DNA of 64,000 nucleotides from Thermorudis peleae (lineage in GTDB: Bacteria; Chloroflexota; Chloroflexia; Thermomicrobiales; Thermomicrobiaceae): assembly GCF_000744775.1 (NCBI RefSeq), contig NZ_JQMP01000003.1, forward strand, positions 682,001 to 746,000, given 5' to 3'. The position numbers were made by a program, and so were the translations under genes. Of this stretch, positions 1-64,000 are shown in pieces. How positions within the stretch are numbered: the first letter of the stretch is position 1; each line of letters starts with the position of its first letter. A model generated the notes under the pieces. The model did no database searches, was not told the origin of the DNA, and was given only the letters and a program-made list of their open reading frames with translations.

Positions 1-11
1 CTTCTGCCTTC

Positions 12-398
12 TTGCTCGGTCGCTCAGGGTCGGAAGAAGATTGGGTGATCACGCCGAACGCTGAAGCACGAACAACGCCAACAAGTTCAACGCGAGCTTC
101 GCTGTTGACAACGCAGACGTGGGTGTTGCCGACAGCGACGCTCGTATTCTTGGCATATCTGGCTTTCGTGATTGTCGGCCGGCTTTTCGCGCATCTTCCC
201 TTTGTTGTCGTGCTCTTGCCAATCTTACCATCGTTTCTTCTCACCTGGTTTGCACTCGCGGTTGCCCTGACTGATATCGTGTCTCGTCCCTCGTTTACCA
301 CTGCGGCAAAGATCCGCTGGGCGGCGATTATCGCGCTCTTCAATGTTCTGGCGTTCTTGCCCTATTGGTTCTTTGTTGTTCGCCCTGGGCGGAAGTAG
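12..398 (+). CDS. Small membrane protein of unknown function, possibly 5'-incomplete
   Basis: The reading frame gives 128 residues from a TTG start, but it stays open to the left edge of the window, so the true start may lie upstream. The first 35 residues are polar and Ser/Thr-rich. They are followed by three hydrophobic stretches (about residues 38-58, 62-88 and 103-123) and a basic tail ending in RPGRK, which fits a three-helix inner-membrane protein with a cytoplasmic C-terminus. I recognise no family motif. The next gene starts 36 bp downstream on the same strand, so they may be cotranscribed. The function is unknown. Confidence 0.5.
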   Translation: MLGRSGSEEDWVITPNAEARTTPTSSTRASLLTTQTWVLPTATLVFLAYLAFVIVGRLFAHLPFVVVLLPILPSFLLTWFALAVALTDIVSRPSFTTAAKIRWAAIIALFNVLAFLPYWFFVVRPGRK

Positions 399-434
399 GC
401 CGCTCCTGTTTAGTATCGCAACGGAGAGACGCGG

Positions 435-2243
435 GTGGACAACGCGAGGCAGACGGAGCTACCTGGTAAGCGCGAGGTTGATCTCTACGTCCAGACGTAT
501 TTGACGCTTCTCCGTACGTCAGGTCCCGTTCCGGTTGCCACACTTATTCCAGCACATCTTCAGAGTGCCCCGTTGCTCCATCAGGGTGCGAATGAACCTG
601 ATATTGATGCCGGGGCGTTTCTCTATAGTACGCTTCGCCTTCCCCGAGAAATTGTTTGGGTTGAGCACATTCTGTTTGGCCAGTCGGTTGCGAGTTTCGC
701 TCGGCATGGCTATCGCGACATACTCAGTTGGCGACAGGTTACCGCACCTGGTCGTCGGCGTCGCTGGTATACGAACGATCAGGGAGTCCTCGCAGCCTTC
801 GTCAGCTCGTCTTCTGACCTCGATGATGTTGTCCCAACCATCGTCGCCTGGCAGATCGAGTGGAATAAGTTGCACCGTATGTTTGAGGAGAATCCTGTAC
901 TACGGGACATCGTGCGCCAGGTGACACAAACGCAGGCCAACGCACAGCGTGAGGCAGACGAGCGACTGCGTGAAGCACTTGGATTATCAGCCTATGATTG
1001 GGGGAGACTTGCTCAGGCGTGGGGAGAGCAGTTCTGGGCAATTCTCGCGTTCGCGGCTGAGCAGCGGAAGCGACTCACAATCCAGTTGCTGCCAGGCGGT
1101 TATGCGGGCTATACCCGTGCTGCCCGTACCTGGTGGACGCCGATTGAGCGATATTTGCTTGAACATCAGTTGATGGATCGGCCGCTCTTCTTTGTTTCTT
1201 CCAACATGCACAGCATTGCAAATGTGCTGTCGGGAACTGCGCGTCGTCGCCAAGATGCGCTCGTGCGCTTTATTGAGCAGACTCGTCATCCTGAACTCTA
1301 CCCTGAACTCGAACGTTTTCGAGCGGGGCAGAGCCGCAGCAATTGGGACAATTTGTTGTACTACACCGCGCGACTTTATTTTGCTGCCCATCCTGAGGAA
1401 CGAGAAGCGCGGAATCGCGAAGAAGCAGAACGTGGTATCGTCACGATTAACCCTGAAGGCCCTGTTGATGTTGGGGTGCAGATCATCACGCTTTCGCAAC
1501 TCTCTCCTGAGGACTTTGATCCTCGCCTCGGCCAACTCTCTCTCGATCGACTTGCGCATTGCCAAGCGGTGATCCTGAACATTAACTATCCTCTTGGTAT
1601 GGGGGCGTATCATCTTCTCCACCAGATCGTTGCCAGCACTGAGCGGCTTGTTGGTGTCTATATCCTTGGCAAAGCGGCAACACTGAACGCACGGATTGGC
1701 GACGTCATGCTATCGGACGTCGTCTATGATGAGCATAGTGGGAATACATACTGGTTACGGAACTGTTTTAGTGCTGCTGACCTTCGACCATATTTGATTT
1801 ATGGCTCAGCTCTTGACCACCAGCGTGCTGTAACCGTCTTTGGCACATTTTTGCAAAACCGCGGATACCTCGACTTCTTCTATCGCGAGAACTTTACGGT
1901 AGTTGAGATGGAAGCTGGCCCGTATCTCAGCGCACTCTACGAGGATCTCTTCCTGACACGTTACGGCACTGGCGAGCAGGTCAACTTGACGGCTGTGCCA
2001 TTCGACCTTGGGCTGATTCACTACGCTTCGGATACGCCCTATAGTCGGGCGCACACGCTTGGCGCTCGCGGCTTGTCGTATTACGGCATGGATTCGACGT
2101 ATGCTTCGACCATTGTGATATTGCGCCGCATTTTCCGTCAGGCTGGTGTGCTCATCGATACTAGTCATGCTTCCGACTGCATAGTCCAACCGCATGGAGG
2201 AGTGCATGGAACAACAACGGGCAGCGATTGTTCACATCGCTGA
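435..2243 (+). CDS. 602-residue protein of unknown function with a nucleoside-phosphorylase-like C-terminal half
   Basis: A long soluble protein starting at GTG. The N-terminal half is helical and Trp/Arg-rich, with no motif I recognise. In the C-terminal half, residues about 410-425 (LGKAATLNARIGDVML) and about 488-497 (VVEMEAGPYL) resemble the GDV strand and the VEME/VEMEA ribose-binding segment of the purine nucleoside phosphorylase/MTA nucleosidase fold. This is a motif-level resemblance, not a demonstrated homology. No signal peptide or membrane segment is visible. Its last 38 bp overlap the following translin gene, so the two are almost certainly cotranscribed and translationally coupled. 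It may act on nucleosides or RNA ends in concert with translin, but that is inference. Confidence 0.6.
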   Translation: MDNARQTELPGKREVDLYVQTYLTLLRTSGPVPVATLIPAHLQSAPLLHQGANEPDIDAGAFLYSTLRLPREIVWVEHILFGQSVASFARHGYRDILSWRQVTAPGRRRRWYTNDQGVLAAFVSSSSDLDDVVPTIVAWQIEWNKLHRMFEENPVLRDIVRQVTQTQANAQREADERLREALGLSAYDWGRLAQAWGEQFWAILAFAAEQRKRLTIQLLPGGYAGYTRAARTWWTPIERYLLEHQLMDRPLFFVSSNMHSIANVLSGTARRRQDALVRFIEQTRHPELYPELERFRAGQSRSNWDNLLYYTARLYFAAHPEEREARNREEAERGIVTINPEGPVDVGVQIITLSQLSPEDFDPRLGQLSLDRLAHCQAVILNINYPLGMGAYHLLHQIVASTERLVGVYILGKAATLNARIGDVMLSDVVYDEHSGNTYWLRNCFSAADLRPYLIYGSALDHQRAVTVFGTFLQNRGYLDFFYRENFTVVEMEAGPYLSALYEDLFLTRYGTGEQVNLTAVPFDLGLIHYASDTPYSRAHTLGARGLSYYGMDSTYASTIVILRRIFRQAGVLIDTSHASDCIVQPHGGVHGTTTGSDCSHR

Positions 2244-2868
2244 AACGCTGATCAGTCAACTGGACCTTCTCAACGACGCACGTGAGCGTGCGCTTGCGGT
2301 GACACGACAAATCACACGGCTGAGTGCGAATGCGGTGCGCGCTACCCACCGTGGTGAACGGGATGTTGCCCGGTCACTTCTCGCAGAGGCGGGGAATTTA
2401 AAGGATGCACTGACGGCTGATCTCCAAGCTTTCCCTGCCCTCTATTGGTCAGGGTATGTGCAAGACGCGTATAAGGAATATGCCGAGGCTCACATCACCG
2501 CTGCGCTGATTGCTGGCGATCCGGTACCGACCCCGGAAGCGCTTGGAGTTGAGCCAGCAGTCTACTTGAATGCACTTGGTGAAGCTGCGGGAGAACTGCG
2601 GCGCTACATCCTTGACTGCATTCGTCTTGGCGAACTCGCTCGTGCCGAGCAAGCATTGGCAATCATGGACGAAATCTATGGCATGCTTGTGCAGGTCGAC
2701 TATCCTGATGCTGTGACCAATGGCTTGCGGCGCACAACCGATATGGTTCGCGGCGTTCTCGAACGCACGCGTGGTGACCTGACGCTTGCCGTTGAACAGC
2801 AGAAGTTTTCTGAGGCGCTTGCGCGTGCACAAGAGGCACTGCAGCGCACGGCGACGTCAGCAACGTAG
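2206..2868 (+). CDS. Translin family protein
   Basis: A 220-residue, all-helical protein. I chose the ATG at 2206 because a GGAGG lies 5-10 bases upstream, although an in-frame ATG exists at 2194. The central part carries the translin/TRAX pattern: an EYAE pair at residues 91-94 (matching the two catalytic glutamates of TRAX spaced by three), GELRRYILD at 129-137, a DEIY segment near 155, and RTRGDL at about 187-192. Translin and TRAX form the C3PO endoribonuclease in eukaryotes; archaeal and a few bacterial members form similar RNA-binding cages. Retention of the acidic pair suggests possible nuclease activity. It is followed by a terminator. Confidence 0.8.
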   Translation: MEQQRAAIVHIAETLISQLDLLNDARERALAVTRQITRLSANAVRATHRGERDVARSLLAEAGNLKDALTADLQAFPALYWSGYVQDAYKEYAEAHITAALIAGDPVPTPEALGVEPAVYLNALGEAAGELRRYILDCIRLGELARAEQALAIMDEIYGMLVQVDYPDAVTNGLRRTTDMVRGVLERTRGDLTLAVEQQKFSEALARAQEALQRTATSAT

Positions 2869-2894
2869 CAAGTTCGGTGTAGGGATGCAGAAAG

Positions 2895-2935
2895 AAAATC
2901 CCCCCAGGCGGCAGTCTCGCCTCCCGGGGGATTTT
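2895..2935. terminator. Bidirectional intrinsic terminator
   Basis: A strong hairpin with a GC-rich stem (AAATCCCCC pairing with GGGGGATTT, continued by AGGCG with CGCCT) is flanked by an A-run on the left and a T-run on the right. It sits between two convergent genes and can stop transcription from both sides. Confidence 0.85.
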
Positions 2936-2949
2936 GCATAGGATAACGG

Positions 2950-3381
2950 TTAGGCTCCGCGAAGGAGCTTTTCGGCCTCTTCCTTGTGTCGTGTCTCGTC
3001 AGAGATGATTTCTTGGATATCATTCGAAAGGCCGTAATCGCCGAAGTCCTCTGCTTGCTTCATGCGCTCAACATAGCGCTGGATTGTCTCGACCTCGGCT
3101 TGAAGAACGCGCTCTACCATCTCCTGATTCGTCTGCGCCTTGGGGACAGGCAATGCTTCATCGGTTGGTGTACCGCCAAGGGCGACAATCTTGTTGGCAA
3201 GGAAGAGCGCGTGCCGCAATTCGTCCTGAATCTCTTTCTCGAAAAACTCGGCGAGCTCAAGCCGATCGAGACCGGTGCATGACGCAGCATAGTGGATGTA
3301 CATCGTGATAGCCTGCAGTTCGCCAGCAAGATCTTTGTTTAATCCCTCGATCAACTGTTGTGCAGTAACTTTCCCCGCCAT
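2950..3381 (-). CDS. Ferritin-like di-iron protein (bacterioferritin/rubrerythrin-like)
   Basis: A 143-residue four-helix protein. It shows the two half-sites of a ferritin-type di-iron centre: a glutamate in GELQAI near residue 20 with DELRH (E..H) near 54-58, and a glutamate in QAEVETIQRY near 96 with DETRH near 128-132. There is no rubredoxin domain and no obvious haem-binding methionine that I can assign. It probably oxidises and stores iron or detoxifies peroxide in the cytoplasm. A purine-rich GGAAAGGAAG precedes the ATG. It is monocistronic, ending at the bidirectional terminator. Confidence 0.75.
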   Translation of the reverse strand: MAGKVTAQQLIEGLNKDLAGELQAITMYIHYAASCTGLDRLELAEFFEKEIQDELRHALFLANKIVALGGTPTDEALPVPKAQTNQEMVERVLQAEVETIQRYVERMKQAEDFGDYGLSNDIQEIISDETRHKEEAEKLLRGA

Positions 3382-3459
3382 CGCACTTCCTTTCCTTCAT
3401 TTTCCGACCAATCGTAACTGTACCAGGTTGTGACATCGGTTGACGAGCTACTGGTCGAC

Positions 3460-4935
3460 CTAGGATGATGCGGCAACCGCCTCGCGAGTCTGTGGCTCCC
3501 ATCGCAGGTTCAGCTCTCGGTTAGCACGTACTTCGTCGAGGCGCTTGTAAAACGTGCGATGCGGCGCGTGCTGGACAAGTTCTGGATTGTGCTCGGCCTC
3601 GTCAGCAATCTGCAGCATGGCATCAACGAACGCGTTGAGTGTTTCGAGGCTTTCGGTTTCTGTCGGCTCGATCATGAGTGCTTCAGGGACGATCAGCGGG
3701 AAATAGACGGTCGGTGGATGCAGGCCGAAGTCAAGCAGTCGCTTCGCGATATCCATCGCCCGCACGCCATGTTGCTTCTGTCGGGTAGCTGAAAGGACAA
3801 ACTCGTGCATGCATGGCCGGTCGTAGGCAACGTCATAACGTTCGCGGAGTCGTGCCATGAGATAGTTGGCGGCGAGGACCGCGTCTTCGCTCACCTGCCG
3901 TAGACCGTCAGCGCCATTCATACGGATGTAGGTATAGGCTCGTACGTGCATGCCAACATTGCCGTGGAACCCATGAATCTTGCCGATTGAAGCAGCTGGC
4001 CACTCCCATGTGTATTCTGGGTCACTGCCCTCATGGCGCACGACGATTGGCCCAGGCAGGAATTTGGCAAGATGGGCCTTCACGCCAACGGCGCCTGAGC
4101 CTGGACCACCACCGCCATGGGGTGTCGAAAAGGTCTTGTGCAGGTTAAAGTGCATAATGTCGACGCCAAGTTCGCCGGGCTTTGCAATACCCAGCAGGGC
4201 ATTGAAATTGGCACCGTCGTTGTAGACGAGCCCACCAACGCCGTGGATGATGGCAACGATCTCGTCAATATGCTCATCCCATAAACCGAGCGTGTTAGGA
4301 TTCGTGATCATCAGTGCGGCCGTGTCCGGCCCCGCAAGGCGGCGTAGCTCATCAAGGTCGACATTGCCGCGTGCGTCTGACTTCACCTCAACGACTTTGT
4401 AACCGGCCATTGCTGCAGTAGCGGGGTTTGTGCCGTGAGCGGAATCAGGAATGAGGACCGTTGTGCGGCCGTGATCGCCGATGCTATCGAAATAGGCGCG
4501 CGCAATCAGGATGCCGGTCAACTCACCATGTGCTCCAGCGGCAGGCTGGAGGGAAACAGCGTCAAAGCCTGCAATCTCGGCAAGATAGTTCTGGAGCCGA
4601 TACATCAAGGCCAGGATACCTTGAACTGTCCGTGGGTCTTGCAAGGGATGAATCGCAGCAAATCCTGGGAGTCGTGCCAACACCTCATTGATCTTGGGGT
4701 TGTACTTCATGGTGCATGAGCCAAGTGGATAAAAATTAATATCGACCGCGTGATTGAACTGCGATAACCGGGTGAAGTGTCGGACGACGTCGATTTCGCT
4801 CACTTCGGGGAGGGGGAGTTGCTCTCGGCAGAGTTCAGAAGGGATCTCCTGTTCTGGCACATCGCACTCAGGAACCGAAACGCCCCGACGTCCTGGCTTG
4901 CTGAGCTCAAAGATCAATGGCTCAACTTGGAGCAT
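3460..4935 (-). CDS. gcvPB: Glycine dehydrogenase (decarboxylating) subunit 2, P-protein beta subunit
   Basis: The 491-residue length matches the beta subunit of the two-subunit P-protein. The PLP-lysine region is clear ([16 protein letters not shown], around residues 265-280), as is the downstream glycine-rich loop. The enzyme decarboxylates glycine and passes the aminomethyl group to lipoylated GcvH in the glycine cleavage system. The partner subunit gcvPA, normally directly upstream, is absent: the neighbour upstream is a divergent DUF1385 gene. Neither gcvT nor gcvH is in the window, so the complex must be completed from another locus. Confidence 0.9.
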
Positions 4936-5029
4936 AGCACCCTTTGCCTCTCCACAGGTCGCCGTCCAGTACTTTGTCTGTAGCGTAACATGCTTGCGTC
5001 ACGTGCGACAATGAGCAACCGGAGCGGTC

Positions 5030-5038
5030 TGGTAGAAT
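5030..5038 (+). promoter_or_regulatory. Extended -10 promoter element for the DUF1385 gene
   Basis: TGGTAGAAT fits the extended -10 consensus (TGn plus TAnAAT) and lies 38 bp before the ATG of the DUF1385 gene, in the divergent region with gcvPB. No good -35 hexamer is visible at 16-18 bp, as is common with extended -10 promoters. Confidence 0.4.
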
Positions 5039-5075
5039 CAGCCCAAAGGCGGCGTGAGGACAGAGGGCAGAAGCC

Positions 5076-6083
5076 ATGGCAGAACAGTGGGCATATGGCG
5101 GCCAGGCCGTGCTAGAAGGGGTCATGATGCGCGGCCGGCGAGGCATGGCAGTGGCGGTTCGACTGCCTTCTGACACGATTGCTGTCTGGTATGAGCCAAT
5201 TGCGCTCAGCCACTGGCAGTTGCGTGTGCGGCGCTTGCCGTTGGTACGTGGCGTCTTTGTGCTGTGGGATACGCTTGTCCTTGGCATTCGAGCCCTTGTC
5301 TTCTCGGCCCAGGCTCTTGCCCGTGCTGAGCTTGGTCAGGGTGCTGCCGAGACAAGCAGTCAAGGAGAGAATATTCGCCCCTGGCTATGGGGTACTGTTG
5401 CTATCTCACTGGCATTTTCGCTTGCGCTCTTCTTCCTCCTGCCGCTTGGGTTGGTCAGCCTGGTTGACCGCTGGATTTCCAGTGCGCTCGTAAGTAACCT
5501 CATCGAGGGAATAATCCGACTTGGCATTTTGCTGCTCTACCTTGTGCTTATTGCGCGCACCCCTGACGTTCGTCGCGTCTTTCGCTATCACGGTGCGGAA
5601 CATAAAACAATCCATGCCTATGAAGCACACGTGCCACTTGAGCCGGACAACGTGCGACCGTTCAGCCTGTTACATCCGCGCTGCGGAACGGGCTTTTTGT
5701 TAATTGTGATGCTGATTGCCGTGCTAGTCTTTGCTCTCCTTGGCCGCCCCCCATTATTCTGGCGTGTTGTATCTCGGATTGCCCTCGTTCCGGTGATTGC
5801 CGCTCTCGCGTATGAGTTCATTAAGTGGACAGCATCGCAGTACCATCACCGGGTTGTGCGCTGGTTGACCTGGCCAAGCATGGCGTTGCAGCGCTTGACG
5901 ACCGCTGAGCCAGATCGTTCAATGCTTGAAGTTGCAATTGCGGCACTGGAGACTGTGCTGTATTACGATGGCCAACAGTCTTTCGCCCCTGTCCTGCATC
6001 ACGTCGTTCTGGTCGATGCTCTTGGTGTGCCGCTTGAGGAGAAAGTCGCGGATGCGGCATCGGTTTCCGCACAACGCGGCTAA
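5076..6083 (+). CDS. DUF1385 (YqhQ-like) membrane protein
   Basis: A 335-residue protein with the hallmarks of the DUF1385/YqhQ family: an N-terminal GGQAVLEGVMMRGR segment, several membrane helices in the middle (about residues 105-165 and 205-250), the RYHGAEHKTIHAYE motif near residue 172, HPRCGTGF near 205, and ASQYHHRVV near 253. The family is widespread in Firmicutes and Chloroflexota and its molecular role is unknown; the conserved His/Glu residues suggest metal binding. It is transcribed divergently from gcvPB and is followed closely by argH. Confidence 0.85.
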   Translation: MAEQWAYGGQAVLEGVMMRGRRGMAVAVRLPSDTIAVWYEPIALSHWQLRVRRLPLVRGVFVLWDTLVLGIRALVFSAQALARAELGQGAAETSSQGENIRPWLWGTVAISLAFSLALFFLLPLGLVSLVDRWISSALVSNLIEGIIRLGILLLYLVLIARTPDVRRVFRYHGAEHKTIHAYEAHVPLEPDNVRPFSLLHPRCGTGFLLIVMLIAVLVFALLGRPPLFWRVVSRIALVPVIAALAYEFIKWTASQYHHRVVRWLTWPSMALQRLTTAEPDRSMLEVAIAALETVLYYDGQQSFAPVLHHVVLVDALGVPLEEKVADAASVSAQRG

Positions 6084-6111
6084 CTGGCGGTAGTATCGTT
6101 CGGTGGTGGGA

Positions 6112-7572
6112 ATGGAACGCGGTTCAACAAAGCTCTGGGGTGGGCGCTTTCACGCCTCAACTGATGCACTGGTTGATCAGCTTAATGCGTCCTTGCCGTT
6201 TGATCAGCGTCTTGCGGTGCACGATATTCTCGGTTCGGTTGCTCATGTTGCCATGCTCGCACGGCGGGGCATTGTCTCCCGTGACGATGCGCTTGCTATT
6301 GTGGATGGCCTTCGGCAGGTCTTAGCAGAAATTGAGGCGGGAACGTTTGAGTTTCGGCTTGCCGATGAGGATATTCACCTGAGCGTTGAACGGCGTCTGC
6401 ATGAACTCCTCGGTCCAGTCGCTGGTCGGCTGCACACTGCGAGGAGTCGGAACGATCAAGTGGCGCTCGATTTTCGTCTGTGGATCCGCGACGCGATCCT
6501 GGCGCTTGGGCGCGGGCTTGCCGATGTCTGTGAGGCGCTTCTTGACCTTGCAGAGCGCGAGCGCGAGACGATTGTTCCGGGCTATACCCATCTCCAGCGT
6601 GCCCAGCCGATTCTCCTGAGCCATCACTTCCATGCTTACGTCGTAATGTTGCTACGGGATGCAGATCGTCTTCGGGAGTTGTATGCGCGGGTCAATCGCT
6701 CTCCTCTCGGTGCTGGGGCTCTTGCGGGTGTAACGTATCCTATCGATCGTGAGTATGTTGCAACCCTCTTGGCGATGGATGGTATTTGCGAGAACAGCCT
6801 CGATGCCGTCGCTGACCGTGATTTCGCCGTTGAGTTCTTAGCTGATCTCAGCATAATCCTCGTCCACCTCTCCCGGCTTGCCGATGAACTTGTGCTCTGG
6901 TCGACGGCTGAGTTCGGCTTCATCGAGTTTGCTGATGCCTTTGCAACCGGCAGCAGTATCATGCCCCAGAAAAAGAATCCGGATGTCGCTGAGCTGATTC
7001 GCGCAAAGACCGGCCGGGTTTTTGGCCATCTTCAATCAATGCTCACCGTGCTGAAGGGCTTACCACTGGCCTATAACAAGGATCTACAAGAAGACAAAGA
7101 AGGTGTCTTTGATGCCGTTGACACTGTTCAGCTTATTCTCGCTGTCCTCCCCCCTGCGCTTCGGACACTGACGATCAACCGTGAACGTATGGCTCAAGCC
7201 GCTGAGGAGAGCTTTACTGTAGCGACCGACTTGGCTGACCACCTTGTCCGTTGTGGCATTCCGTTCCGTGAGGCCCATGCCATTGTTGGGCGACTTGTTG
7301 CGTATTGCATTGAACATGGGAAAACCTTCGCGACGCTTGAACCGGGTGAATGGGCGCAGTTCCATCCCGTGCTCGTAACGTCTCGTCCTCCCCTGACGGC
7401 GCGAGACGCGGTTCTGGCTCGCGAAATTCCTGGGGGCACTGGCCCATCACATGTCGCGGCGGCCCTTGCCCGTGCCCGTGAGCACGTGCAAACGTGGCGG
7501 GCATGGCTTGCTGAACAGCAGGCACGGATAGAAACAGCCTTTCATCGCCTTCGAACAGGAGCGCTGGTATGA
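6112..7572 (+). CDS. argH: Argininosuccinate lyase
   Basis: It cleaves argininosuccinate to arginine and fumarate, the last step of arginine synthesis. The diagnostic fumarase-superfamily loop GSSIMPQKKNPD is present, preceded by the family segments KLWGGRF at the N-terminus, SRNDQVALDFRLW and the TH region (GYTHLQRAQP). I place the start at the ATG at 6112, only a few residues before KLWGGRF; a GTG at 6103 is the alternative, and neither has a strong ribosome site. The stop overlaps the next gene by the sequence ATGA. No other arginine gene is adjacent. Confidence 0.93.
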   Translation: MERGSTKLWGGRFHASTDALVDQLNASLPFDQRLAVHDILGSVAHVAMLARRGIVSRDDALAIVDGLRQVLAEIEAGTFEFRLADEDIHLSVERRLHELLGPVAGRLHTARSRNDQVALDFRLWIRDAILALGRGLADVCEALLDLAERERETIVPGYTHLQRAQPILLSHHFHAYVVMLLRDADRLRELYARVNRSPLGAGALAGVTYPIDREYVATLLAMDGICENSLDAVADRDFAVEFLADLSIILVHLSRLADELVLWSTAEFGFIEFADAFATGSSIMPQKKNPDVAELIRAKTGRVFGHLQSMLTVLKGLPLAYNKDLQEDKEGVFDAVDTVQLILAVLPPALRTLTINRERMAQAAEESFTVATDLADHLVRCGIPFREAHAIVGRLVAYCIEHGKTFATLEPGEWAQFHPVLVTSRPPLTARDAVLAREIPGGTGPSHVAAALARAREHVQTWRAWLAEQQARIETAFHRLRTGALV

Positions 7573-8060
7573 CAGCACTTGAGGAAGCGGCGCACCCCCA
7601 TCGTATTCATGTTGCTCCTGTAACAACGACAACGGACCTCGAAGCTGTCTATGCAATCCGTGATGAAGTTTTCCATCGTGAACAGCAGTTAACGCGTTTT
7701 GTGCGTGACGATCCTGATGATCGATTTAGTCTCAATGTTCTCGCGGCGGTCGATGGGGTCCCGGTTGGAACAGGGCGGGTCACGCTGTTCGGTGATGAGG
7801 CACAGATCGCATGGGTGGCAGTACGAAAGCCATATCGCCAGCTAGGGGTTGGCCGTGCAATCATGGTCTTTCTCATCGACTGGAGCCGTCAGCAGGGTGC
7901 CCGCTATGTCACGCTGAATGCGCAGACGCATGCGTTGGAGTTCTATCGGAAGCTTGGGTTCGTACCCGTTGGCCGTCGGTTCTTTATGGCCCATATCGAG
8001 CATCAGATGATGGTGCTTACCCTTACGAATCAGGATGAGACTGAGAATGGAGTGGCCTAA
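7569..8060 (+). CDS. GNAT family N-acetyltransferase
   Basis: A 163-residue single-domain GNAT protein. The acetyl-CoA pyrophosphate loop is seen as VRKPYRQLGVGRAIM around residues 82-96 (R/Q-x-x-G-x-G/A), and the C-terminal FYRKLGF segment is typical. The substrate cannot be read from sequence; the N-terminal part resembles ElaA-like acyltransferases (AVYAIRDEVFHREQQL). The ATGA overlap with argH raises the possibility of an arginine-pathway substrate such as glutamate, but there is no direct evidence for that. Confidence 0.8.
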   Translation: MTALEEAAHPHRIHVAPVTTTTDLEAVYAIRDEVFHREQQLTRFVRDDPDDRFSLNVLAAVDGVPVGTGRVTLFGDEAQIAWVAVRKPYRQLGVGRAIMVFLIDWSRQQGARYVTLNAQTHALEFYRKLGFVPVGRRFFMAHIEHQMMVLTLTNQDETENGVA

Positions 8061-8473
8061 TGGCAGACAAGGGGCGCAACATCCCGCCGGTTACACCTGC
8101 GGAGGCCAACGTAACGGTACAACAAGCGTTTGAGCGGATTGCCAGAACTTTTGGTTCCGGCACCGTTCCTGCTATCTATCAATCCGTTGCTCAGAATCCG
8201 ACCGTGTTGGATGCACTTGTCACGTTTCGCGGACAAGTGATGGACACCGGCGAGCTTGATGCAGTACTCAAAGAGTGGCTAGCCTGGGCTGCAGTGATCT
8301 TGACGCATAACGCCTTCGGCGTCCGGATTCATACTGCTCGTCTCCGCCGTCTTGGAGTAACCGATGCGCAACTAGTGGAAGCTCTTGGTGTGTTAGGGTT
8401 TTTCAGCGCGATGGGGACGGTTGCCCACGGCATCGGCCTGACGGCGGAAGATGCTTTGCCTCCAGAGCAGTGA
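8060..8473 (+). CDS. AhpD/carboxymuconolactone decarboxylase-like protein lacking the redox CxxC
   Basis: A 137-residue helical protein with the AhpD-like arrangement: a helix ending in LKEWLAWAAVILT, then HNAFGVRIHTARLRRLG where AhpD proteins have NxCxYCxxxHxxxxRxxG. The proton-relay histidine is kept but both cysteines are replaced (by Asn and Gly), so it cannot act as an alkylhydroperoxidase. It starts at the last base of the acetyltransferase stop codon, indicating one operon argH-GNAT-this gene. Its role is unknown; it may be a decarboxylase-like or structural relative. Confidence 0.65.
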   Translation: MADKGRNIPPVTPAEANVTVQQAFERIARTFGSGTVPAIYQSVAQNPTVLDALVTFRGQVMDTGELDAVLKEWLAWAAVILTHNAFGVRIHTARLRRLGVTDAQLVEALGVLGFFSAMGTVAHGIGLTAEDALPPEQ

Positions 8474-8568
8474 GATGGTGGGAAGAGATTCCAGGCTCAC
8501 GTGGTTCAATAGGAGCAGAGTAGTCATCCGATGCAGCCCGGCTAGGATGAGAAAGGGTAGCGGTCTCA

Positions 8569-9486
8569 ATGGCGCGCGTGATTCAGCCGATTCTTCTGCA
8601 GCGTAAGCCCGAGTGGTTCAAGATCAATCGGCAGTATGGAGAGGATTATCTGGATCTCAAGCGGATTGTCCATGGACGCGCACTCCATACAGTCTGTGAG
8701 GAAGCGCGTTGTCCGAATATCTATGAGTGCTGGAATCAGCGGACCGCAACGCTCATGATCCTCGGTGATCACTGTACGCGTGCCTGTCGATTCTGCAATG
8801 TCAAGTGGGCACGCAGCAGCACGCTTGACCCAGACGAACCGCGGCGCGTTGCAGAGGCTGTCGAAGCAATGGGTTTGCATTTCGCGGTTATTACCTCGGT
8901 TGACCGCGATGACCTTCCTGATGGCGGAGCGCATATCTTCGCCGAGACCATTCGGCAGATTCGTCAACGCATTCCCGACTGTGGTATTGAAGTGCTCATC
9001 CCTGACTTCCAAGGTAACTGGGATGCGCTGCGCGAGGTTGTTGAGGCCGGTCCGGATGTCATTGCACACAATATTGAGACTGTTCCGCGGCTCTATCGTC
9101 GTGTCCAGCCGTGGGATAACTATGAGGTTAGCCTCGAACTGTTCCGTCAGGTAAAGCGCATGAATCCTGCCATCATCACCAAGTCTGGATTGATCGTTGG
9201 CATGGGTGAGACAAAAGAGGAACTCGTTGAGGTTATGCGTGATCTCCGAGCATGCGATGTTGGCATCTTGACGATTGGTCAGTATCTTCCACCGACACCG
9301 CGGCATTATCCGCTTGATCGTTACTACACCCTTGAGGAATTCGCTGAGTTGCGTGATATCGGCTATCAGCTCGGTTTCGGTCACGTTGAATCAGGGCCGC
9401 TTGTCCGTTCGTCGTATCGAGCAGCCGAGCAGGTCGAGTCGTATCGCGCTCGAATGGCGCAGTCGTCAGCTGGAGCCGTACGTTAG
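8569..9486 (+). CDS. lipA: Lipoyl synthase
   Basis: A radical SAM enzyme that inserts two sulfurs into octanoyl groups on lipoyl domains. The radical-SAM cluster motif is visible as CTRACRFCNV, and the auxiliary cluster cysteines lie upstream in EEARCPNIYECW. The C-terminal segment RSSYRAAEQ supplies the serine that ligates the auxiliary cluster. At 305 residues it is typical for the family. It lies directly upstream of lipB and probably serves the PDH E2 and the glycine cleavage H protein. Confidence 0.95.
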   Translation: MARVIQPILLQRKPEWFKINRQYGEDYLDLKRIVHGRALHTVCEEARCPNIYECWNQRTATLMILGDHCTRACRFCNVKWARSSTLDPDEPRRVAEAVEAMGLHFAVITSVDRDDLPDGGAHIFAETIRQIRQRIPDCGIEVLIPDFQGNWDALREVVEAGPDVIAHNIETVPRLYRRVQPWDNYEVSLELFRQVKRMNPAIITKSGLIVGMGETKEELVEVMRDLRACDVGILTIGQYLPPTPRHYPLDRYYTLEEFAELRDIGYQLGFGHVESGPLVRSSYRAAEQVESYRARMAQSSAGAVR

Positions 9487-9518
9487 CGCTGGAGTGTTGC
9501 ACGAGCAGCGATTAGGCG

Positions 9519-10250
9519 ATGCGACAAGCAAGCATGCAGAGCGACGTCACACCGATTACCGTTGTTCACCTCGGACACATGCCGTATCTCCCATGCTGGC
9601 AACTGCAACGTGCGCTTGCTGCGGCGCGACGTCGTGGGGACGTGTCTGACCTGCTCTTACTCGTGGAACATCCTCCCACGTATACCATCGGCAAAGGTGG
9701 AAGTTGGGACAATCTCCTGCTCGATGCGCAGGCCCTTCAACGGCTCGGGGCTGTTTGTGTCACCGTTGATCGTGGTGGCGATATTACGTTTCACGGGCCG
9801 GGGCAACTTGTTCTGTACTTCATCATGGCACTCGGTCCCGAGGAACGACGCGTTCGGCGCTTTGTTGAGCGTCTTGAGCGCGTGGTGATTGAGACGATCG
9901 CTGCCTTTGGCATTACGGGCCATATTGACCCAGCATATCCTGGCGTTTGGGTTGGTGATGCCAAGATTGCCGCGCTTGGTATTGCGGTGCATCATGGGGT
10001 AACCTATCACGGCACGGCACTCAATGTGGATCCGGATTTGCGCTACTTTACCTACATGATTCCCTGTGGCATTCGAGGTCGCGGCGTGACTTCACTCGCT
10101 CGTGAGCTTGGCCGGTCCGTGCAGTTCGCTGAAGTGCTCCCACCACTGTTGTCAGCGGTTGAGCACGTCTTTGAACGGCCAGTGAGCGTGGGGCCAAATC
10201 GCGACCAATTTCTTGCTTCCTGGGCTCAGTTGCTTATGAATGCTGCTTAA
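9519..10250 (+). CDS. lipB: Lipoyl(octanoyl) transferase
   Basis: It transfers octanoyl from acyl carrier protein to lipoyl domains, providing the substrate for LipA. Family motifs are present: EHPPTYTIGKGG, DRGGDITFHGPGQLVLY with the conserved RGG..T.HGPGQ, GVWVGDAKIAALGI with the catalytic lysine, and a PCGI cysteine segment near residue 180. It lies 32 bp after lipA. Its stop codon shares the palindrome TTAA with the stop of the convergent helicase gene, so the two coding regions overlap by 4 bp. Confidence 0.95.
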   Translation: MRQASMQSDVTPITVVHLGHMPYLPCWQLQRALAAARRRGDVSDLLLLVEHPPTYTIGKGGSWDNLLLDAQALQRLGAVCVTVDRGGDITFHGPGQLVLYFIMALGPEERRVRRFVERLERVVIETIAAFGITGHIDPAYPGVWVGDAKIAALGIAVHHGVTYHGTALNVDPDLRYFTYMIPCGIRGRGVTSLARELGRSVQFAEVLPPLLSAVEHVFERPVSVGPNRDQFLASWAQLLMNAA

Positions 10251-13111
10251 TTCGCTTCATTTGATTGCTCGGTCATTGGCAGCAACCCAATGAGCAGTGA
10301 TTGTTCCACGATATCACGCCGGACAAGTGCTTCAGCCTCTTCCAGCGTTGTGCGCAGTGGATGCTCAGGCATGACGCGAGCGAGCATCTCACGGACTTGG
10401 CGCATTAAATCCAGGGTCTTGTTAAACGTCATAACCAGGTCGCCTTCACTCAGCTCAATCTGCTCGAGGATCTGCGCCATTGTTTGGCCATGGCACCATG
10501 CCCGCATGGCGCCGTAGAAGCCCGCACTATGCCCCGTTGAAAGAAAGAGACCATTCCGGCGCTCGAGTTCAAAAATCTCCTGCTCGAGTCCTTCAAGACG
10601 CCGGCGGAGTAAAACGAGGCGGCTCGGCAGGACAAAACTGTTAGCAAAGCGGGCATCGCGATCAAAGGCGAACCACGAAAGCACTTCAGCAGTGTCAGCC
10701 GCGTCAAGGTTCCGGAAGAAGTCACGATCAATCATTTCGCAGATAATTAGCCCGTTCGTATCGAAAACTTCGGCAAGCGTGTCGGCCTTGGCTGTTGGGT
10801 ATCCCCGGTGGAGATAATCGAAGTGCTCGAGCACTTTGCGAATCCCGCGAATCAGTTCACGAACCCGCCGCTCCTCATTCGCGAGCTCTTGGCTAAGCTG
10901 TCGCTCGAGTTCTGCGCGATGCCGCTCAAGGCTTGCGATTGTCATAAGATAGCCCTGGTGTTCCTTCCGACGCGGGCACTGATGGCATGGATGTTGATGC
11001 CGTGCACGCATGAGCGTGGTGAGCTCAGAACGCGTCTCGTGAAGTTGCTCCTCGATACGTCTGCGTTGGTGCGCATATCGAGCTTCCAGTGCTGCGCGGT
11101 GTGCTGCAAGGGCATCGTCAAGGTCGGGCAAATTACGCTGTTGGAGCATCTCCCACAATTGCTGAAGTTCTGCCTCTGGAACGAGCTCACGAACATCAGC
11201 ATAGGCTTGCCCAAGTTGCTGCAATGGTTCTGGCACAGGCAATGGCTCAATGCCGCTTGGGAGATAGTCGATCTGGCGATACTCCGTTAATTCGGCAACC
11301 GCGTGATTACGCGTTAACACAAGGGCGATCCCGCTACCACTGCCGCGACCAAGGAAGATCGTCCAACCATAGTCTCGGGTGTGCAGTGGGGTTCCGGGAG
11401 CTAATGTCTTGAGTGCACGACGGAGGAGCGGCCGGCCAGGCTCGGTCCACGGACGCTCATCCAGTTCGAGTTCAAGTGCTTTCCGTTCTTGGGTAAGTCG
11501 TCGCTCACGGCTGCGCAGTGCGTTGACTGAGGCAACGAGATTACGGTACTCGTAGAGCAATTCATCGCCGTCGAGACCAAGCAAACAGCCACGTGGTACA
11601 GCCTCGATTTGTTGCCCAACCGCCACAATATCGTCTTCCAGCTGACGTACCCGTTGCGCTGCCTGGTACTGTGCGAGGCTTTCGAGCAGGAGATGGCGAA
11701 CACGATCCCCATGAGGTGGATCCCAGAGGTTCAGGACCGTGTTGTAGCGTACCGTAAAGGCGCTGCGTACCGGCTCGAGTTCACCAGTTGCGACTGCCAG
11801 CATATCTTTGAAGCTAATCCAGGGGCTATATGGAACGACGACATTGCCGCGTTCATCCATGCCGCGTCGGCCAGCTCGTCCAGCCATCTGCTGAAATTCG
11901 TTTGGGGTGAGGAGCCGGCGACGACGCCCATCCCACTTCGTCATCCGGCCGATAACGACCGTGCGCGCTGGCATGTTCACACCCAGTGCGAGCGTGTCGG
12001 TCGCGAAGACAACCTTCATTAATCCTTGGCTGAAGAGAACCTCGACGAGTTGCTTCAAGATTGGCAAGAGTCCAGCATGATGAAAGCCAATACCTTGGCG
12101 TGCGAGGTCCAAAATCGTCTGAACTTGAGTAAGTTCTTGGTCTTCTGGACGCAATCGTGTCAGGAAGTGGCTGATAGTCTGCTCAATCTGTTCCCGTGTT
12201 GCGTCGTCGCGGACGAGCCGCACGCGCATCATCGCAAGCCGCTGGGCGTAGTCTTCGCAGTCGCGGCGGCTAAAGAGGAAGTAAATGGCTGGCAGCATGT
12301 CCTCTGCGGCAAGTGCTTGGACAATCTCCCAGGGTGGCGGCTCAGCCTCTTCCGCTTCTCGACGGAGCTCAAGGGTGAGCCCGCCACGTGCTATCTGACG
12401 ACGGATTTCGCCTCCAAGGTGGGAATAGTCAGCCACCTGATGACCGTGGTGGTCAATCACGAGACGAAGCTTCTTGTCGTAATAATAGTAGAGTGCAAGC
12501 GGAACTGCCCGCTCATTGTGCACAATGAGGCGAATTGGCCGGTGTGTGCGGCTGATCCAATCAGCAATCTCTTGCGCATTGGAAACCGTAGCAGAAAGGC
12601 AGATGAGCTGAATGTGCTCCGGGCAGAGGATGATTGCTTCTTCCCAGGTTGTGCCGCGTTCAGGATCGGCGAGGTAGTGAATTTCATCGAAGATGATGCA
12701 CTCGACATTGTCGAGTTCCCATGGTGTCTGGAGCATCATGTTGCGCAAGACCTCGGTCGTCATGACCAAGATCATAGCGTCGGGGTTTTCTGTCACATCT
12801 CCCGTGAGCAGGCCAACATTGTTGCCGTAGATGGCACGGAGGTCACGGAACTTCTGGTTACTGAGGGCTTTAATCGGCGTGGTGTACATCACGCGACTGC
12901 CACGCCGGAATGATTCATAAACGCCGAATTCCGCAACAACGGTCTTGCCCGTACCTGTCGGGGCAGCGACCATCACGGAGTCGCCCTGCAAGAATGCTTC
13001 AATTGCTTCGACTTGAAATGGGTCGAACTGGAAGGGGTAGAAGACGGCAAATTGCTCAAGGATTTCCTGGGTATTGATTGTGTCATGCATGTGTTCTCGG
13101 TGTGCCTCCAT
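10247..13111 (-). CDS. SKI2/Mtr4/HelY-like DEAD/H-box RNA helicase
   Basis: A 954-residue superfamily 2 helicase. It shows APTGTGKT (motif I), a DEIH box in IIFDEIHYLADPERGTTWEE (motif II), SAT in CLSATVSNA (motif III) and QMAGRAGRRGMDE (motif VI), all in the N-terminal 450 residues. The C-terminal half has long charged helices, a CxxCxxxxxH segment (CHQCPRRKEH) and a DSHCT-like helical end, the layout of Ski2/Mtr4 and mycobacterial HelY. It probably unwinds RNA for degradation or repair. It is monocistronic. A second in-frame ATG at 13090 is an alternative start. Confidence 0.88.
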   Translation of the reverse strand: MEAHREHMHDTINTQEILEQFAVFYPFQFDPFQVEAIEAFLQGDSVMVAAPTGTGKTVVAEFGVYESFRRGSRVMYTTPIKALSNQKFRDLRAIYGNNVGLLTGDVTENPDAMILVMTTEVLRNMMLQTPWELDNVECIIFDEIHYLADPERGTTWEEAIILCPEHIQLICLSATVSNAQEIADWISRTHRPIRLIVHNERAVPLALYYYYDKKLRLVIDHHGHQVADYSHLGGEIRRQIARGGLTLELRREAEEAEPPPWEIVQALAAEDMLPAIYFLFSRRDCEDYAQRLAMMRVRLVRDDATREQIEQTISHFLTRLRPEDQELTQVQTILDLARQGIGFHHAGLLPILKQLVEVLFSQGLMKVVFATDTLALGVNMPARTVVIGRMTKWDGRRRRLLTPNEFQQMAGRAGRRGMDERGNVVVPYSPWISFKDMLAVATGELEPVRSAFTVRYNTVLNLWDPPHGDRVRHLLLESLAQYQAAQRVRQLEDDIVAVGQQIEAVPRGCLLGLDGDELLYEYRNLVASVNALRSRERRLTQERKALELELDERPWTEPGRPLLRRALKTLAPGTPLHTRDYGWTIFLGRGSGSGIALVLTRNHAVAELTEYRQIDYLPSGIEPLPVPEPLQQLGQAYADVRELVPEAELQQLWEMLQQRNLPDLDDALAAHRAALEARYAHQRRRIEEQLHETRSELTTLMRARHQHPCHQCPRRKEHQGYLMTIASLERHRAELERQLSQELANEERRVRELIRGIRKVLEHFDYLHRGYPTAKADTLAEVFDTNGLIICEMIDRDFFRNLDAADTAEVLSWFAFDRDARFANSFVLPSRLVLLRRRLEGLEQEIFELERRNGLFLSTGHSAGFYGAMRAWCHGQTMAQILEQIELSEGDLVMTFNKTLDLMRQVREMLARVMPEHPLRTTLEEAEALVRRDIVEQSLLIGLLPMTEQSNEAN

Positions 13112-13196
13112 TCACCGCAACATCCTGCCCGATACTCACAATAGCTGCAAGTATAGTCGGCAGCTGGTGTCCCTGCGATAGAAGGGAATAAATCGT

Positions 13197-13202
13197 TACA
13201 AT
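13197..13202 (+). promoter_or_regulatory. Probable -10 element of the 12-kb gene run
   Basis: TACAAT stands 20 bp before the GTG of the glycosyltransferase gene; the matching -35 (TGCGAT, 17 bp upstream) is weak. On the opposite strand TATACT (13150-13155) could be the -10 of the helicase gene. The divergent intergenic region is only about 110 bp. Confidence 0.35.
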
Positions 13203-13222
13203 CGGGCACGAGAGGAGGTGGC

Positions 13223-14413
13223 GTGCGGGTAGGCTTGCTCGGCCATCTGCTGAGCTTTCGCCCCGGATATCGCCAGGCGGGAGTGAGCCGCTATATTGAG
13301 GCTCTTGTGCGAACCCTCCCGCACGTTGACCCTACGCTGCAGCTGGTGCTCTACACCAGTGCTGACACATGGCGACGTGCTCCGCAGAACTTTTCTGATC
13401 ATGTGACAGTACGGGTAACACCATTGCCCACTCATACGCCGCCGGTCCGGATTGTATGGGAGCAAGCTGTTGCGCCGCTACAGACACGCCGAGACCACGT
13501 CGATATCCTTCATGCTCCGGTTAACGTTCTGCCGCTGCTTAGTCCACAGCCATCAGTGGTGACTGTGCATGATCTCGCATTCTTGATTGAACCGGCGACG
13601 TATCCTGCCATCAAACGCTCCTATCTGACGATCTTTACTGCTCTTTCCGTGCACCAGGCTACCCGGGTGATTGCTGTTTCTGAGCAGACACGCCAGGCAT
13701 TGCTCGCGCGTTTTCGGCTGCATCCGAGCCGCGTCGTTGTTGTGCCGAATGGCGTAGATTCGCGTTTTCAGCCTGTTCGTGATCCTGTGGCGCTGGCTGC
13801 CTTGCGTGAGCGTTTTGCGCTGCCCGAGCACTTCTTCCTCTATGTTGGCACATTGCAACCACGCAAAAATCTTGTTCGCCTCATCAAGGCTTTTGCGCAG
13901 ATCGCTACCAAGCTTGGCTGGCCTCTTGTCCTTGTTGGAGCGCGCGGATGGCAGGACTCGGAAATCTTTCAACACCTGCAAGCGTTAGGGTTGCATTCGG
14001 CAGTTCGCGCTGTTGGCTATGTGCCAGCGGAAGAGTTGCCGCTGTGGTATAGTGCCGCAACGGTCTTTGTCTATCCCTCAATCTATGAAGGCTTTGGGTT
14101 GCCAGTACTTGAGGCAATGGCATGTGGCACGCCAGTCCTAACATCAGCTGGGACGGCCATGGCTGAAGTTGCGGGTGATGCTGCGTATCTCGTTGATCCG
14201 TATGATATCGAGGCAATCGCGCAAGGGCTGTGGCAGTTAGCGACGGCCCCGTCACTACGTGCCGATCTCGCTGCTCGAGGTATCGTACGGGCCGCCCAGT
14301 TTACCTGGGAACGGACGGCACGCGAGACCTTTGGTGTCTATCAGGCTGCGCTATGTGCGTGGAACAAGTGCGTGCGACAGAGATCAGGGGAGGAGCGACA
14401 CGCATGTCGTTAG
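13223..14413 (+). CDS. Glycosyltransferase family 4 (GT-B fold)
   Basis: A 396-residue retaining glycosyltransferase. Visible motifs are the N-terminal GLLGHLLSFRPGYRQAGVSR loop, VVPNGVD near residue 175, YVGTLQPRKNLVRLI near 213 and the E-x7-E element in YEGFGLPVLEAMACGTPV near 292. GT4 enzymes transfer sugars from nucleotide sugars to lipids or polysaccharides; the acceptor is not predictable. The start is GTG with AGGAGG five bases upstream. It is the first gene of a long codirectional run and overlaps thiL by 10 bp. Confidence 0.88.
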   Translation: MRVGLLGHLLSFRPGYRQAGVSRYIEALVRTLPHVDPTLQLVLYTSADTWRRAPQNFSDHVTVRVTPLPTHTPPVRIVWEQAVAPLQTRRDHVDILHAPVNVLPLLSPQPSVVTVHDLAFLIEPATYPAIKRSYLTIFTALSVHQATRVIAVSEQTRQALLARFRLHPSRVVVVPNGVDSRFQPVRDPVALAALRERFALPEHFFLYVGTLQPRKNLVRLIKAFAQIATKLGWPLVLVGARGWQDSEIFQHLQALGLHSAVRAVGYVPAEELPLWYSAATVFVYPSIYEGFGLPVLEAMACGTPVLTSAGTAMAEVAGDAAYLVDPYDIEAIAQGLWQLATAPSLRADLAARGIVRAAQFTWERTARETFGVYQAALCAWNKCVRQRSGEERHACR

Positions 14414-15435
14414 GCGGGCGCCCGTTACGTGACATTGGGGAATTCGCACTTCTTGAACAGATTGCCCGGGTTGCTGAACGTCCTCAGCCGTCCTTGCGAC
14501 TCAAGCTTGGTATTGGCGACGATGCAGCTGTGTGGGAGCCGCGACCACATCGATGGCTAGTTGTCTCTTCTGATACGCTTGTGGAACGTGTCCACTTTCG
14601 TTTGGACTGGACTGACTGGGAATCCCTTGGGCATAAGGCGCTCGCTGTGAATCTCAGTGATCTTGCTGCGATGGGAGCGCGCCCCTGGTTGGCGCTTGTT
14701 GCGCTTGGGCTGCGTGGCAGTGAACGCGATCAGGAGATCATGGCGTTTTACCGCGGGATGCGCCGCCTTGCTGACCGTTTTCGTGTTGAGATTGTTGGGG
14801 GTGATCTCTCGTCGTCACCTCAGGCTGTTACCATCACGGTGACAGTCATTGGTGATGGCCCGAATGATCCGCAAGGACTGCTAACGCGCAGTGCTGCTCA
14901 GCCGGGTGACTGGATCGGCGTCACCGGTCCGCTTGGCTTAGCTGCCGCTGGCTTGCGGGTTTATGAGCGCGATTTACGCCTGCTCGATGGTTCGCCGGTC
15001 ATGCAAGAGGCGTATAACCGTCCCTGTCCCCGAGTGCGCGAAGGGTTACTCTTGCGCCGGTGTGGTGTCCGTGCGGCTATGGATATCAGCGACGGCTTGT
15101 TTGGCGATTTGCCTAAGATGTGCCAGCAAAGCCATGTGTCGGCTGTTGTTGATCTCTTCGCGATTCCAATTCCGAACGCGGTGAAGTGGGCATTCGATGA
15201 CTGGCAGGACGTCGCGCTGCGCACTGGTGAGGACTATGAATTGCTCTTTACTGCTCCGCCGCCAATCTTTGAGCGCGTCTGCACGGTTTTTGCTCGGGCT
15301 GGCTTGCGGCCGCCGTATCGTATTGGTGAAGTGATCCCGTGTGGTGAAGAAGAACCGCAGCTGTTCGTTCGTAACGTCCTCGGCCGTGTTGAACCGGTGA
15401 TTGCTCGCGGGTACAGCCACTTCTCGTCAGCCTGA
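14404..15435 (+). CDS. thiL: Thiamine-monophosphate kinase
   Basis: It phosphorylates thiamine monophosphate to thiamine pyrophosphate. The N-terminal GIGDDAAVW metal site, SSDTLVERVHF, NLSDLAAMGA and VGGDLSSS segments are those of ThiL in the PurM-like kinase superfamily. I use the ATG at 14404 (343 residues), which puts the typical DIGEF.LL.RI start near residue 8; the frame is open further upstream inside the glycosyltransferase, but that extension has no ThiL character. TPP made here is the cofactor of the E1 enzyme encoded at 59-61 kb. Confidence 0.92.
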   Translation: MSLGGRPLRDIGEFALLEQIARVAERPQPSLRLKLGIGDDAAVWEPRPHRWLVVSSDTLVERVHFRLDWTDWESLGHKALAVNLSDLAAMGARPWLALVALGLRGSERDQEIMAFYRGMRRLADRFRVEIVGGDLSSSPQAVTITVTVIGDGPNDPQGLLTRSAAQPGDWIGVTGPLGLAAAGLRVYERDLRLLDGSPVMQEAYNRPCPRVREGLLLRRCGVRAAMDISDGLFGDLPKMCQQSHVSAVVDLFAIPIPNAVKWAFDDWQDVALRTGEDYELLFTAPPPIFERVCTVFARAGLRPPYRIGEVIPCGEEEPQLFVRNVLGRVEPVIARGYSHFSSA

Positions 15436-15485
15436 ATCGTGCTAGCATGCGCAGGGGAGCAGAAGCTGATAGAACGGAGTGCGAG

Positions 15486-16895
15486 ATGGCTGATGATCTT
15501 TTCTATCTCTCAGCGCTTGAGCTGCGGCAAGAGTATCAGCGCCGGTCCCTCTCGCCGGTTGAAGTCACGCGGGCGGTGCTGGAACGGATTGATCAGGTCA
15601 ATCCTCGCCTCAAGGCGTTCATTACCGTGACAGCTGACCTTGCTCTCAAGCAGGCACAACGCGCAGAAGTGGCGTATGCGACGGGCCATACGACACCACC
15701 ATTACTTGGTATTCCTATCTCGATTAAGGATGTCACACCAACCAAGGGCATCCGAACGACCCGCGGTTCGCTCCTCTGGAAAGACTGGATTCCAGAGGAG
15801 GATGCACCAGTCGTTGAACGAGTGCTGGCTGCTGGAGCAATTCTCCTTGGGAAGACGAACACCCCAGAATTAGGCTGGAAGGGTGATTCAACGAACCGTC
15901 TCATTGGCTCAACGCAGAATCCATGGAAACCCGGTAAGACAGCGGGCGGTTCAAGCGGTGGCGCAGCGGCAGCGCTTGCTGCGGGATTAGGCCCATTGGC
16001 TCAAGGGACTGATGGGGCTGGCTCAGTACGTATTCCCGCGTCATTTTGCGGGGTCGTTGGCGTAAAGCCGTCATTTGGCCTTGTGCCCTACTACCCGCCA
16101 AGTGCTGTAGAATCCCTTGCTCATGTTGGACCAATGGCGCGGACGGTTGCAGATGCTGCGTTGTTGCTCAACGTCATGGCTGGTCCTGACCCACGTGATC
16201 GGAATTCGCTAAATGCAACGGGAATTGATTATCTTGCTTCGCTCGAGGGAAGCGTTGCTGGGTTGCGGGCATTATGGGTGCCGCGCATTGGACCGTTGCC
16301 GGTTGATCCAGAAGTCCTGCGCATTGTCGAAGATGCTGTCCGTCTCCTCGCCGATCTTGGCATCAGTGTCGAGACAGCGCCGCAGCCGCTAGAAGATCCT
16401 TACGAGGTCTTGGAGGTAATCTGGTCAACAGCAATGGCCGCTGCAGTGCACAATCGGCCTCCTGAGGATCGCGCGCTCCTTGATCCTGGTATCGTGCGCC
16501 TGATTGATCATGCGCAGCGCTTCTCTGGCGTTGACCTTGCTGTGGCATATGCAGAACGCTCTGCCTATGCTGATCGCCTTCGCCGCTTGACAGAGCCCTA
16601 CGACATCCTACTTTCGCCAACGACGCCAGTCGCAGCCTTTGAAGCCGGCGCTGATCATCCAGGGCATATTGCTGGGCAGCCGACAACCTTCTTGCATTGG
16701 ACACCATTCACTTATCCGTTTAATTTCACGGGGCAGCCTGCCGCCTCGGTACCCTGCGGGTTTACCGCTGATGGACTACCGGTCGGTCTACAGATTGTTG
16801 GCCGATGGCGTGATGATCTCACCGTGCTGCGTGTGGCGCGTGCGTTTGAGCGTGCCAAGCCATGGCACAGTTATCGTCCTCCACTTGCGGCATAG
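15486..16895 (+). CDS. Amidase (amidase signature family)
   Basis: A 469-residue enzyme with a Ser-cisSer-Lys triad: Lys in PISIKDV near residue 85, cis-Ser in GGSSGGAAAAL near 155, and nucleophilic Ser in GTDGAGSVRIPAS near 180. The family includes GatA, indole-acetamide and nicotinamide hydrolases. The absence of gatB/gatC neighbours and the divergent C-terminal half argue for a stand-alone amidase rather than the tRNA amidotransferase. The ATG at 15486 follows GGAGTGCGAG and gives the usual start MADDLFYLSA. Confidence 0.85.
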   Translation: MADDLFYLSALELRQEYQRRSLSPVEVTRAVLERIDQVNPRLKAFITVTADLALKQAQRAEVAYATGHTTPPLLGIPISIKDVTPTKGIRTTRGSLLWKDWIPEEDAPVVERVLAAGAILLGKTNTPELGWKGDSTNRLIGSTQNPWKPGKTAGGSSGGAAAALAAGLGPLAQGTDGAGSVRIPASFCGVVGVKPSFGLVPYYPPSAVESLAHVGPMARTVADAALLLNVMAGPDPRDRNSLNATGIDYLASLEGSVAGLRALWVPRIGPLPVDPEVLRIVEDAVRLLADLGISVETAPQPLEDPYEVLEVIWSTAMAAAVHNRPPEDRALLDPGIVRLIDHAQRFSGVDLAVAYAERSAYADRLRRLTEPYDILLSPTTPVAAFEAGADHPGHIAGQPTTFLHWTPFTYPFNFTGQPAASVPCGFTADGLPVGLQIVGRWRDDLTVLRVARAFERAKPWHSYRPPLAA

Positions 16896-16916
16896 TGCCG
16901 AGAGAGTGAGTTGAGC

Positions 16917-17450
16917 ATGGAACGAATGCCTGCTCTCGACCTGATTAGCCATAGTCCTGATCAGACGCGCCGTCTGGGGACGCATCTGGCGCGTTTTGCT
17001 GAACCTGGTGATCTCTATCTGCTTAGTGGTTCACTGGGCAGTGGTAAGACGACGCTGGTGCAGGGCATTGCCCGTGGCCTGAAGGTTGGCGACTATGTGC
17101 AAAGTCCCACGTTTATCCTCGCGATGGAGCATGCTGGTTTATTACCTGATGGACGCCCAGTGCGGCTCTACCACATTGATCTCTATCGCTTGGAGAAGCC
17201 AAGCGAGTTACTCACATTCGGCATTGAGGATTATTTAGCCGATCCCCAAGGGATTGTGGTTATTGAGTGGCCTGAGCACGCCTCAACGGATCTCTTCGAT
17301 GATCATCTACTTATTCGGCTAGAGTTCATCGCCGAGACAAAGCGGCGGTTGATGTTTTATCCCAACGGCCAGCGTTACCAGCGGCTGGTCGACCAGGTGC
17401 GACAGGAGGTAGCTGGTGGACGGCGGCGCTCAACCACTGCTAGCGATTGA
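16917..17450 (+). CDS. tsaE: tRNA threonylcarbamoyladenosine biosynthesis ATPase TsaE
   Basis: A 177-residue P-loop ATPase of the t6A machinery that works with TsaB and TsaD. Walker A is LSGSLGSGKTTLVQGIARGL; it is followed by VQSPTFILAMEH and the YHIDLYRLE motif, then the GIVVIEWPE signature near residue 118. A TTG at 16911 could also serve as start. Its 3' end overlaps tsaB by 35 bp. Confidence 0.93.
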   Translation: MERMPALDLISHSPDQTRRLGTHLARFAEPGDLYLLSGSLGSGKTTLVQGIARGLKVGDYVQSPTFILAMEHAGLLPDGRPVRLYHIDLYRLEKPSELLTFGIEDYLADPQGIVVIEWPEHASTDLFDDHLLIRLEFIAETKRRLMFYPNGQRYQRLVDQVRQEVAGGRRRSTTASD

Positions 17451-18123
17451 CACTGCAACAGAACAAGCTGGAATCGCACTCTATGATGGGCACTGGCTCA
17501 GCGAAATCACGTGGCAAGCCGGGCGTAATCAGACGGCGACCTTGCTTGCGGAAATTGACCACCTGCTCCGTATTAACCAACGGACAGTGCGACAACTTGG
17601 TGCAGTGGCAGTATCAATTGGGCCGGGCGGCTTCAACGGTCTACGTGTTGGCTTAAGCGTGGCCAAAGCACTCTGCTACAGCCTTCATCTCCCCTTAATC
17701 GGTATCATGACTCTCGATGCGCTCGCGTACCCGTTTACTGCCTATCGACGTCCCATTCGCGCATTTGTCCCGGCTGGCCGGCGACGCTATGTCTACACTG
17801 ACTATCGCCGTCAAGGGCAGGCCTGGGTCCGTGCAAGTTGGCTGCGGACAGTGCGTGGCGAGCAGCTTGCAGAAGACCTAACTGAGCTAACGGTCTTGGT
17901 TGGCACGCTCGAGCCCAGCGATGCTGAGACGCTTGCCAAGAATCCGCGGGTTGTCCTGCCGCCCTCGAGCCAGCGAACGCTGCGGCCCGCTTGGCTTGCT
18001 GAGCTTGCTTTTCAGCGCTGGCAACGGGCAGAGCATGATCCCTTGGAAACACTTGAGCCGATTTACGTCCATGCAGGCGGTAGCGAGCCGATTCCTTCAG
18101 TAGAATTACCAGAGAGCTACTAA
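17416..18123 (+). CDS. tsaB: tRNA threonylcarbamoyladenosine biosynthesis protein TsaB
   Basis: An inactive ASKHA-fold partner of TsaD (235 residues). It shows LLAIDTATEQAGIALYD at the N-terminus and the conserved SIGPGGFNGLRVGLSVAKAL segment near residue 67. It starts at GTG 17416 inside tsaE with GGAGG nine bases upstream, so translation is probably coupled. The C-terminal half is short and divergent, as is common for TsaB. Confidence 0.9.
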   Translation: MDGGAQPLLAIDTATEQAGIALYDGHWLSEITWQAGRNQTATLLAEIDHLLRINQRTVRQLGAVAVSIGPGGFNGLRVGLSVAKALCYSLHLPLIGIMTLDALAYPFTAYRRPIRAFVPAGRRRYVYTDYRRQGQAWVRASWLRTVRGEQLAEDLTELTVLVGTLEPSDAETLAKNPRVVLPPSSQRTLRPAWLAELAFQRWQRAEHDPLETLEPIYVHAGGSEPIPSVELPESY

Positions 18124-18148
18124 GTGGCTGGAATGTGGAGCAACAAGC

Positions 18149-18832
18149 GTGAAAGTTCCCGCCCAGAGCCCTGTACCGGAAGAGGTACCGCAGGAACGCA
18201 CCTACATCCTTGCTCCCATGCAAAGTGATGATGTCCCAGCCGTCTCAGAGTTGGAACGGCGGTGTTTTACCAATCCATGGCCGCAGTCAGCGTATTACCG
18301 CGAGCTGCGCGAGCCTGAACGGAACTTCTATATCGTCTTGCGTCACGTGACAGGGGATGTGTCATTCGCGGAACCGGAAGCAGAACCGCGAGGCCCACTC
18401 GCTCTTTTACCACGGCTCCTGCGGCCGTCGCGCCCAACGACTCAACCGATTGTCGGTTTCGCAGGGATGTGGATCATCTACGGTGAGGCGCATGTCACAA
18501 CGATTGCGGTAGCGCCGGAACACCGGGGACTAGGGTTAGGGGAAGTGTTATTCCTGACCCTCGTTAGTGAGGCTGTACGCCGTAATGCTGAATTTGTGAC
18601 GTTGGAAGTCCGTGTTTCCAACGTGACTGCTCAGCGACTGTACGAGAAGTATGGATTGACGCGACAAGGGCTTCGCCGTCACTACTACAGCGATAATGGT
18701 GAAGATGCCTATATTATGACGTCCCCCTCTCTTCGCGATCCTGCTTATCGTGCAACGTTGCTCGCCTTGCGTGAACAGTTGATGAGCCGGCTGTCCACTG
18801 AACGGATCGCTGTCCTGGAGCAAGTGCCATGA
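18149..18832 (+). CDS. rimI: GNAT acetyltransferase, RimI-like
   Basis: A 227-residue protein with a RimI-type GNAT core: VSELERRCFTNPWP near the N-terminus, the VTTIAVAPEHRGLGLGEVLF CoA-binding loop near residue 115, EVRVSNVTAQRLYEKYG, and YYSDNGEDAYIM near the C-terminus. RimI acetylates the ribosomal protein S18 N-terminus in Escherichia coli, and rimI is very often linked to tsaB/tsaD. An insert of about 30 residues near position 70 (acidic, then Pro/Arg-rich) is not in E. coli RimI. It overlaps tsaD by ATGA. Confidence 0.85.
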   Translation: MKVPAQSPVPEEVPQERTYILAPMQSDDVPAVSELERRCFTNPWPQSAYYRELREPERNFYIVLRHVTGDVSFAEPEAEPRGPLALLPRLLRPSRPTTQPIVGFAGMWIIYGEAHVTTIAVAPEHRGLGLGEVLFLTLVSEAVRRNAEFVTLEVRVSNVTAQRLYEKYGLTRQGLRRHYYSDNGEDAYIMTSPSLRDPAYRATLLALREQLMSRLSTERIAVLEQVP

Positions 18833-19932
18833 ACATCCTCGGCATTGAAACGTCGTGTGACGAGACCTCGGTTGCCATCGTTCGTGATGGGCGATGGGTA
18901 CTCTCGAACGTTATCCGTTCACAGGTCGAGTTGCACCAGCGCTATGGTGGCGTTGTGCCAGAATTGGCTTCTCGCCGTCATATTACGACGATTATTCCAA
19001 CGCTCCAACTCGCCTTCGAACAGGCTGAGCTCGAGCCAGCGGCTATCGATGCCGTAGCGGTGACGTATGGACCGGGTCTCGCTGGCTCGCTGCTCGTAGG
19101 TGTCAACGTGGCGAAGACGCTTGCCTATGTCTGGGAAAAGCCGCTCATTCCGGTGAACCATCTTGAAGGACATATCTACGCCAACTGGCTCACGTTGCCC
19201 GGTCAGCCCGAAGTCGAACCTCCAGTGTTCCCTGCACTTTGCCTGATCGTTTCTGGCGGACATACTGAGCTTGTCCTGATGCGTAATCACGGAGAATACA
19301 CCTTGCTTGGGCGCACCCTTGATGATGCAGTGGGCGAAGCTTTTGATAAGGGGGCTCGCGTACTTGGCTTGGGGTTCCCCGGCGGTCCGGCGATTCAGCG
19401 GGCTGCAGCCGAGGGGCGACCAGGGCGCTACCCGCTGCCACGCGCATGGCTTGGTGACCGCTACGACTTTAGCTTTAGCGGGCTGAAAACAGCCCTCCTG
19501 CGATCTGTCGAGCAGTACCGCAAGCCGAGCGCCGCGCGTCCGAGCCGCAAGCCGACGGCTCAGCAGCCGTTCCCAGAATATCAGCCACCGGAGTATCTGC
19601 CTGGCCTCCCAGTTGCGGACCTCGCAGCCGAATATCAGGAAGCGATTGTTGATGTCTTGGTGGAAAAAACGGCACGAGCCGCACAGGATTACGGTGTCGC
19701 GATGGTCCTGTTAGCCGGTGGGGTGGCGGCCAATGCCCTGCTTCGCGAACGGTTGCGGGCAGCAGTGACTGTGCCCGTCCGGTATCCGCCACCGATCCTC
19801 TGTACTGACAATGCTGCCATGATTGCTGGGGCCGGATACTTCCTCTACCGTCGAGGCATTACTGCTGGGCTTGATCTTGATGTGCAAGCTGATCTCCCGC
19901 TGGTGACACGCACCGCGGTTACAGCAGCCTAA
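18829..19932 (+). CDS. tsaD: tRNA N6-adenosine threonylcarbamoyltransferase TsaD
   Basis: It transfers threonylcarbamoyl to A37 of ANN-decoding tRNAs. Seen are ILGIETSCDETSVAIV at the N-terminus, the metal-binding NHLEGHIYANW near residue 110, VSGGHTELV near 141, AFDKGARVLGL and GGVAANALLRERL near 300. At 367 residues it is slightly long because of a Pro/Arg/Lys-rich insert of about 30 residues near 230-258, between the FSFSGLKTALL and DLAAEYQ segments. It is encoded with tsaE, tsaB and rimI. Confidence 0.95.
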   Translation: MNILGIETSCDETSVAIVRDGRWVLSNVIRSQVELHQRYGGVVPELASRRHITTIIPTLQLAFEQAELEPAAIDAVAVTYGPGLAGSLLVGVNVAKTLAYVWEKPLIPVNHLEGHIYANWLTLPGQPEVEPPVFPALCLIVSGGHTELVLMRNHGEYTLLGRTLDDAVGEAFDKGARVLGLGFPGGPAIQRAAAEGRPGRYPLPRAWLGDRYDFSFSGLKTALLRSVEQYRKPSAARPSRKPTAQQPFPEYQPPEYLPGLPVADLAAEYQEAIVDVLVEKTARAAQDYGVAMVLLAGGVAANALLRERLRAAVTVPVRYPPPILCTDNAAMIAGAGYFLYRRGITAGLDLDVQADLPLVTRTAVTAA

Positions 19933-20753
19933 TGGAAGGACCATGTGTGGTTGTTTCACCGCGAAGTTTGGCGATTGAGCTTGCATTGGAAGCCGGCCGA
20001 TTACTGCGTGAACGGCTCGGGCATGTGCAGGCGATCCGCTATAAGGGTGAGATTAACCTCGTCACCGATGTCGATCTCGCGAGTGAACGGCTCATTCTTC
20101 ATCGTATCCGCGAAGAATTTCCTGAACATGCCATCTTAAGTGAGGAGCAGCCAACATCTGCTGAGGTGTTGCGCGCACCATATACATGGGTTGTTGATCC
20201 TCTCGACGGGACGACGAATTTTGCTCATGGATATCCGATGTTTGCTGTCTCGATTGCTTGGCTTTGCGAAGGTGAGCCATACATTGGCGTCGTCTATCAA
20301 CCGATGCTCGATGAACTCTTTGTTGCCGAGCGAGGGCATGGTGCCTACTTGAACGGCCAACGACTCTATGTCTCAACTGAACATGTCCTTCGCCGGTCTC
20401 TTCTCGCAACCGGGTTCCCGTATGATGCTGAGCGCCGCCGGCAAGCAGTTCGTGATTTTGTTCATTTCATCGATGTAGCGCGAGCAATTCGCCGCGATGG
20501 GACAGCAGCCATTGACTTATGCTACGTCGCTGCTGGCCGCTTTGACGGGTTTTGGGAGCGCGAGCTATCTCCCTGGGATACAGCAGCTGGCGTGCTGCTT
20601 GTCCGCGAAGCCGGTGGGATGGTTACGAACGAAGCAGGAGAACCCTACCGTCTTGGTGACCTTGTGTGTGTTGCGTCGAACGGCCAGATTCACCAGGAAA
20701 TGTTAGCAGTGCTCGCTGCTGCCCAACACCAGCAGGATCCGCACGATGACTGA
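19932..20753 (+). CDS. Inositol monophosphatase family protein
   Basis: A 273-residue Mg2+-dependent sugar/inositol phosphatase. The three metal motifs are clear: ILSEEQ near residue 63, VVDPLDGTTNFAHGYP near 87 and WERELSPWDTAAG near 204. Substrates in this family include inositol-1-phosphate, fructose-1,6-bisphosphate, histidinol phosphate and PAP. Being four genes upstream of hisH, it could be a histidinol-phosphatase of the HisN type, which belongs to this family; that is inference. Its ATG shares one base with the tsaD stop codon. Confidence 0.88.
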   Translation: MEGPCVVVSPRSLAIELALEAGRLLRERLGHVQAIRYKGEINLVTDVDLASERLILHRIREEFPEHAILSEEQPTSAEVLRAPYTWVVDPLDGTTNFAHGYPMFAVSIAWLCEGEPYIGVVYQPMLDELFVAERGHGAYLNGQRLYVSTEHVLRRSLLATGFPYDAERRRQAVRDFVHFIDVARAIRRDGTAAIDLCYVAAGRFDGFWERELSPWDTAAGVLLVREAGGMVTNEAGEPYRLGDLVCVASNGQIHQEMLAVLAAAQHQQDPHDD

Positions 20754-21699
20754 CCGCACAGCGCTTATCCTCTCTGACGATTTTCTTCGACACGAAACCG
20801 GCGATCATCCTGAATCGCCTTCCCGCCTTATAGCAATCCGTCAGGGACTGCAACAGGCTGGCATGCTCGCAGACCGGCCGGTGTGGGAGCCACAACCTGC
20901 CTCGCTTGAGTTGGTGACAGCGATTCACCGGCCTGAGTATGTCTCCATGGTCGAGCGTCTCGCGCTCCTTGGCGGCGGCTGGCTTGATGCGGATACGGTC
21001 GTCTGTCCAGTTTCCTATCCAGTTGCGCTCTTAGCTGCTGGGGCTGCGGTTCAGGCAGTCGATGCAGTAATGGCTGGGCAAGCACCGCGTGTCTTTGCCT
21101 TCGTTCGCCCTCCTGGGCATCATGCCGAACCAGGACGTGGGATGGGGTTCTGCTTGTTTAACAACATCGCTATTGCAGCCTGGCATGCCCTGCATGCCTA
21201 CAGGCTTCAACGCGTGGCGATTCTCGACTGGGATGTGCATCACGGTAATGGCACGCAAGCAGCCTTTTACGATACCGATCGTGTGCTGTTCATCTCGCTC
21301 CACCAATGGCCGCTTTACCCCGGTACTGGACGTGCCAGCGAGACGGGGCGTGGAGAGGGACTTGGATTCACGCTGAACCTGCCACTGCTGCCAGGAACAG
21401 GGGATGCCCGCTATCTCGCGCTCTTTGATGAAACGATTGAACCGCGGTTGCTTGACTATCGTCCCGAGTTGCTCCTTGTGTCTGCAGGGTATGATGCCCA
21501 TTGGCAGGACCCGCTTGCTGATATGCGTGTGACGGAACAAGGATTTGCCGCCATGGCAGCTCGTGTCCGTCGTTGGGCGGATACACTGTGCGCTGGGAGG
21601 CTCGTGCTCGTGCTTGAAGGCGGGTACAATCTCGCTGCGTTGGCCGCAAGCGTCGTTGCTACGCTACAGGCTCTCGACGAGCCCAATAGCATTGGATAG
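20746..21699 (+). CDS. Histone deacetylase/acetoin utilization (AcuC-like) family deacetylase
   Basis: A 317-residue zinc hydrolase of the class I/II HDAC superfamily. The catalytic motifs RPPGHHAEPGRGMGFCLFNN near residue 120, ILDWDVHHGNGTQ near 160 (Asp/His zinc ligands) and SAGYDAHWQDPLADM near 247 are intact. Bacterial members deacetylate proteins (acetyl-CoA synthetase in the acuABC system), polyamines or other amides. It overlaps the phosphatase gene by 8 bp and precedes hisH by 6 bp. No acuA-like gene is adjacent, so the target is unknown. Confidence 0.9.
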   Translation: MTDRTALILSDDFLRHETGDHPESPSRLIAIRQGLQQAGMLADRPVWEPQPASLELVTAIHRPEYVSMVERLALLGGGWLDADTVVCPVSYPVALLAAGAAVQAVDAVMAGQAPRVFAFVRPPGHHAEPGRGMGFCLFNNIAIAAWHALHAYRLQRVAILDWDVHHGNGTQAAFYDTDRVLFISLHQWPLYPGTGRASETGRGEGLGFTLNLPLLPGTGDARYLALFDETIEPRLLDYRPELLLVSAGYDAHWQDPLADMRVTEQGFAAMAARVRRWADTLCAGRLVLVLEGGYNLAALAASVVATLQALDEPNSIG

Positions 21700-21705
21700 T
21701 GTGAG

Positions 21706-22347
21706 ATGATTGCTGTTGTTGATTACGGTGCAGGCAACCTCGCAAGTGTTGTCAATGCGCTGGAACGCATTGGTGCATCAGTGACGGTAACGCATGATGC
21801 GCAAACGATTGCCAAAGCAGACGGGGTCATTGTCCCTGGCGTCGGTGCGGCAGCCGACACAATGCACCATCTGACATCGCTTGGGCTCGTGCCCGTATTG
21901 TGTGACAGCATTCAGCAGGGCAAGCCTTACCTTGGGATCTGCATGGGGCTGCAAGTGTTGCTCGAGCGAAGCTATGAGGGTGGCGAGCACCAGTGCCTGG
22001 GTATCGTCCCCGGTGTTGTCCGGCAGTTGCCAAGGGAACAAGTGATTCCTCATATGGGATGGAACACAGTTAAGCAACGGCAGGATCACCCGATCTTTGC
22101 CGGTATTCCCGATGAAGCCGACTTCTACTTTGTCCATTCGTACTATGTTGATCCTGTCGACGCCTCGTGGATTGCAGGTACCACCGACTATGGCGTCACG
22201 TTCCCGAGTGTCCTTGCTCGTGGTATGGTCATGGGGACGCAATTCCATCCTGAGAAGAGTGGACGTTGGGGATTACGCCTGCTTGAAAACTTTGTCTTGA
22301 TTGTGCAACGGCATGCATCGCCAACGCAGCTTGGGGTACGGACATGA
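21706..22347 (+). CDS. hisH: Imidazole glycerol phosphate synthase subunit HisH (glutamine amidotransferase)
   Basis: A class I glutaminase of 213 residues that feeds ammonia to HisF. The nucleophile Cys is in LGICMGLQVL near residue 82, and the His-Glu pair lies in GTQFHPEKSG near 183. The N-terminal VVDYGAGNLASV is typical. It overlaps hisA by 4 bp. Confidence 0.95.
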   Translation: MIAVVDYGAGNLASVVNALERIGASVTVTHDAQTIAKADGVIVPGVGAAADTMHHLTSLGLVPVLCDSIQQGKPYLGICMGLQVLLERSYEGGEHQCLGIVPGVVRQLPREQVIPHMGWNTVKQRQDHPIFAGIPDEADFYFVHSYYVDPVDASWIAGTTDYGVTFPSVLARGMVMGTQFHPEKSGRWGLRLLENFVLIVQRHASPTQLGVRT

Positions 22348-23102
22348 TTATCATTCCAGCCATTGATCTCCGCGCAGGCAGATGCGTGCGCTTAGTCCAG
22401 GGGGATTTTGCTCGCGAACGAGTCTATGGCGATGATCCTGTCGACGTGGCTCGGCACTGGGCGGAGTGCGGTGCGCCACTGCTGCATGTTGTCGATCTTG
22501 ATGGTGCGATTGCTGGTCGCCCTATGCAGTTGGACCTCATTCGCGCGATGATCGCTTGTGTGGATTGCCCTGTTCAGGTTGGCGGCGGTCTGCGAACCAT
22601 GGCAGACCTCGAAGCTGCGTTTGCTGTCGGGGTCGCACGAGCGATTCTTGGCACGGCTGCACTCGACCAACCAGCGCTGCTTCAAGCAGCACTCGAGCGA
22701 TGGGGCCCAGAGCGCATTCTCGTTAGCGTTGATGCGCGGAATGGCTCCGTTGTTGTCCGCGGTTGGCTTGAAGAGCGTGCTGTAACTGCGCTGGAATTCG
22801 TCAGCCAGCTACGCGAGTTTGGCGTTCGACACGTCATCTATACCGATACTGCCCGAGACGGTATGCTAAGCGGCCCTGATGTTGATGGCATTATGGCTCT
22901 TGCTCATACTGGTGTTCAGGTCATCGCCTCCGGCGGGATTGCCACCCGGCAAGATCTTGAGCGTTTGGCCACCATTCCTGGGGTGGAAGGGGCCATTGTC
23001 GGCCGAGCCATCTATGATGGCACCATTGTCTTACAGTCTCCGACAGACTGGGTCATCGAACCTCAGCGAGGGACGGAGCAGGAAGAAGCGGAGGCGCTGT
23101 GA
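22344..23102 (+). CDS. hisA: Phosphoribosylformimino-5-aminoimidazole carboxamide ribotide isomerase
   Basis: A TIM-barrel isomerase of histidine synthesis, 252 residues. The catalytic Asp of the first strand is in IIPAIDLRAGRCVRLVQGDF, the second in YTDTARDGMLSGPD near residue 175, and the phosphate-binding repeats QVGGGLRT and IASGGIAT are both present. The length and the order hisH-hisA are standard. It overlaps the coiled-coil gene by 4 bp. Confidence 0.95.
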   Translation: MIIIPAIDLRAGRCVRLVQGDFARERVYGDDPVDVARHWAECGAPLLHVVDLDGAIAGRPMQLDLIRAMIACVDCPVQVGGGLRTMADLEAAFAVGVARAILGTAALDQPALLQAALERWGPERILVSVDARNGSVVVRGWLEERAVTALEFVSQLREFGVRHVIYTDTARDGMLSGPDVDGIMALAHTGVQVIASGGIATRQDLERLATIPGVEGAIVGRAIYDGTIVLQSPTDWVIEPQRGTEQEEAEAL

Positions 23103-24214
23103 CGACCTCAGATCGGCGTGATCGGCTCACGAGCATGCCGCGTGATGACGATCGGCGGCAGCGTGAAGAGCTGAAGCATTATGCATTGCAGACTCAGCTC
23201 GATGAGTTGCGTCAGCTCTTGCGCGAGCTGGCGAGTCGTCAGCTTCGACTTGAAGAGAAGCAGACCGCGAGTGATGCAGAGCTTGCTGAGGTACGTCAAG
23301 GGCTCGAGCAAGTTCGCCGGGATATCGGCCAAGCGGCGCAAGCTCGCCAACTGGAAGATGCTCGCATGCGCCAACAGCTGGTTGAGCTTGCAACACGACT
23401 TGATGAGGCAACACGACCAGTGCGTGCTCTGCAAGCCCATGTTGCTGAACTTGCCGAGGCGCTACGTCGGCAACGCGATGAGGCAGGCCAAGATACCCGC
23501 CGGTACGACGAACTCCGTGTCCTGATCGATCATCTCTCTGGTCATATCGAGCGGCTCCATGCCATCAGTCAGTCGGTGCGGACGGCGCTCGACACCCTCT
23601 CGGCTGAAGTCCAGCGGATTGATCGTGAAGTTGCTCGGACACAGGACAACATACGGATTGTTGACCAGGAAGCTCGTCGCCGCGTTGCTGAAGGCATGCA
23701 AGGAATTGAGAAGATCCAACAAGAATTGAAAGAGTTGCATGCGCGCCAACAGGTGGCGCAAGCACGTATTGAGGAAGTTGCTGAGTCAATCAAGGGATTC
23801 GACCCGCAAATCGAAGAGCTTGCGGGGCAAATCGAGCAGATACGCCAGCGTATTCCTCAAGTTGAGGAACGCGCTCTTGAGCGTCATACGCTCGTGAGCG
23901 AGCGGCTTGAGGAGTTGCGCCAGCAGCTTGAAGCTCATCTGCGCGATGTAAGCGCGCTCGCTGAGCAACGTCATGCTTACCTTCTGGCCCAGCTCGAAGC
24001 GTTGGGCGCTGAAGATCGCAATCTTGCCTATCGTCTCGATCTGTTTGAGCTTCGGCTCGAAGAACTTCGGGAAATCGACCGTCAACTCCGGAGCGAACTC
24101 TGGCGTCTTCACGAACAGCGTGCTCGACTGCGCCTTGAACAGGCCCAGCAAGAGCTCGATGCGGTGCTTGAGGCACGTAAACAAGCTGAGAAAGAAAAAG
24201 CGGTACAGGACTAG
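23099..24214 (+). CDS. Long coiled-coil protein inserted in the his cluster
   Basis: A 371-residue protein almost entirely made of charged heptads rich in Gln, Arg, Glu and Leu, from about residue 20 to the end, with no membrane segment or signal peptide. The GTG start overlaps the hisA stop (GTGA), and hisF follows after 6 bp, so it is translated with histidine genes. I recognise no enzyme motif. Such proteins can be structural or chromosome-organising (SMC-like rods without ATPase heads). A link to histidine synthesis is not evident. Confidence 0.75.
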   Translation: MTTSDRRDRLTSMPRDDDRRQREELKHYALQTQLDELRQLLRELASRQLRLEEKQTASDAELAEVRQGLEQVRRDIGQAAQARQLEDARMRQQLVELATRLDEATRPVRALQAHVAELAEALRRQRDEAGQDTRRYDELRVLIDHLSGHIERLHAISQSVRTALDTLSAEVQRIDREVARTQDNIRIVDQEARRRVAEGMQGIEKIQQELKELHARQQVAQARIEEVAESIKGFDPQIEELAGQIEQIRQRIPQVEERALERHTLVSERLEELRQQLEAHLRDVSALAEQRHAYLLAQLEALGAEDRNLAYRLDLFELRLEELREIDRQLRSELWRLHEQRARLRLEQAQQELDAVLEARKQAEKEKAVQD

Positions 24215-24220
24215 CTAAGG

Positions 24221-24985
24221 ATGTTGAAATACCGTGTTATCCCTTGCCTTGATGTGACGGACGGACGCGTTGTCAAAGGCGTCCAGTTTGTCGATCTTCG
24301 TGATGCAGGTGATCCGGTTGAACTTGCTGCACGCTATGATGCTGAGGGAGCCGATGAACTCGTCTTCCTCGACATTACTGCCACGAGCGACAACCGAGAG
24401 ACGATGGTTGACGTCGTGCGGCGTACTGCCCGGGAAGTGTTCATCCCCCTGACGGTTGGCGGCGGCGTGCGCACAGAAGATGACATGTATCGTCTGCTTC
24501 GGGCTGGAGCAGACAAGGTAAGTGTCAACAGCGCAGCGGTTGCTGACCCAACGTTGATTGAGCGGTGCGCAGCCCGTTTTGGTAGTCAATGCGTTGTCCT
24601 TGCCATTGATGCCCGTCGCCGCAAGGACGGTGGGTGGGAAGTTTACACGCACGGTGGACGTCGACCAACTGGATTCGATGCTGTCGAATGGGCACGGCGC
24701 GGGGCGCAGTTAGGGGCTGGAGAGATTCTGCTGACGAGCATGGATGCCGATGGGACAAAGCGTGGATATGACCTTGCCTTACTGCAGGCGGTAACGAAAG
24801 CCGTTTCCATTCCGGTCATTGCCTCTGGTGGGGCGGGGAGTCTTGAAGATCTCTATCAGGCGATCGCTCTAGGTGGCGCACAGGCCGTGCTTGCAGCTTC
24901 GCTGTTTCACTTCCGCCAGCACACAATTGCGGAAGCAAAGCAGTATCTTGCTGCTCGCGGGCTTCCAGTGCGGGTACAGTGGTAA
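24221..24985 (+). CDS. hisF: Imidazole glycerol phosphate synthase cyclase subunit HisF
   Basis: A TIM-barrel cyclase forming IGP and AICAR with HisH. The first catalytic Asp is in [17 protein letters not shown], the second in VLAIDARR near residue 130; the phosphate sites are LTVGGGVRT and VIASGGAGS. Its 254 residues are typical. It ends the run that begins with the glycosyltransferase gene. No hisI or hisE follows. Confidence 0.95.
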
Positions 24986-25070
24986 ACGCGTGTATTGGGC
25001 ATATGGTCCCGTGCAAGTGCCCACCAACGGCCTTGTTTCGATCGGGACGCGTTTCCTAAAGGGTCGGTGG

Positions 25071-25099
25071 TTGACAGATGGGGAAAAGCGTGCTAGTCT
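25071..25099 (+). promoter_or_regulatory. Sigma-70-type promoter of the NlpC/P60 gene
   Basis: A perfect -35 TTGACA (25071-25076), a 17-bp spacer and TAGTCT (25094-25099) lie about 130 bp before the TTG start, giving a long 5' leader. Confidence 0.7.
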
Positions 25100-25107
25100 G
25101 CGTGTGA

Positions 25108-25190
25108 GCGCAGGAAGGTAGTGGGGAGAAAGCTCCTGCGCGGCTGCATGTAGGTGGGTTCCTGTTGCCTGCCACAGTGCAGCTCTTAGG
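25108..25190 (+). other. Structured 5' leader of the NlpC/P60 gene
   Basis: Two hairpins follow the promoter. The first pairs GCGCAGGA (25108-25115) with TCCTGCGC (ending 25141). The second pairs GCTGCA (from 25143) with TGCAGC about 30 bases later, with additional inner pairing GTAGG/CCTGC. A GGATGGGGGACGGG stretch follows. The arrangement suggests a regulatory leader, but it does not match a riboswitch class I can identify. Confidence 0.4.
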
Positions 25191-25228
25191 ATGGGGGACG
25201 GGTACAGGACGACGGGAAGGGGAGAGCA

Positions 25229-26503
25229 TTGGGGTTGGCGAGATTAGTGCGCCGGTCGACGTGGACGTTCTCGCTCCTCACGCTCGTACTGCTGGCTAGT
25301 ACTACTCCAGTTTTCGCCGAGAACACACCAGTTCCTGGTGCCGTTGGAACTGTGAGTCAAACCAACGGCGATGGGGTGAATGTGCGCGCGAAGCCAGGCA
25401 CGGACGCGGACAAGCTTGGCACCCTCCCAGAAGGCGCTCGTGTCCTGGTCATCGATGGCCCTGTGGCAGCTGGTGATGGATCGAAGTGGTATAAGGTGCA
25501 AAGTGACCAGGTTTCCGGATGGATTATCAGCACCTACCTTGTTCGGGCATTGCCAGCTAAGGGCGATACCGTTGCTATCTATGGGACTGATGGGACAGGC
25601 CTCCGGTTGCGTGACAAGCCAAGCCTTTCATCGACTGTGCTGACGATCATGCCCGAAGGCGCAACTGCTCGTGTTGTTGGCGATACAGTGCAAGATGGCG
25701 ATGGGAATGCTTGGGCGCAGCTGAGTTACAGCGGGCAGACCGGCTATGCATCAGCCGCCTTCCTGGTAGTTAAGCAGAGCCAGGGAACCGTTGCCCAAGT
25801 GCAGCAAGCTGGCCCAACCCTTCACGCCGGAGGCAATGCTGAGGTCGCCAACACTGATGGTCAGGGCGTCAATGTGCGCTCTGGTGCAGGGTACTCAGCG
25901 AGCATCGTAACAGTTGCACCAGAAGGTGCGGTGATGGCAGTCCTTGGTGGACCAAAGACGGATGATCAAGGGAATGCGTGGTGGCAAGTTGACTATCAAG
26001 GTGTGAAAGGCTGGGTCAACGGCGCTTATCTCAAGCCAACCGACAAGCAGCCATCACAGCCGCAAGCGCAGCCTGCCGCTGCCAATACTGCACAGGCGGG
26101 CGCGTCGGCTGCTCCAGCTGCCTCGAACGTAGGCCAGGCGATTGTGGCTACTGCAATGAAGTATCTTGGTGCTCCATATGTTTGGGGGGGCACGACGCCG
26201 GCTGGGTTTGACTGCTCTGGATTTGTCTACTATGTGGTAAACAAGGTGCTGGGAGGTGGATTCCCACGCAGCATCTTCTCCCAGGCAGTGAGTGGTGTGT
26301 ATGTTGATCCAAAGAACTTGCAGCCAGGCGATCTCGTCTTCTTCCAGAATACGTACCAATGGGGCCTCTCCCACGCAGGGATTTACATTGGGAACGGCAA
26401 GTTCATTCATGCCGAAAATGAAAGTACTGGAGTGACAATTAGCGACATGTGGGATGGTTACTGGGGGCCGCGCTTCTATACCGCCCGCCGCGTCGGCTCC
26501 TGA
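25229..26503 (+). CDS. Secreted peptidoglycan hydrolase with three SH3 domains and NlpC/P60
   Basis: A 424-residue exported protein. A signal peptide (residues 1-30, ending PVFA) is followed by three bacterial SH3 repeats (about 36-110, 112-180 and 203-272), a Gln/Ala/Pro linker and an NlpC/P60 domain (from about 298). The catalytic Cys is in GFDCSGFVYYVV and the His in LSHAGIYIGNGKFIHAENES. It should cleave D-glutamyl-meso-DAP type bonds in the wall. The start is TTG with AAGGGGAG upstream. It is monocistronic, flanked by its own promoter and terminator. Confidence 0.9.
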   Translation: MGLARLVRRSTWTFSLLTLVLLASTTPVFAENTPVPGAVGTVSQTNGDGVNVRAKPGTDADKLGTLPEGARVLVIDGPVAAGDGSKWYKVQSDQVSGWIISTYLVRALPAKGDTVAIYGTDGTGLRLRDKPSLSSTVLTIMPEGATARVVGDTVQDGDGNAWAQLSYSGQTGYASAAFLVVKQSQGTVAQVQQAGPTLHAGGNAEVANTDGQGVNVRSGAGYSASIVTVAPEGAVMAVLGGPKTDDQGNAWWQVDYQGVKGWVNGAYLKPTDKQPSQPQAQPAAANTAQAGASAAPAASNVGQAIVATAMKYLGAPYVWGGTTPAGFDCSGFVYYVVNKVLGGGFPRSIFSQAVSGVYVDPKNLQPGDLVFFQNTYQWGLSHAGIYIGNGKFIHAENESTGVTISDMWDGYWGPRFYTARRVGS

Positions 26504-26533
26504 TTCGTTCTGTACCGTAAGAATCATCCCATT

Positions 26534-26577
26534 AACCCGCTACCGTGCGCTGTCAATGCTGGTAGCGGGTTTGTTTT
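26534..26577 (+). terminator. Intrinsic terminator after the NlpC/P60 gene
   Basis: AACCCGCTACC pairs with GGTAGCGGGTT across a 16-base loop, followed by a T-rich TTGTTTT. Confidence 0.85.
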
Positions 26578-26852
26578 AGTGCCGGTGGAAGCGTGAGAGC
26601 GCTGCACGCGACAATACTGCAGCGCAACGCACCTGGCCCATCGGCCGTGTTCACTTCGTTGCTTGTTTGCTTCGTTGTGTGACGTTGTGGAACCCGCGAT
26701 TTGAATTGGTTAGCTCCTCTCCCCTTGAATCTGTCTTATCGGGGAGCCGGGCTGTTATCGCTGCATGCCTTGGCTTGCCACTGTGTTCCTGCTGGTACGC
26801 TCCCGGTCGAGCACCACCTTGTCGCCCGCGCTCGGAAAATATCCCCCTGGAT
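26578..26852. other. Noncoding stretch between convergent units
   Basis: No convincing gene is visible on either strand. The only structure seen is a perfect 8-bp inverted repeat, GCGCTGCA (26599-26606) and TGCAGCGC (26618-26625), without a T-run. It lies between the NlpC/P60 terminator and the end of the minus-strand ABC permease gene. Confidence 0.4.
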
Positions 26853-27809
26853 TTAGCTGGCTGAGGCTCGTGGAGCAAGATCCCGTTTTTGCAACGCGAG
26901 GATCGCGAGAATGCAGAAGAAGAGGGTGTAAGCGATGAGGATGCCAGCTGCCCGGTATGGATGCAGGTGTTCAGTGGTACTACTCGCCAGGAGTTGGGTG
27001 CTGCTAGCTAGCTGTTGCGTGTTAAGCGTGCGCATGACTGATGCATTGCCGCCGATCAGGACTTCTTGGACGAGCGTAAGCAAGCGGTGGAGGAACCCGT
27101 GTGTCGCGGGCAAGACTTGACTGATAACTGGTACTGCAATTTGCTCAGCGAAGAGATAGCCTAAGACACAGCCCATCGTGACTGCCGATGACCGCAGGAG
27201 AAGGCCAATTGCAACGGTAGCGGTGACATACGGCAAGAGTGCCAAGAATGCGCGGCCAAGACTGAGGAGGACGGTGAGGACAAATCGACCGGTTAGCCAA
27301 CTGCCCAGAGTAGCTTGATGATAGATGGCCGAACCGATAGCTGACAACACAACTGCGGCTAGAAAAATGACGATGAGCCAAAGGATGGTAATCATCATAA
27401 GCCCGAGGAGTTTTGCCGTAGCAATTTTCCAGCGTGCTGTTCCACGGCTAGCCAGTAGACCAATTGTGCCCCAGCTAAATTCATTTCCCGTCATGCTCGC
27501 AGCAACAACGACTAAAGCGAAAATGCCGAGCCCACTGAGGAAATTGATCCCATCGCTCAAGCCACCAGGTAAGGTGACCGCTTCTTTCACGACATCCTGC
27601 AGGGATGTCGTAGCGTTTTGATCGCTCTGTGATACCTGGATGGAGACTCCGGGTGTTGCATCCCCCGTACCTTGGGGCGACGTAGCTGAGGTTGCGACAA
27701 ACAACAGGATGCGAACGGCAACGAAAAGGAAGAGGATAATGCCAAGCGCAATCCAGGTCATTGGGCGGCGGCTAAGTTTATAAAGCTCTGCGGCCAATAA
27801 GCCGCTCAT
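26853..27809 (-). CDS. ABC-2 type exporter permease
   Basis: A 318-residue integral membrane protein with about six hydrophobic segments: one near residue 20, then a large extracellular loop (about 45-85), then five from about 90 to 310. The N-terminal LLAAELYKLSRRPMTWIAL is the typical cytoplasmic start of ABC-2 permeases. It pairs with the ATPase encoded directly upstream, which overlaps it by ATGA. The substrate is unknown; bacitracin-, lantibiotic- or multidrug-type exporters share this layout. Confidence 0.85.
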   Translation of the reverse strand: MSGLLAAELYKLSRRPMTWIALGIILFLFVAVRILLFVATSATSPQGTGDATPGVSIQVSQSDQNATTSLQDVVKEAVTLPGGLSDGINFLSGLGIFALVVVAASMTGNEFSWGTIGLLASRGTARWKIATAKLLGLMMITILWLIVIFLAAVVLSAIGSAIYHQATLGSWLTGRFVLTVLLSLGRAFLALLPYVTATVAIGLLLRSSAVTMGCVLGYLFAEQIAVPVISQVLPATHGFLHRLLTLVQEVLIGGNASVMRTLNTQQLASSTQLLASSTTEHLHPYRAAGILIAYTLFFCILAILALQKRDLAPRASAS

Positions 27810-28747
27810 GCGACATGCTCCTCTGTTTGTGTGGAGGAAGCCCCAACCAGCTCAGCGAAGATATCACGCAGGCTCTCACGCTGAGGCACCAATTCCACAG
27901 GGTAGATATCCTGCTTCGCGAGCATGGCGCTCAGCTCACCGGCATGAGCTGGATCTGCGTAGATAACGAAAGCATTCTCACGCTCCTCGATGCCGGCAAT
28001 CCACGCTGGACGCCCTGGGCTCGTCAAGAGGGCTCGCGCGCGATGATCATCCGTGGTTCGTAACCGGATACAGCTTGTGTGCTGGAGCAACGCTGATAGC
28101 GGCCCATCTGCGACAACACGACCACGTGCGATGATGATGACCCGGTCACAGAGCGTCTCAACATCCGGCAGGAGGTGACTCGAGAGGAGAATGGTCTTGC
28201 CGTTTTCGACCAGTTCTTTGAGCAAGGCGTGGATCCGCTGTTGGCCCAGCGGATCCAGCCCGTTTGTTGGCTCATCGAGGAGCAGGATGTCGGGGTCGCC
28301 AAGCAGTGCGCTAGCAAGCGAGAGCATTTGCCGCATGCCTTGGGAGTAGCTTTTGGCTGGCCGACGGCTGTGTTCGCTCAGCCCAACACGCTCACAAAGA
28401 CTCGGGATGACGCGCGGGTCAACGTTATACGTACGGGCGAGGACGGCGAGGTTGTCTTCTCCGCTTAAGTATGGATAGAAGACAGCTGCTTCAGGCATAA
28501 TCCCCACGCGGCGAAGTGCTACCTGCCCAGCTGGGGTATCAAGCTTCTGGCCAAAGAGCCGAATTTCACCGCTCGTCGGCTGAACAAGTCCCGCCAGCAT
28601 CGACAGCGTCGTCGTTTTTCCAGCACCATTCGGGCCAAGTAGGCCAACAAGCTCACCAGCGCGCAACGTGAATGTGACATCCTGCACAGCGAAGCGCTGA
28701 CCGTAGCGTTTCGTCAGGTGCTCAGCGCAGAGAACCGGTTGTTCCAT
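27806..28747 (-). CDS. ABC exporter ATP-binding protein
   Basis: A 313-residue nucleotide-binding subunit: Walker A GLLGPNGAGKTTTLSML near residue 34, signature SYSQGMRQMLSLA near 138, Walker B ILLLDEPTNGLDPLG near 155 and the H-loop LLSSHLLPDVETL near 190. The C-terminal 80 residues form the accessory domain typical of CcmA/DrrA-like ATPases. The gene starts 36 bp after recA, so it may receive recA readthrough. Confidence 0.9.
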   Translation of the reverse strand: MEQPVLCAEHLTKRYGQRFAVQDVTFTLRAGELVGLLGPNGAGKTTTLSMLAGLVQPTSGEIRLFGQKLDTPAGQVALRRVGIMPEAAVFYPYLSGEDNLAVLARTYNVDPRVIPSLCERVGLSEHSRRPAKSYSQGMRQMLSLASALLGDPDILLLDEPTNGLDPLGQQRIHALLKELVENGKTILLSSHLLPDVETLCDRVIIIARGRVVADGPLSALLQHTSCIRLRTTDDHRARALLTSPGRPAWIAGIEERENAFVIYADPAHAGELSAMLAKQDIYPVELVPQRESLRDIFAELVGASSTQTEEHVA

Positions 28748-28783
28748 GGATGCTCCAAGTGATCCAATCGGCCCGCATGAGCG

Positions 28784-29887
28784 CTAGAGATCACGGAATA
28801 ATCCTGGCAGCAGCGCGGACTCTTCGTCGTCATCAAGTGGCTCAGCGGGTGTTGGTGCTGGCGTCTCTTCGCCGCTACCATCGTAGTGAATCCGATGCCG
28901 GAGTTCCGGCGCGGCCTGGCGAATTCGCTGTTCGATTTCCTGAAGTACGCTGGGATTAGCCTTAAGGAAGGCCTTCGCGTTCTCTCGGCCTTGCCCAAGC
29001 CGCTCGTCCCCCAGGTAGTACCATGCACCGCTCTTGCGGATAATCCCGAGGTCTGTGGCGACGTCCAAGACGTTTCCTACAACTGAGATGCCTTCGTTGT
29101 ACATAATGTCGAATTCAGCCTGACGGAAGGGCGGTGCGACCTTATTCTTGACGACCTTGACGCGCACGCGCATGCCAACGGTGTCTTGGCCTTCCTTAAT
29201 AACGTCGACCTTGCGAATATCAAGACGAACTGAAGCGTAGAATTTGAGGGCCATTCCTCCCGTCGTCGTCTCGGGATTGCCGTACATGACACCGATCTTC
29301 ATCCGGAGTTGGTTAATAAAGATGACGGCAGTCTTCGAGCGGTTAATCGCGCTGGTTAGCTTGCGGAGTGCCTGGCTCATGAGCCGAGCTTGGAGTCCAA
29401 CGTGCGCGTCACCCATCTCGCCTTCGATCTCTGCTCGTGGGACGAGCGCGGCGACCGAGTCGATCACGACAACGTCGACTGCGCCACTCCGCACGAGAGT
29501 TTCGGTAATCTCAAGCGCTTGCTCGCCCGTATCGGGCTGAGCAATAAGCAGACTGTCGAGATCAACACCAAGGCGCTCGGCATAAATCGGGTCGAAGGCA
29601 TGCTCAGCGTCAATATAGGCGGCAACACCGCCAAGTTTCTGGGCTTGGGCAATGACGCTGAGGGCAAGCGTCGTCTTCCCGCTTGACTCTGGGCCATAGA
29701 CTTCAGTAATGCGTCCACGTGGAATACCACCAACGCCGAGTGCGAGGTCAAGGGCGATTGCTCCCGTTGGGATGACCTCGACCTGGAGTTTGCTCGTATC
29801 TTCACCTAGGCGCATAATGGCGCCTTTGCCGTACTGTCGCTCAATCTGTGAAATGGCGAGCTCGAGAGCCTTCTGTCGATCTGCCAT
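28784..29887 (-). CDS. recA: Recombinase RecA
   Basis: A 367-residue strand-exchange ATPase. Walker A is [10 protein letters not shown] near residue 67, Walker B is [15 protein letters not shown] near 140, and L2 has [20 protein letters not shown] near 200. The C-terminus is acidic as usual. It has its own promoter with a possible SOS operator overlapping the start site, and no recX follows; an ABC exporter does. Confidence 0.97.
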
Positions 29888-29923
29888 GGATGCCTGCCTT
29901 CCTGATCACCAGCGCCTTTCGGC

Positions 29924-29935
29924 GAAAGAATGTTC
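29924..29935 (-). promoter_or_regulatory. Possible LexA (SOS) box
   Basis: On the minus strand GAACATTCTTTC differs by one base from the Gram-positive SOS core GAAC-N4-GTTC. It overlaps the predicted transcription start of recA (7 bp after the -10), where a repressor would block transcription. LexA sites vary in Chloroflexota, so this is tentative. Confidence 0.35.
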
Positions 29936-29941
29936 TGTCTT

Positions 29942-29970
29942 ATGGTACTCCAGCGGTGCTGCAATGTCAA
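29942..29970 (-). promoter_or_regulatory. recA promoter
   Basis: On the minus strand: TTGACA (29965-29970), 17-bp spacer, TACCAT (29942-29947). The -35 overlaps the last codons of the upstream DarA-like gene. Transcription would begin near 29935, about 48 bp before the recA ATG. Confidence 0.65.
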
Positions 29971-30323
29971 CTAACGGGGCCACTGATGCGCTCGATCCGC
30001 TCGACTGGGAGTGTGAAGATGATTGCGCCACCAACTTCAACTTCGAAGTTCTCTGGCAAGTATAAGAGACCTGGTTCAACTGCCGGGACATAGGGGACGA
30101 CGATCTCCTTACGGCGGCGGCAGGTTCGCCGAATAATTGCGAGGGTGCGGTTCACCTGGTCATCTTCGACGCCAAGGAATAGGCTAACGTTATCACGACG
30201 AAGTAGCGCGCCAGCACTCGTGATGCGGGTCATTCGTAAGCCCTCGGCGACCAGTTCGTCCATGAGTTTCTCAGCGTCTTCACTCTGAACGATCGCGATC
30301 AGAAGTTTCACGCGGTTCTCCAC
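29967..30323 (-). CDS. Cyclic-di-AMP receptor protein (DarA/PstA type, PII-like)
   Basis: A 118-residue PII-like protein. The family pattern is clear: KLLIAIVQSEDAEKLMDEL at the N-terminus, RMTRITSAGALLRRDN with the T-x-G-x-x-L-R loop, SLFLGVEDDQVNRTLAII, and VEVGGAIIFTLPVERIERI at the C-terminus. Homologues (Bacillus DarA, Staphylococcus PstA) bind c-di-AMP as trimers; the downstream partner is unknown. A GTG start with AGAGGTG upstream is used. Its presence implies that this organism makes c-di-AMP. It lies just upstream of recA. Confidence 0.88.
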   Translation of the reverse strand: MENRVKLLIAIVQSEDAEKLMDELVAEGLRMTRITSAGALLRRDNVSLFLGVEDDQVNRTLAIIRRTCRRRKEIVVPYVPAVEPGLLYLPENFEVEVGGAIIFTLPVERIERISGPVS

Positions 30324-30374
30324 TTCACCTCTTATGTCTTGGTGTTCCAGCTTGAGCCGACCGATAGCATGCTG

Positions 30375-30403
30375 AGTATACGGCCAGCAGAATCGTCGCG
30401 CAA
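30375..30403 (-). promoter_or_regulatory. Promoter of the DarA-like gene
   Basis: Minus strand TTGCGC (30398-30403), 17-bp spacer, TATACT (30375-30380), about 50 bp before the GTG start. Confidence 0.5.
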
Positions 30404-30437
30404 TAGCATGAGAATGAACAATAGATGAACAGCGCAG

Positions 30438-32057
30438 TCAGGCATTGACCGCCGCGTCGGCGGCAAGCGACGCAAGCACGTCTCGAACGGTTAAAAGTCC
30501 TTGCCCAAAGACCCGGTTGATTTGCGTGCTATAGGCAAGTGTCCCATCGAAAACCACGGAAGGCTCCCCTTCTGCGATCACCTCACCCTCGGCGAGGAGT
30601 ACCACCCAATCAGCACACAGGGCAATGAGTTCACAGTCGTGCGAGGTAAGTATGACAGTTTTTCCTTCCTCTGCCAGAGCGCGGAGATGTTGTGCAAGCA
30701 CGTGCTTGAATTCCGGATCAAGTCCTCGCGTTGGTTCGTCAAGGAGGAGCACAGGCGGATCGTGTGCGACAGCAATCGCGAGAGCAAGACGTTGTTGCTC
30801 GCCAACACTAAGGTCATACGGGTGTTTAGCCGCAACAGCAGTGAGCTGAAATGCATGGAGCAGGTCCTGCAGTCGAGCTGCGCGTGAAGCCGCGTTCGTG
30901 TCAAGACTGGTGCACAGTTCTTCCTCAACACGTTCAGTAAGGAAGAGCGTGCTCGGTAGTTGAGGCACGTAGCCCATCCAGCGTGTGCGCTCTTCCACAG
31001 GGACTTTCGTAATGTCACGATCACCGAGCCATATCCGACCTTCGCGTGGCCTGATAAGACCGCGGATTGCCCGGAGCAGTGTTGTCTTGCCTGCCCCGTT
31101 CCGGCCGAGAATAGCCGTGACCGCTCCGTGCGGACAATGGAGTGTGCATGCTCGCAGCCCCCAACTGCCTGACGCAAACTGGACGCTAAGGCGCTCAACA
31201 CGAATCCCAGGTTCCCGCGGAGCTTGGCGTATTACCCGCTTGGAGAGTGTCATCGGCTTGGCACGTACGTGTTGGCGTGCTTCACGAACAGTTAACGGCA
31301 GTGGCCGCCAGTCAAGTGCCATGCCAAGCTGGATAAGTGGCGGTGGGTATGGGAGCAGCGGAGCGATACTGCGTGGCTCGCCATCATGGACGATCTGACC
31401 ATCTGCCATGATGACAAGGCGAGTACAGTTGCCGAGGACACGCTCAAGCCGATGTTCAGTCAGGACAAGCGTTAACCCGAGATCGCTCGTCAGCTGGGTT
31501 AAGACGCTCAGCAGCGACTCTGCCGCCCAGGGGTCAAGCTGGGATGTTGGCTCGTCAAGTGCCAAGATCGTTGGGCGTGTCGCGAGGGCAACGGCTAATG
31601 CTACACGCTGTCGTTCTCCGCCAGAAAGCGTGTGAATGCGGCGACCATGCAGTGCACTAATCCCAAGAATGTCAAGTGCTTCCTCAGTTCGGAGTCGTGC
31701 AGCCTGGGGACTAAAGCCAAGACTTTCCAAGGCAAATTGCAGTTCTTCTGCAACCCGGTCGACGACTACTTGCGTTTCAGGATCTTGAGCGAGAAATCCC
31801 ACGAGATGGCTCAGTTGGGCTGGACGTATGGTCTTTGTATCACGGCCAGCGACATAAACTGATCCTCCGAAAGTGCCACCGGTGAAGTGAGGGATGAGGC
31901 CATTGAGTGTCCGCAACAACGTTGATTTCCCAGCCCCCGATCGGCCTGCGATCACCACAAATTCGCCTTCGTCGACCGTCCAGTTTGGAATCGTCAACGC
32001 TGGCGTGCTGCTCCCTGGATAGCAATAGCGCACTGAACGAAGTTCAATGATTGCCAT
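30438..32057 (-). CDS. ECF transporter double ATPase (EcfA1-EcfA2 fusion)
   Basis: A 539-residue protein containing two complete ABC ATPase domains. Domain 1 (about 1-230) has AGRSGAGKSTLL, LSGGERQRVALA and LALDEPTSQLD. Domain 2 (about 285-520) has LGRNGAGKTTLL, LSVGEQQRLALA and LLLDEPTRGLD. This is the energising module of energy-coupling-factor vitamin importers. It lies 1 bp after the T component gene, the last gene of the cobalamin-riboswitch operon, so it most likely powers cobalamin or corrinoid uptake. Confidence 0.92.
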   Translation of the reverse strand: MAIIELRSVRYCYPGSSTPALTIPNWTVDEGEFVVIAGRSGAGKSTLLRTLNGLIPHFTGGTFGGSVYVAGRDTKTIRPAQLSHLVGFLAQDPETQVVVDRVAEELQFALESLGFSPQAARLRTEEALDILGISALHGRRIHTLSGGERQRVALAVALATRPTILALDEPTSQLDPWAAESLLSVLTQLTSDLGLTLVLTEHRLERVLGNCTRLVIMADGQIVHDGEPRSIAPLLPYPPPLIQLGMALDWRPLPLTVREARQHVRAKPMTLSKRVIRQAPREPGIRVERLSVQFASGSWGLRACTLHCPHGAVTAILGRNGAGKTTLLRAIRGLIRPREGRIWLGDRDITKVPVEERTRWMGYVPQLPSTLFLTERVEEELCTSLDTNAASRAARLQDLLHAFQLTAVAAKHPYDLSVGEQQRLALAIAVAHDPPVLLLDEPTRGLDPEFKHVLAQHLRALAEEGKTVILTSHDCELIALCADWVVLLAEGEVIAEGEPSVVFDGTLAYSTQINRVFGQGLLTVRDVLASLAADAAVNA

Positions 32058-32058
32058 A

Positions 32059-33030
32059 TCACGTTCCTATGGTGAGTGTTGGAAGCGCAAGCAAAGCAGC
32101 TGCAAGAGTCGGATACAGGGCGAGTGGGGGAAGAGTCAGTGTTGGATAGGTAGAGTATTGGAGTATTTGTGGCTGCAGCAGAAGTGTGCCCCAGAGAATG
32201 CTAAGGCTCAGGATAGTCATGGCAAGACTGAGACGATGCGGGCGGTCCCATGGAAGCTGCAGGATACGCGGCCAAATGAGGATGACAAAGAGGCTGAGGC
32301 CAAGCAAAACGAGGCCAACGGCAATGCCTGTTACGACGCCGTTGGTGCCGAGAAGCCCAAGGATAAGCCCAAGCGTTCCACAGAGCAGGCAACCGAGGGC
32401 ACTATATTCTTTCCAACTTGGTCGCATGCGGCCGTATCCGCGGCATTCAAGGGTTTCCGCAAGTGCGAGCGCATAGGTGAATCCATGGTGCAGCATGCTT
32501 GAAAGCAACCAGCTAAGCCGAATGCTCTGGGTGCTTGGAATCCCACGAATAGTTTGCGCCTCGCGGATGTCGTGAAAAGCCCGAACAGCGGAGGGGAAAA
32601 TCGTTCCAGCAAGGGCAACGGCAACCGCCACTGAACTGAATCCTGGGGGAATAAGACGAAGGATTTCGAAGCCGTCGAGCGCTGCATATACGGTTATCCC
32701 AACGATAATAGCCGTCGTTAGGGCAAGCGCAGTGCACAAGCCGTACACCAATGCGTTGAGCGTAAGTGGCCCACCGACAATTGGCCATGATGCGGGCAGT
32801 TGCAGCATGACCCTGTCTCCAATATGAGCGGTGAGGACATTAAAGAGCACACTGACCACACTGAGCGTGCTGCTGATCACGAGCGATTGCCGGACTGCGC
32901 TCCACGAAGCAACCGAGAGTTGCACAGCGAGTACACTCAACACCGTTATCCCCAAATACCAGGGGTTCCGTGTTGATGAAATCAAGGTCAAGGCTGCGCC
33001 TGCCCAGAGGAGCCAAGTCAGCGCATTCAT
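32059..33030 (-). CDS. ECF transporter transmembrane component (EcfT)
   Basis: A 323-residue polytopic protein with about eight hydrophobic segments. The two cytoplasmic coupling-helix signatures of EcfT are recognisable: REAQTIRGIP near residue 168 and LAETLECRGYG near 200 (family forms: EAQ..RG and A.E.RG). It is longer than usual, with an extra hydrophobic C-terminal region. The start at 33030 overlaps the preceding gene by ATGA; an upstream start is possible but would lie inside that gene. No substrate-binding S component is encoded in this operon. Confidence 0.85.
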   Translation of the reverse strand: MNALTWLLWAGAALTLISSTRNPWYLGITVLSVLAVQLSVASWSAVRQSLVISSTLSVVSVLFNVLTAHIGDRVMLQLPASWPIVGGPLTLNALVYGLCTALALTTAIIVGITVYAALDGFEILRLIPPGFSSVAVAVALAGTIFPSAVRAFHDIREAQTIRGIPSTQSIRLSWLLSSMLHHGFTYALALAETLECRGYGRMRPSWKEYSALGCLLCGTLGLILGLLGTNGVVTGIAVGLVLLGLSLFVILIWPRILQLPWDRPHRLSLAMTILSLSILWGTLLLQPQILQYSTYPTLTLPPLALYPTLAAALLALPTLTIGT

Positions 33031-34058
33031 TCTCTCCCCCGTTGTGGCTTGATGTGCCGCCGCCAAATTGTCCAGCCCATCAACCCGATGATGGCGATGA
33101 CGAGTGCTCCATAGATGCTGTACATGGCCAGTCGATGCTGCTCGCGTCCTGGCCGCTGTGATAGTGGTGGGGCAGATCCGACGCTCGGCCCATTGCTGAC
33201 GATCGGCGTAGCCAGCACAGTCGGCTGCGCGAGGGTTGAGAATGGCGAAGGTACGGCACTTGCTGGAATCGTCGTTGGCGATGGGAGAGCAGAAGGGGAG
33301 GGCGAACCTAACGGAGGTGATGGCATGATCGCCGGTGGTGAAGGCGTTGCTGGTTGTGGTGTTGAAGCCATGGTCGGCGGTGATGTTGCTGCTGAAGGCG
33401 GTACGGTGGGGGGCACGGTTGGGGTCGAAGGGCGCGTTGGTATCACGGTCGCTTGTGCTTGAGAAGGAAGCGCAGGGGGTGGCGTTGGAGGTAGTGGCGA
33501 TGGCCCTGCCGTTGGCTGCGTGTGGCGTTGGACGCCGGCCTGCGCTGCAATAGCATCGATTGACGTTGCCGGCAAGCCGCTAGCACCTGCTGTCCACGAC
33601 CAACCATCGACATCGCCGTCGTGGATCTTGCGATTCGATGCCCCCACCGTCTGCAGTATCCATGTGCCCTCGGGTGTTAAGCGGTAGTAATGCCAAAAGT
33701 ACGCAGGGTTACTATAGCTTTTGCAGAAGCAGTTCTCGGCTGGGCATCCTTCTTGGTTAATCGCGCAGACAGCAGCGCCAAGGCCAGGGTAGGTTGCAAT
33801 CGTGATCGGTACCCCAGCCCGTTGCAAAAGGTCGAGCCCTGTGATCTCTGGTTCCGTAAACTCAACGTAGTGCATTTCGATGTGGCCGTCGCCATGACGA
33901 ATGACGAGGCCAGCGCCGTTTGGTCGATCGGCGCTGGCCGTCAGCAGTGCAATTGGCCAAAGAAGGAGCGTGAAGATGAGGGCGAGAGGCCAGCGACGAT
34001 GTCGCTGACCTCGGAATACCCGTCGGTGACGATTGTGCACCGGGTGATCGACCCTCAC
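33027..34058 (-). CDS. DUF4430 (transcobalamin C-terminal-like) membrane-anchored surface protein
   Basis: A 343-residue protein: basic N-terminus with a signal/anchor helix (about 22-42), a DUF4430 domain (about 48-160), a long Pro/Ser/Thr/Ala spacer (about 180-305) and a C-terminal membrane helix (about 312-334) followed by a basic tail. DUF4430 (PF14478) is the family of the beta-rich C-terminal domain of animal transcobalamin and intrinsic factor; the characteristic WILQTVGASNRKIHDGD segment is present. Four cysteines (98, 105, 110, 112) form a tight cluster not expected for a simple DUF4430. It is 11 bp downstream of the barrel protein gene. Confidence 0.75.
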   Translation of the reverse strand: MRVDHPVHNRHRRVFRGQRHRRWPLALIFTLLLWPIALLTASADRPNGAGLVIRHGDGHIEMHYVEFTEPEITGLDLLQRAGVPITIATYPGLGAAVCAINQEGCPAENCFCKSYSNPAYFWHYYRLTPEGTWILQTVGASNRKIHDGDVDGWSWTAGASGLPATSIDAIAAQAGVQRHTQPTAGPSPLPPTPPPALPSQAQATVIPTRPSTPTVPPTVPPSAATSPPTMASTPQPATPSPPAIMPSPPLGSPSPSALPSPTTIPASAVPSPFSTLAQPTVLATPIVSNGPSVGSAPPLSQRPGREQHRLAMYSIYGALVIAIIGLMGWTIWRRHIKPQRGRE

Positions 34059-34069
34059 CGTTCCCTCGA

Positions 34070-35602
34070 CTAGGACACTCCAAGTTGTTCAGCACCAAGA
34101 CGTGTGAGGAGTACGTCATACCGCGTTGGCCAGGCACCGGGATGCCACTCGAAGCGGGCCCGCTCGAAGACCTGAACCACCACCCCGTTCTCGGTGTACT
34201 CCTCGCTCAGCGGATAACCAAAGACTGCAAGCCCGCCGAATTGCTCCCAGTAGGCCCGGAAGCCATTGCACACGTTGTGGTGTGTCTCCGGGAAATAGCG
34301 GCAGGCAGGATTTGTCGATTGTGGTGTCTGCTGGAATGCCGGGCCATGGGCATGGGTTGCTGCCCATTCAGCTCCGAGGCGCCCGAGGAGGATCATCGGC
34401 TGGCCTTGCATGTCGGGGTGCCACTCAAGCCGAGCTCGCTCGAACCACTGAACCACAGCTCCCCGTTGGGCGTCATAGTATGGACGTGTCAGTGGGTAGC
34501 CAAGGTTTGGCAACCCCCCAGCTTGTTGCCAGGTTGTTCGGAAGGCGCCACAGAGGTTGTGGTGGGTCTCGGCAAAGAAATCGCAATCGAGGCTATCTTG
34601 AATTTCATCCTGTCGAGCGACAACTGAGGCGCTTTGGAGCATGAACGGGAACGGAACGGCAGCCAGGGCAGGAAGTGCTTGGACGGTCGCGAGGAGATTG
34701 TCGTCGGGACTGTCATTCCGCCAGCGAAACGCTCCGTCGGCATTGGCAAAGCGGAGCAGTGCTGCCGAGGCGTTATGCCAATCGTTGCTTTCGGGATGTT
34801 GCCCAGCGGCGAGGGTCGCCTGGATAGCTAATGCCGTTGAGTTGGCGTCACCGTCCTGCCCGGGCTGATAACCAAAAGAACCATCGGGTTGCTGGACGGT
34901 GTGAAGATACCCAAGCCCCTTGACGATTACCGGGTCATTTGCGGCAACGCCCGCTGCACGCAACGCCTGCAGCACGATTGCGGTTGTGTTGCTATCCCCG
35001 GCGCCAGCATCAGTGCTTCCATCCCATGCCCAACTGCCGTCTGCTCCCTGATGTGCGATGAGTCCCTGAACCGCTTGCTGTGGGATCTCGACTTTGGCTG
35101 CTGCAAGGGCCAGAAGTGCATAGGCATCTGCAAAGAGCTGCGAAGAGTAGAGCCCCGTCTTTGGATCGTAGGCTTGCGTAATTTGGCGAATAAGATCAAG
35201 CCCGCCAAAAGAACGTGGGGACTGGCCACTTGCGATAACGGCAAGTGCAAGTTTTGCTGCTCCGCCAACGGTGTTGGCGTAGTTTGTGGCTTGCGCCGCA
35301 AGGAAGTCAAGCGGGGACTTTTGATTACGCGTAACACTGGCTGGGTCAATCCCGAAAGAGGCGAGTGCGAGCACGACATCACTGGTGGTGCTTGGATCAC
35401 TTTGTCCTTTCAAGCCGGGAAAGCCCCCGTCATCCTTCTGCTGGGTCAGGAGCCACCGAACTGCACGGACTCCAGTTGTCGCAGAGGCCAGCGTATCAGC
35501 GTGGACAGTAAGGGCCGGCGCGAGAAGAAACGTGAGTGCCAGGATAAGAGCAGACAAAGGTCGCCAACGTTGGCCAAGCACGATCTTCCCCTTCCCAATC
35601 AT
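34070..35602 (-). CDS. Secreted transcobalamin-like alpha/alpha-barrel protein with C-terminal surface repeats
   Basis: A 510-residue exported protein. A signal peptide (1-36) precedes a prenyltransferase/terpene-cyclase-type alpha/alpha barrel (about 40-325) with repeats such as QQKDDGGFPG near 55, GADGSWAWDG near 187 and QQPDGSFGYQPG near 237, the latter two each near TTA/STA...LQA helices as in the N-terminal domain of transcobalamin. It ends in two copies (about 340-415 and 434-508) of a repeat containing ETHHN, a GYP turn and FERARxEWHP, of a kind I associate with Chloroflexota surface proteins. Catalytic aspartates of terpene cyclases (DxDD) are absent, so it is a binding protein rather than an enzyme. 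It is the first gene after the cobalamin riboswitch. Confidence 0.78.
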   Translation of the reverse strand: MIGKGKIVLGQRWRPLSALILALTFLLAPALTVHADTLASATTGVRAVRWLLTQQKDDGGFPGLKGQSDPSTTSDVVLALASFGIDPASVTRNQKSPLDFLAAQATNYANTVGGAAKLALAVIASGQSPRSFGGLDLIRQITQAYDPKTGLYSSQLFADAYALLALAAAKVEIPQQAVQGLIAHQGADGSWAWDGSTDAGAGDSNTTAIVLQALRAAGVAANDPVIVKGLGYLHTVQQPDGSFGYQPGQDGDANSTALAIQATLAAGQHPESNDWHNASAALLRFANADGAFRWRNDSPDDNLLATVQALPALAAVPFPFMLQSASVVARQDEIQDSLDCDFFAETHHNLCGAFRTTWQQAGGLPNLGYPLTRPYYDAQRGAVVQWFERARLEWHPDMQGQPMILLGRLGAEWAATHAHGPAFQQTPQSTNPACRYFPETHHNVCNGFRAYWEQFGGLAVFGYPLSEEYTENGVVVQVFERARFEWHPGAWPTRYDVLLTRLGAEQLGVS

Positions 35603-35748
35603 CGCACTACCATATGGTCACTGCCGCACGAGGCTTGTGCAGTGTTCGACAATATGCTCGTTCTGAAAGTTATCGTGGGGATTGTTCAGTGCTGTGGGAT
35701 AGAGCGGCACATCTGCGTCCTCCCCCCTTCGCTCGAGGCAGGTCGGAC

Positions 35749-35884
35749 ACGGCGGCAGCGGTAGACCTGGCTTCGTCGCTCTCATGCGACGTCACAGTTG
35801 CGGCACAGCCCCGGATTTGCACCGGAGTTCCCCCATGTGGACGAGAGGGCGTCATGTCCCCACCGCTCTCGCACCTGCCGCCGT
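35749..35884 (-). promoter_or_regulatory. Cobalamin (B12) riboswitch
   Basis: On the minus strand a perfect 10-bp P1 stem (ACGGCGGCAG pairing with CTGCCGCCGT) encloses the canonical core: GGGGGAACTCCGGTG, then CAAATCCGGGGCTG, TGCCGCAACTGTGA and the B12 box CGAAGCCAGGTCTACC. It lies about 147 bp upstream of the barrel-protein start and reads in the direction of the four-gene ECF operon, so the operon should be repressed by adenosyl- or other cobalamins. The sequence 35603-35748 between the aptamer and the gene should hold the expression platform; I cannot assign a clear terminator there. Confidence 0.93.
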
Positions 35885-35969
35885 CTCGCGAACCGATCAG
35901 TCACCAAACCATGCGCCTATCACGGCGCCGCCTTCAGTTTGACTGAGGAAGAGAAACGCTGTCAAGCAG
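35885..35969. other. Short spacer upstream of the riboswitch
   Basis: This sequence separates the end of the iron alcohol dehydrogenase gene from the riboswitch aptamer and must contain the promoter of the B12 operon. I see no strong -35/-10 pair by eye and no coding sequence. Confidence 0.3.
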
Positions 35970-37265
35970 TTACCAGTAGCGCAGAGCGTTCCGAAAGATC
36001 TGCTCTAGCGCCTTGCCATCAACTGGGCGTGGTGAGTTCACGAGCAAGCGTTGCTGTTTCAAGGTGCCGTCAACGAGTCCTTCAATGTCGCGTTCACTGT
36101 AACCGAGCGCCTCAAGTCCATTGGGGATGCCAAGGTCTTGCATCAATTGTTGGATATAGTCAGCAACGGCTTCTGCGGCAGCGCGAACCGGCATGCCTGC
36201 AGTGTTTATGCCAAGCATCGCTGCGACCTCAGCGTGGCGCTCAGGCCACGCTGGCGCGGTAAACCGGAATGCTGCGGGCGCGTTAATAATGACGGAGAGT
36301 CCGTGGGGCACAATCGGCTCATCAACGTTGTAGTCCGGTGGGAAGTAGTCGCGCACCATGCCAGCTACTGGATAGGCCATGGCGTGTGGAATATGCACGC
36401 CAGCATTGCCGAATCCAATGCCGGCAAAGGTGCTGGCTAAAAGCATGTAGCTCCGCGCTTCGACGTCGAGCGGATTATAGACAGCGCGGCGTAAGTACTG
36501 CGCTCCCCAGCGAATTGCTTGCGCACTCCAGAGATCGGCGACTGGATTTGAGCCAATATACGCGGGACGTTCAGCAGGATTCGTTACGGCTGGCCGAACA
36601 TGGTATGGCTTGGCGGTATAGGACTCGATCGCATGGCACAGGACGTCGAAGCCAGCGCAGGCGGTTACCATTGGTGGGCAGGAGAGGGTATTCAGTGGAT
36701 CAATAATGGCAAGACTTGGGCGAATGTAGCGGTGGGAAATTCCCGTTTTCACCTTCTGTTGCAACAGGTCCAACACGATGACTGCGGTTGTCTCACTGCC
36801 GGTCCCAGCAGTGGTTGGGAGCGCGATGTGCGGTTTGAGTGGACCGGGAACGGGCTTCCCTTGTCCGATCGGCTTGTTGATGTAGTCCATTAACTCTCCA
36901 GGATGGGTGCTGAACAAGTTCATCGCCTTCGCCGTGTCAATCGTGCTGCCTCCACCAAGCGAAATAAATGCTTCTGGCTGGACTCGACGGGCAAAGGCGA
37001 TCGCGTCATTGAGCGAGCGGTCGGTTGGCTCAACATGGACAGCATCATATATTTCGAGTTCAACACCAGCGTCACGAATGACCTGCTCAACTCGATCGAC
37101 GAAGCCAAACTGGCGCAAGTTCCGATCCGTCACGAGGAGCGCGCGCCGGATGCCGAGTCGGTTCAGCTCGTAACCCAATTCGAGTGTGGCACCGATCCCA
37201 AAACGGATGGGCACAGCGTCAACGGCAATAACTGTTTCGGTCGGCAAGAGCGAGTCCCGTGGCAT
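35970..37265 (-). CDS. Iron-containing alcohol dehydrogenase, hydroxyacid-oxoacid transhydrogenase/4-hydroxybutyrate dehydrogenase type
   Basis: A 431-residue group III alcohol dehydrogenase. The NAD-binding SLGGGSTIDTAKAMN segment is near residue 100, the ALPTTAGTGSETT loop near 150, and metal ligands in GFDVLCHAIESYTA (about 207) and HIPHAMAYPVAG (about 282). Its length and the long insert after ESYTAKPY match mammalian ADHFE1 (4-hydroxybutyrate:2-oxoglutarate transhydrogenase). It follows the lactonase gene by 31 bp in the same operon, which suggests oxidation of 4-hydroxybutyrate released from a lactone to succinate semialdehyde. Confidence 0.85.
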   Translation of the reverse strand: MPRDSLLPTETVIAVDAVPIRFGIGATLELGYELNRLGIRRALLVTDRNLRQFGFVDRVEQVIRDAGVELEIYDAVHVEPTDRSLNDAIAFARRVQPEAFISLGGGSTIDTAKAMNLFSTHPGELMDYINKPIGQGKPVPGPLKPHIALPTTAGTGSETTAVIVLDLLQQKVKTGISHRYIRPSLAIIDPLNTLSCPPMVTACAGFDVLCHAIESYTAKPYHVRPAVTNPAERPAYIGSNPVADLWSAQAIRWGAQYLRRAVYNPLDVEARSYMLLASTFAGIGFGNAGVHIPHAMAYPVAGMVRDYFPPDYNVDEPIVPHGLSVIINAPAAFRFTAPAWPERHAEVAAMLGINTAGMPVRAAAEAVADYIQQLMQDLGIPNGLEALGYSERDIEGLVDGTLKQQRLLVNSPRPVDGKALEQIFRNALRYW

Positions 37266-37296
37266 ATGAGTGCCTACCTTTCATGTGCACTGCGCA

Positions 37297-38112
37297 TTAC
37301 TCGTAGTATTCTGGTGCTTTCTTCAGTTCTCGGAACTTGTCCATGTCATGGCCATAGCCAATCACCGCGTTATATTTACGGGCGAGTTGTTTGATCTCAT
37401 ACATTGAGCGGAAGTATGCGACTGTATCATATACGATGCCGGAGAGGTGCCATTCTTTGAGATTGCGCTCAAGATAGATGGCGTCAGACGTGAAGATGAA
37501 TGTGCCGGAGTGCTGGGTATGGGCCACCATGCCAATTAATCCCGGTGTATGGCCAGGCCAGTGATAGAGGTGTAAGTCCGGAGCAAGCTCGAGATGATGG
37601 CCAACCATAAGTTCATAGTTAATTCCTGGTAACTCGAACTCTCCTTTGACATACGCACCAGAGAAATCAACTGGGCCAACATGGGTCACTTTCAATGCAT
37701 GCGCGAGTTCATCCTCGTGCACAATGATTCCCCGACTTCCAGCCTTGGTTCCACGGAAGAAATCAAGGCAGCCGCAGTGATCAAGATGTAAGTGCGAAAT
37801 GATAATAATATCAATGTCGCTCATCTTGAGACCAAGTTGGTCGAGTTGTGCTGGGAGGAGTTGGCGATCCGTTGCTCGGTAGGGAAAGATAGGTTGGAGT
37901 TCCTTTGGCCAACGCTTCTCCCATTCCGGGTGACAGGTTGCATCGTAGAGAACCCAGCCAAGTTGTGGATGCTCAATTAAGACTGTGTAGGTAGGAATCG
38001 TTACCCATTCAGCAGGTGGATGTTGATTATCAACGGTGGCTGGGTGAGGAATGTGATAGAGCCAGGCGTAGTCAAGGTCGAGTGTGCCGTTGTCGAGGAT
38101 GAAAACCTTCAT
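37297..38112 (-). CDS. Metallo-beta-lactamase-fold lactonase (AHL lactonase / AttM-BlcC type)
   Basis: A 271-residue metallohydrolase with the dinuclear zinc motif SHLHLDHCGCLDFF near residue 106, a His in YHWPGHTPGLIGM near 187 and an Asp in FTSDAIYLERN near 211. The motif HxHxDH followed by distant His and Asp is that of N-acyl-homoserine lactonases and gamma-butyrolactonases. Coupling with an iron alcohol dehydrogenase favours a butyrolactone substrate over quorum-sensing signals. There is a strong ribosome site (GTAGGAGGTAGATC) just before the ATG. Confidence 0.85.
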   Translation of the reverse strand: MKVFILDNGTLDLDYAWLYHIPHPATVDNQHPPAEWVTIPTYTVLIEHPQLGWVLYDATCHPEWEKRWPKELQPIFPYRATDRQLLPAQLDQLGLKMSDIDIIIISHLHLDHCGCLDFFRGTKAGSRGIIVHEDELAHALKVTHVGPVDFSGAYVKGEFELPGINYELMVGHHLELAPDLHLYHWPGHTPGLIGMVAHTQHSGTFIFTSDAIYLERNLKEWHLSGIVYDTVAYFRSMYEIKQLARKYNAVIGYGHDMDKFRELKKAPEYYE

Positions 38113-38161
38113 GATCTACCTCCTACCTCGGCTGTCTAATAGACCGAATCCTTTGGTACTC

Positions 38162-38175
38162 GGCACTGCAGTGCC
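38162..38175. repeat. 14-bp perfect palindrome in the lactonase leader
   Basis: GGCACTGCAGTGCC is perfectly self-complementary and lies between the predicted lactonase promoter and its start codon, about 50 bp upstream of the ATG. It is a plausible operator for a dimeric repressor, or a small hairpin. Confidence 0.4.
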
Positions 38176-38283
38176 CTCGCTGATCTTGCAGAAGCCGACC
38201 CCTCGGCAATACCCGGAGTAGGAGGGTGTTGTAGCGGAGTCGCGTCGGGGAGGCTGCTACAAAACCAACTGGAATTTCTCCCC

Positions 38284-38313
38284 ATTCTAGTGGGGGCCTT
38301 TGCGCCTTGTCAA
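38284..38313 (-). promoter_or_regulatory. Promoter of the lactonase-dehydrogenase operon
   Basis: Minus strand TTGACA (38308-38313), 18-bp spacer, TAGAAT (38284-38289). It implies a 5' leader of about 165 nt carrying the 14-bp palindrome. The whole region 38113-38440 otherwise holds no gene I can support. Confidence 0.6.
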
Positions 38314-38440
38314 GCAGGTTCTTGATGCTGAAATCGATGCCAAAGGGGCTGTACAAAAGGCCAACCATTGCTTGCAATGCCGTGCAAGCCGGATTACCCT
38401 CTGGAAGATGACTGGGTAAGTGTGATGGGCAAGTGGCGGA

Positions 38441-39325
38441 GTGACGTGGCAAGCAGTTGTGCGGCGTGGGCTCCTGATACACTCGCCGCGTGTTAATACG
38501 AACGCATTTTGGCGCAGTGTCAAGGCGCGGCCGGTTCATGAGGGCGTCAACCTCCTCATCTTTCGCCCGTTGGGGTATGTGCTTGCCCGTGCGCTTCTGC
38601 CAACGCGGGTGAAGCCACCCCACATTGTGCTCGCCCATACAGCGCTTGGCATGGTTGCTGCACGCTGTATTGTGGCACATGCCGACCTGCCTGCAGCACT
38701 GCTCCTGCAAGTGAAAACCCTCTTGGATAACGTTGACGGACAACTTGCGCGGCTACGGGGCGAGGAGAGCGCACTTGGCCGGTATCTCGATACAGAGGCC
38801 GATTTCGTCGCTAACGCTGCGTTGTTCTGGGCACTTGGTCGCCGGACCCGTGCACCGTGGCAAGCGCTCCTGGCGTTTGGCTGGTTTACGCTCGTGCTCT
38901 CGTGGGATTTCAACGTCGAGTATTGCTACCGACACGTGCGTGGTGAACGCTTCCGGCCAGCGTTGCCTGAACCCGAACATGGCGTGGCACGGGTCCTCGG
39001 ACATCTCTACCAGTACTTCTTTGCACCGCAGGATCAGCTTATTCGCTGGATTGAACAGCAAAGTTTTGCATGGATAACGCGCCATGTTTCGCCAGAAGAG
39101 CGCGCGAGGCTAGCGTTGCATTGGTGGGACCGATCGGTCCTTATCGCAGTGGTGAATTTTGGTCTCACGACGCAATATTGCTGGCTGGGATGGTTTGTGG
39201 CGCGTCATCGCCCACGAGGGTTTCTCTCGTTTGTTCTGGCGCAAGGACCGTACTTAGGGCTGGTTTATCTATGGCGCATCTTTCGGATTCGCTGCGCTAT
39301 CCAATCCCAACGGTCGCTGCGTTAA
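38441..39325 (+). CDS. CDP-alcohol phosphatidyltransferase family protein
   Basis: A 294-residue membrane enzyme. The family motif D-x2-DG-x2-AR-x8-G-x3-D-x3-D is read in DNVDGQLARLRGEESALGRY followed by LDTEADF, around residues 92-119. It transfers a phospho-alcohol from CDP-linked donors to an acceptor alcohol in phospholipid synthesis; the exact product cannot be told. The protein is longer than PgsA and has only moderately hydrophobic helices after the motif. The GTG start at 38441 is provisional because no strong ribosome site is visible. It overlaps the next gene by 55 bp. Confidence 0.75.
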   Translation: MTWQAVVRRGLLIHSPRVNTNAFWRSVKARPVHEGVNLLIFRPLGYVLARALLPTRVKPPHIVLAHTALGMVAARCIVAHADLPAALLLQVKTLLDNVDGQLARLRGEESALGRYLDTEADFVANAALFWALGRRTRAPWQALLAFGWFTLVLSWDFNVEYCYRHVRGERFRPALPEPEHGVARVLGHLYQYFFAPQDQLIRWIEQQSFAWITRHVSPEERARLALHWWDRSVLIAVVNFGLTTQYCWLGWFVARHRPRGFLSFVLAQGPYLGLVYLWRIFRIRCAIQSQRSLR

Positions 39326-39711
39326 TTCAAGGCCCCTCAGCACGTATCTTACTTGTGCGGACGACCAAGTGGCGAGGCCTTTGGGGCATCCCTGGTGGCA
39401 AAGTCCAGTGGGGCGAGCGGCTTGAGGATGCCCTCCGGCGCGAAACCCGGGAAGAAGTCGGGCTCGAACTGGACACAATCAGGCTGCTCCTGGTTCAAGA
39501 AGCGATTTTTGATCCCCAGTTTCGTGAGCCGATGCATTTTCTCTTGCTCAATTACATTGCCTCGACAACCATGGAGAAGGTGACGCCGAATGAGGAAATT
39601 GTCGATTGGGCCTGGGTTCTTCCCGAAGCTGCACTCACGTATCCGATGAACAGCTATACGCGTGTCTTACTAGAGCGCTATCTCCAAGAGCGGCGTACCG
39701 CGGCGGAATAG
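39271..39711 (+). CDS. Nudix hydrolase
   Basis: A 146-residue single-domain Nudix protein. The Nudix box (G-x5-E-x7-REUxEExGU) is complete in GGKVQWGERLEDALRRE followed by TREEVGLEL, around residues 42-66. It would hydrolyse nucleoside diphosphates linked to another moiety; the substrate is unknown. I take the ATG at 39271, inside the end of the preceding gene, because it starts the beta strand IPTVAALI at the usual distance from the box. Overlap with a CDP-alcohol enzyme hints at a CDP-linked substrate, which is speculative. Confidence 0.82.
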   Translation: MAHLSDSLRYPIPTVAALIQGPSARILLVRTTKWRGLWGIPGGKVQWGERLEDALRRETREEVGLELDTIRLLLVQEAIFDPQFREPMHFLLLNYIASTTMEKVTPNEEIVDWAWVLPEAALTYPMNSYTRVLLERYLQERRTAAE

Positions 39712-40086
39712 AGCAGTGCGGACTATTGGGCAATGCTTCGCTATACTCAGTAGCAATGAGGCTTGTGCTCGGAGGGGATGTTCCCAGGTGGTTGTTCTGG
39801 GCGGGAGCATAAGCCGGTAATGCCAATGTCAACGCGTCAAGTTTACTGTGGCCATCGCAAAGCTGTGTCAAAACCGTACTGCTAAGCGGCAATTCGGCGC
39901 GAAAGCGCATGCACACTCGCGTAGCGATATGGAGTAAGAGAGCAGGGCGGTCCGACCAATTCTCAAACGCTTCAGCGGTTTTCATCGTATTCCCTGGAGA
40001 AAGGAATGTGTGGGTAACAAGACAGCAAGCAAGCGGAACGCGGCCCTATTCTATCAATAATTTGTTATTCCGAGAGGGGTTAGCTA
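39712..40086. other. 375-bp noncoding stretch before folE
   Basis: No supported gene. A minus-strand reading frame (39635-39985) begins with an ATG but overlaps the end of the Nudix gene antisense and shows no domain. The last 35 bp before the folE ribosome site are AT-rich (TATTCT ... AATAATTTGTTATT) and probably contain its promoter. Confidence 0.35.
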
Positions 40087-40698
40087 ATGCGGAACGATCA
40101 GATCATTGAGATTGAGGACACTGGTCTTGCATTCGCGACAACGTGTGATATCGAGCGATTGCAAGCGCTTGCTCGCGAGTGGCTCGAGCTCCTCGGTGAA
40201 GATCCTGAGCGTGAAGGGCTGCAGAAGACCCCAGAACGGATGGCGAAAGCCTGGGCATTCCTCACCCGTGGCTATCGCCAAGACTTGGATGCCATTGTCA
40301 ATGGGGCGATTTTTCAAGCAGAAGACAGTGCGATGGTTGTCGTCAAAGGGATCGAGTTTTATTCGATGTGTGAGCATCATCTCCTTCCATTCTTTGGCAA
40401 AGTACATATTGGCTACATTCCAGATGGGAAGATTCTTGGTCTCAGTAAATTTGCGCGAATAACTGACATGTTTGCGCGCCGACTTCAGGTGCAGGAACGG
40501 CTAACGGTGCAAATTGCTGAGGCTATCCAGCACGTTCTTCAGCCGCGCGGTGTCGGCGTTGTGATCGAAGGGGTCCACCTCTGCATGATGATGCGGGGAG
40601 TTGAAAAGCAGCATTCGCAAACCACGACCAGTGCGATGCTAGGCGTCTTCCGTGACTCACGCGAGACACGCGAAGAATTTCTGCGCTTACTCCAGTAG
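40087..40698 (+). CDS. folE: GTP cyclohydrolase I
   Basis: A 203-residue enzyme converting GTP to dihydroneopterin triphosphate for folate or pterins. The zinc site Cys/His is in [18 protein letters not shown] near residue 95, GLSKFARI and [12 protein letters not shown] follow, and the second Cys is in [12 protein letters not shown] near 160, ending with TTTSAMLG. The start has GAGAGGGG upstream. It is followed by a strong hairpin terminator. Confidence 0.96.
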
Positions 40699-40741
40699 AG
40701 TTGAACGCTTTGCTAGAATCCTTCGCGAACCAGAGTGGTGG

Positions 40742-40776
40742 AGTACGGCGGTCATTCCGCCGTACTACTTTCTCTT
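40742..40776 (+). terminator. Intrinsic terminator after folE
   Basis: A perfect 10-bp stem (AGTACGGCGG/CCGCCGTACT) with a 5-base loop is followed by ACTTTCTCTT, a moderately T-rich tail. Confidence 0.75.
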
Positions 40777-40813
40777 GGCGGTGAGCAACGGGATAGACTG
40801 GGAAGGGTGTTCA

Positions 40814-41395
40814 ATGCCGGTGAAGATCCTGGGCATTGCCGGAAGTTTGCGTCAAGGTTCCTACAATCGCCGCCTCCTTGATGTGGCTGCATCGCTTTTG
40901 CCCGCTGATGCAACGCTTGAGATCTTTGACCTGCATGGCATCCCGCTGTACAACCAAGACGTTGAACGGGCTGGCTTACCGGAACCAGTTCGCGCCATGA
41001 AAGAGGCTGTGCGCCGGGCTGATGCCGTGCTCATTGCCACGCCTGAACATAATTGGTCGATCCCTGGCGTGTTGAAGAATGCGCTTGACTGGGTTTCACG
41101 TCCACCGGGCGACAATCCCTTCCGGGGGAAGCCAGTTGCCATTATGGGGGCATCAACTGGCCTTATGGGAACAGTGCGTGCGCAGCTGCATTTACGCCAG
41201 GTTCTTGCCTATCTTGAAGCGTATACGGTTACTCGACCGGAAGTACTCGTCGCGCAAGCAGCCGAGCGTTTCGATGCCGAAGGCCGTCTCATTGATCCGA
41301 CGGCCCGTCAGCTGATTGCCGATCTGCTGCAAGCACTCTATGAGCTGACCGTGCGCTTGCAGGCTGGAGAGCGGATGGTCAGTGCTCGGCAATAG
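40814..41395 (+). CDS. NADPH-dependent FMN reductase family protein
   Basis: A 193-residue flavodoxin-like reductase. The FMN phosphate loop GIAGSLRQGSYNRRL is at residues 7-21 and the isoalloxazine loop TPEHNWSIPGVLKNALDWVS near 77. Members reduce flavins, quinones, chromate or azo dyes. I start at the ATG 40814, preceded by GGGAAGGGTG; a longer frame upstream would run back through the folE terminator into folE and is not credible. Confidence 0.88.
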   Translation: MPVKILGIAGSLRQGSYNRRLLDVAASLLPADATLEIFDLHGIPLYNQDVERAGLPEPVRAMKEAVRRADAVLIATPEHNWSIPGVLKNALDWVSRPPGDNPFRGKPVAIMGASTGLMGTVRAQLHLRQVLAYLEAYTVTRPEVLVAQAAERFDAEGRLIDPTARQLIADLLQALYELTVRLQAGERMVSARQ

Positions 41396-41546
41396 CGCTT
41401 CCCTGGTGCAGCCTTCTCATCCAGCGTGCGCATCAGGTGGGCATCGATGGCCCTGGAGTTGCATCACGTGGCCATAAGGTCGTGTGATTTTCGGTGCCAA
41501 CAACAGACATGAGCACGTGGTGGATAATCTGATGAGTCATGAGAGC

Positions 41547-41575
41547 TTGACAGCGCATTATCGCCTGATTAGGCT
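41547..41575 (+). promoter_or_regulatory. Promoter of the peptide ABC importer operon
   Basis: TTGACA (41547-41552), 17-bp spacer, TAGGCT (41570-41575), about 70 bp before the start of the binding-protein gene. Confidence 0.55.
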
Positions 41576-41644
41576 TACCGCAGATTTTGAGCTTCCATGC
41601 TAGCCCGTGGGAACAGGAGCACGTGAGGAAGGAGTGGGCAGGAT

Positions 41645-43417
41645 ATGCACGATAAGGCGAGTGCGGCGTTTACCGCAGCCCTCACACGGCGAGATCTTTT
41701 GCGACGTGTTGCTGCCTTTGGGGCCAGTGCTGCCGTGACAGGTCTACTGGCTGCGTGTGGCGGCGGTGGTGGGAGCCAGGCAACTCCGACGATGGCTTCG
41801 GGCGGTGCGGCAACGCAGGCGCCAAGCGGCGGTACGACAGGGAATACCCCTGCTGCGACCACTGGCACACCAACGACAGCAGCTCCAGCAGCCAACCGGC
41901 CCACTCTCCGCTATGGCGTCTATGCTGCCGATATTCAGACAGTCGATCCGCACTATTCGGCTGCAACGCAGGACCGCAATATTGTCGATATGGTCTACAA
42001 CGGACTGATTCGGTATAAGCCTGGATCGAGCGATGAATTTGAGCCCGATCTTGCCGAGGTGTTACCCGAGCCGCAGATGGAGAACGGTAAGCAGGTCTGG
42101 GTTGTCAAGATCCGCAAAGGGGTGATGTGGCACCCCAGCCCCAAGACCGATGCGTATGAGGTAACGGCCGACGACGTTGTCTTCTCGTTCCAAAAGGCCG
42201 CTGACGCCAAGCGGTCAGGCTATTCCGGCGATTATCAAGGGATTACGGTTCAGAAAGTCGACGACTACACGGTTAAGTTCATTCTTGATCAGCCGCTCTC
42301 GAAGACATTGTTTTATCCCAAGATCGCTAACTATCAGGGCGGCTTTATCATGAGCAAGAAGGCGGTCGAAGCCCTCGGCCTCGATGCGATGAAGACAACA
42401 CCGGTTGGCACTGGGCCCTTCCAGCTCAAGAGCTATACGCCGAAAGGGCAGATGGAGCTCGTTGCCAACGATAAATACTTCCGTGGTGCCCCGAAGCTAG
42501 CTGGGGTGCTTATTCGTTTCATGCCTGATGCATCGAGCCGCGAGCTTGCGCTCCGCACCGGTGAGATGGATGTCATTAGTGGCATCCCCGATTCCACCTG
42601 GGTCAAGCGAATTAATCAAGAGCAGAATCTGCAGGCCGACGTCTTTGGCGTTGGTGAGTCAATTGTCATTCACCTGAACATGTCCAAGCCGCCGCTCGAT
42701 GATCTCCGCGTACGGCAAGCGATCTTCTATGCCATTGACCGTGACGCACATGCTGGAGTCTTCGGCGGGCCGCCAGTCGCTGAGCTCGTCTACTCGGCAG
42801 TGCCGGCGCAGTTGATGCCAGGAGGGTTGACCAAGGACGAGGCACAAGCGGCTGGAGTGCTCTATGGCAAAGATGTCAACAAGGCGAAGCAACTCCTCCA
42901 ATCAGCTGGGGTCTCGAATCTCACGTTAGAATGTGTTACTTCGGAGCGTGAAGACTATCGCAAGACATTCGAGGTACTCCAGCAGGAACTGGCCGCAATT
43001 GGGATTCAGTTAAAGCTGAACGTTGTTGATCATTCAACCTATCATAGTCTGATCCGACAAGATAAGAACCCAATCGTGGTCTACGTCGCATTCCGGCCCA
43101 ATGCTGACGTGATTCTGACTCAGTTCTATCTCTCCAGCTCAATTGTCGTCACTGGCAAGAGTCCGATCACGAACTTCTCGCACTATGACAAAATTGATGA
43201 CTTGATCCTCCAGGCGCGGACGGAGCAAGATCCCAACAAGCAAGCCCAGCTTTGGAAGCAGGCCAATATTAAGATTCTGCAGGATTGCGTGGCGTACCCG
43301 CTGTGCTTTGCGAACCAGGTTGTCGGCCGCTCGAAGGCGGTTGATTATGGGCATCCGCTCAAGGCGGTTCTGAATCTCTACCCGTCATTTACTGAGCAGA
43401 CGACGGTAAAGCGCTAG
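41645..43417 (+). CDS. Peptide/nickel-type ABC transporter substrate-binding lipoprotein (SBP_bac_5 family)
   Basis: A 590-residue extracytoplasmic solute-binding protein. The N-terminus has a twin-arginine-like TRRDLLRR stretch, a hydrophobic core and a lipobox LLAAC with Cys near residue 38, then a Gly/Thr/Ala/Pro linker to about 84. The mature domain carries the family pattern TVDPHYS, YEVTADDVVFSFQKA near 175 and PVGTGPFQLKSY near 255. It probably delivers oligopeptides or a similar ligand to the two permeases that follow. Confidence 0.9.
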   Translation: MHDKASAAFTAALTRRDLLRRVAAFGASAAVTGLLAACGGGGGSQATPTMASGGAATQAPSGGTTGNTPAATTGTPTTAAPAANRPTLRYGVYAADIQTVDPHYSAATQDRNIVDMVYNGLIRYKPGSSDEFEPDLAEVLPEPQMENGKQVWVVKIRKGVMWHPSPKTDAYEVTADDVVFSFQKAADAKRSGYSGDYQGITVQKVDDYTVKFILDQPLSKTLFYPKIANYQGGFIMSKKAVEALGLDAMKTTPVGTGPFQLKSYTPKGQMELVANDKYFRGAPKLAGVLIRFMPDASSRELALRTGEMDVISGIPDSTWVKRINQEQNLQADVFGVGESIVIHLNMSKPPLDDLRVRQAIFYAIDRDAHAGVFGGPPVAELVYSAVPAQLMPGGLTKDEAQAAGVLYGKDVNKAKQLLQSAGVSNLTLECVTSEREDYRKTFEVLQQELAAIGIQLKLNVVDHSTYHSLIRQDKNPIVVYVAFRPNADVILTQFYLSSSIVVTGKSPITNFSHYDKIDDLILQARTEQDPNKQAQLWKQANIKILQDCVAYPLCFANQVVGRSKAVDYGHPLKAVLNLYPSFTEQTTVKR

Positions 43418-43442
43418 GGTCGCTGCGGTATAGGGGCACAGT

Positions 43443-44384
43443 ATGCTCCGTTACATTATCCGCCGGCTGCTTTTTGCGATTCCGACCGTGTGGGCTGTGC
43501 TGACGATCATTTTCGTGATCGTTCGGGTGGCGCCAGGTGATCCGGCCACGGCTGTGTTGGGTGAGCAAGCGTCGCAGCAGGCTATTCAGACGTTACGTGA
43601 GCGCATGGGGCTGAATAAGCCGATCTGGGCACAATATCTCGACTATTTAACTGGTCTTGCACATGGGGATTTTGGTCGCTCATTGATTAATGGGCAGCCG
43701 ACGGTTTTGCAGATTCGCCAAGTGTTTCCGTATACGCTGGAGCTTGCGACCGCAGGACTGGTATTGGCGATCCTGATTGGTGTGCCGCTCGGTGTTGTCA
43801 CGGCGGTGCGGCGCAATACTGTCGTTGACTATGTTGGACGCATTGTGTCGCTCGTTGGGCTTTCGCTACCAGCGTTTTATCTTGGTGTACTGCTCATCTT
43901 TGCTTTAGCCGTGAAAGTGCGACTATTCCCTGCAGTGGGAGCAGCACCATTTTCACAGCCGACAGCGAATTTGCGTGCGCTTGTCTTGCCGGCCCTAACG
44001 CTCGGGCTCATTGAATCGGCCTACATCATGCGGTTAACGCGTTCCGCAATGCTCAACGTTCTCAGTGAGGATTATGTTCGCGTCGCTCGGGCCAAAGGCC
44101 TCCCCGAGCGACGCGTCCTCCTGCGCCATGCACTACGTACAGCGCTTGTGCCGTTGCTCTCGCTCGTGGGGCTCACAGCGATTTCACTAATTGGCGGGAC
44201 AGTGCTCACGGAGGAGGTCTTTTCCCGTCCAGGACTCGGACGCTTGATGATTGGGGCAACGAAGCAGCGTGACTACACCCTGCTTCAGGCGATTATGACC
44301 GTCTACGCATTGCTCATCGTGCTGATTAACCTTGCGGTTGACCTGTTATATGGGGTAGTGGACCCCCGGATTCGGTATCGCTAA
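43443..44384 (+). CDS. ABC transporter permease, DppB/OppB family
   Basis: A 313-residue membrane protein starting MLRYIIRRLLFAIPTVWAVL, with the family segment APGDPA and six membrane helices. The EAA coupling loop is YVRVARAKGLPERRVLLRHA near residue 212. It forms the translocation channel with the second permease, whose ATG shares one base with its stop codon. Confidence 0.92.
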   Translation: MLRYIIRRLLFAIPTVWAVLTIIFVIVRVAPGDPATAVLGEQASQQAIQTLRERMGLNKPIWAQYLDYLTGLAHGDFGRSLINGQPTVLQIRQVFPYTLELATAGLVLAILIGVPLGVVTAVRRNTVVDYVGRIVSLVGLSLPAFYLGVLLIFALAVKVRLFPAVGAAPFSQPTANLRALVLPALTLGLIESAYIMRLTRSAMLNVLSEDYVRVARAKGLPERRVLLRHALRTALVPLLSLVGLTAISLIGGTVLTEEVFSRPGLGRLMIGATKQRDYTLLQAIMTVYALLIVLINLAVDLLYGVVDPRIRYR

Positions 44385-45259
44385 TGGCTGCGACTGGACA
44401 GCTTGTCATCGCACGAGAACCATCACGTCAATATCGTCGGCTCCGGGCGTTTGCGCGAAACCGTACAGCGGTCATTGGGTTAGTGCTGGTCGCTGTTTTG
44501 TTGGCTATTGCGCTTGCGGCACCAGCCCTTGCACCACATGATCCGCTTGTCCAAGATCCCGTGCACCGTTTGAGCGGGCCATCGAGTGCTTTCCCCTTAG
44601 GGACTGACGACTTTGGCCGCGATATCCTCTCACGCGTCCTGTATGGGGCACGGATTGCCTTCTTGATCGGCGTCTTCTCGGTCTTGCTCGCTGGCGTGCT
44701 CGGGACATTAATCGGCGTTGTTGCCGGGTTTCGCCGTGGACAAACTGAAACCTGGCTAATGCGGTTGGTTGACATTTTGCTTGCATTCCCTGATCTTATT
44801 ACGGGCTTGTTGATTATGGCGGTGCTTGGCCAGGGGCTCATCAAGCTTATCATTGCGATTGCGCTGACGATCACGCCACGTTTCGCGCGTATTGCCCATG
44901 GGCAAGCGCTTGCGGTTGGCGAGCGAGATTTTGTGCTTGCGGCGCGAGCGCTGGGAGCTTCTGAACTACGAGTATTACTTCGTCACGTTTTGCCAAATAC
45001 GTTGGGGGAGTTGCTTGTCCTCGGCAGTCTTTGGACTGCCGCTGCGATCCGTCTCGAGGCCAGCCTGAGCTTTATTGGGCTGGGTGTTAGTCCACCGACG
45101 CCCAGCTGGGGGCAAATGATTCGCGATGGAGTCGTCTACCTAAGTGATGCGCCCTTCTTCTCGATCGCGCCAGGGTTGGCACTGTCGCTAACGATTCTTG
45201 CGTTCAATCTTGTTGGCGACGGCCTCCGCGATGCTCTTGATCCGCGGGCGCAGGCCTGA
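44384..45259 (+). CDS. ABC transporter permease, DppC/OppC family
   Basis: A 291-residue membrane protein with the OppC-type N-terminus (FARNRTAVIGLVLVAVL), the HPLGTD-like element SAFPLGTDDFGRDILSR near residue 64 and an EAA loop RDFVLAARALGASELRVLLR near 182. The importer operon ends here: no OppD/OppF ATPase genes follow, and the next gene is a separate MFS transporter. Confidence 0.92.
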   Translation: MAATGQLVIAREPSRQYRRLRAFARNRTAVIGLVLVAVLLAIALAAPALAPHDPLVQDPVHRLSGPSSAFPLGTDDFGRDILSRVLYGARIAFLIGVFSVLLAGVLGTLIGVVAGFRRGQTETWLMRLVDILLAFPDLITGLLIMAVLGQGLIKLIIAIALTITPRFARIAHGQALAVGERDFVLAARALGASELRVLLRHVLPNTLGELLVLGSLWTAAAIRLEASLSFIGLGVSPPTPSWGQMIRDGVVYLSDAPFFSIAPGLALSLTILAFNLVGDGLRDALDPRAQA

Positions 45260-45288
45260 GAAGCCTTGAAGCCACAGTCGCCTGCCTC

Positions 45289-45317
45289 TTACGCTGACTG
45301 AACACAGCCGGTAAGAT
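45289..45317 (+). promoter_or_regulatory. Possible promoter of the MFS gene
   Basis: TTACGC (45289-45294), 17-bp spacer, TAAGAT (45312-45317), about 35 bp before the ATG. Confidence 0.35.
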
Positions 45318-45351
45318 AGAACACTAGCGGGCTGTACCGGAAGGGGCAGCG

Positions 45352-46578
45352 ATGGCGGGTACAGCGCCTGTCACGCACCGGCAGACGGTGCTTGGCTGGC
45401 GGCGGGCATTAGCCCTGAGTTGGATCGCGTACCTAACGTATTACTTTCCCCGATTAGCGTTCGCCGTTGCAAAGCTTGGCCTGTTGGGCGATCCAGCTGC
45501 GCCACTGTCTCGTGCTGCGATGGGTGTGCTCGATGGGCTATTTCTGACGCTCTACGCCCTGGGGCAATTCATCTGGGGCGCTGCTGGGGTGCGACTTGGG
45601 CCTCGCATCCTTGTGCCGGCTGGCCTTGTGCTTGCCGCTGGAGCCGCTGGGCTGATGGCGAAAGCACAGACATTGTCAATCTTTCTGGTTGCCATGACAA
45701 TCCAAGGCATTGCCCAATCGACTGGTTGGCCAGTTCTCTGTTTGGATGTCGTACGTCGCGTGCCGGCAACCGCGCGCGGCACGGCATTCGGTGTCCTCAG
45801 CACGAGCTATGTAGCGGGGGGATTGATTGCGCCGCCGTTATTAGGTTGGTTCGCGTATTCCGTGTTTGCAACCTGGCGTGCTGCGTTTCTTGTTGCGGCT
45901 GGAGTAGCGCTCTGTGTTGCTGCCCTCTACTGGTTTGCGACGAGTGAGCATGGTGCTTCCACAGAGTCATCCCTGACAGTGAAACAACCAGCAGGCCGGG
46001 CAATGCTGGCTGCGCTGCGTGATCGGGACGTGCAAGTCCTTGCGCTGGCTGACTTTTTGGCGAAGCCTGCACTCTATGCCATTCAATTCTGGGGACCGGT
46101 GATGGCTGCCGAATGGTTGCGACAAGGGCCAGTCGTGGCTACCTTCGTGGCGGCGGCATTTAGCCTTGCTGGACTTGCGGCCCCAGTGGTTGCCGGCATA
46201 CTTTCTGATCGGCAAGGGAGACGGCGCCCAGTTGTGATAACTGGATTGCTGCTCTGTGCTGTACTCCTGCTGATTTTGCCCTTCATCGCGCAAACAGCTC
46301 AAGTTCTTGCAGTTGCGCTCGGCTTCTTCGCAATTGGGTTAGCATTTTACGGTTCGGAGTCGCTATTAACTGGCGTTGCCGCAGCTGAACGTGGTGCGGC
46401 GAACAGCGATGCCAGTGCGGCTGTTGGGGTTGTGAATGGTGTTGGCTCGCTCGGTGCGATTCTTGGTGGTATGCTCCCCGGCTATGTGCATGGCCCTGCT
46501 CTCTTCAACGGACTAGCAGTGGCGTGCGCTGGTGCGGCGTTGCTTCTCGTGATTGCCGGTCGCCACGCTCAGGCGTAA
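45352..46578 (+). CDS. MFS transporter, organophosphate:phosphate antiporter (GlpT/UhpT)-like
   Basis: A 408-residue protein with 12 predicted membrane helices. The first helix region (SWIAYLTYYFPRLAFAVAK), the LYALGQFIWGAAGVRLGPR loop after helix 2 and the IQGIAQSTGWPVLCLDVVRR segment match the GlpT/UhpT branch of the major facilitator superfamily. The second half has a LSDRQGRRRPVV loop. Members exchange phosphorylated sugars or glycerol-3-phosphate; the exact substrate here is uncertain. It is probably monocistronic. Confidence 0.8.
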   Translation: MAGTAPVTHRQTVLGWRRALALSWIAYLTYYFPRLAFAVAKLGLLGDPAAPLSRAAMGVLDGLFLTLYALGQFIWGAAGVRLGPRILVPAGLVLAAGAAGLMAKAQTLSIFLVAMTIQGIAQSTGWPVLCLDVVRRVPATARGTAFGVLSTSYVAGGLIAPPLLGWFAYSVFATWRAAFLVAAGVALCVAALYWFATSEHGASTESSLTVKQPAGRAMLAALRDRDVQVLALADFLAKPALYAIQFWGPVMAAEWLRQGPVVATFVAAAFSLAGLAAPVVAGILSDRQGRRRPVVITGLLLCAVLLLILPFIAQTAQVLAVALGFFAIGLAFYGSESLLTGVAAAERGAANSDASAAVGVVNGVGSLGAILGGMLPGYVHGPALFNGLAVACAGAALLLVIAGRHAQA

Positions 46579-46616
46579 TCTTCCCCATTCATGCTTCGCC
46601 TCAGTGCCATACTTGT

Positions 46617-46633
46617 AAGACAGACTGTGTCTT
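46617..46633. repeat. Inverted repeat upstream of the kdp sensor kinase gene
   Basis: AAGACA-GACTG-TGTCTT, a perfect 6-bp inverted repeat with a 5-base spacer, ends 15 bp before the histidine kinase start codon. It could be an operator or a small hairpin in the leader. Confidence 0.3.
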
Positions 46634-46648
46634 GATCAGGGCACGAAA

Positions 46649-48262
46649 ATGGATGCTCTTCGAGTTGATCATCTCTGGAATAGAGCCCGTCGGGATATTC
46701 GGCAATCTTGGCGAGGCTATGCCGTTGGCCTTGGTGGGGTTGCGCTGATCACGTTCGTCATTGCTGTCGTTCGGGCATGGCTTGCTATTGCCAACCTCTC
46801 CGTTTTGTACTTGATCGCTGTACTTGTGGCTGCAAGCTTCTATGGGCGTGGTCCGGCTGTTGTTGCGTCAATCGCAGCATTTTTGGCGTACGATTTCTTC
46901 TTTGTTGACCCTGTCTATTCTATTACAATTGCTGATCCTGCTGAGTGGGTTGCCCTCTTCATGTTCTTACTTACCGCGTTGATTACTGGGCAACTTGCTG
47001 CAGGTCAGCGCCGACGGGCCGAAGAAGCCCGGGCGCGCGAACGCGAAGCTGCTCTGCTGTTCGAAGTTTCGGGGATGATGCAGCAGCCTGATCTCAACGA
47101 TGCCTTGCATGCAGTAGCGGAGCGTTTGCGGGAGCTCTTCCGGGTGGACACGGTGGGCATCCTAGTGAATCAGCCAGGTCTTTCGCCAATACGCGTTGTA
47201 GTTGGGCATTCCGTCCCATCGAATGTCTTTCGCATGGACGAGGGGCAAACTCATGTCCTGCAGGAAGGAACTGCGCGTTCGTCAACTACTCCCGGGCGAT
47301 GGGTTAGCGTGCTTGGCCCGCGTGGTCGCCGGCACCAGATGCGCGTTCCCGCGCGCTACCAGGTGCCGTTGCGGTCTGGGGGGCGACGAATTGGCGCGCT
47401 TGTCCTTGTCAATGCTGGACGCGAGTTAGAGTTTACGCCTGAGGAGAACCGGCTTTTGCTTGCTGTTGCTGCGCAGCTCAGCGTTGCCTTGGAACGCGAG
47501 CGGTTGCGCCGTGAAGCGACGGAAGCAGAAGTACTACGCCGGACAGACGAGCTCAAAACGGCGCTGCTAAATGCTGTTTCTCATGATTTACGCACCCCAC
47601 TTGCCTCAATCATTGCTGCTGCTGAGAGCTTGCTCCAGCGTGATATCGATTGGTCGCCCGAAGAGCAGCGTGAATTACTGGAGACAATTCTTGAGGAAGG
47701 ACAACGGCTTGACCAACTGGTACGCAACTTGCTCGACCTTTCGCGGATTGAGGCAGGTAAGCTCCAGCTTGACCGGCGACCACATGCAATACGAACATTG
47801 GTAGACGCCGCGTTGAAACGCGTTGGCCCTCGTTTATCTCAGCATCACGTTGTGGTCGAGATCCCAGAAACCTTGCCGCCGGTTGCTGTCGATGCGCTGA
47901 AAATTGAGCAAGTACTGGTCAACTTGCTCGAAAATGCTGCGAAATATAGCCCACCCGGCAGTACGGTCACGGTGCGGGCCAGGCTGTCGAATGGGTCGGT
48001 TGAAGTGCTCGTTGAAGATGAGGGTCCTGGCATTCCCGAGGATGCCTTACCATATCTCTTCGCCCCGTTTTATCGGGCTGGGCAGGGTGGGGATGGTGCA
48101 CGCCCACAAGGGACTGGCCTCGGCCTTGCTATTGCGCGGCAACTTGTTCAGGCCCATGGAGGGACGATTCGGGCTGAAAACCGGCGAGAAGGAGGGGCGC
48201 GCTTTGCCATGACGCTGCCGATTGCTGCCTCTGTAGCTTCCGTGGAGGAGCGAACCACATGA
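46649..48262 (+). CDS. kdpD: Sensor histidine kinase, C-terminal half of KdpD (DUF4118-GAF-HisKA-HATPase)
   Basis: A 537-residue membrane kinase. Four membrane helices (about residues 25-115) form the DUF4118 KdpD-type domain, followed by a coiled linker, a GAF domain (about 140-285), the HisKA box NAVSHDLRTPLASI near 308 with the phospho-His, the N-box VNLLENAAKY near 424 and the glycine-rich boxes EDEGPGIPEDALPYL and GTGLGLAIARQL. It lacks the N-terminal KdpD P-loop and USP domains, which are encoded separately at 54515-55705. It overlaps kdpE by ATGA and should respond to K+ limitation or osmotic stress. Confidence 0.88.
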   Translation: MDALRVDHLWNRARRDIRQSWRGYAVGLGGVALITFVIAVVRAWLAIANLSVLYLIAVLVAASFYGRGPAVVASIAAFLAYDFFFVDPVYSITIADPAEWVALFMFLLTALITGQLAAGQRRRAEEARAREREAALLFEVSGMMQQPDLNDALHAVAERLRELFRVDTVGILVNQPGLSPIRVVVGHSVPSNVFRMDEGQTHVLQEGTARSSTTPGRWVSVLGPRGRRHQMRVPARYQVPLRSGGRRIGALVLVNAGRELEFTPEENRLLLAVAAQLSVALERERLRREATEAEVLRRTDELKTALLNAVSHDLRTPLASIIAAAESLLQRDIDWSPEEQRELLETILEEGQRLDQLVRNLLDLSRIEAGKLQLDRRPHAIRTLVDAALKRVGPRLSQHHVVVEIPETLPPVAVDALKIEQVLVNLLENAAKYSPPGSTVTVRARLSNGSVEVLVEDEGPGIPEDALPYLFAPFYRAGQGGDGARPQGTGLGLAIARQLVQAHGGTIRAENRREGGARFAMTLPIAASVASVEERTT

Positions 48263-48960
48263 CAGGTCAGCCGGGCGCTCGCATTCTTGTTGTTGATGAT
48301 GAGCCAGCAATCCGCCGCGTCTTAACCGTGACGCTGAACAGGCATGGGTACGCTGTTGAGACTGCTGAACGTGGGCAGGAAGCACTCATCAAAGCAGCTC
48401 GTTGGCATCCTGATCTCATTATCCTCGATCTCGGGTTGCCGGATATCGATGGCCTCACTGTGATTCGTGAATTGCGGCAGTATGCGACAACGCCGATCGT
48501 CGTTCTCTCTGTCCGTGAGGCCGAGGCGGTGAAAGTTCAAGCACTTGATCTTGGAGCAGACGACTATGTGACCAAGCCTTTTGGTGTTGCTGAGTTACTG
48601 GCACGTATTCGTGTTGCCTTGCGACACGCAGCTCGGCCAGCTCACGGATCTGCTCCGGTTATTCAGGCTGGTGCGATAACGGTTGATCTTGAGCATCGCC
48701 AGGTGTTTGTGAACGGGCGAGAAATTCGCCTGACTCCTACCGAGTGGGAACTCCTCAAAGTTTTTCTTACCCATCCAAATAAACCCTTAACCGATCGGTA
48801 TCTCCTTGAGCATGTTTGGGGACCAGAGTTTTCCGGGGCTGACCATTATCTCCACGTCTACATTGCGCGCCTGCGGAAAAAGCTTGAACCAGATCCCCAG
48901 CAACCAACGCATCTTCGCACTGAGCCAGGCGTCGGCTACCGGTTTGTCATTCCCGACTAG
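48259..48960 (+). CDS. kdpE: Response regulator KdpE (OmpR/PhoB family)
   Basis: A 233-residue regulator. Its receiver domain has the acidic pair in LVVDDEPAIRR, the phospho-Asp in IILDLGLPDIDGL near residue 56 and the Lys in DYVTKPF near 106. The C-terminal winged helix shows the OmpR/PhoB recognition region (LTPTEWELLKVFL and LHVYIARLRKKLE). It is the partner of the kinase encoded just upstream and probably activates the kdpFABC genes by binding the 11-bp direct repeats that follow. Confidence 0.92.
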   Translation: MTGQPGARILVVDDEPAIRRVLTVTLNRHGYAVETAERGQEALIKAARWHPDLIILDLGLPDIDGLTVIRELRQYATTPIVVLSVREAEAVKVQALDLGADDYVTKPFGVAELLARIRVALRHAARPAHGSAPVIQAGAITVDLEHRQVFVNGREIRLTPTEWELLKVFLTHPNKPLTDRYLLEHVWGPEFSGADHYLHVYIARLRKKLEPDPQQPTHLRTEPGVGYRFVIPD

Positions 48961-48989
48961 ATTCCTTTGGGGGTTCAGCTCAATACCAC

Positions 48990-49044
48990 GTTGAGCATTT
49001 GTTGAGGATTTCCCCGAAGGTCGTTGAGGACCTATTGAGCAACG
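48990..49044 (+). promoter_or_regulatory. Array of 11-bp direct repeats, probable KdpE operator
   Basis: Read in consecutive 11-bp units, four of five begin with (G/A)TTGAG: GTTGAGCATTT, GTTGAGGATTT, then a non-matching unit, GTTGAGGACCT and ATTGAGCAACG. The TTGAG cores start at 48991, 49002, 49024 and 49035. Direct repeats with 11-bp phasing on one face of the helix are the usual target of OmpR/PhoB-type regulators, and the array sits directly after kdpE and about 60 bp before the kdp structural operon. Confidence 0.6.
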
Positions 49045-49053
49045 GTGTTTCAT

Positions 49054-49081
49054 GCTTCCCCCTGGTGGGCTTAGGGGAAGC
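49054..49081 (+). other. Hairpin in the kdp leader
   Basis: GCTTCCCC (49054-49061) pairs perfectly with GGGGAAGC (49074-49081). There is no T-run, so it is more likely a leader or transcript-stability element, or the end of the kdpDE message, than a standard terminator. Confidence 0.45.
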
Positions 49082-49101
49082 TCAGCAGAGAGGAGTGGCC
49101 A

Positions 49102-49509
49102 TTGAGTGCGCAGCGTGTCTTCCAGCCGCGCTTTCGTCATGTGCTCATTGTCGAAGATGATCCTGCTCTTGCGCGAGTCATCGCGCGCAATCTCGAGCAC
49201 CGTGGCGTGACAGCTCGTCTTGCCCAGTCTGTTGAAGAAGCGCAAGCGGTACTGGCAGCGTGGCATCCAGACGTACTTGTTCTTGATATCGGCTTGCCTG
49301 GCCGTACTGGCTGGGATTTAGTCCGAGAACTTCAGGCCACCGGGCGTACTCTCCCAATCATCGTCCTGACCGGTGGGCCACTGTCACAGCGACGGATGAC
49401 CGAGTTTCAGCCATACGCCTGCTTGCCGAAACCATTTCCGCTGGACGCACTCATTCGCCTCATTACAGGAAGCGATGAAGCAGGTGGAGAAGTGGCAGCT
49501 GATGCGTGA
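49102..49509 (+). CDS. Single-domain response regulator at the head of the kdp operon
   Basis: A 135-residue stand-alone receiver domain: acidic pair in VLIVEDDPALAR, phospho-Asp in VLVLDIGLPGRTGW near residue 70, Thr in IIVLTGG and Lys in ACLPKPFPLDAL. No output domain. The TTG start has GAGAGGAG upstream. It is the first gene after the KdpE-type repeats and overlaps the next small gene, so it is made together with the pump; it may compete for or relay phosphate from the split KdpD kinase. Confidence 0.85.
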   Translation: MSAQRVFQPRFRHVLIVEDDPALARVIARNLEHRGVTARLAQSVEEAQAVLAAWHPDVLVLDIGLPGRTGWDLVRELQATGRTLPIIVLTGGPLSQRRMTEFQPYACLPKPFPLDALIRLITGSDEAGGEVAADA

Positions 49510-49609
49510 TCTGGTGATTGTGATCGGCAGCCTTCTCTTCTTTGTGGCGATGTTTGCCCTCATTGTGGCCTGTGAACGACTTGGCACACCCACAGAAGGG
49601 AGGGGCTAA
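49502..49609 (+). CDS. 35-residue single-helix membrane peptide upstream of kdpF
   Basis: A very short gene encoding MRDLVIVIGSLLFF and a continuing hydrophobic helix, then CERLGTPTEGRG. Similar one-helix peptides ending in a Cys-(D/E)-R-L motif are found just before kdpF in some actinobacterial and Chloroflexota kdp operons (from memory, not searched). It overlaps the receiver gene by 8 bp and ends 3 bp before kdpF. An in-frame ATG at 49475 with AGGAAG upstream would give a 44-residue form. Confidence 0.65.
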   Translation: MRDLVIVIGSLLFFVAMFALIVACERLGTPTEGRG

Positions 49610-49612
49610 GGG

Positions 49613-49702
49613 ATGGATTGGGCAACGGTTGTGAGTGGTCTCGTAGCCATTGGCCTGTTGATCTACCTGCTCATTGCCCTCCTGTGGCCAGAACGGTTTT
49701 GA
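49613..49702 (+). CDS. kdpF: Potassium-transporting ATPase subunit KdpF
   Basis: A 29-residue single-helix peptide (MDWATVVSGLVAIGLLIYLL, then IALLWPERF). The ending L-x-x-P-E-x-F is the KdpF hallmark. It stabilises the KdpABC complex in the membrane. AGGGGCTAAGG lies immediately upstream. Confidence 0.9.
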   Translation: MDWATVVSGLVAIGLLIYLLIALLWPERF

Positions 49703-49705
49703 ACA

Positions 49706-50005
49706 ATGGGTACTCATGGTGTGACACATCAATTTGCCCCACATCGTCGTGGTCGGCAACGACAGCGCGAGCAACCGCAATGGCATGCTGCCTTCCGCGC
49801 ACTCTGCGCTACGGTAGGGGACAGATCCTCTGCCATCCACCATGGGACTTTGAGCGTCACGCTTGCGACGGAGATGGCGACACAGGCTGTGGTTCAGGAA
49901 GCTGCAGAAATCGCAGCATGCTACGGGCTTGTGTTTCATCCCTTTCTTCAAGGAAAGACGCTGACACTGGAGGTTTGGGCGGAGGGAGGACGTCGGACGC
50001 AATGA
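49706..50005 (+). CDS. 99-residue protein of unknown function between kdpF and kdpA
   Basis: It starts 3 bp after the kdpF stop and its TGA overlaps the kdpA ATG (ATGA), so it is embedded in the translational chain of the operon. The N-terminal third is basic and His/Arg/Gln-rich; the remainder (about residues 47-95) looks like a small alpha/beta fold with SVTLATEMATQAVVQEAA and GKTLTLEVWAEG. No membrane helix or signal peptide is visible. I do not recognise a family. Canonical kdp operons have nothing here. Confidence 0.65.
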   Translation: MGTHGVTHQFAPHRRGRQRQREQPQWHAAFRALCATVGDRSSAIHHGTLSVTLATEMATQAVVQEAAEIAACYGLVFHPFLQGKTLTLEVWAEGGRRTQ

Positions 50006-51729
50006 TCGTCCATACGCTTGGGTATTTTGCGCTCTTTACGCTTGTACTTATCGGCATCAGTATTGCATTAGGGTGGTACATGGCCCGCGTCTTTGATACC
50101 GAACGGCCCCCCTTCGCGCGAGTGCTTGGGCCAGTTGAGCGGGCATGCTATCGGCTTGCCGGCGTGGACCCGGCGCGTGAGCAGCGGTGGACGGCCTATG
50201 CCGCTGGACTCTTGCTCTTCAATCTTTTTGGTCTCCTGCTGCTGTATGGCATTCAACGCTTACAAGCATGGCTTCCGTTGAACCCGCAAGACCTAGGGCC
50301 TGTGAGTCCGCTCGTGGCCTGGAATACCGCTGTCTCGTTCGTCACCAATACCAATTGGCAAGCCTATGCAGGCGAGAGCACGATGAGCATCTTCACGCAA
50401 ATGGCCGGGCTTGCGGTGCAGAATTTCCTCTCTGCTGCGACGGGAATTGTCGCTGCGCTCGCCTTGGCGCGCGGGTTAGCACGCCAATCGACACAGGCAG
50501 TTGGGAACGTGTGGGTGGATCTTACCCGTGCAACACTGTACGTTCTCCTGCCACTTGCCCTTGTTGGTGCAATTTTCCTGGTTTGGCAAGGCGTACCGCA
50601 AACGTTGCATGGTCCGGTGACGGCGACCACGCTTGAAGGCGCGCAGCAAGTTATTCCGCGCGGTCCTGTTGCAAGCCAAGAAGCCATCAAAATGCTGGGC
50701 ACAAATGGTGGTGGCTACTTTAATGCAAATTCTGCGCACCCGTACGAGAATCCAACGCCGCTGACCAATCTCGCTGAGATTCTGTTCATGCTTGCGATCC
50801 CAGCAGCCTTGCCGATTACCTTCGGATATTGGGTCAAAGATCGCCGTCAAGGCTGGGCGATCTGGGCAGCCATGGCAGTCGTTCTCGCTCTTGGTGTTGC
50901 CGTGGTGACGGTGGTTGAGCAGGGCGGCAATCCGCTCCTCGCACGGTTCGGTGTTGACCAGCATGCCTCAATACTGCAACCAGGGGGCAATTTTGAAGGG
51001 AAAGAAGTCCGGTTTGGTATTCCCGGCTCGTCGCTGTTTGCCGTCGTCACAACGGCAGTTTCCTGCGGCGCTGTCAACAGTGCGCATGACAGCTATTTGC
51101 CACTCGCTGGTCTCGTGCCAATGTTTAACATGCAGCTGGGCGAAATCATCTTCGGCGGTGTTGGTAGTGGTCTTTACGGCATGCTCGTCTTTGTCCTGAC
51201 TACGGTCTTTATCGCTGGCTTAATGGTTGGACGCACCCCGGAATATCTCGGAAAGAAGATTGGGCCATATGAGATCAAACTCGTCGCACTCTATATTCTT
51301 GTCTCCGCTGCCAGCATCCTTGTGTTCACTGGATTGGCAAGCGCGTTACCGGCCGGGCGAGCGCTAGCTGGCAACCCAGGCCCTCATGGCTTCAGCGAGT
51401 TGCTCTACGCCTATAGCTCAACAACCGGCAATAATGGCTCTGCTTTCGGCGGCTACAACGCTGCGGCAACGTTTGCGTTACTTACCACTGCACTTGCCAT
51501 GCTGTTTGGGCGATTCCCTGGCATTGTGCTCGTGCTTGCATTGGCCGGTTCGCTCGCTGCAAAAAAGCGTGTGCCACCAAGCCTGGGTACTATGCCAACC
51601 CATACCCCCTTATTCGTCGCGACCTTAATCGGCGTGATTCTCATTGTCGGTGGGCTGACGTATTTGCCAGGACTTGCGCTTGGGCCGATTGTCGAGCACC
51701 TGCTGCTTGTTGCTGGCCGGGTGTTCTGA
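50002..51729 (+). CDS. kdpA: Potassium-transporting ATPase potassium-binding subunit KdpA
   Basis: A 575-residue K+-channel-like subunit. The four selectivity-filter loops are readable: [15 protein letters not shown] near residue 115, [15 protein letters not shown] near 232, [16 protein letters not shown] near 350 and [14 protein letters not shown] near 473. I use the ATG at 50002, which gives a first membrane helix at the proper place; the frame is open upstream through the small genes but is not KdpA-like there. Confidence 0.96.
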
Positions 51730-51754
51730 GACTAGGAAGAGGTATTGGGAAGCG

Positions 51755-53911
51755 ATGATGGCGAAGAAGCCAGAAGAGACAAATCGTGTACCACGGGCCG
51801 TTGTTGCGCGAGACGCTGTGCCAGCGCGTGGCCTCACGCCGCCGGCTGTCCGCACGCCTGAAACCGATGCGCTCAAAGCCCTTGCCGAGCAACGACTGCG
51901 AGGGCAACGCTGGTGGGCTGGTCCGCTTCTCCGGCGTGCTGCGAAGGATGCATTCCGACGCCTTCATCCGCGTGAAGTGGCGCGCAATCCGGTCATGTTC
52001 GTCGTCGAGATCGGCTCAGTCCTGACGACGTTCCTTGCGATTGTTGATGGCCTCTCTGGGCGACCGTTTGGATTTGGGCTTCAGGTCAGTCTTTGGCTCT
52101 GGCTAACCGTCTACTTTGCCAATTTTGCCGATGCGCTTGCTGAAGCCAATGGTCGTGCGCGTGCTGATACATTGCGCGCGACGCGGACGGATACGCCAGC
52201 GCGTTTGCTCCGCAATGGCACTGAGGAGATGGTGCTGGCTACGCAGCTACGCAAGGGCGACCTGGTCCTCGTGCGTGAAGGGGAAATCATCCCGACCGAC
52301 GGAGAGGTCATCGAAGGCATCGCCTATGTCAATGAAGCGGCAGTGACAGGAGAGTCTGCCCCTGTTTTAAAGGAACCGGGAACGGATACGCGGTCAACGG
52401 TCATTGGGGGAACTCAGGTCGTCAGCGATTGGCTAAAGATTCGCGTAACTGCTGATCCTGGTGAGACATTCCTTGATCGAATGATTGCACTTGTTGAAGG
52501 GGCACGGCGACAACGGACGCCAAATGAGCTCGCTTTAGCGCTACTGCTCGCTGGATTAACCATTATCTTCTTGCTTGTCGTCGCAAGTCTCGATGCTTTT
52601 GCCGCCTATTCTGGGATGCTTGTCTCCGTGATCGTCCTTGTCGCGCTCTTAGTCTGCTTGATCCCGACGACGATTGGCGGCCTGTTAGCTGCCATTGGCA
52701 TTGCTGGTATGGATCGAGTGCTTCGCTTCAATGTGCTCGCGCTCTCGGGACGAGCAGTGGAGACGGCGGGTGATGTTGACGTTTTGCTGCTCGACAAGAC
52801 TGGCACAATTACCTATGGCAATCGGCTGGCTGCTGAGATTATTCCTGTGGGTGATGCCTCACGACTTGACGCGCTCATTGTTGCACGCCAGTCCAGCCTC
52901 GCTGATGAAACACCCGAGGGGCGGAGCCTGCTTGCTTTAGCGGAACAGCTTGGTGCACCACCAGAACCAGGACTTCTGCCGGACGCTGAAATCATTCCGT
53001 TTAGTGCTGAGACGCGGCTGAGCGGAATTCGGCAGGGTGGGCATACGTATCTCAAGGGTGCAATCGATGCTGTTATCGCGCAAAGTCACGAGCCGGTTCC
53101 TGCTGATCTCCAGGAGCATGTCGATCAGATTGCTCGGCGTGGGAGTACGCCACTGGGACTTCTCCTTGATGGTCGGATTGTTGGCGTCGTTGAGTTGAAA
53201 GACACTGTCAAGCCAGGTTTGCGCCAGCGTTTCGATGAATTGCGGCGCATGGGTATCCGCACGGTCATGGTGACAGGCGATAATCCTGTAACGGCTGCGA
53301 CTATCGCCAAAGAAGCCGGCGTTGATGACTTTGTCGCCGAAGCCAAGCCTGAAGATAAGATCCGCCTCATCCGACAATTCCAGGCTGAAGGGCACATTGT
53401 GGCGATGACAGGCGACGGCACCAATGACGCCCCGGCGCTTGCCCAAGCCGATGTCGCACTCGCGATGGCCTCTGGCACTGCAGCAGCGAAAGAAGCGGCT
53501 AATCTCATTGATCTTGATTCAAATCCGAGCAAACTAATCGAATTAGTCGTTATCGGCAAGCAACTGCTGATTACTCGCGGAGCGATTACCACGTTTTCCA
53601 TTGCGAATGATGTTGCGAAGTATTTCGCGATCATCCCCGCGATTTTCGTCACAACCTATCCAGAGCTTGGGCAGTTGAACATCATGCACTTGGCAAATCC
53701 GCAAAGTGCCATCCTTTCAGCGGTCATCTTTAATGCCCTCATCATCCCGGCCTTGATTCCGCTTGCCATGCGTGGTGTTGCCTATCGTCCTGCTCCAGCT
53801 GCCGTGTTGCTGCGCCGTAATCTCTTGATTTATGGACTTGGCGGCGTCATTGCCCCGTTTATCGGGATTAAGCTTATTGATCTCCTGATCGTGGCACTTG
53901 GATTGGCATAG
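51755..53911 (+). CDS. kdpB: Potassium-transporting ATPase ATP-binding subunit KdpB
   Basis: A 718-residue P-type ATPase. The phosphorylation motif [10 protein letters not shown] is near residue 349, with [14 protein letters not shown] (actuator TGES) near 195 and [16 protein letters not shown] near 550. The N-terminus is about 30 residues longer than usual and rich in Arg, Pro and Ala. It pumps K+ with KdpA using ATP. ATG at 51755 or 51758. Confidence 0.96.
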
Positions 53912-53930
53912 TGTGTTGGGGAGTAGAACA

Positions 53931-54518
53931 ATGCAACTCCGAGCGCAACTTCGGCCGGCAATTGTGCTGTTGGTGGTCTTTACAGTTCTGACGGGGGTGG
54001 TCTATCCGCTATTCGTCACGGGAATTGCCCAGACGCTCTTCCCGCGACAGGCTGAGGGAAGCCTGCTTCGTGATAGCCAGGGACGTGTGATTGGCTCGAC
54101 CCTGCTGGGCCAGCAATTTACAGATCCACGCTATTTTCACCCTCGTCCGTCAGCCGCCGGCAATGGCTACGATCCAACACAGTCAGGGGCGTCGAATCTA
54201 GGGCCGACAAATCAGCAGTTCATCAGCACCGTTCAGGAACGGGCAAATGCCTATCGGCAAGAAAACGGCCTTGCACCTGACACGCCGGTGCCTGTCGATG
54301 CGGTCACAGCTTCAGGGAGTGGCCTTGATCCTGACATTAGCCTTGCCAACGCACTCCTCCAGGTGCATCGAGTAGCCACTGCCCGTGGCTTGCCGGATGA
54401 TGCGGTAAAAAGCCTCGTTGAGCGGCTTGCAAGGCGACCATGGTTTGGCATCCTTGGTGAGCCACGTGTCAATGTACTCGAGTTGAATCGTGCACTCGAT
54501 CAGGGAATGGCTCAATGA
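53931..54518 (+). CDS. kdpC: Potassium-transporting ATPase subunit KdpC
   Basis: A 195-residue subunit with one N-terminal membrane helix (about 8-30) and the family motifs YPLFVTGIAQTLFP, GQQFTDPRYFHPRPSAAG near 63, SGASNLGPTNQ near 86 and the GSGLDPDIS segment near 129. It assists ATP binding to KdpB. It overlaps the KdpD N-terminal gene by ATGA. Confidence 0.95.
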   Translation: MQLRAQLRPAIVLLVVFTVLTGVVYPLFVTGIAQTLFPRQAEGSLLRDSQGRVIGSTLLGQQFTDPRYFHPRPSAAGNGYDPTQSGASNLGPTNQQFISTVQERANAYRQENGLAPDTPVPVDAVTASGSGLDPDISLANALLQVHRVATARGLPDDAVKSLVERLARRPWFGILGEPRVNVLELNRALDQGMAQ

Positions 54519-55705
54519 ACGAGTTGCCTGAATCTAGTCGCCCTGATCCCGATGCGTTGCTTGCCCAGCTACGTCGTGAACCGGGTTCCGGAGCCCGAGG
54601 ATTTCACCGCATTTACTTGGGGATGGCACCGGGAGTTGGCAAGACGTATGCCGCGCTCCAAGAACTTCACCGGTTGCGTGAACAGGGTATCGATGTTGCG
54701 ATCGCCTTTGTTGAGACGTATGGTCGCCCGAAGACAGCAGCGCTGCTCGAAGGGTTGCCGATTATTCCACGCAAGCGCTGCCAGTACCGCGGTGTCATTG
54801 TTGAGGAGATGGATCTTGATGCCGTTCTCCTGCGGCGACCGGCGGTCGTTCTCGTGGATGAGCTTGCCCATACTAATGTTCCAGATTGCACCCGGCATGC
54901 GAAGCGCTGGCAGGATGTTGAGGAGTTGCTCGAGCATGGTGTCAGTGTGCTCAGCACACTCAACATCCAGCATATCGAGAGCCTGGCGGATATCGTCGAA
55001 AGCATTACCGGGGTTGTAGTTCGTGAACGTGTTCCTGACGATGTGGTTGATAAGGCTGATGAAGTCGTCCTTGTCGATGTAACCCCCCAAGTCCTGCGGC
55101 AACGGCTGCGTGAAGGCGAAGTTTACCCGCCGGAGCGCGCCCAGCTCGCATTACGGCAGTTTTTCCGCGAAGGGAATCTGACAGCGCTCCGCGAACTTGC
55201 TCTGCGTAAGCTTGCAAGCCGGGTTGAACACGATTTGCAGACGTACATGCACCAGCATGATGTTGACACCGTTTGGCCAGCGGGCGAACGTGTCATGGTT
55301 GCGGTTGATGCTCATCCGCGGGCACAGCATTTAATCCGGCGTGGTTGGCGTCGTGCACAACGTAGTCAGTCCGATCTGCTGGTTGTCTTCGTTGAGACAC
55401 CAGACTGGGCACATGCTCCGCCCGAGGTGAAGCGTCAGCTCGAAGAGAATCTCCGTTTTGCTGAAGACCTCGGGGCTGAGGTCCTTCGCATACCTGGCGA
55501 GGATGTGGCGAAGACGCTGGTCGACGTGGCACGTGAGCGCAACGTCGATAGCATCATCATTGGTCATTCTCGTCACGGCTGGCTTCACCGATTGCTACAC
55601 GGCTCAACCGTTGAGAAGTTACTTCGCCTTGCCCATGACATTGACATCCTCGTCGTTGCACCACGCGAACCAAGCGCGCACGTCGATGTGCGAAACCAGA
55701 GTTAA
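54515..55705 (+). CDS. kdpD: KdpD N-terminal sensor module (KdpD P-loop domain plus universal stress domain), no kinase
   Basis: A 396-residue soluble protein. Its first 240 residues form the KdpD domain, with Walker A GMAPGVGKTYAALQELHRL near 33 and Walker B PAVVLVDELAHTNVP near 110, plus the TLNIQHIESL segment. Residues about 250-385 are a USP-like domain ending GHSRHGWLHRLLHGSTVEKL. The membrane, GAF and histidine-kinase parts of a normal KdpD are missing and are encoded at 46649-48262. The SxS c-di-AMP motif described for Staphylococcus KdpD is not conserved. It closes the kdp operon. Confidence 0.88.
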   Translation: MNELPESSRPDPDALLAQLRREPGSGARGFHRIYLGMAPGVGKTYAALQELHRLREQGIDVAIAFVETYGRPKTAALLEGLPIIPRKRCQYRGVIVEEMDLDAVLLRRPAVVLVDELAHTNVPDCTRHAKRWQDVEELLEHGVSVLSTLNIQHIESLADIVESITGVVVRERVPDDVVDKADEVVLVDVTPQVLRQRLREGEVYPPERAQLALRQFFREGNLTALRELALRKLASRVEHDLQTYMHQHDVDTVWPAGERVMVAVDAHPRAQHLIRRGWRRAQRSQSDLLVVFVETPDWAHAPPEVKRQLEENLRFAEDLGAEVLRIPGEDVAKTLVDVARERNVDSIIIGHSRHGWLHRLLHGSTVEKLLRLAHDIDILVVAPREPSAHVDVRNQS

Positions 55706-55717
55706 CCCATGTGCCTG

Positions 55718-57199
55718 CTAGAGCCGCCGTAAATGAAGCGAATCAGTGTGTCCAGGCTCAGGAAAGTAGCGCAGGCTGCCGGTAAAGACGACGTGATCGC
55801 CTTCTTTGACCAAGCGTGATGCTGCTAGTTGCGCTGCAACCCCATCCATGAGTGCTTCTGTTGTGTCAGCATAGGTGACGACGAGGGGAGTAACGCCCCA
55901 AACAAGAGCAAGTTGCCGCGCGACGAATGGATCAGGTGTTAGTCCGAAAATTGGCACTGGTGGGCGCTCGCGGGCCACTTCACGTGCAGTGAAGCCCGAA
56001 CGCGTGATTGCCCCAATGGCTTTCACCTGTTCCCATCGTCGGGCAATATCGGTTGCGGCACGTGCGATGGTCGCTGCAATTGTCGTTGGTCCCTCAGCCG
56101 CCGTTGCACGAGCAGGAGCAAAATGTTGCTCGATTGTCACGATAATCCGATGCATCATCTCAACGGCTTCGACGGGATAATGGCCAGTTGCCGTCTCAGC
56201 GCTGAGCATTAAGGCATCGACGCCTTCGAGTACTGCGTTCGCGACATCGCTGACTTCTGCTCGTGTTGGAATCGGCTGGTTCACCATTGATTCAAGCATT
56301 TGTGTCGCGATAATCACCGGCAACCCACATGCTCGGGCCGCCGCAATGACGCGTTTCTGGGCGATCGGCACAAGTTCTGGCGGAAGCTGCACGCCCAGAT
56401 CTCCTCGTGCCACCATAATGGCATCGGCATGACGAACAATGGTGTCAATTCGCTCTAACGCTTCTGGCCGTTCAATCTTTGCGACAAGCTTCGCCCGCCC
56501 CCCAACACGTTCCAGCTCTTGTCGAACCAGGTCGAGGTCTTCGGGCTTGGTCACAAAACTCACACCAAGATACTCAAGTTCGTGTTCTGCTGCGAAGGCA
56601 ATATCAGCACGGTCTCGATCGCTAAGTTTGAAGGGGCGACCAAGCACACCAGGAATGGTAATACCTTGCTTGCCACGGAGTGCTCCGCCCCGAACAACCC
56701 GGGCGCGGAAGACCGTTCCCTCTCGTGCCTCAACGCGCAGCTCAATGAGTCCGTCAGCGATCAGCACACGCTGCCCTGGTTCAATTTGGGCAAAGAGTTG
56801 CTCATCGTCGACCGATACCTGCTCAGCCGAGAGTGGGGCGTTGCCACAAACGAGGCGGACCGTCGTCCCACGGGTGAGCGTGACTGGTGTGTCATCTGCT
56901 AATGGTCCAGTGCGAGGTTTCCAACCGGCAAGATCTTGCAAAATTGCGACATGCTGACCAGTTCGAGCGGCGACGGTGCGGATACGACCAACGATGGGTG
57001 CGCGTTCTTCCGGTGCGTTGTGTGCCGCATTGACGCGAACAACATTGACACCGGCAGTAATCAGTTGGGTCAGTATTTCGTCTTCCCATGAGGCCGGACC
57101 GATCGTCGCCACGATCTTTGCTCGGCGCTGGCCCAGTGCAGCGGTTTCCTGTAACTCTTCCATGTTCATGTTTGTTTGCATGCTCAGATTTGCGCTCAC
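55718..57199 (-). CDS. pyk: Pyruvate kinase, probably K+-independent type
   Basis: It converts phosphoenolpyruvate and ADP to pyruvate and ATP. The active site is intact: KLVAKIERPEA (general acid Lys), MVARGDLGVQLP (Mg-binding Asp), ATQMLESM and the PTRAEVSDVANAV loop. The K+ site is altered: where rabbit enzyme has D-T-K-G-P-E, this has D-L-A-G-W-K, and the NFSHG loop reads NAAHN. Lys at the Glu117 position marks K+-independent enzymes. I prefer the GTG start at 57199, preceded by AAGGAGACAAGGAAGC; an ATG at 57232 is the alternative. Its 3' end converges on the kdp operon. Confidence 0.93.
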   Translation of the reverse strand: MSANLSMQTNMNMEELQETAALGQRRAKIVATIGPASWEDEILTQLITAGVNVVRVNAAHNAPEERAPIVGRIRTVAARTGQHVAILQDLAGWKPRTGPLADDTPVTLTRGTTVRLVCGNAPLSAEQVSVDDEQLFAQIEPGQRVLIADGLIELRVEAREGTVFRARVVRGGALRGKQGITIPGVLGRPFKLSDRDRADIAFAAEHELEYLGVSFVTKPEDLDLVRQELERVGGRAKLVAKIERPEALERIDTIVRHADAIMVARGDLGVQLPPELVPIAQKRVIAAARACGLPVIIATQMLESMVNQPIPTRAEVSDVANAVLEGVDALMLSAETATGHYPVEAVEMMHRIIVTIEQHFAPARATAAEGPTTIAATIARAATDIARRWEQVKAIGAITRSGFTAREVARERPPVPIFGLTPDPFVARQLALVWGVTPLVVTYADTTEALMDGVAAQLAASRLVKEGDHVVFTGSLRYFPEPGHTDSLHLRRL

Positions 57200-57345
57200 G
57201 CTTCCTTGTCTCCTTTTGCTCCTCGACGCCATACGGCGGGCTCACCAGGTGAGCAGACGAGCATAACGCACTGAGTAGGCATTGCCAACTAGCCGTGCTA
57301 GGATGAGGCAGCACACAGAAATGGGGTATGGTGAAGGGGGAAGAC

Positions 57346-58404
57346 ATGCTGGCAGCACGGCTCCACCAGTACGATCCGGAAATGCGAGGGCCGGACTTTC
57401 TGGTGCTCGAGCAAGTGCCTGATCCAGCTATCCAGGAGCCGGACGACGTCCTTGTCCGGATCGATGGTGCTGGTGTTTGTCGGACAGATCTGCACATTAT
57501 TGAAGGTCTCTGGCGTGAGCGATCAGGTGTGGTGTTGCCGTACATCCTTGGTCATGAGAATGCTGGCTATGTTGAAGCCGTCGGCTCAGCCGTGCGGAGT
57601 GTTCGCCCTGGTGACCCAGTCATTGTTCACCCATTGATCACTGATGGACTATGCCCGGCATGTCGTCGGGGCGATGATATGCACTGCGAACACAGTCAAT
57701 TCCCCGGTATTTCACGCGATGGTGGCTTCGCTGAGTATCTGCTGACAAAAGAGCGGAGCGTTGTAAGGTTGCCGGATAACCTGCAACCCAGGGCGGTTGC
57801 GCCACATGCGGATGCTGGGTTGACGGCGTATCATGCTGCCAAGCGTGCAGCTCGTCGGCTCGCACCAGGCCAGACTGCCGTTATCATCGGATTCGGTGGC
57901 CTCGGACATATTGCGTTCCAAGTGCTGCGTTTGCTCAGCCCGGTTCGGATTATCGTTGTTGATCGATCGGATGTTGCCCTGGGGCTTGCTCGTGAGCTGG
58001 GGGCTGAACATACCGTGAAAGCTGGCGACGATGATCCGGTTGAGCATGTGCGAGCGCTGACCGACGGTCATGGTGCTGAAGTTGTCCTCGACTTCGTTGG
58101 AGAGGGCGAGGCAATTGCACAGGGATTAGCCATGACACGACGAGCCGGCGCTTACTTTGTCATCGGCTATGGGGGTACGGTTCAGATACCAGCGATTGAG
58201 CTCATTGCAGAGGAGAAAGCGATTATTGGCAACCTTGTTGGTACGTATAGCGAATTGCTCGAACTGATCACGCTCGCGGCTGAAGGGAAGATACAACTGA
58301 CGGTTAGCTACTATCCGCTTGAGCAAGTCAATCTTGCACTTCGTGATCTACTCGCTGGCCGAGTCAAAGGACGCGCAGTCTTAGTACCAGGGAAGAGTGG
58401 ATGA
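57346..58404 (+). CDS. Zinc-dependent medium-chain alcohol dehydrogenase, NAD(P)-linked
   Basis: A 352-residue dehydrogenase. Catalytic zinc ligands are Cys in GAGVCRTDLH near residue 42 and His-Glu in LGHENAGYVEAVG near 69. The structural zinc lobe reads D-x2-C-x2-C-x7-C (DGLCPACRRGDDMHC): the first Cys is replaced by Asp, as Glu replaces it in Sulfolobus solfataricus ADH. The Rossmann motif is GFGGLGHIAFQ near 184. AAGGGGGAAGAC before the ATG at 57346 decides the start over an ATG at 57328. The substrate is unknown. It overlaps nothing but lies 10 bp from the next gene. Confidence 0.88.
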   Translation: MLAARLHQYDPEMRGPDFLVLEQVPDPAIQEPDDVLVRIDGAGVCRTDLHIIEGLWRERSGVVLPYILGHENAGYVEAVGSAVRSVRPGDPVIVHPLITDGLCPACRRGDDMHCEHSQFPGISRDGGFAEYLLTKERSVVRLPDNLQPRAVAPHADAGLTAYHAAKRAARRLAPGQTAVIIGFGGLGHIAFQVLRLLSPVRIIVVDRSDVALGLARELGAEHTVKAGDDDPVEHVRALTDGHGAEVVLDFVGEGEAIAQGLAMTRRAGAYFVIGYGGTVQIPAIELIAEEKAIIGNLVGTYSELLELITLAAEGKIQLTVSYYPLEQVNLALRDLLAGRVKGRAVLVPGKSG

Positions 58405-58414
58405 GGAGGGCGTG

Positions 58415-58915
58415 ATGGCAATCGAGCTTGTGCGGGTTATGATCGAGAAGCCAGCCGATGTCAATATCATCTTTGGCCAAGCGCACTTTATCAAAACGGT
58501 CGAAGACCTTCATGAGGCCTTAGTCACAAGTGTCCCAGGGATCAAGTTTGGCCTCGCTTTTAGCGAGTCATCTGGACCACGGTTAGTGCGTTGGACAGGC
58601 AGTGATCCTGAATTAACCGAGCTGGCGCGCCGGAATGTCCTCAACATTGCCGCTGGTCACTGTTTCTTAATCATGCTTGGCAATGCCTATCCAATTAATG
58701 TCTTGCCTGCGGTTCGCTCCGTTGCCGAGGTTTGCACCATCTATTGTGCAACGGCAAATCCGGTTGAGGTCATTTTGGCTGATCTTGGCGAGGCTCGTGC
58801 TGTCCTCGGCGTTGCCGATGGGCTCAAGCCGCTTGGTGTTGAAACCGAAGAGCATCAGCAAGAGCGGCTGAGCTTCCTCCGGCGCATCGGCTATAAGCTT
58901 GGGCCAGGAGTATGA
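58415..58915 (+). CDS. Adenosine-specific kinase family protein
   Basis: A 166-residue protein of the family (PF04008, formerly DUF355) described as adenosine-specific kinase from Pyrobaculum. It matches along its whole length: VNIIFGQAHFIKTVEDLHEA near residue 19, VPGIKFGLAFSESSGPRLVR near 40, NIAAGHCFLIML near 75 and TIYCATANPVEVI near 107, ending RIGYKLGP. It is typical of archaea and thermophilic bacteria. GAGGAGGGCG lies just upstream of the chosen ATG. Likely cotranscribed with the alcohol dehydrogenase. Confidence 0.88.
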   Translation: MAIELVRVMIEKPADVNIIFGQAHFIKTVEDLHEALVTSVPGIKFGLAFSESSGPRLVRWTGSDPELTELARRNVLNIAAGHCFLIMLGNAYPINVLPAVRSVAEVCTIYCATANPVEVILADLGEARAVLGVADGLKPLGVETEEHQQERLSFLRRIGYKLGPGV

Positions 58916-58944
58916 TAAGCTTGCCATGATGATCAGCGGGGCAA

Positions 58945-59075
58945 GGGGATAGGAGGACAACCCCTGAGCCCGCCGGATACTGTGCCGCGCTGGTCCGGTG
59001 CCCAGCGAGCCAGCGCGCTCAGAACTGGGCAATGACGCCGGTGTAGGCGACGTTGCCAACCGGCTTTCAGGACGC
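58945..59075 (+). other. Structured leader upstream of the pyruvate dehydrogenase operon
   Basis: The 207-bp gap before pdhA holds competing helices: GCGCTGG (58987-58993) can pair with CCAGCGC, while TGCCCAG can instead pair with CTGGGCA about 26 bases further on, and these overlap. A downstream hairpin GCCGGT...ACCGGC with an inner GGC/GCC stem is followed by TTTC. Mutually exclusive helices before a terminator-like hairpin suggest a regulatory leader; I match it to no known riboswitch. Confidence 0.4.
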
Positions 59076-59122
59076 AGAATGCTGCTGGTGGGAATACCGA
59101 GCGGCAGAAGTAGGAGGCGGGC

Positions 59123-60136
59123 ATGACCAGTACGGTTGACGGGCGCTCGCTCGAGCTCTCTCTGCCCAAGAGCGAGTTGCTTGAGCTCTACCGACGGATG
59201 GTCCTCATCCGTCGCTTCGAGGAAGCTGCTGCTGAGCAGTATACCCTCGGTAAGATCGCAGGCTTCCTTCACCTGTACATTGGTGAAGAAGCTGTTGCGG
59301 TTGGTGCGCTTCACGCCAAGGCTCCCCAAGACCATGTGCTGACCCATTATCGTGACCACGGTTATGCGCTTGCGCTTGGGCTTGACCCGAAGCGTTGCAT
59401 GGCTGAGCTATTTGGGCGTGCCGATGGTGTCGTCGGTGGCCGTGGTGGCTCAATGCACTTTGCTGATGCGAGTAAGCGATTCTGGGGCGGCTATGCGATT
59501 GTTGCTGGCTTGCTCCCCATTGCGGTTGGCCTTGGCCTCGCCAGTGCTTACCAGAAGCAGGATGCTGTTGCACTGGCCTTCTTTGGCGATGGGGCAACCA
59601 ACAACGGCGCATTCCATGAATCGCTGAACTTCGCGGCTCTCTGGAAACTGCCAGTGCTCTTCATTTGTGAGAACAATCTCTACGGTATGGGCACGGCTGT
59701 GCAGTACGCTTCGGCTGTCCGTGAGATGTACCGCAAGGCTTGCGCCTACGATATCCCGGCTGAGCAGGTTGATGGGCAGGACGTGCTCGCGGTCTATGAA
59801 GCCACAAAGCGTGCACTTGAGCACTGCCGGAGCGGCAAGGGGCCCTATTTTCTAGAGGCGCTCACCTACCGTTTCCGCGGCCATTCGATGGCCGACGCCG
59901 AGCTCTATCGAACGAAAGAAGAAGTCGAAGATTTTCGCCGTCAGCGCGATCCTATCGTGCTCTTCCGAGCGAAGCTGCTCGAGCGGCAAGTCGCGACAGA
60001 AGATGAGTTAAACGCGATCGATGAGGCGGTTGCCCAGCAGATCGCTGAAGCAGTGCGCTTCGCCGACGAAAGCCCGGCACCAGCGCCTGATACCCTCTTT
60101 GATTACGTTTACGCCGATCCCATTACCGTTCGCTAG
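59123..60136 (+). CDS. pdhA: Pyruvate (2-oxoacid) dehydrogenase E1 component alpha subunit
   Basis: A 337-residue subunit. The TPP/Mg2+ motif GDGATNNGAFHESLNF begins at residue 155 and continues to a conserved ENN; the phosphorylation-loop-like YRFRGHSMADAELYR is near 250. With the beta subunit it decarboxylates pyruvate (or acetoin/branched 2-oxoacids) and acylates the E2 lipoyl domain. TAGGAGG precedes the ATG. First gene of the operon pdhA-pdhB-pdhC. Confidence 0.92.
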   Translation: MTSTVDGRSLELSLPKSELLELYRRMVLIRRFEEAAAEQYTLGKIAGFLHLYIGEEAVAVGALHAKAPQDHVLTHYRDHGYALALGLDPKRCMAELFGRADGVVGGRGGSMHFADASKRFWGGYAIVAGLLPIAVGLGLASAYQKQDAVALAFFGDGATNNGAFHESLNFAALWKLPVLFICENNLYGMGTAVQYASAVREMYRKACAYDIPAEQVDGQDVLAVYEATKRALEHCRSGKGPYFLEALTYRFRGHSMADAELYRTKEEVEDFRRQRDPIVLFRAKLLERQVATEDELNAIDEAVAQQIAEAVRFADESPAPAPDTLFDYVYADPITVR

Positions 60137-60155
60137 CAGGAGGGGCGACGCAACA

Positions 60156-61178
60156 ATGGGCGTACGTGAGATTACCTACCGCGATGCAATCCGCGAAGCG
60201 CTGCGCGAGGAGATGCTGCGCGATGAGCGTGTTTTCCTCATGGGAGAAGATATCGGGTACTACGGCGGCTCATATGCTGTGACGAAAGGCTTCCTGCAAG
60301 AGTTTGGGCCTGACCGGGTTCGCGACACACCGATTTCTGAGCTGGCCATCGTTGGCTTGGGAGTTGGGGCAGCTATCGGTGGGTTGCGGCCGGTCGTCGA
60401 GTTGATGACAATTAACTTCGCCCTGCTCGCCATGGATCAAATTGTGAACCACCTGGCGAAGATCTACTACATGTTCAATGGCCAGTTTACGGCGCCGGTG
60501 GTTGTCCGCACAACGTCGGGCTTTGGTCAACTTGGTGCAACACATTCGCAGACGTTTGAGAATTGGTTTGCGCATGTGCCTGGCTTGCGAGTCGTGATGC
60601 CTTCTGTGCCGAAGGATGCCAAGGGTATGCTCAAGGCGGCTATCCGTGGCAATGACCCTGTTATCTTCATCGAGCACACGCTGATTTATCGCAATCGTGG
60701 ACAAGTGCCCGATGATGAGGATTACCTGCAGCCGCTTGAAGGCGCAGAGGTCCGTCGCGAAGGTACGGACTGCACGATTGTCTCCTGGGGGCGCGACTAC
60801 TATCTCGCCCTGGGTGCGGCCGAAGACCTCGCGCGTGAAGGCATTGAATGCGAAGTGATTGACTTGCGTGCCATTCGCCCGCTCGATATCGAGACGATTG
60901 TCCAGTCAGTGCAGAAGACGAATCGGCTGGTCGTCGTTGAGGATGGGTGGCGAACACTTGGGGTTGGAGCCGAGATCGCTGCAGCCGTACAAGAGCGTGC
61001 ATTCGATTATCTTGATGCGCCAGTAGCACGCGTTGCAGCACTCGAGGTTCCTATGCCTTATGCACGTAACCTCGAGCAGCTTGTTGTGCCCAATAAAGCT
61101 CGGGTTGTTGAAGCTGTGCGCCAGGTGCTCTATCAGCAGCAGCCGGCTCCAGCAGTTGTCGGCACGGGTGCTCGCTAA
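60156..61178 (+). CDS. pdhB: Pyruvate (2-oxoacid) dehydrogenase E1 component beta subunit
   Basis: A 340-residue transketolase-like subunit: REITYRDAIREALREEM at the N-terminus, MGEDIGYYGGSYAVTKGF near 30, DTPISELAIVGLGVGAA near 59 and the C-terminal DAPVARVAALEVPMPYA. The ATG at 60156 follows GCAGGAGGGGCG; the longer upstream frame lies inside pdhA and is not real. Confidence 0.94.
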   Translation: MGVREITYRDAIREALREEMLRDERVFLMGEDIGYYGGSYAVTKGFLQEFGPDRVRDTPISELAIVGLGVGAAIGGLRPVVELMTINFALLAMDQIVNHLAKIYYMFNGQFTAPVVVRTTSGFGQLGATHSQTFENWFAHVPGLRVVMPSVPKDAKGMLKAAIRGNDPVIFIEHTLIYRNRGQVPDDEDYLQPLEGAEVRREGTDCTIVSWGRDYYLALGAAEDLAREGIECEVIDLRAIRPLDIETIVQSVQKTNRLVVVEDGWRTLGVGAEIAAAVQERAFDYLDAPVARVAALEVPMPYARNLEQLVVPNKARVVEAVRQVLYQQQPAPAVVGTGAR

Positions 61179-61213
61179 ATCGGGGCAACGCAGAAGGAAC
61201 GGAGAGGAGCACT

Positions 61214-62551
61214 ATGGCCAAGCCGATCCCAATGCCCCGCATGGGCTATGACATGAGCGAAGGGACGCTCCTGCGCTGGCTGAAGCACGAAGGTGATCGA
61301 GTAGAGCGGGGCGAGCCGATTGCTGAAATCGAGACAGATAAGGTCAATCTTGAGATTGAATCCTTTGAAAGTGGTGTCCTGCTGAAGTTGCTGGCAAAAG
61401 AGGGCGATGTCGTCCCCGTCGGGCAACCAATTGCACTGATTGGCGAACCAGGTGAATCGGTTGAGGAGACACCGGCGGCAACCTCGACGAGTACGCAAGC
61501 TGATGGTAAGGCAGCGGCGCCAGATACGGCGGCTGTGCCTGGACCGCAGAGCCAGGATGTGGGGCTAACGACCGCGGTGGCTGAGCGGGCCCCTGGTGAG
61601 CGGGTACGCGCTTCGCCGCTGGTACGACGTCTGGCGGCCGAGCATGGTATTGACCTCAGTACAGTCCGTGGCAGCGGTCCAGGTGGACGGATTATTAAAG
61701 AGGATATCCTCGCCTTGATTGCTCGGCCGGCTGCAGCGCAAGCGCCAGCTGCGCAGCCCGCCGCGCCGCAGGAAGCGCCTGCTGCCCCAGCGGCGCCCGC
61801 AGTTGCGCCCAGTGCACCAACAGCTGCGCCAGCCACTCCAGAGCCAGTACCCGGGTTGCCGCCCTTCGAGGTCATCGACCTCACACGCATGCGTCAGACC
61901 ATCGCACGACGCATGGCCGAAAGTTTCCAGCAGGCACCGCATTTCTTCGTCACCACTATTGTCGAATTGGATGCTGCACTGGCGCTCCGGCAGCAGATTA
62001 ATGCGCAGGTTGATGACGAAGAGAAAGTCTCTGTCACAGATCTGCTCGTCAAGGCTTGTGCCTTGGCCTTGCGAGAACATCCGCGCCTGAATGCAAGCTA
62101 TGCTGGGACGCAACTTCGTGTCTATCGGCGGATCGATATTGGCATCGCGGTTGCTCTTGAGGACGGCTTACTGACTCCCATTATCATTGATGCCGATCAC
62201 AAGCCGCTTGGCGAGATTGCGCGGGTGAGCAAGGACCTGATTAACCGGGCTCGGACAGGTGAGCTACGGCCGGAGGAATACCAAGGCGGCACCTTCACCA
62301 TTAGTAATCTCGGGATGTTCGGCCTGGTTGAGCACTTCACCGCTGTTATTAATCCACCCCAAGCGGCAATTCTTGCCGTTGGGAGTATTGTGCGTGAGCC
62401 GGTCTATCATGGTGACGAGCTTGTCCCTGTCCAGCGTGTTCGCTTAACGCTGTCGATTGACCATCGCGTAGCCGATGGCGCAGAGGCTGCGCGGTTCCTG
62501 AGCACAGTCAAGCATTTGCTTGAGCACCCCATGCTCTTGCTTGTTCGCTAG
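61214..62551 (+). CDS. pdhC: Dihydrolipoamide acyltransferase (E2) of the 2-oxoacid dehydrogenase complex
   Basis: A 445-residue multidomain core protein. Lipoyl domain (1-80) with the lipoylated Lys43 in EIETDKVNLEIES; an E1/E3-binding domain (about 131-168, RASPLVRRLAAEHGIDL...GPGGRIIKEDIL); an Ala/Pro linker; and a CoA-dependent catalytic domain (about 215-445) with SIDHRVADG (catalytic His near 417). It receives the acyl group from E1 and passes it to CoA. Its lipoyl group depends on LipB and LipA encoded at 8.6-10.2 kb. No E3 (lpd) gene follows: a terminator comes immediately. Confidence 0.94.
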   Translation: MAKPIPMPRMGYDMSEGTLLRWLKHEGDRVERGEPIAEIETDKVNLEIESFESGVLLKLLAKEGDVVPVGQPIALIGEPGESVEETPAATSTSTQADGKAAAPDTAAVPGPQSQDVGLTTAVAERAPGERVRASPLVRRLAAEHGIDLSTVRGSGPGGRIIKEDILALIARPAAAQAPAAQPAAPQEAPAAPAAPAVAPSAPTAAPATPEPVPGLPPFEVIDLTRMRQTIARRMAESFQQAPHFFVTTIVELDAALALRQQINAQVDDEEKVSVTDLLVKACALALREHPRLNASYAGTQLRVYRRIDIGIAVALEDGLLTPIIIDADHKPLGEIARVSKDLINRARTGELRPEEYQGGTFTISNLGMFGLVEHFTAVINPPQAAILAVGSIVREPVYHGDELVPVQRVRLTLSIDHRVADGAEAARFLSTVKHLLEHPMLLLVR

Positions 62552-62557
62552 GCTTCC

Positions 62558-62605
62558 GGTAGGTCGACTTCGCTTACACGTGACGAAGTCGACCTACCAT
62601 GTTTT
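62558..62605 (+). terminator. Intrinsic terminator of the PDH operon
   Basis: A perfect 15-bp inverted repeat (GGTAGGTCGACTTCG and its complement, 11-base loop) begins 7 bp after the E2 stop codon and is followed by ATGTTTTAT. Confidence 0.85.
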
Positions 62606-62628
62606 ATCCGCCGAAGGCCAGATCCATG

Positions 62629-62658
62629 TTGCCGAACCGGGGCGGAGCGTGCTACCCT
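62629..62658 (+). promoter_or_regulatory. Possible promoter of the L25 gene
   Basis: TTGCCG (62629-62634), 18-bp spacer, TACCCT (62653-62658), about 72 bp before the L25 ATG and downstream of the PDH terminator. Confidence 0.35.
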
Positions 62659-62730
62659 ACCCCTCTGGCTTGAGTGCGCGGTGCACGCGCGAAGATGGAG
62701 AATGCGCAAGGGGTTTCCGGGAGGGAGCAC

Positions 62731-63375
62731 ATGGCAGAACATCCAACGCTGCAAGCAACAGTGCGGACCATTGTTGGCAAGAAGGTCAAGCGTCTTCGCC
62801 GCCAAGGACAGACGCCAGCAGTGCTCTATGGCCCAGTCGTTGCACAGCCACTGCCGATCACGGTTGATGCACGAGCGTTTGCCCAGGTCTACCATCGGGC
62901 CGGTACGACGTCGTTGGTTGATATTCTGCTTGATGGACAGGTGTATTCAGTCTTCATTCGTGAGGTTGCGGTCCATCCAGTTTCGCGCGAAGTCCAGAAT
63001 GTCGAATTCTATGCTCCTGACCTCCAGCGACCGGTCGTGGTGACGGTACCAGTGGTCGGTGTTGGGGCGCTGCCACCAGACGTTGTTGGTGTCGTTGCGT
63101 ATCCGCGAGCAGAGCTCGAGGTTCGGGCGCTTCCGCAAAATGTCCCAACCCAGATCGAAGTGGACTTGAGCGTATTGAATCCGGATCGGCTTGTCATCCA
63201 TGCTGGCGAAATTCCGCTGCCAGCTGGAGTTGAGCTTGTAACCGACCCAGACGAGGTCGTTGTTGTCGTCGAAGAGGAGACGGTTGAGGAAGCCGAGGTG
63301 CCAGGCGAGGAAGCGTTGGCGGAAGAGCTTGGCGATCGCCCGGCGGCGTCTCGCGCAGAAGAAGAGGAAGAATAA
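62731..63375 (+). CDS. rplY: 50S ribosomal protein L25 / general stress protein Ctc
   Basis: A 214-residue long-form L25 (TL5/Ctc) that binds 5S rRNA. The N-terminal domain has KKVKRLRRQGQTPAVLYGP near residue 17, and the C-terminal Ctc domain has the LEVRALPQNVPTQIEVDLS segment and a strongly acidic Glu-rich tail. GGGAGGGAGC precedes the chosen ATG; the frame extends further upstream without L25 character. Confidence 0.92.
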   Translation: MAEHPTLQATVRTIVGKKVKRLRRQGQTPAVLYGPVVAQPLPITVDARAFAQVYHRAGTTSLVDILLDGQVYSVFIREVAVHPVSREVQNVEFYAPDLQRPVVVTVPVVGVGALPPDVVGVVAYPRAELEVRALPQNVPTQIEVDLSVLNPDRLVIHAGEIPLPAGVELVTDPDEVVVVVEEETVEEAEVPGEEALAEELGDRPAASRAEEEEE

Positions 63376-63406
63376 CGCTCGTTGGTCAGCGGGATTGTGG
63401 TGGCCA

Positions 63407-63835
63407 CTATCCGTGTCGTTCTCCTCTTCCGGCACGGGTGAGGCCAAGCACTAGCAGCATCCCGGCGAGTCCGAGGGTGCGCCATCCCGGACGCCAACCG
63501 AGCAACGCCCGGTTGTTTGATTCAGGCGACTGGGCATGGTTCACGATAACTGTCTGACGCTCGTGAATTGTCACGTGTTGTCCCTGCCGATTGCGCATCG
63601 TCACGACGAGTTCATAGGAGCACGCAAGGGGCTGAGGTGACGGCGTTGTTGGATCAGTTGACCGGCGGTGGCGAACGTTTCTGCTGAGCCGCGCAAGCTC
63701 TGCAAGCGTGTTGAGCGCGTCAAGTGCTCGTGACGCGTATGGCAGGAACGATGATGCTGGTCGGGTAATATGGACCTGATCTGATGCGACTTCAGGAGCG
63801 TGTGGTTCGATCGGAACCGGTAGCCAGCGGCTCAT
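63407..63835 (-). CDS. Small protein of unknown function with a C-terminal hydrophobic segment
   Basis: A 142-residue protein starting at the ATG at 63835, which has GGAAGGAGACAG upstream and overlaps the stop of the preceding gene by ATGA. The body is soluble and contains a beta-rich stretch (YELVVTMRNRQGQHVTIHER near 75); residues about 119-132 (LGLAGMLLVLGLTR) are hydrophobic and may be a short membrane anchor before an Arg-rich end. I recognise no family. Confidence 0.6.
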   Translation of the reverse strand: MSRWLPVPIEPHAPEVASDQVHITRPASSFLPYASRALDALNTLAELARLSRNVRHRRSTDPTTPSPQPLACSYELVVTMRNRQGQHVTIHERQTVIVNHAQSPESNNRALLGWRPGWRTLGLAGMLLVLGLTRAGRGERHG

Positions 63836-64000
63836 TCTGTCTCCTTCCGGTCTGATGCTGTTTCCGGCGCGTTGGCTTCTTGTGCCTGTTGCCGCTTTGT
63901 GCGTGCTGCCCATTCACGCTTTGCTTCTTCGACAGCGGCCGCCCCACCGAGATACTTCTCAATCATCTCATCGAAGCCGAAGACAACATCAACTTTGACA
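63832..64000 (-). CDS. 3' end of a gene cut by the window edge
   Basis: The minus-strand frame entering from the right edge encodes about 55 residues (VKVDVVFGFDEMIEKYLGG, then a charged Ala/Glu/Arg/Gln-rich helix ending SDRKETE) and stops in ATGA with the next gene. This is the C-terminus of an unidentified protein; the coupling indicates that the two form an operon transcribed leftward. Confidence 0.6.
   Translation of the reverse strand, partial: VKVDVVFGFDEMIEKYLGGAAAVEEAKREWAARTKRQQAQEANAPETASDRKETE

Follow-up and report, generated by a model that had tools for sequence, protein, structure and literature searches.

How does a heat-loving member of the Chloroflexota such as Thermorudis peleae obtain its vitamin B12, and what are relatives of an animal vitamin carrier doing beside one of its membrane importers? 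B12-binding enzymes are present in the host genome; CbiC was found neither there nor in two same-family genomes tested. The questions are raised by a four-gene operon in the window, i.e. the whole 64,000-nucleotide stretch of contig NZ_JQMP01000003.1 analyzed here. We hold with considerable confidence that this operon encodes an ECF-CbrT-type importer of cobalamin (corrinoid) that receives its cargo from a transcobalamin-like apparatus, made of two pieces and located outside the membrane; cobalamin import by the system is very likely, and cobalamin binding by its proteins is predicted.

The operon is real. From an ORF list and profile searches, all of its parts were found where the initial annotation had placed them, on the minus strand, in the order riboswitch, barrel gene, small-domain (beta-grasp) gene, EcfT gene, EcfAA' gene (Table 1). 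They are as tightly packed as had been claimed (spacings of 11 bp or less, or overlaps): 11 nt separate the barrel and small-domain genes, the small-domain and EcfT genes overlap by 4 nt, and EcfT and EcfA are 1 nt apart. A promoter/terminator scan of the operon leader found neither element. The proposed survey for the same genes behind B12 riboswitches was productive: the same order, with its riboswitch, is seen again in dozens of loci in Chloroflexota and Actinobacteria, and such recurrence makes the layout more than chance. In Streptomyces, this gene set and its riboswitches are found in loci L144 to L163, the barrel protein there being a fusion of a beta-grasp domain and two toroids.

Table 1. 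Features of the operon, with positions in the window
Feature	Position	Strand	Basis
AdoCbl/cobalamin riboswitch in operon leader	35713..35850	-	RF01482 and RF00174
Secreted alpha/alpha-toroid (barrel) protein, 510 aa as listed	34070..35602	-	ORF; Pfam SQHop_cyclase repeats, LGFP
Toroid domain and end of signal peptide	34631..35545	-	Family profile, 399 bits
Two C-terminal LGFP-type repeats (approximate ends)	34088..34600	-	PF08310, 39.3 bits (cut-off 22)
Signal peptide, transcobalamin-beta-like domain, Pro/Ser/Thr linker and C-terminal membrane anchor, 343 aa	33027..34058	-	ORF; termini read directly
Beta-grasp domain (transcobalamin beta-domain fold), 133 aa	33525..33923	-	AF2 and Foldseek
C-terminal transmembrane anchor of beta-grasp protein (approximate ends)	33057..33128	-	Sequence LAMYSIYGALVIAIIGLMGWTIWRRHIK
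EcfT, energy-coupling membrane subunit, 323 aa	32059..33030	-	Family profile, 324 bits
EcfA-EcfA' double ATPase, 539 aa	30438..32057	-	PF00005 twice; TIGR04520/04521, about 300 bits

What ties this operon to B12? The initial annotation had staked its reading on a leader riboswitch matching RF00174, and the match is there, at 34.0 bits against a gathering threshold of 31.5; at the same place, the AdoCbl covariance model RF01482 scores 51.2 bits against a threshold of 50. Four same-family genomes keep the element, with scores of 42-47 bits that fall slightly under gathering, and of 92-98 bits against R1, a covariance model built from these loci. Among 80 related loci, which were collected via a different gene and not via the barrel, 45 of the 48 barrel genes have a riboswitch no more than 1.1 kb upstream, and the Rfam cobalamin clan was also matched in all eight loci tested.

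The small-domain protein provides the structural connection to animal B12 carriers. It had been called a DUF4430 protein, and this name did not survive as such: a Pfam search gave no match to PF14478 at E<=1 (Pfam cut-off 23.8 bits), the threshold being reached by only some operon relatives, e.g. L062 at 43.8 bits. What did survive is the transcobalamin-type assignment, which comes from structure matches and a weak profile match rather than from Pfam. The AF2 model of the domain (pLDDT 95.8, pTM 0.89) has as its ten best Foldseek matches 3u7z and transcobalamin (TC), haptocorrin (HC) and intrinsic factor (IF), and, apart from one DUF4430 protein, its 15 best structural matches are all carriers of B12. 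VIA Z scores are 12.7 for haptocorrin and 12.2 for bovine TC and IF, with the next unrelated fold at 6.0; overall, the model matches TC, IF and HC with Z of 11-13 over 95-98 residues at 11-14% sequence identity. A helix at residues 29-35 is followed by strands at 40-45 and 49-55, and so, as modeled, the domain is a beta-grasp whose helix leads into an inserted beta-hairpin, which is the transcobalamin beta-domain fold (SLBB, transcobalamin-like clade). In NCBIfam, the protein matches SCO2322_fam weakly (E 8e-4, 19.8 bits, cut-off 85 bits); the beta-grasp family profile found no meaningful match among PDB sequences.

The barrel protein carries squalene-hopene-cyclase-type repeats and two C-terminal LGFP repeats in Pfam, the latter unnamed in the initial annotation; judged by this domain content, they may serve in wall or surface attachment. 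Its true start is likely GTG 35581 and not ATG 35602, given an upstream purine-rich stretch and a clean signal peptide. NCBIfam SCO2321_fam matches at E 5e-32 and 111 bits, under the curated cut-off of 300 bits, and PF01122 matched neither this protein nor the small-domain protein at E<=1 in the Pfam search. The claimed alpha/alpha-barrel fold is supported by way of a relative, not by a model of the window protein itself: the window toroid is 42% identical to that of L092, whose model is an alpha/alpha barrel.

The claimed pairing of two transcobalamin-like domains gains from nature's own experiments. The toroid and beta domain, adjacent genes in the window, form a single polypeptide in L044, L092, L139, L141 and L164, and these natural fusions occur in both domain orders and in both Chloroflexota and Actinobacteria. 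Additionally, toroid and beta-grasp genes stand beside FecCD and ABC-ATPase genes, i.e. a BtuCD-type importer, in L185, L187 and L188.

The claim of an ECF importer held for the energy-coupling module and failed for completeness within the operon. Both EcfA-type ATPase domains have intact motifs (Walker A at 38 and 318, signatures at 144 and 416, Walker B at 164 and 436). The window EcfT alone matched nothing in Pfam or NCBIfam; its homologues match PF02361 (CbiQ). No S component, the membrane subunit that binds the substrate, was found inside the window; the host genome encodes one about 100 kb from the operon (C3:816373-817131; PF12822, 47.4 bits, cut-off 30.7), and no Rfam riboswitch was found for this unlinked gene. 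The best solved relative of the S-component profile is 6fnp chain A, the ECF-CbrT entry (E 4e-15; 8e-8 once the most divergent rows are dropped), and the next matches, FolT-type, lie at 2e-4 and 1e-3, respectively; phmmer with the single host-genome S sequence found nothing. By these profile matches, the S component is a CbrT homologue, with CbrT its closest characterized relative. The S component and EcfT co-occur in 70 of the 72 Chloroflexota genomes having either (Fisher p 1e-66; by genus, 4e-37), and both exceptions are explained, G223 by a contig that ends 146 nt after EcfA and G150 by a diverged EcfT that accompanies EcfA and a riboswitch. The search turned up at least 592 related S-component loci, the best 80 of which come from Chloroflexota, from Actinobacteria, Streptomyces among them, and from two Acidobacteria bins. 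CbrT is the proven B12 subunit of an ECF importer (PMC5997447).

How might these parts work together? When AdoCbl is scarce, the riboswitch would permit expression of the operon, a direction of switching that we infer. The secreted toroid and the membrane-tethered beta-grasp protein would each bind part of one cobalamin molecule and clasp it between them as transcobalamin does with its two domains, the ligand gluing the pair together. From this tethered complex, cobalamin would then pass to the CbrT-like S component encoded elsewhere in the genome, which, powered by EcfT and EcfAA', would move it inside for methylmalonyl-CoA mutase and other B12 enzymes. Cobalamin as ligand, the sandwich and the hand-over are likewise what we infer from the domains present. 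That the two surface proteins, glued by cobalamin, form a capture complex dedicated to the ECF module, and that the pair can serve an ECF-CbrT-type importer as well as a BtuCD-type one, is a proposal we favor by a little over even chances. Several points count against the overall reading of a capture-fed ECF-CbrT importer: the domain placement in the fusion model described below, the terpene-cyclase likeness of the toroid, the unlinked S gene without an Rfam riboswitch, and the description of ECF importers in PMC5997447 as doing without an extracellular binding protein. Furthermore, the ECF system may not be the host's only corrinoid route, since a single FecCD importer, judged by its neighbors to be heme-type, is encoded in the host genome as well.

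The same importer could operate without a joint sandwich, one protein, e.g. the tethered beta-grasp receptor, binding cobalamin and the barrel attaching to something else, be it the cell wall, a polysaccharide or a different partner. We consider this unlikely, although there are arguments for it. In a model of a natural fusion (pLDDT 92, pTM 0.77), each domain matches transcobalamin singly, and the two are unpacked, their relative placement deviating from that in transcobalamin by an rmsd of about 20 A; the model is ligand-free, with 4 rows covering the beta domain, its alignment being made of fusions and barrels, with the free beta-grasp rows left out because MAFFT set them on the barrel. The closest structural relatives of the toroid alone are terpene cyclases, ahead of transcobalamin, the LGFP repeats point to surface attachment, and human TC-beta, when isolated, is able to bind cobalamin alone (PMC5599065). 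However, human TC-alpha and TC-beta, produced as separate proteins, come together only in the presence of cobalamin (PMC5599065), so the absence of a transcobalamin-like placement is expected when no ligand is modeled, and a ligand-glued interface is beyond the reach of ligand-free models. That fusions exist in both orders and that toroid and beta domain stay together even with another importer type also speak for the cobalamin-glued pair. Could the barrel instead be an enzyme of the class II terpene or squalene cyclase type, with B12 regulation incidental? Its best Pfam and structural neighbors are indeed squalene-hopene cyclases; yet the protein is secreted, its co-location with beta domain, importer and riboswitch is conserved, and only 2 of 23 relatives have the catalytic DxDD motif. 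We reject a terpene cyclase, a highly improbable identity, on the absence of DxDD from the window barrel.

Other alternatives concern the cargo. Homologues of EcfT carry the name CbiQ, and the ATPase is similar to CbiO, as would befit a CbiMNQO-like cobalt importer under B12 control, but the S component that partners them is of the CbrT type, there would be no sense in secreting transcobalamin-like proteins to catch cobalt ions, and cobalt would be useless for corrin synthesis in a host that lacks CbiC. With no match to CbiM (PF01891) in the host genome either, a cobalt importer is rejected as hardly credible. An importer of a corrinoid or precursor (cobinamide, incomplete cobamides) rather than complete cobalamin is far easier to entertain, if still rather improbable: cobS and cobC, which lie inside the operon in L054 and L060, would finish imported cobinamide, and CbrT also transports cobinamide (PMC5997447), whereas human transcobalamin has a lower affinity for cobinamide than for cobalamin (PMC5599065). 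Such cargo alters the ligand range and not the mechanism. In L040, the operon includes a cobA/btuR-type adenosyltransferase.

The assertion that no such bacterial system had been described was too strong. In 2007, Burroughs, Balaji, Iyer and Aravind predicted that toroid and transcobalamin-like proteins, secreted and encoded in operons with CbiO/CbiQ, scavenge B12 (PMC1796856); the concept is not new. New here are the split layout, the CbrT-type partner, the riboswitch linkage and the importer swap; our literature search returned no account of this layout, and by their titles and abstracts the only two papers found that join DUF4430 with cobalamin do not deal with bacterial uptake. If correct, our proposal would link a vitamin carrier of animals to uptake machinery that is widespread in bacteria, explain how these bacteria acquire B12, supply functions for the unnamed SCO2321 and SCO2322 families, and show that an ECF importer, of a class normally held to need no external binding protein, can cooperate with capture proteins outside the membrane. 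The proposal that transcobalamin arose in bacteria would also become testable with small, expressible proteins.

Among known systems, the clade of Burroughs et al. (PMC1796856) is similar in its secreted toroid and transcobalamin-like beta-grasp domains, which occur on one chain or on two and share their operons with genes for an ABC ATPase and CbiQ. It was reported from low-GC Gram-positives, planctomycetes and euryarchaea, whereas the loci here are from Chloroflexota and Actinobacteria, with split genes and a diverged beta-grasp family missed by Pfam DUF4430; the available part of that paper describes no S component, riboswitch or BtuCD pairing, and here there is a CbrT-type S component. The window barrel and beta-grasp proteins score with the Streptomyces families SCO2321 and SCO2322 of NCBIfam, but far under the curated cut-offs, and the literature searched offered no function for either family. 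ECF-CbrT of Lactobacillus delbrueckii (PMC5997447; PDB 6FNP) likewise has a homologous S component, EcfT and two ATPases, cobalamin being the presumed cargo here; its module is shared by many S components and uses no extracellular binding protein (PMC5997447), whereas the module here appears dedicated, with two surface proteins alongside and both ATPases in one polypeptide. BtuFCD and the Bacteroides proteins BtuG and BtuH share riboswitch-linked capture of B12 outside the cell followed by ATP-driven import; BtuG and BtuH are surface lipoproteins of other domain families (DUF4465 for BtuH), and the available parts of these papers mention no toroid or transcobalamin-type domain (PMC6143338, PMC8941943). 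Finally, animal transcobalamin, intrinsic factor and haptocorrin have the same alpha/alpha toroid and beta-grasp domain in one polypeptide, which enters body fluids and is then internalized by way of a receptor; in these bacteria, by contrast, there are two polypeptides, one of them membrane-anchored, that would feed a membrane transporter.

Downstream of a cobalamin riboswitch on the window's minus strand lie four tightly packed genes (spaced, in order, by an 11-nt gap, a 4-nt overlap and a 1-nt gap), and the operon described in the initial annotation, with barrel (toroid) protein, anchored protein, EcfT, double ATPase and an RF00174-matching riboswitch, is present in full. Further downstream, the c-di-AMP receptor gene and recA are conserved in synteny in same-family genomes, and an obvious B12 link is absent.

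Features of the operon and of associated loci (C3, contig of the window genome; L-numbers, extracted loci)
Feature	Position	Strand	Remarks
AdoCbl/cobalamin riboswitch	window 35713-35850	minus	RF01482, 51.2 bits; RF00174, 34.0 bits
Secreted toroid protein	window 34070-35602	minus	two LGFP repeats also present
Anchored beta-grasp protein	window 33027-34058	minus	signal peptide, small domain, Pro/Ser/Thr linker, C-terminal membrane anchor
EcfT	window 32059-33030	minus	
Double EcfA	window 30438-32057	minus	motifs intact in both ATPase halves
c-di-AMP receptor, then recA	window 28784-30323		L034, L035
S component	C3:816373-817131		~100 kb from operon
BtuF-like protein	L071 7159-8094 (C3)	minus	no signal peptide; overlaps S gene by 4 nt
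Second cobalamin riboswitch	C3:611956-612151 (L053 5957-6152)	minus	75 bits
Ribonucleotide reductase alpha subunit	L053 3438-5774		NrdE/NrdA above cut-off; NrdJ_Z borderline
Second, short beta-grasp protein	L042 8523-9125	minus	PEP-CTERM sorting signal at end (Pfam, NCBIfam)

The small domain had been placed in DUF4430; Pfam DUF4430 does not match the window protein, however, and NCBIfam returns only a weak SCO2322 match. We aligned 25 homologous small domains from related loci. AlphaFold2 models the window domain with high confidence (pLDDT 95.8, pTM 0.89), and the Foldseek top ten for this model are the bacterial DUF4430 protein 3u7z plus transcobalamin (TC), haptocorrin (HC) and intrinsic factor (IF). 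By VIA, 15 entries (3u7z and TC/HC/IF) give Z 11.3-12.7 at 1.7-2.1 Å over 95-98 residues, the next fold reaching 6.0. Against true DUF4430 domains of sister operons, the small-domain profile gives an in-register but weak alignment (probability 57%, P 1e-4). The window domain thus has a transcobalamin beta-domain fold without belonging to Pfam DUF4430; the fold claim holds, the family assignment does not. The PEP-CTERM end of the L042 protein is a different route of surface anchoring.

Among relatives, barrel and beta domain are fused in both orders, with the beta domain C-terminal (L044, L092, L139, L141, L164) or N-terminal (L049, L090, L091, L097, several Streptomyces). For the L092 fusion model (pLDDT 92, pTM 0.77; toroid 42% identical to that of the window), the fifteen best full-length Foldseek matches are all TC, HC and IF, at an overall rmsd of ~20 Å, as the domains match singly and their relative placement differs in this ligand-free model. 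The contact surface between human TC-alpha and TC-beta is very small, and the two come together solely in the presence of cobalamin (PMC5599065), so the absent packing is no strong counter-evidence. The L092 toroid alone is structurally closest to squalene-hopene cyclase; the DxDD catalytic motif is missing from the window barrel and present in just 2 of 23 relatives. Six Streptomyces loci (L144, L147, L148, L158, L161, L163) have divergent toroid genes flanking the same module, each with a riboswitch, giving two capture proteins per locus.

The proposed ECF importer stands as to EcfT and double ATPase but is not complete within the operon, which encodes no S component (the substrate-binding membrane subunit). 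Sister operons do encode one (L040, L042, L046, L051, L058, L059, L062), and the profile built from them picks out a single match in the window genome. Of 301 Chloroflexota genomes, 71 have EcfT, 71 have S and 70 have the two together (Fisher p 1e-66; by genus 4e-37, kinship between genomes ignored). Both exceptions dissolve: the contig of G223 stops right after EcfA, and in G150 EcfT is present in diverged form, accompanied by EcfA and a riboswitch. The best solved relative of the profile is 6fnp_A (E 4e-15, or 8e-8 once the most divergent rows are dropped), followed by FolT-type (2e-4 and 1e-3); searched alone, the window-genome S sequence gives nothing significant. 6fnp_A is a chain of the entry for ECF-CbrT, the proven B12 importer (PMC5997447). 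The BtuF-like protein beside the S gene is possibly a cytoplasmic corrinoid-binding partner; a signal-peptide-less BtuF-like (Peripla_BP_2) protein also pairs with S in two relatives (L073, L074).

The riboswitch recurs in 4/4 same-family genomes tested, just under the Rfam threshold. In the best 80 of at least 592 loci gathered by S component, all five components occur together in 41. For 48 barrel genes the sequence reaches far enough upstream, and a riboswitch model (R1) built from loci of this system finds a same-strand riboswitch within 1.1 kb upstream of 45 of them; the Rfam cobalamin clan matches 8/8 loci tested. Chloroflexus-like operons include cobS and cobC, and that of L040 an adenosyltransferase gene. 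The window genome lacks CbiC and CbiM and has B12-binding domains, among them, as read from its ORFs, the small subunit of methylmalonyl-CoA mutase, encoded next to MeaB-like and adenosyltransferase-like genes. Its one FecCD importer has heme-type-looking neighbours; in two same-family genomes no FecCD scores above the cut-off. The second riboswitch of the window genome precedes a ribonucleotide reductase alpha gene, then one reading as a beta subunit, probably a B12-controlled class I enzyme, as known from Streptomyces.

Three Chloroflexia genomes of one genus (L185, L187, L188) have beta-grasp genes but neither S nor EcfT, and no ECF module of this family was found in them; their toroid and beta-grasp genes adjoin FecCD and ABC-ATPase genes, so the capture pair occurs alongside two unrelated importer kinds. 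In L188 these genes also adjoin those for BtuF-like substrate-binding proteins, downstream of a cobalamin riboswitch.

The computational evidence shows the riboswitch, the folds, the homology, the co-occurrence and the fusions; we infer that cobalamin is the ligand and in which direction the switch acts. In the proposed mechanism, cobalamin would be captured between the toroid and the tethered beta-grasp protein, acting as their glue, and would then pass to the CbrT-like S component for ATP-driven import.

The initial annotation knew of no bacterial system described with this exact layout. The underlying idea is partly old: Burroughs et al. (2007, PMC1796856) report toroid proteins and transcobalamin-like (SLBB) proteins that are secreted and frequently encoded in operons with CbiO and CbiQ, and predict B12 scavenging, and a 2013 riboswitch survey lists Herpetosiphon aurantiacus, without B12 synthesis, as having a riboswitch-regulated B12 transporter, left undescribed in the excerpted text (PMC3766115). 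The H. aurantiacus DSM 785 record (L117) carries the capture/importer system. To these accounts we add the division of toroid and beta domain between two genes, an S component of CbrT type that co-occurs almost perfectly with EcfT, the link to a riboswitch in two phyla, and the exchange of one importer kind for another.
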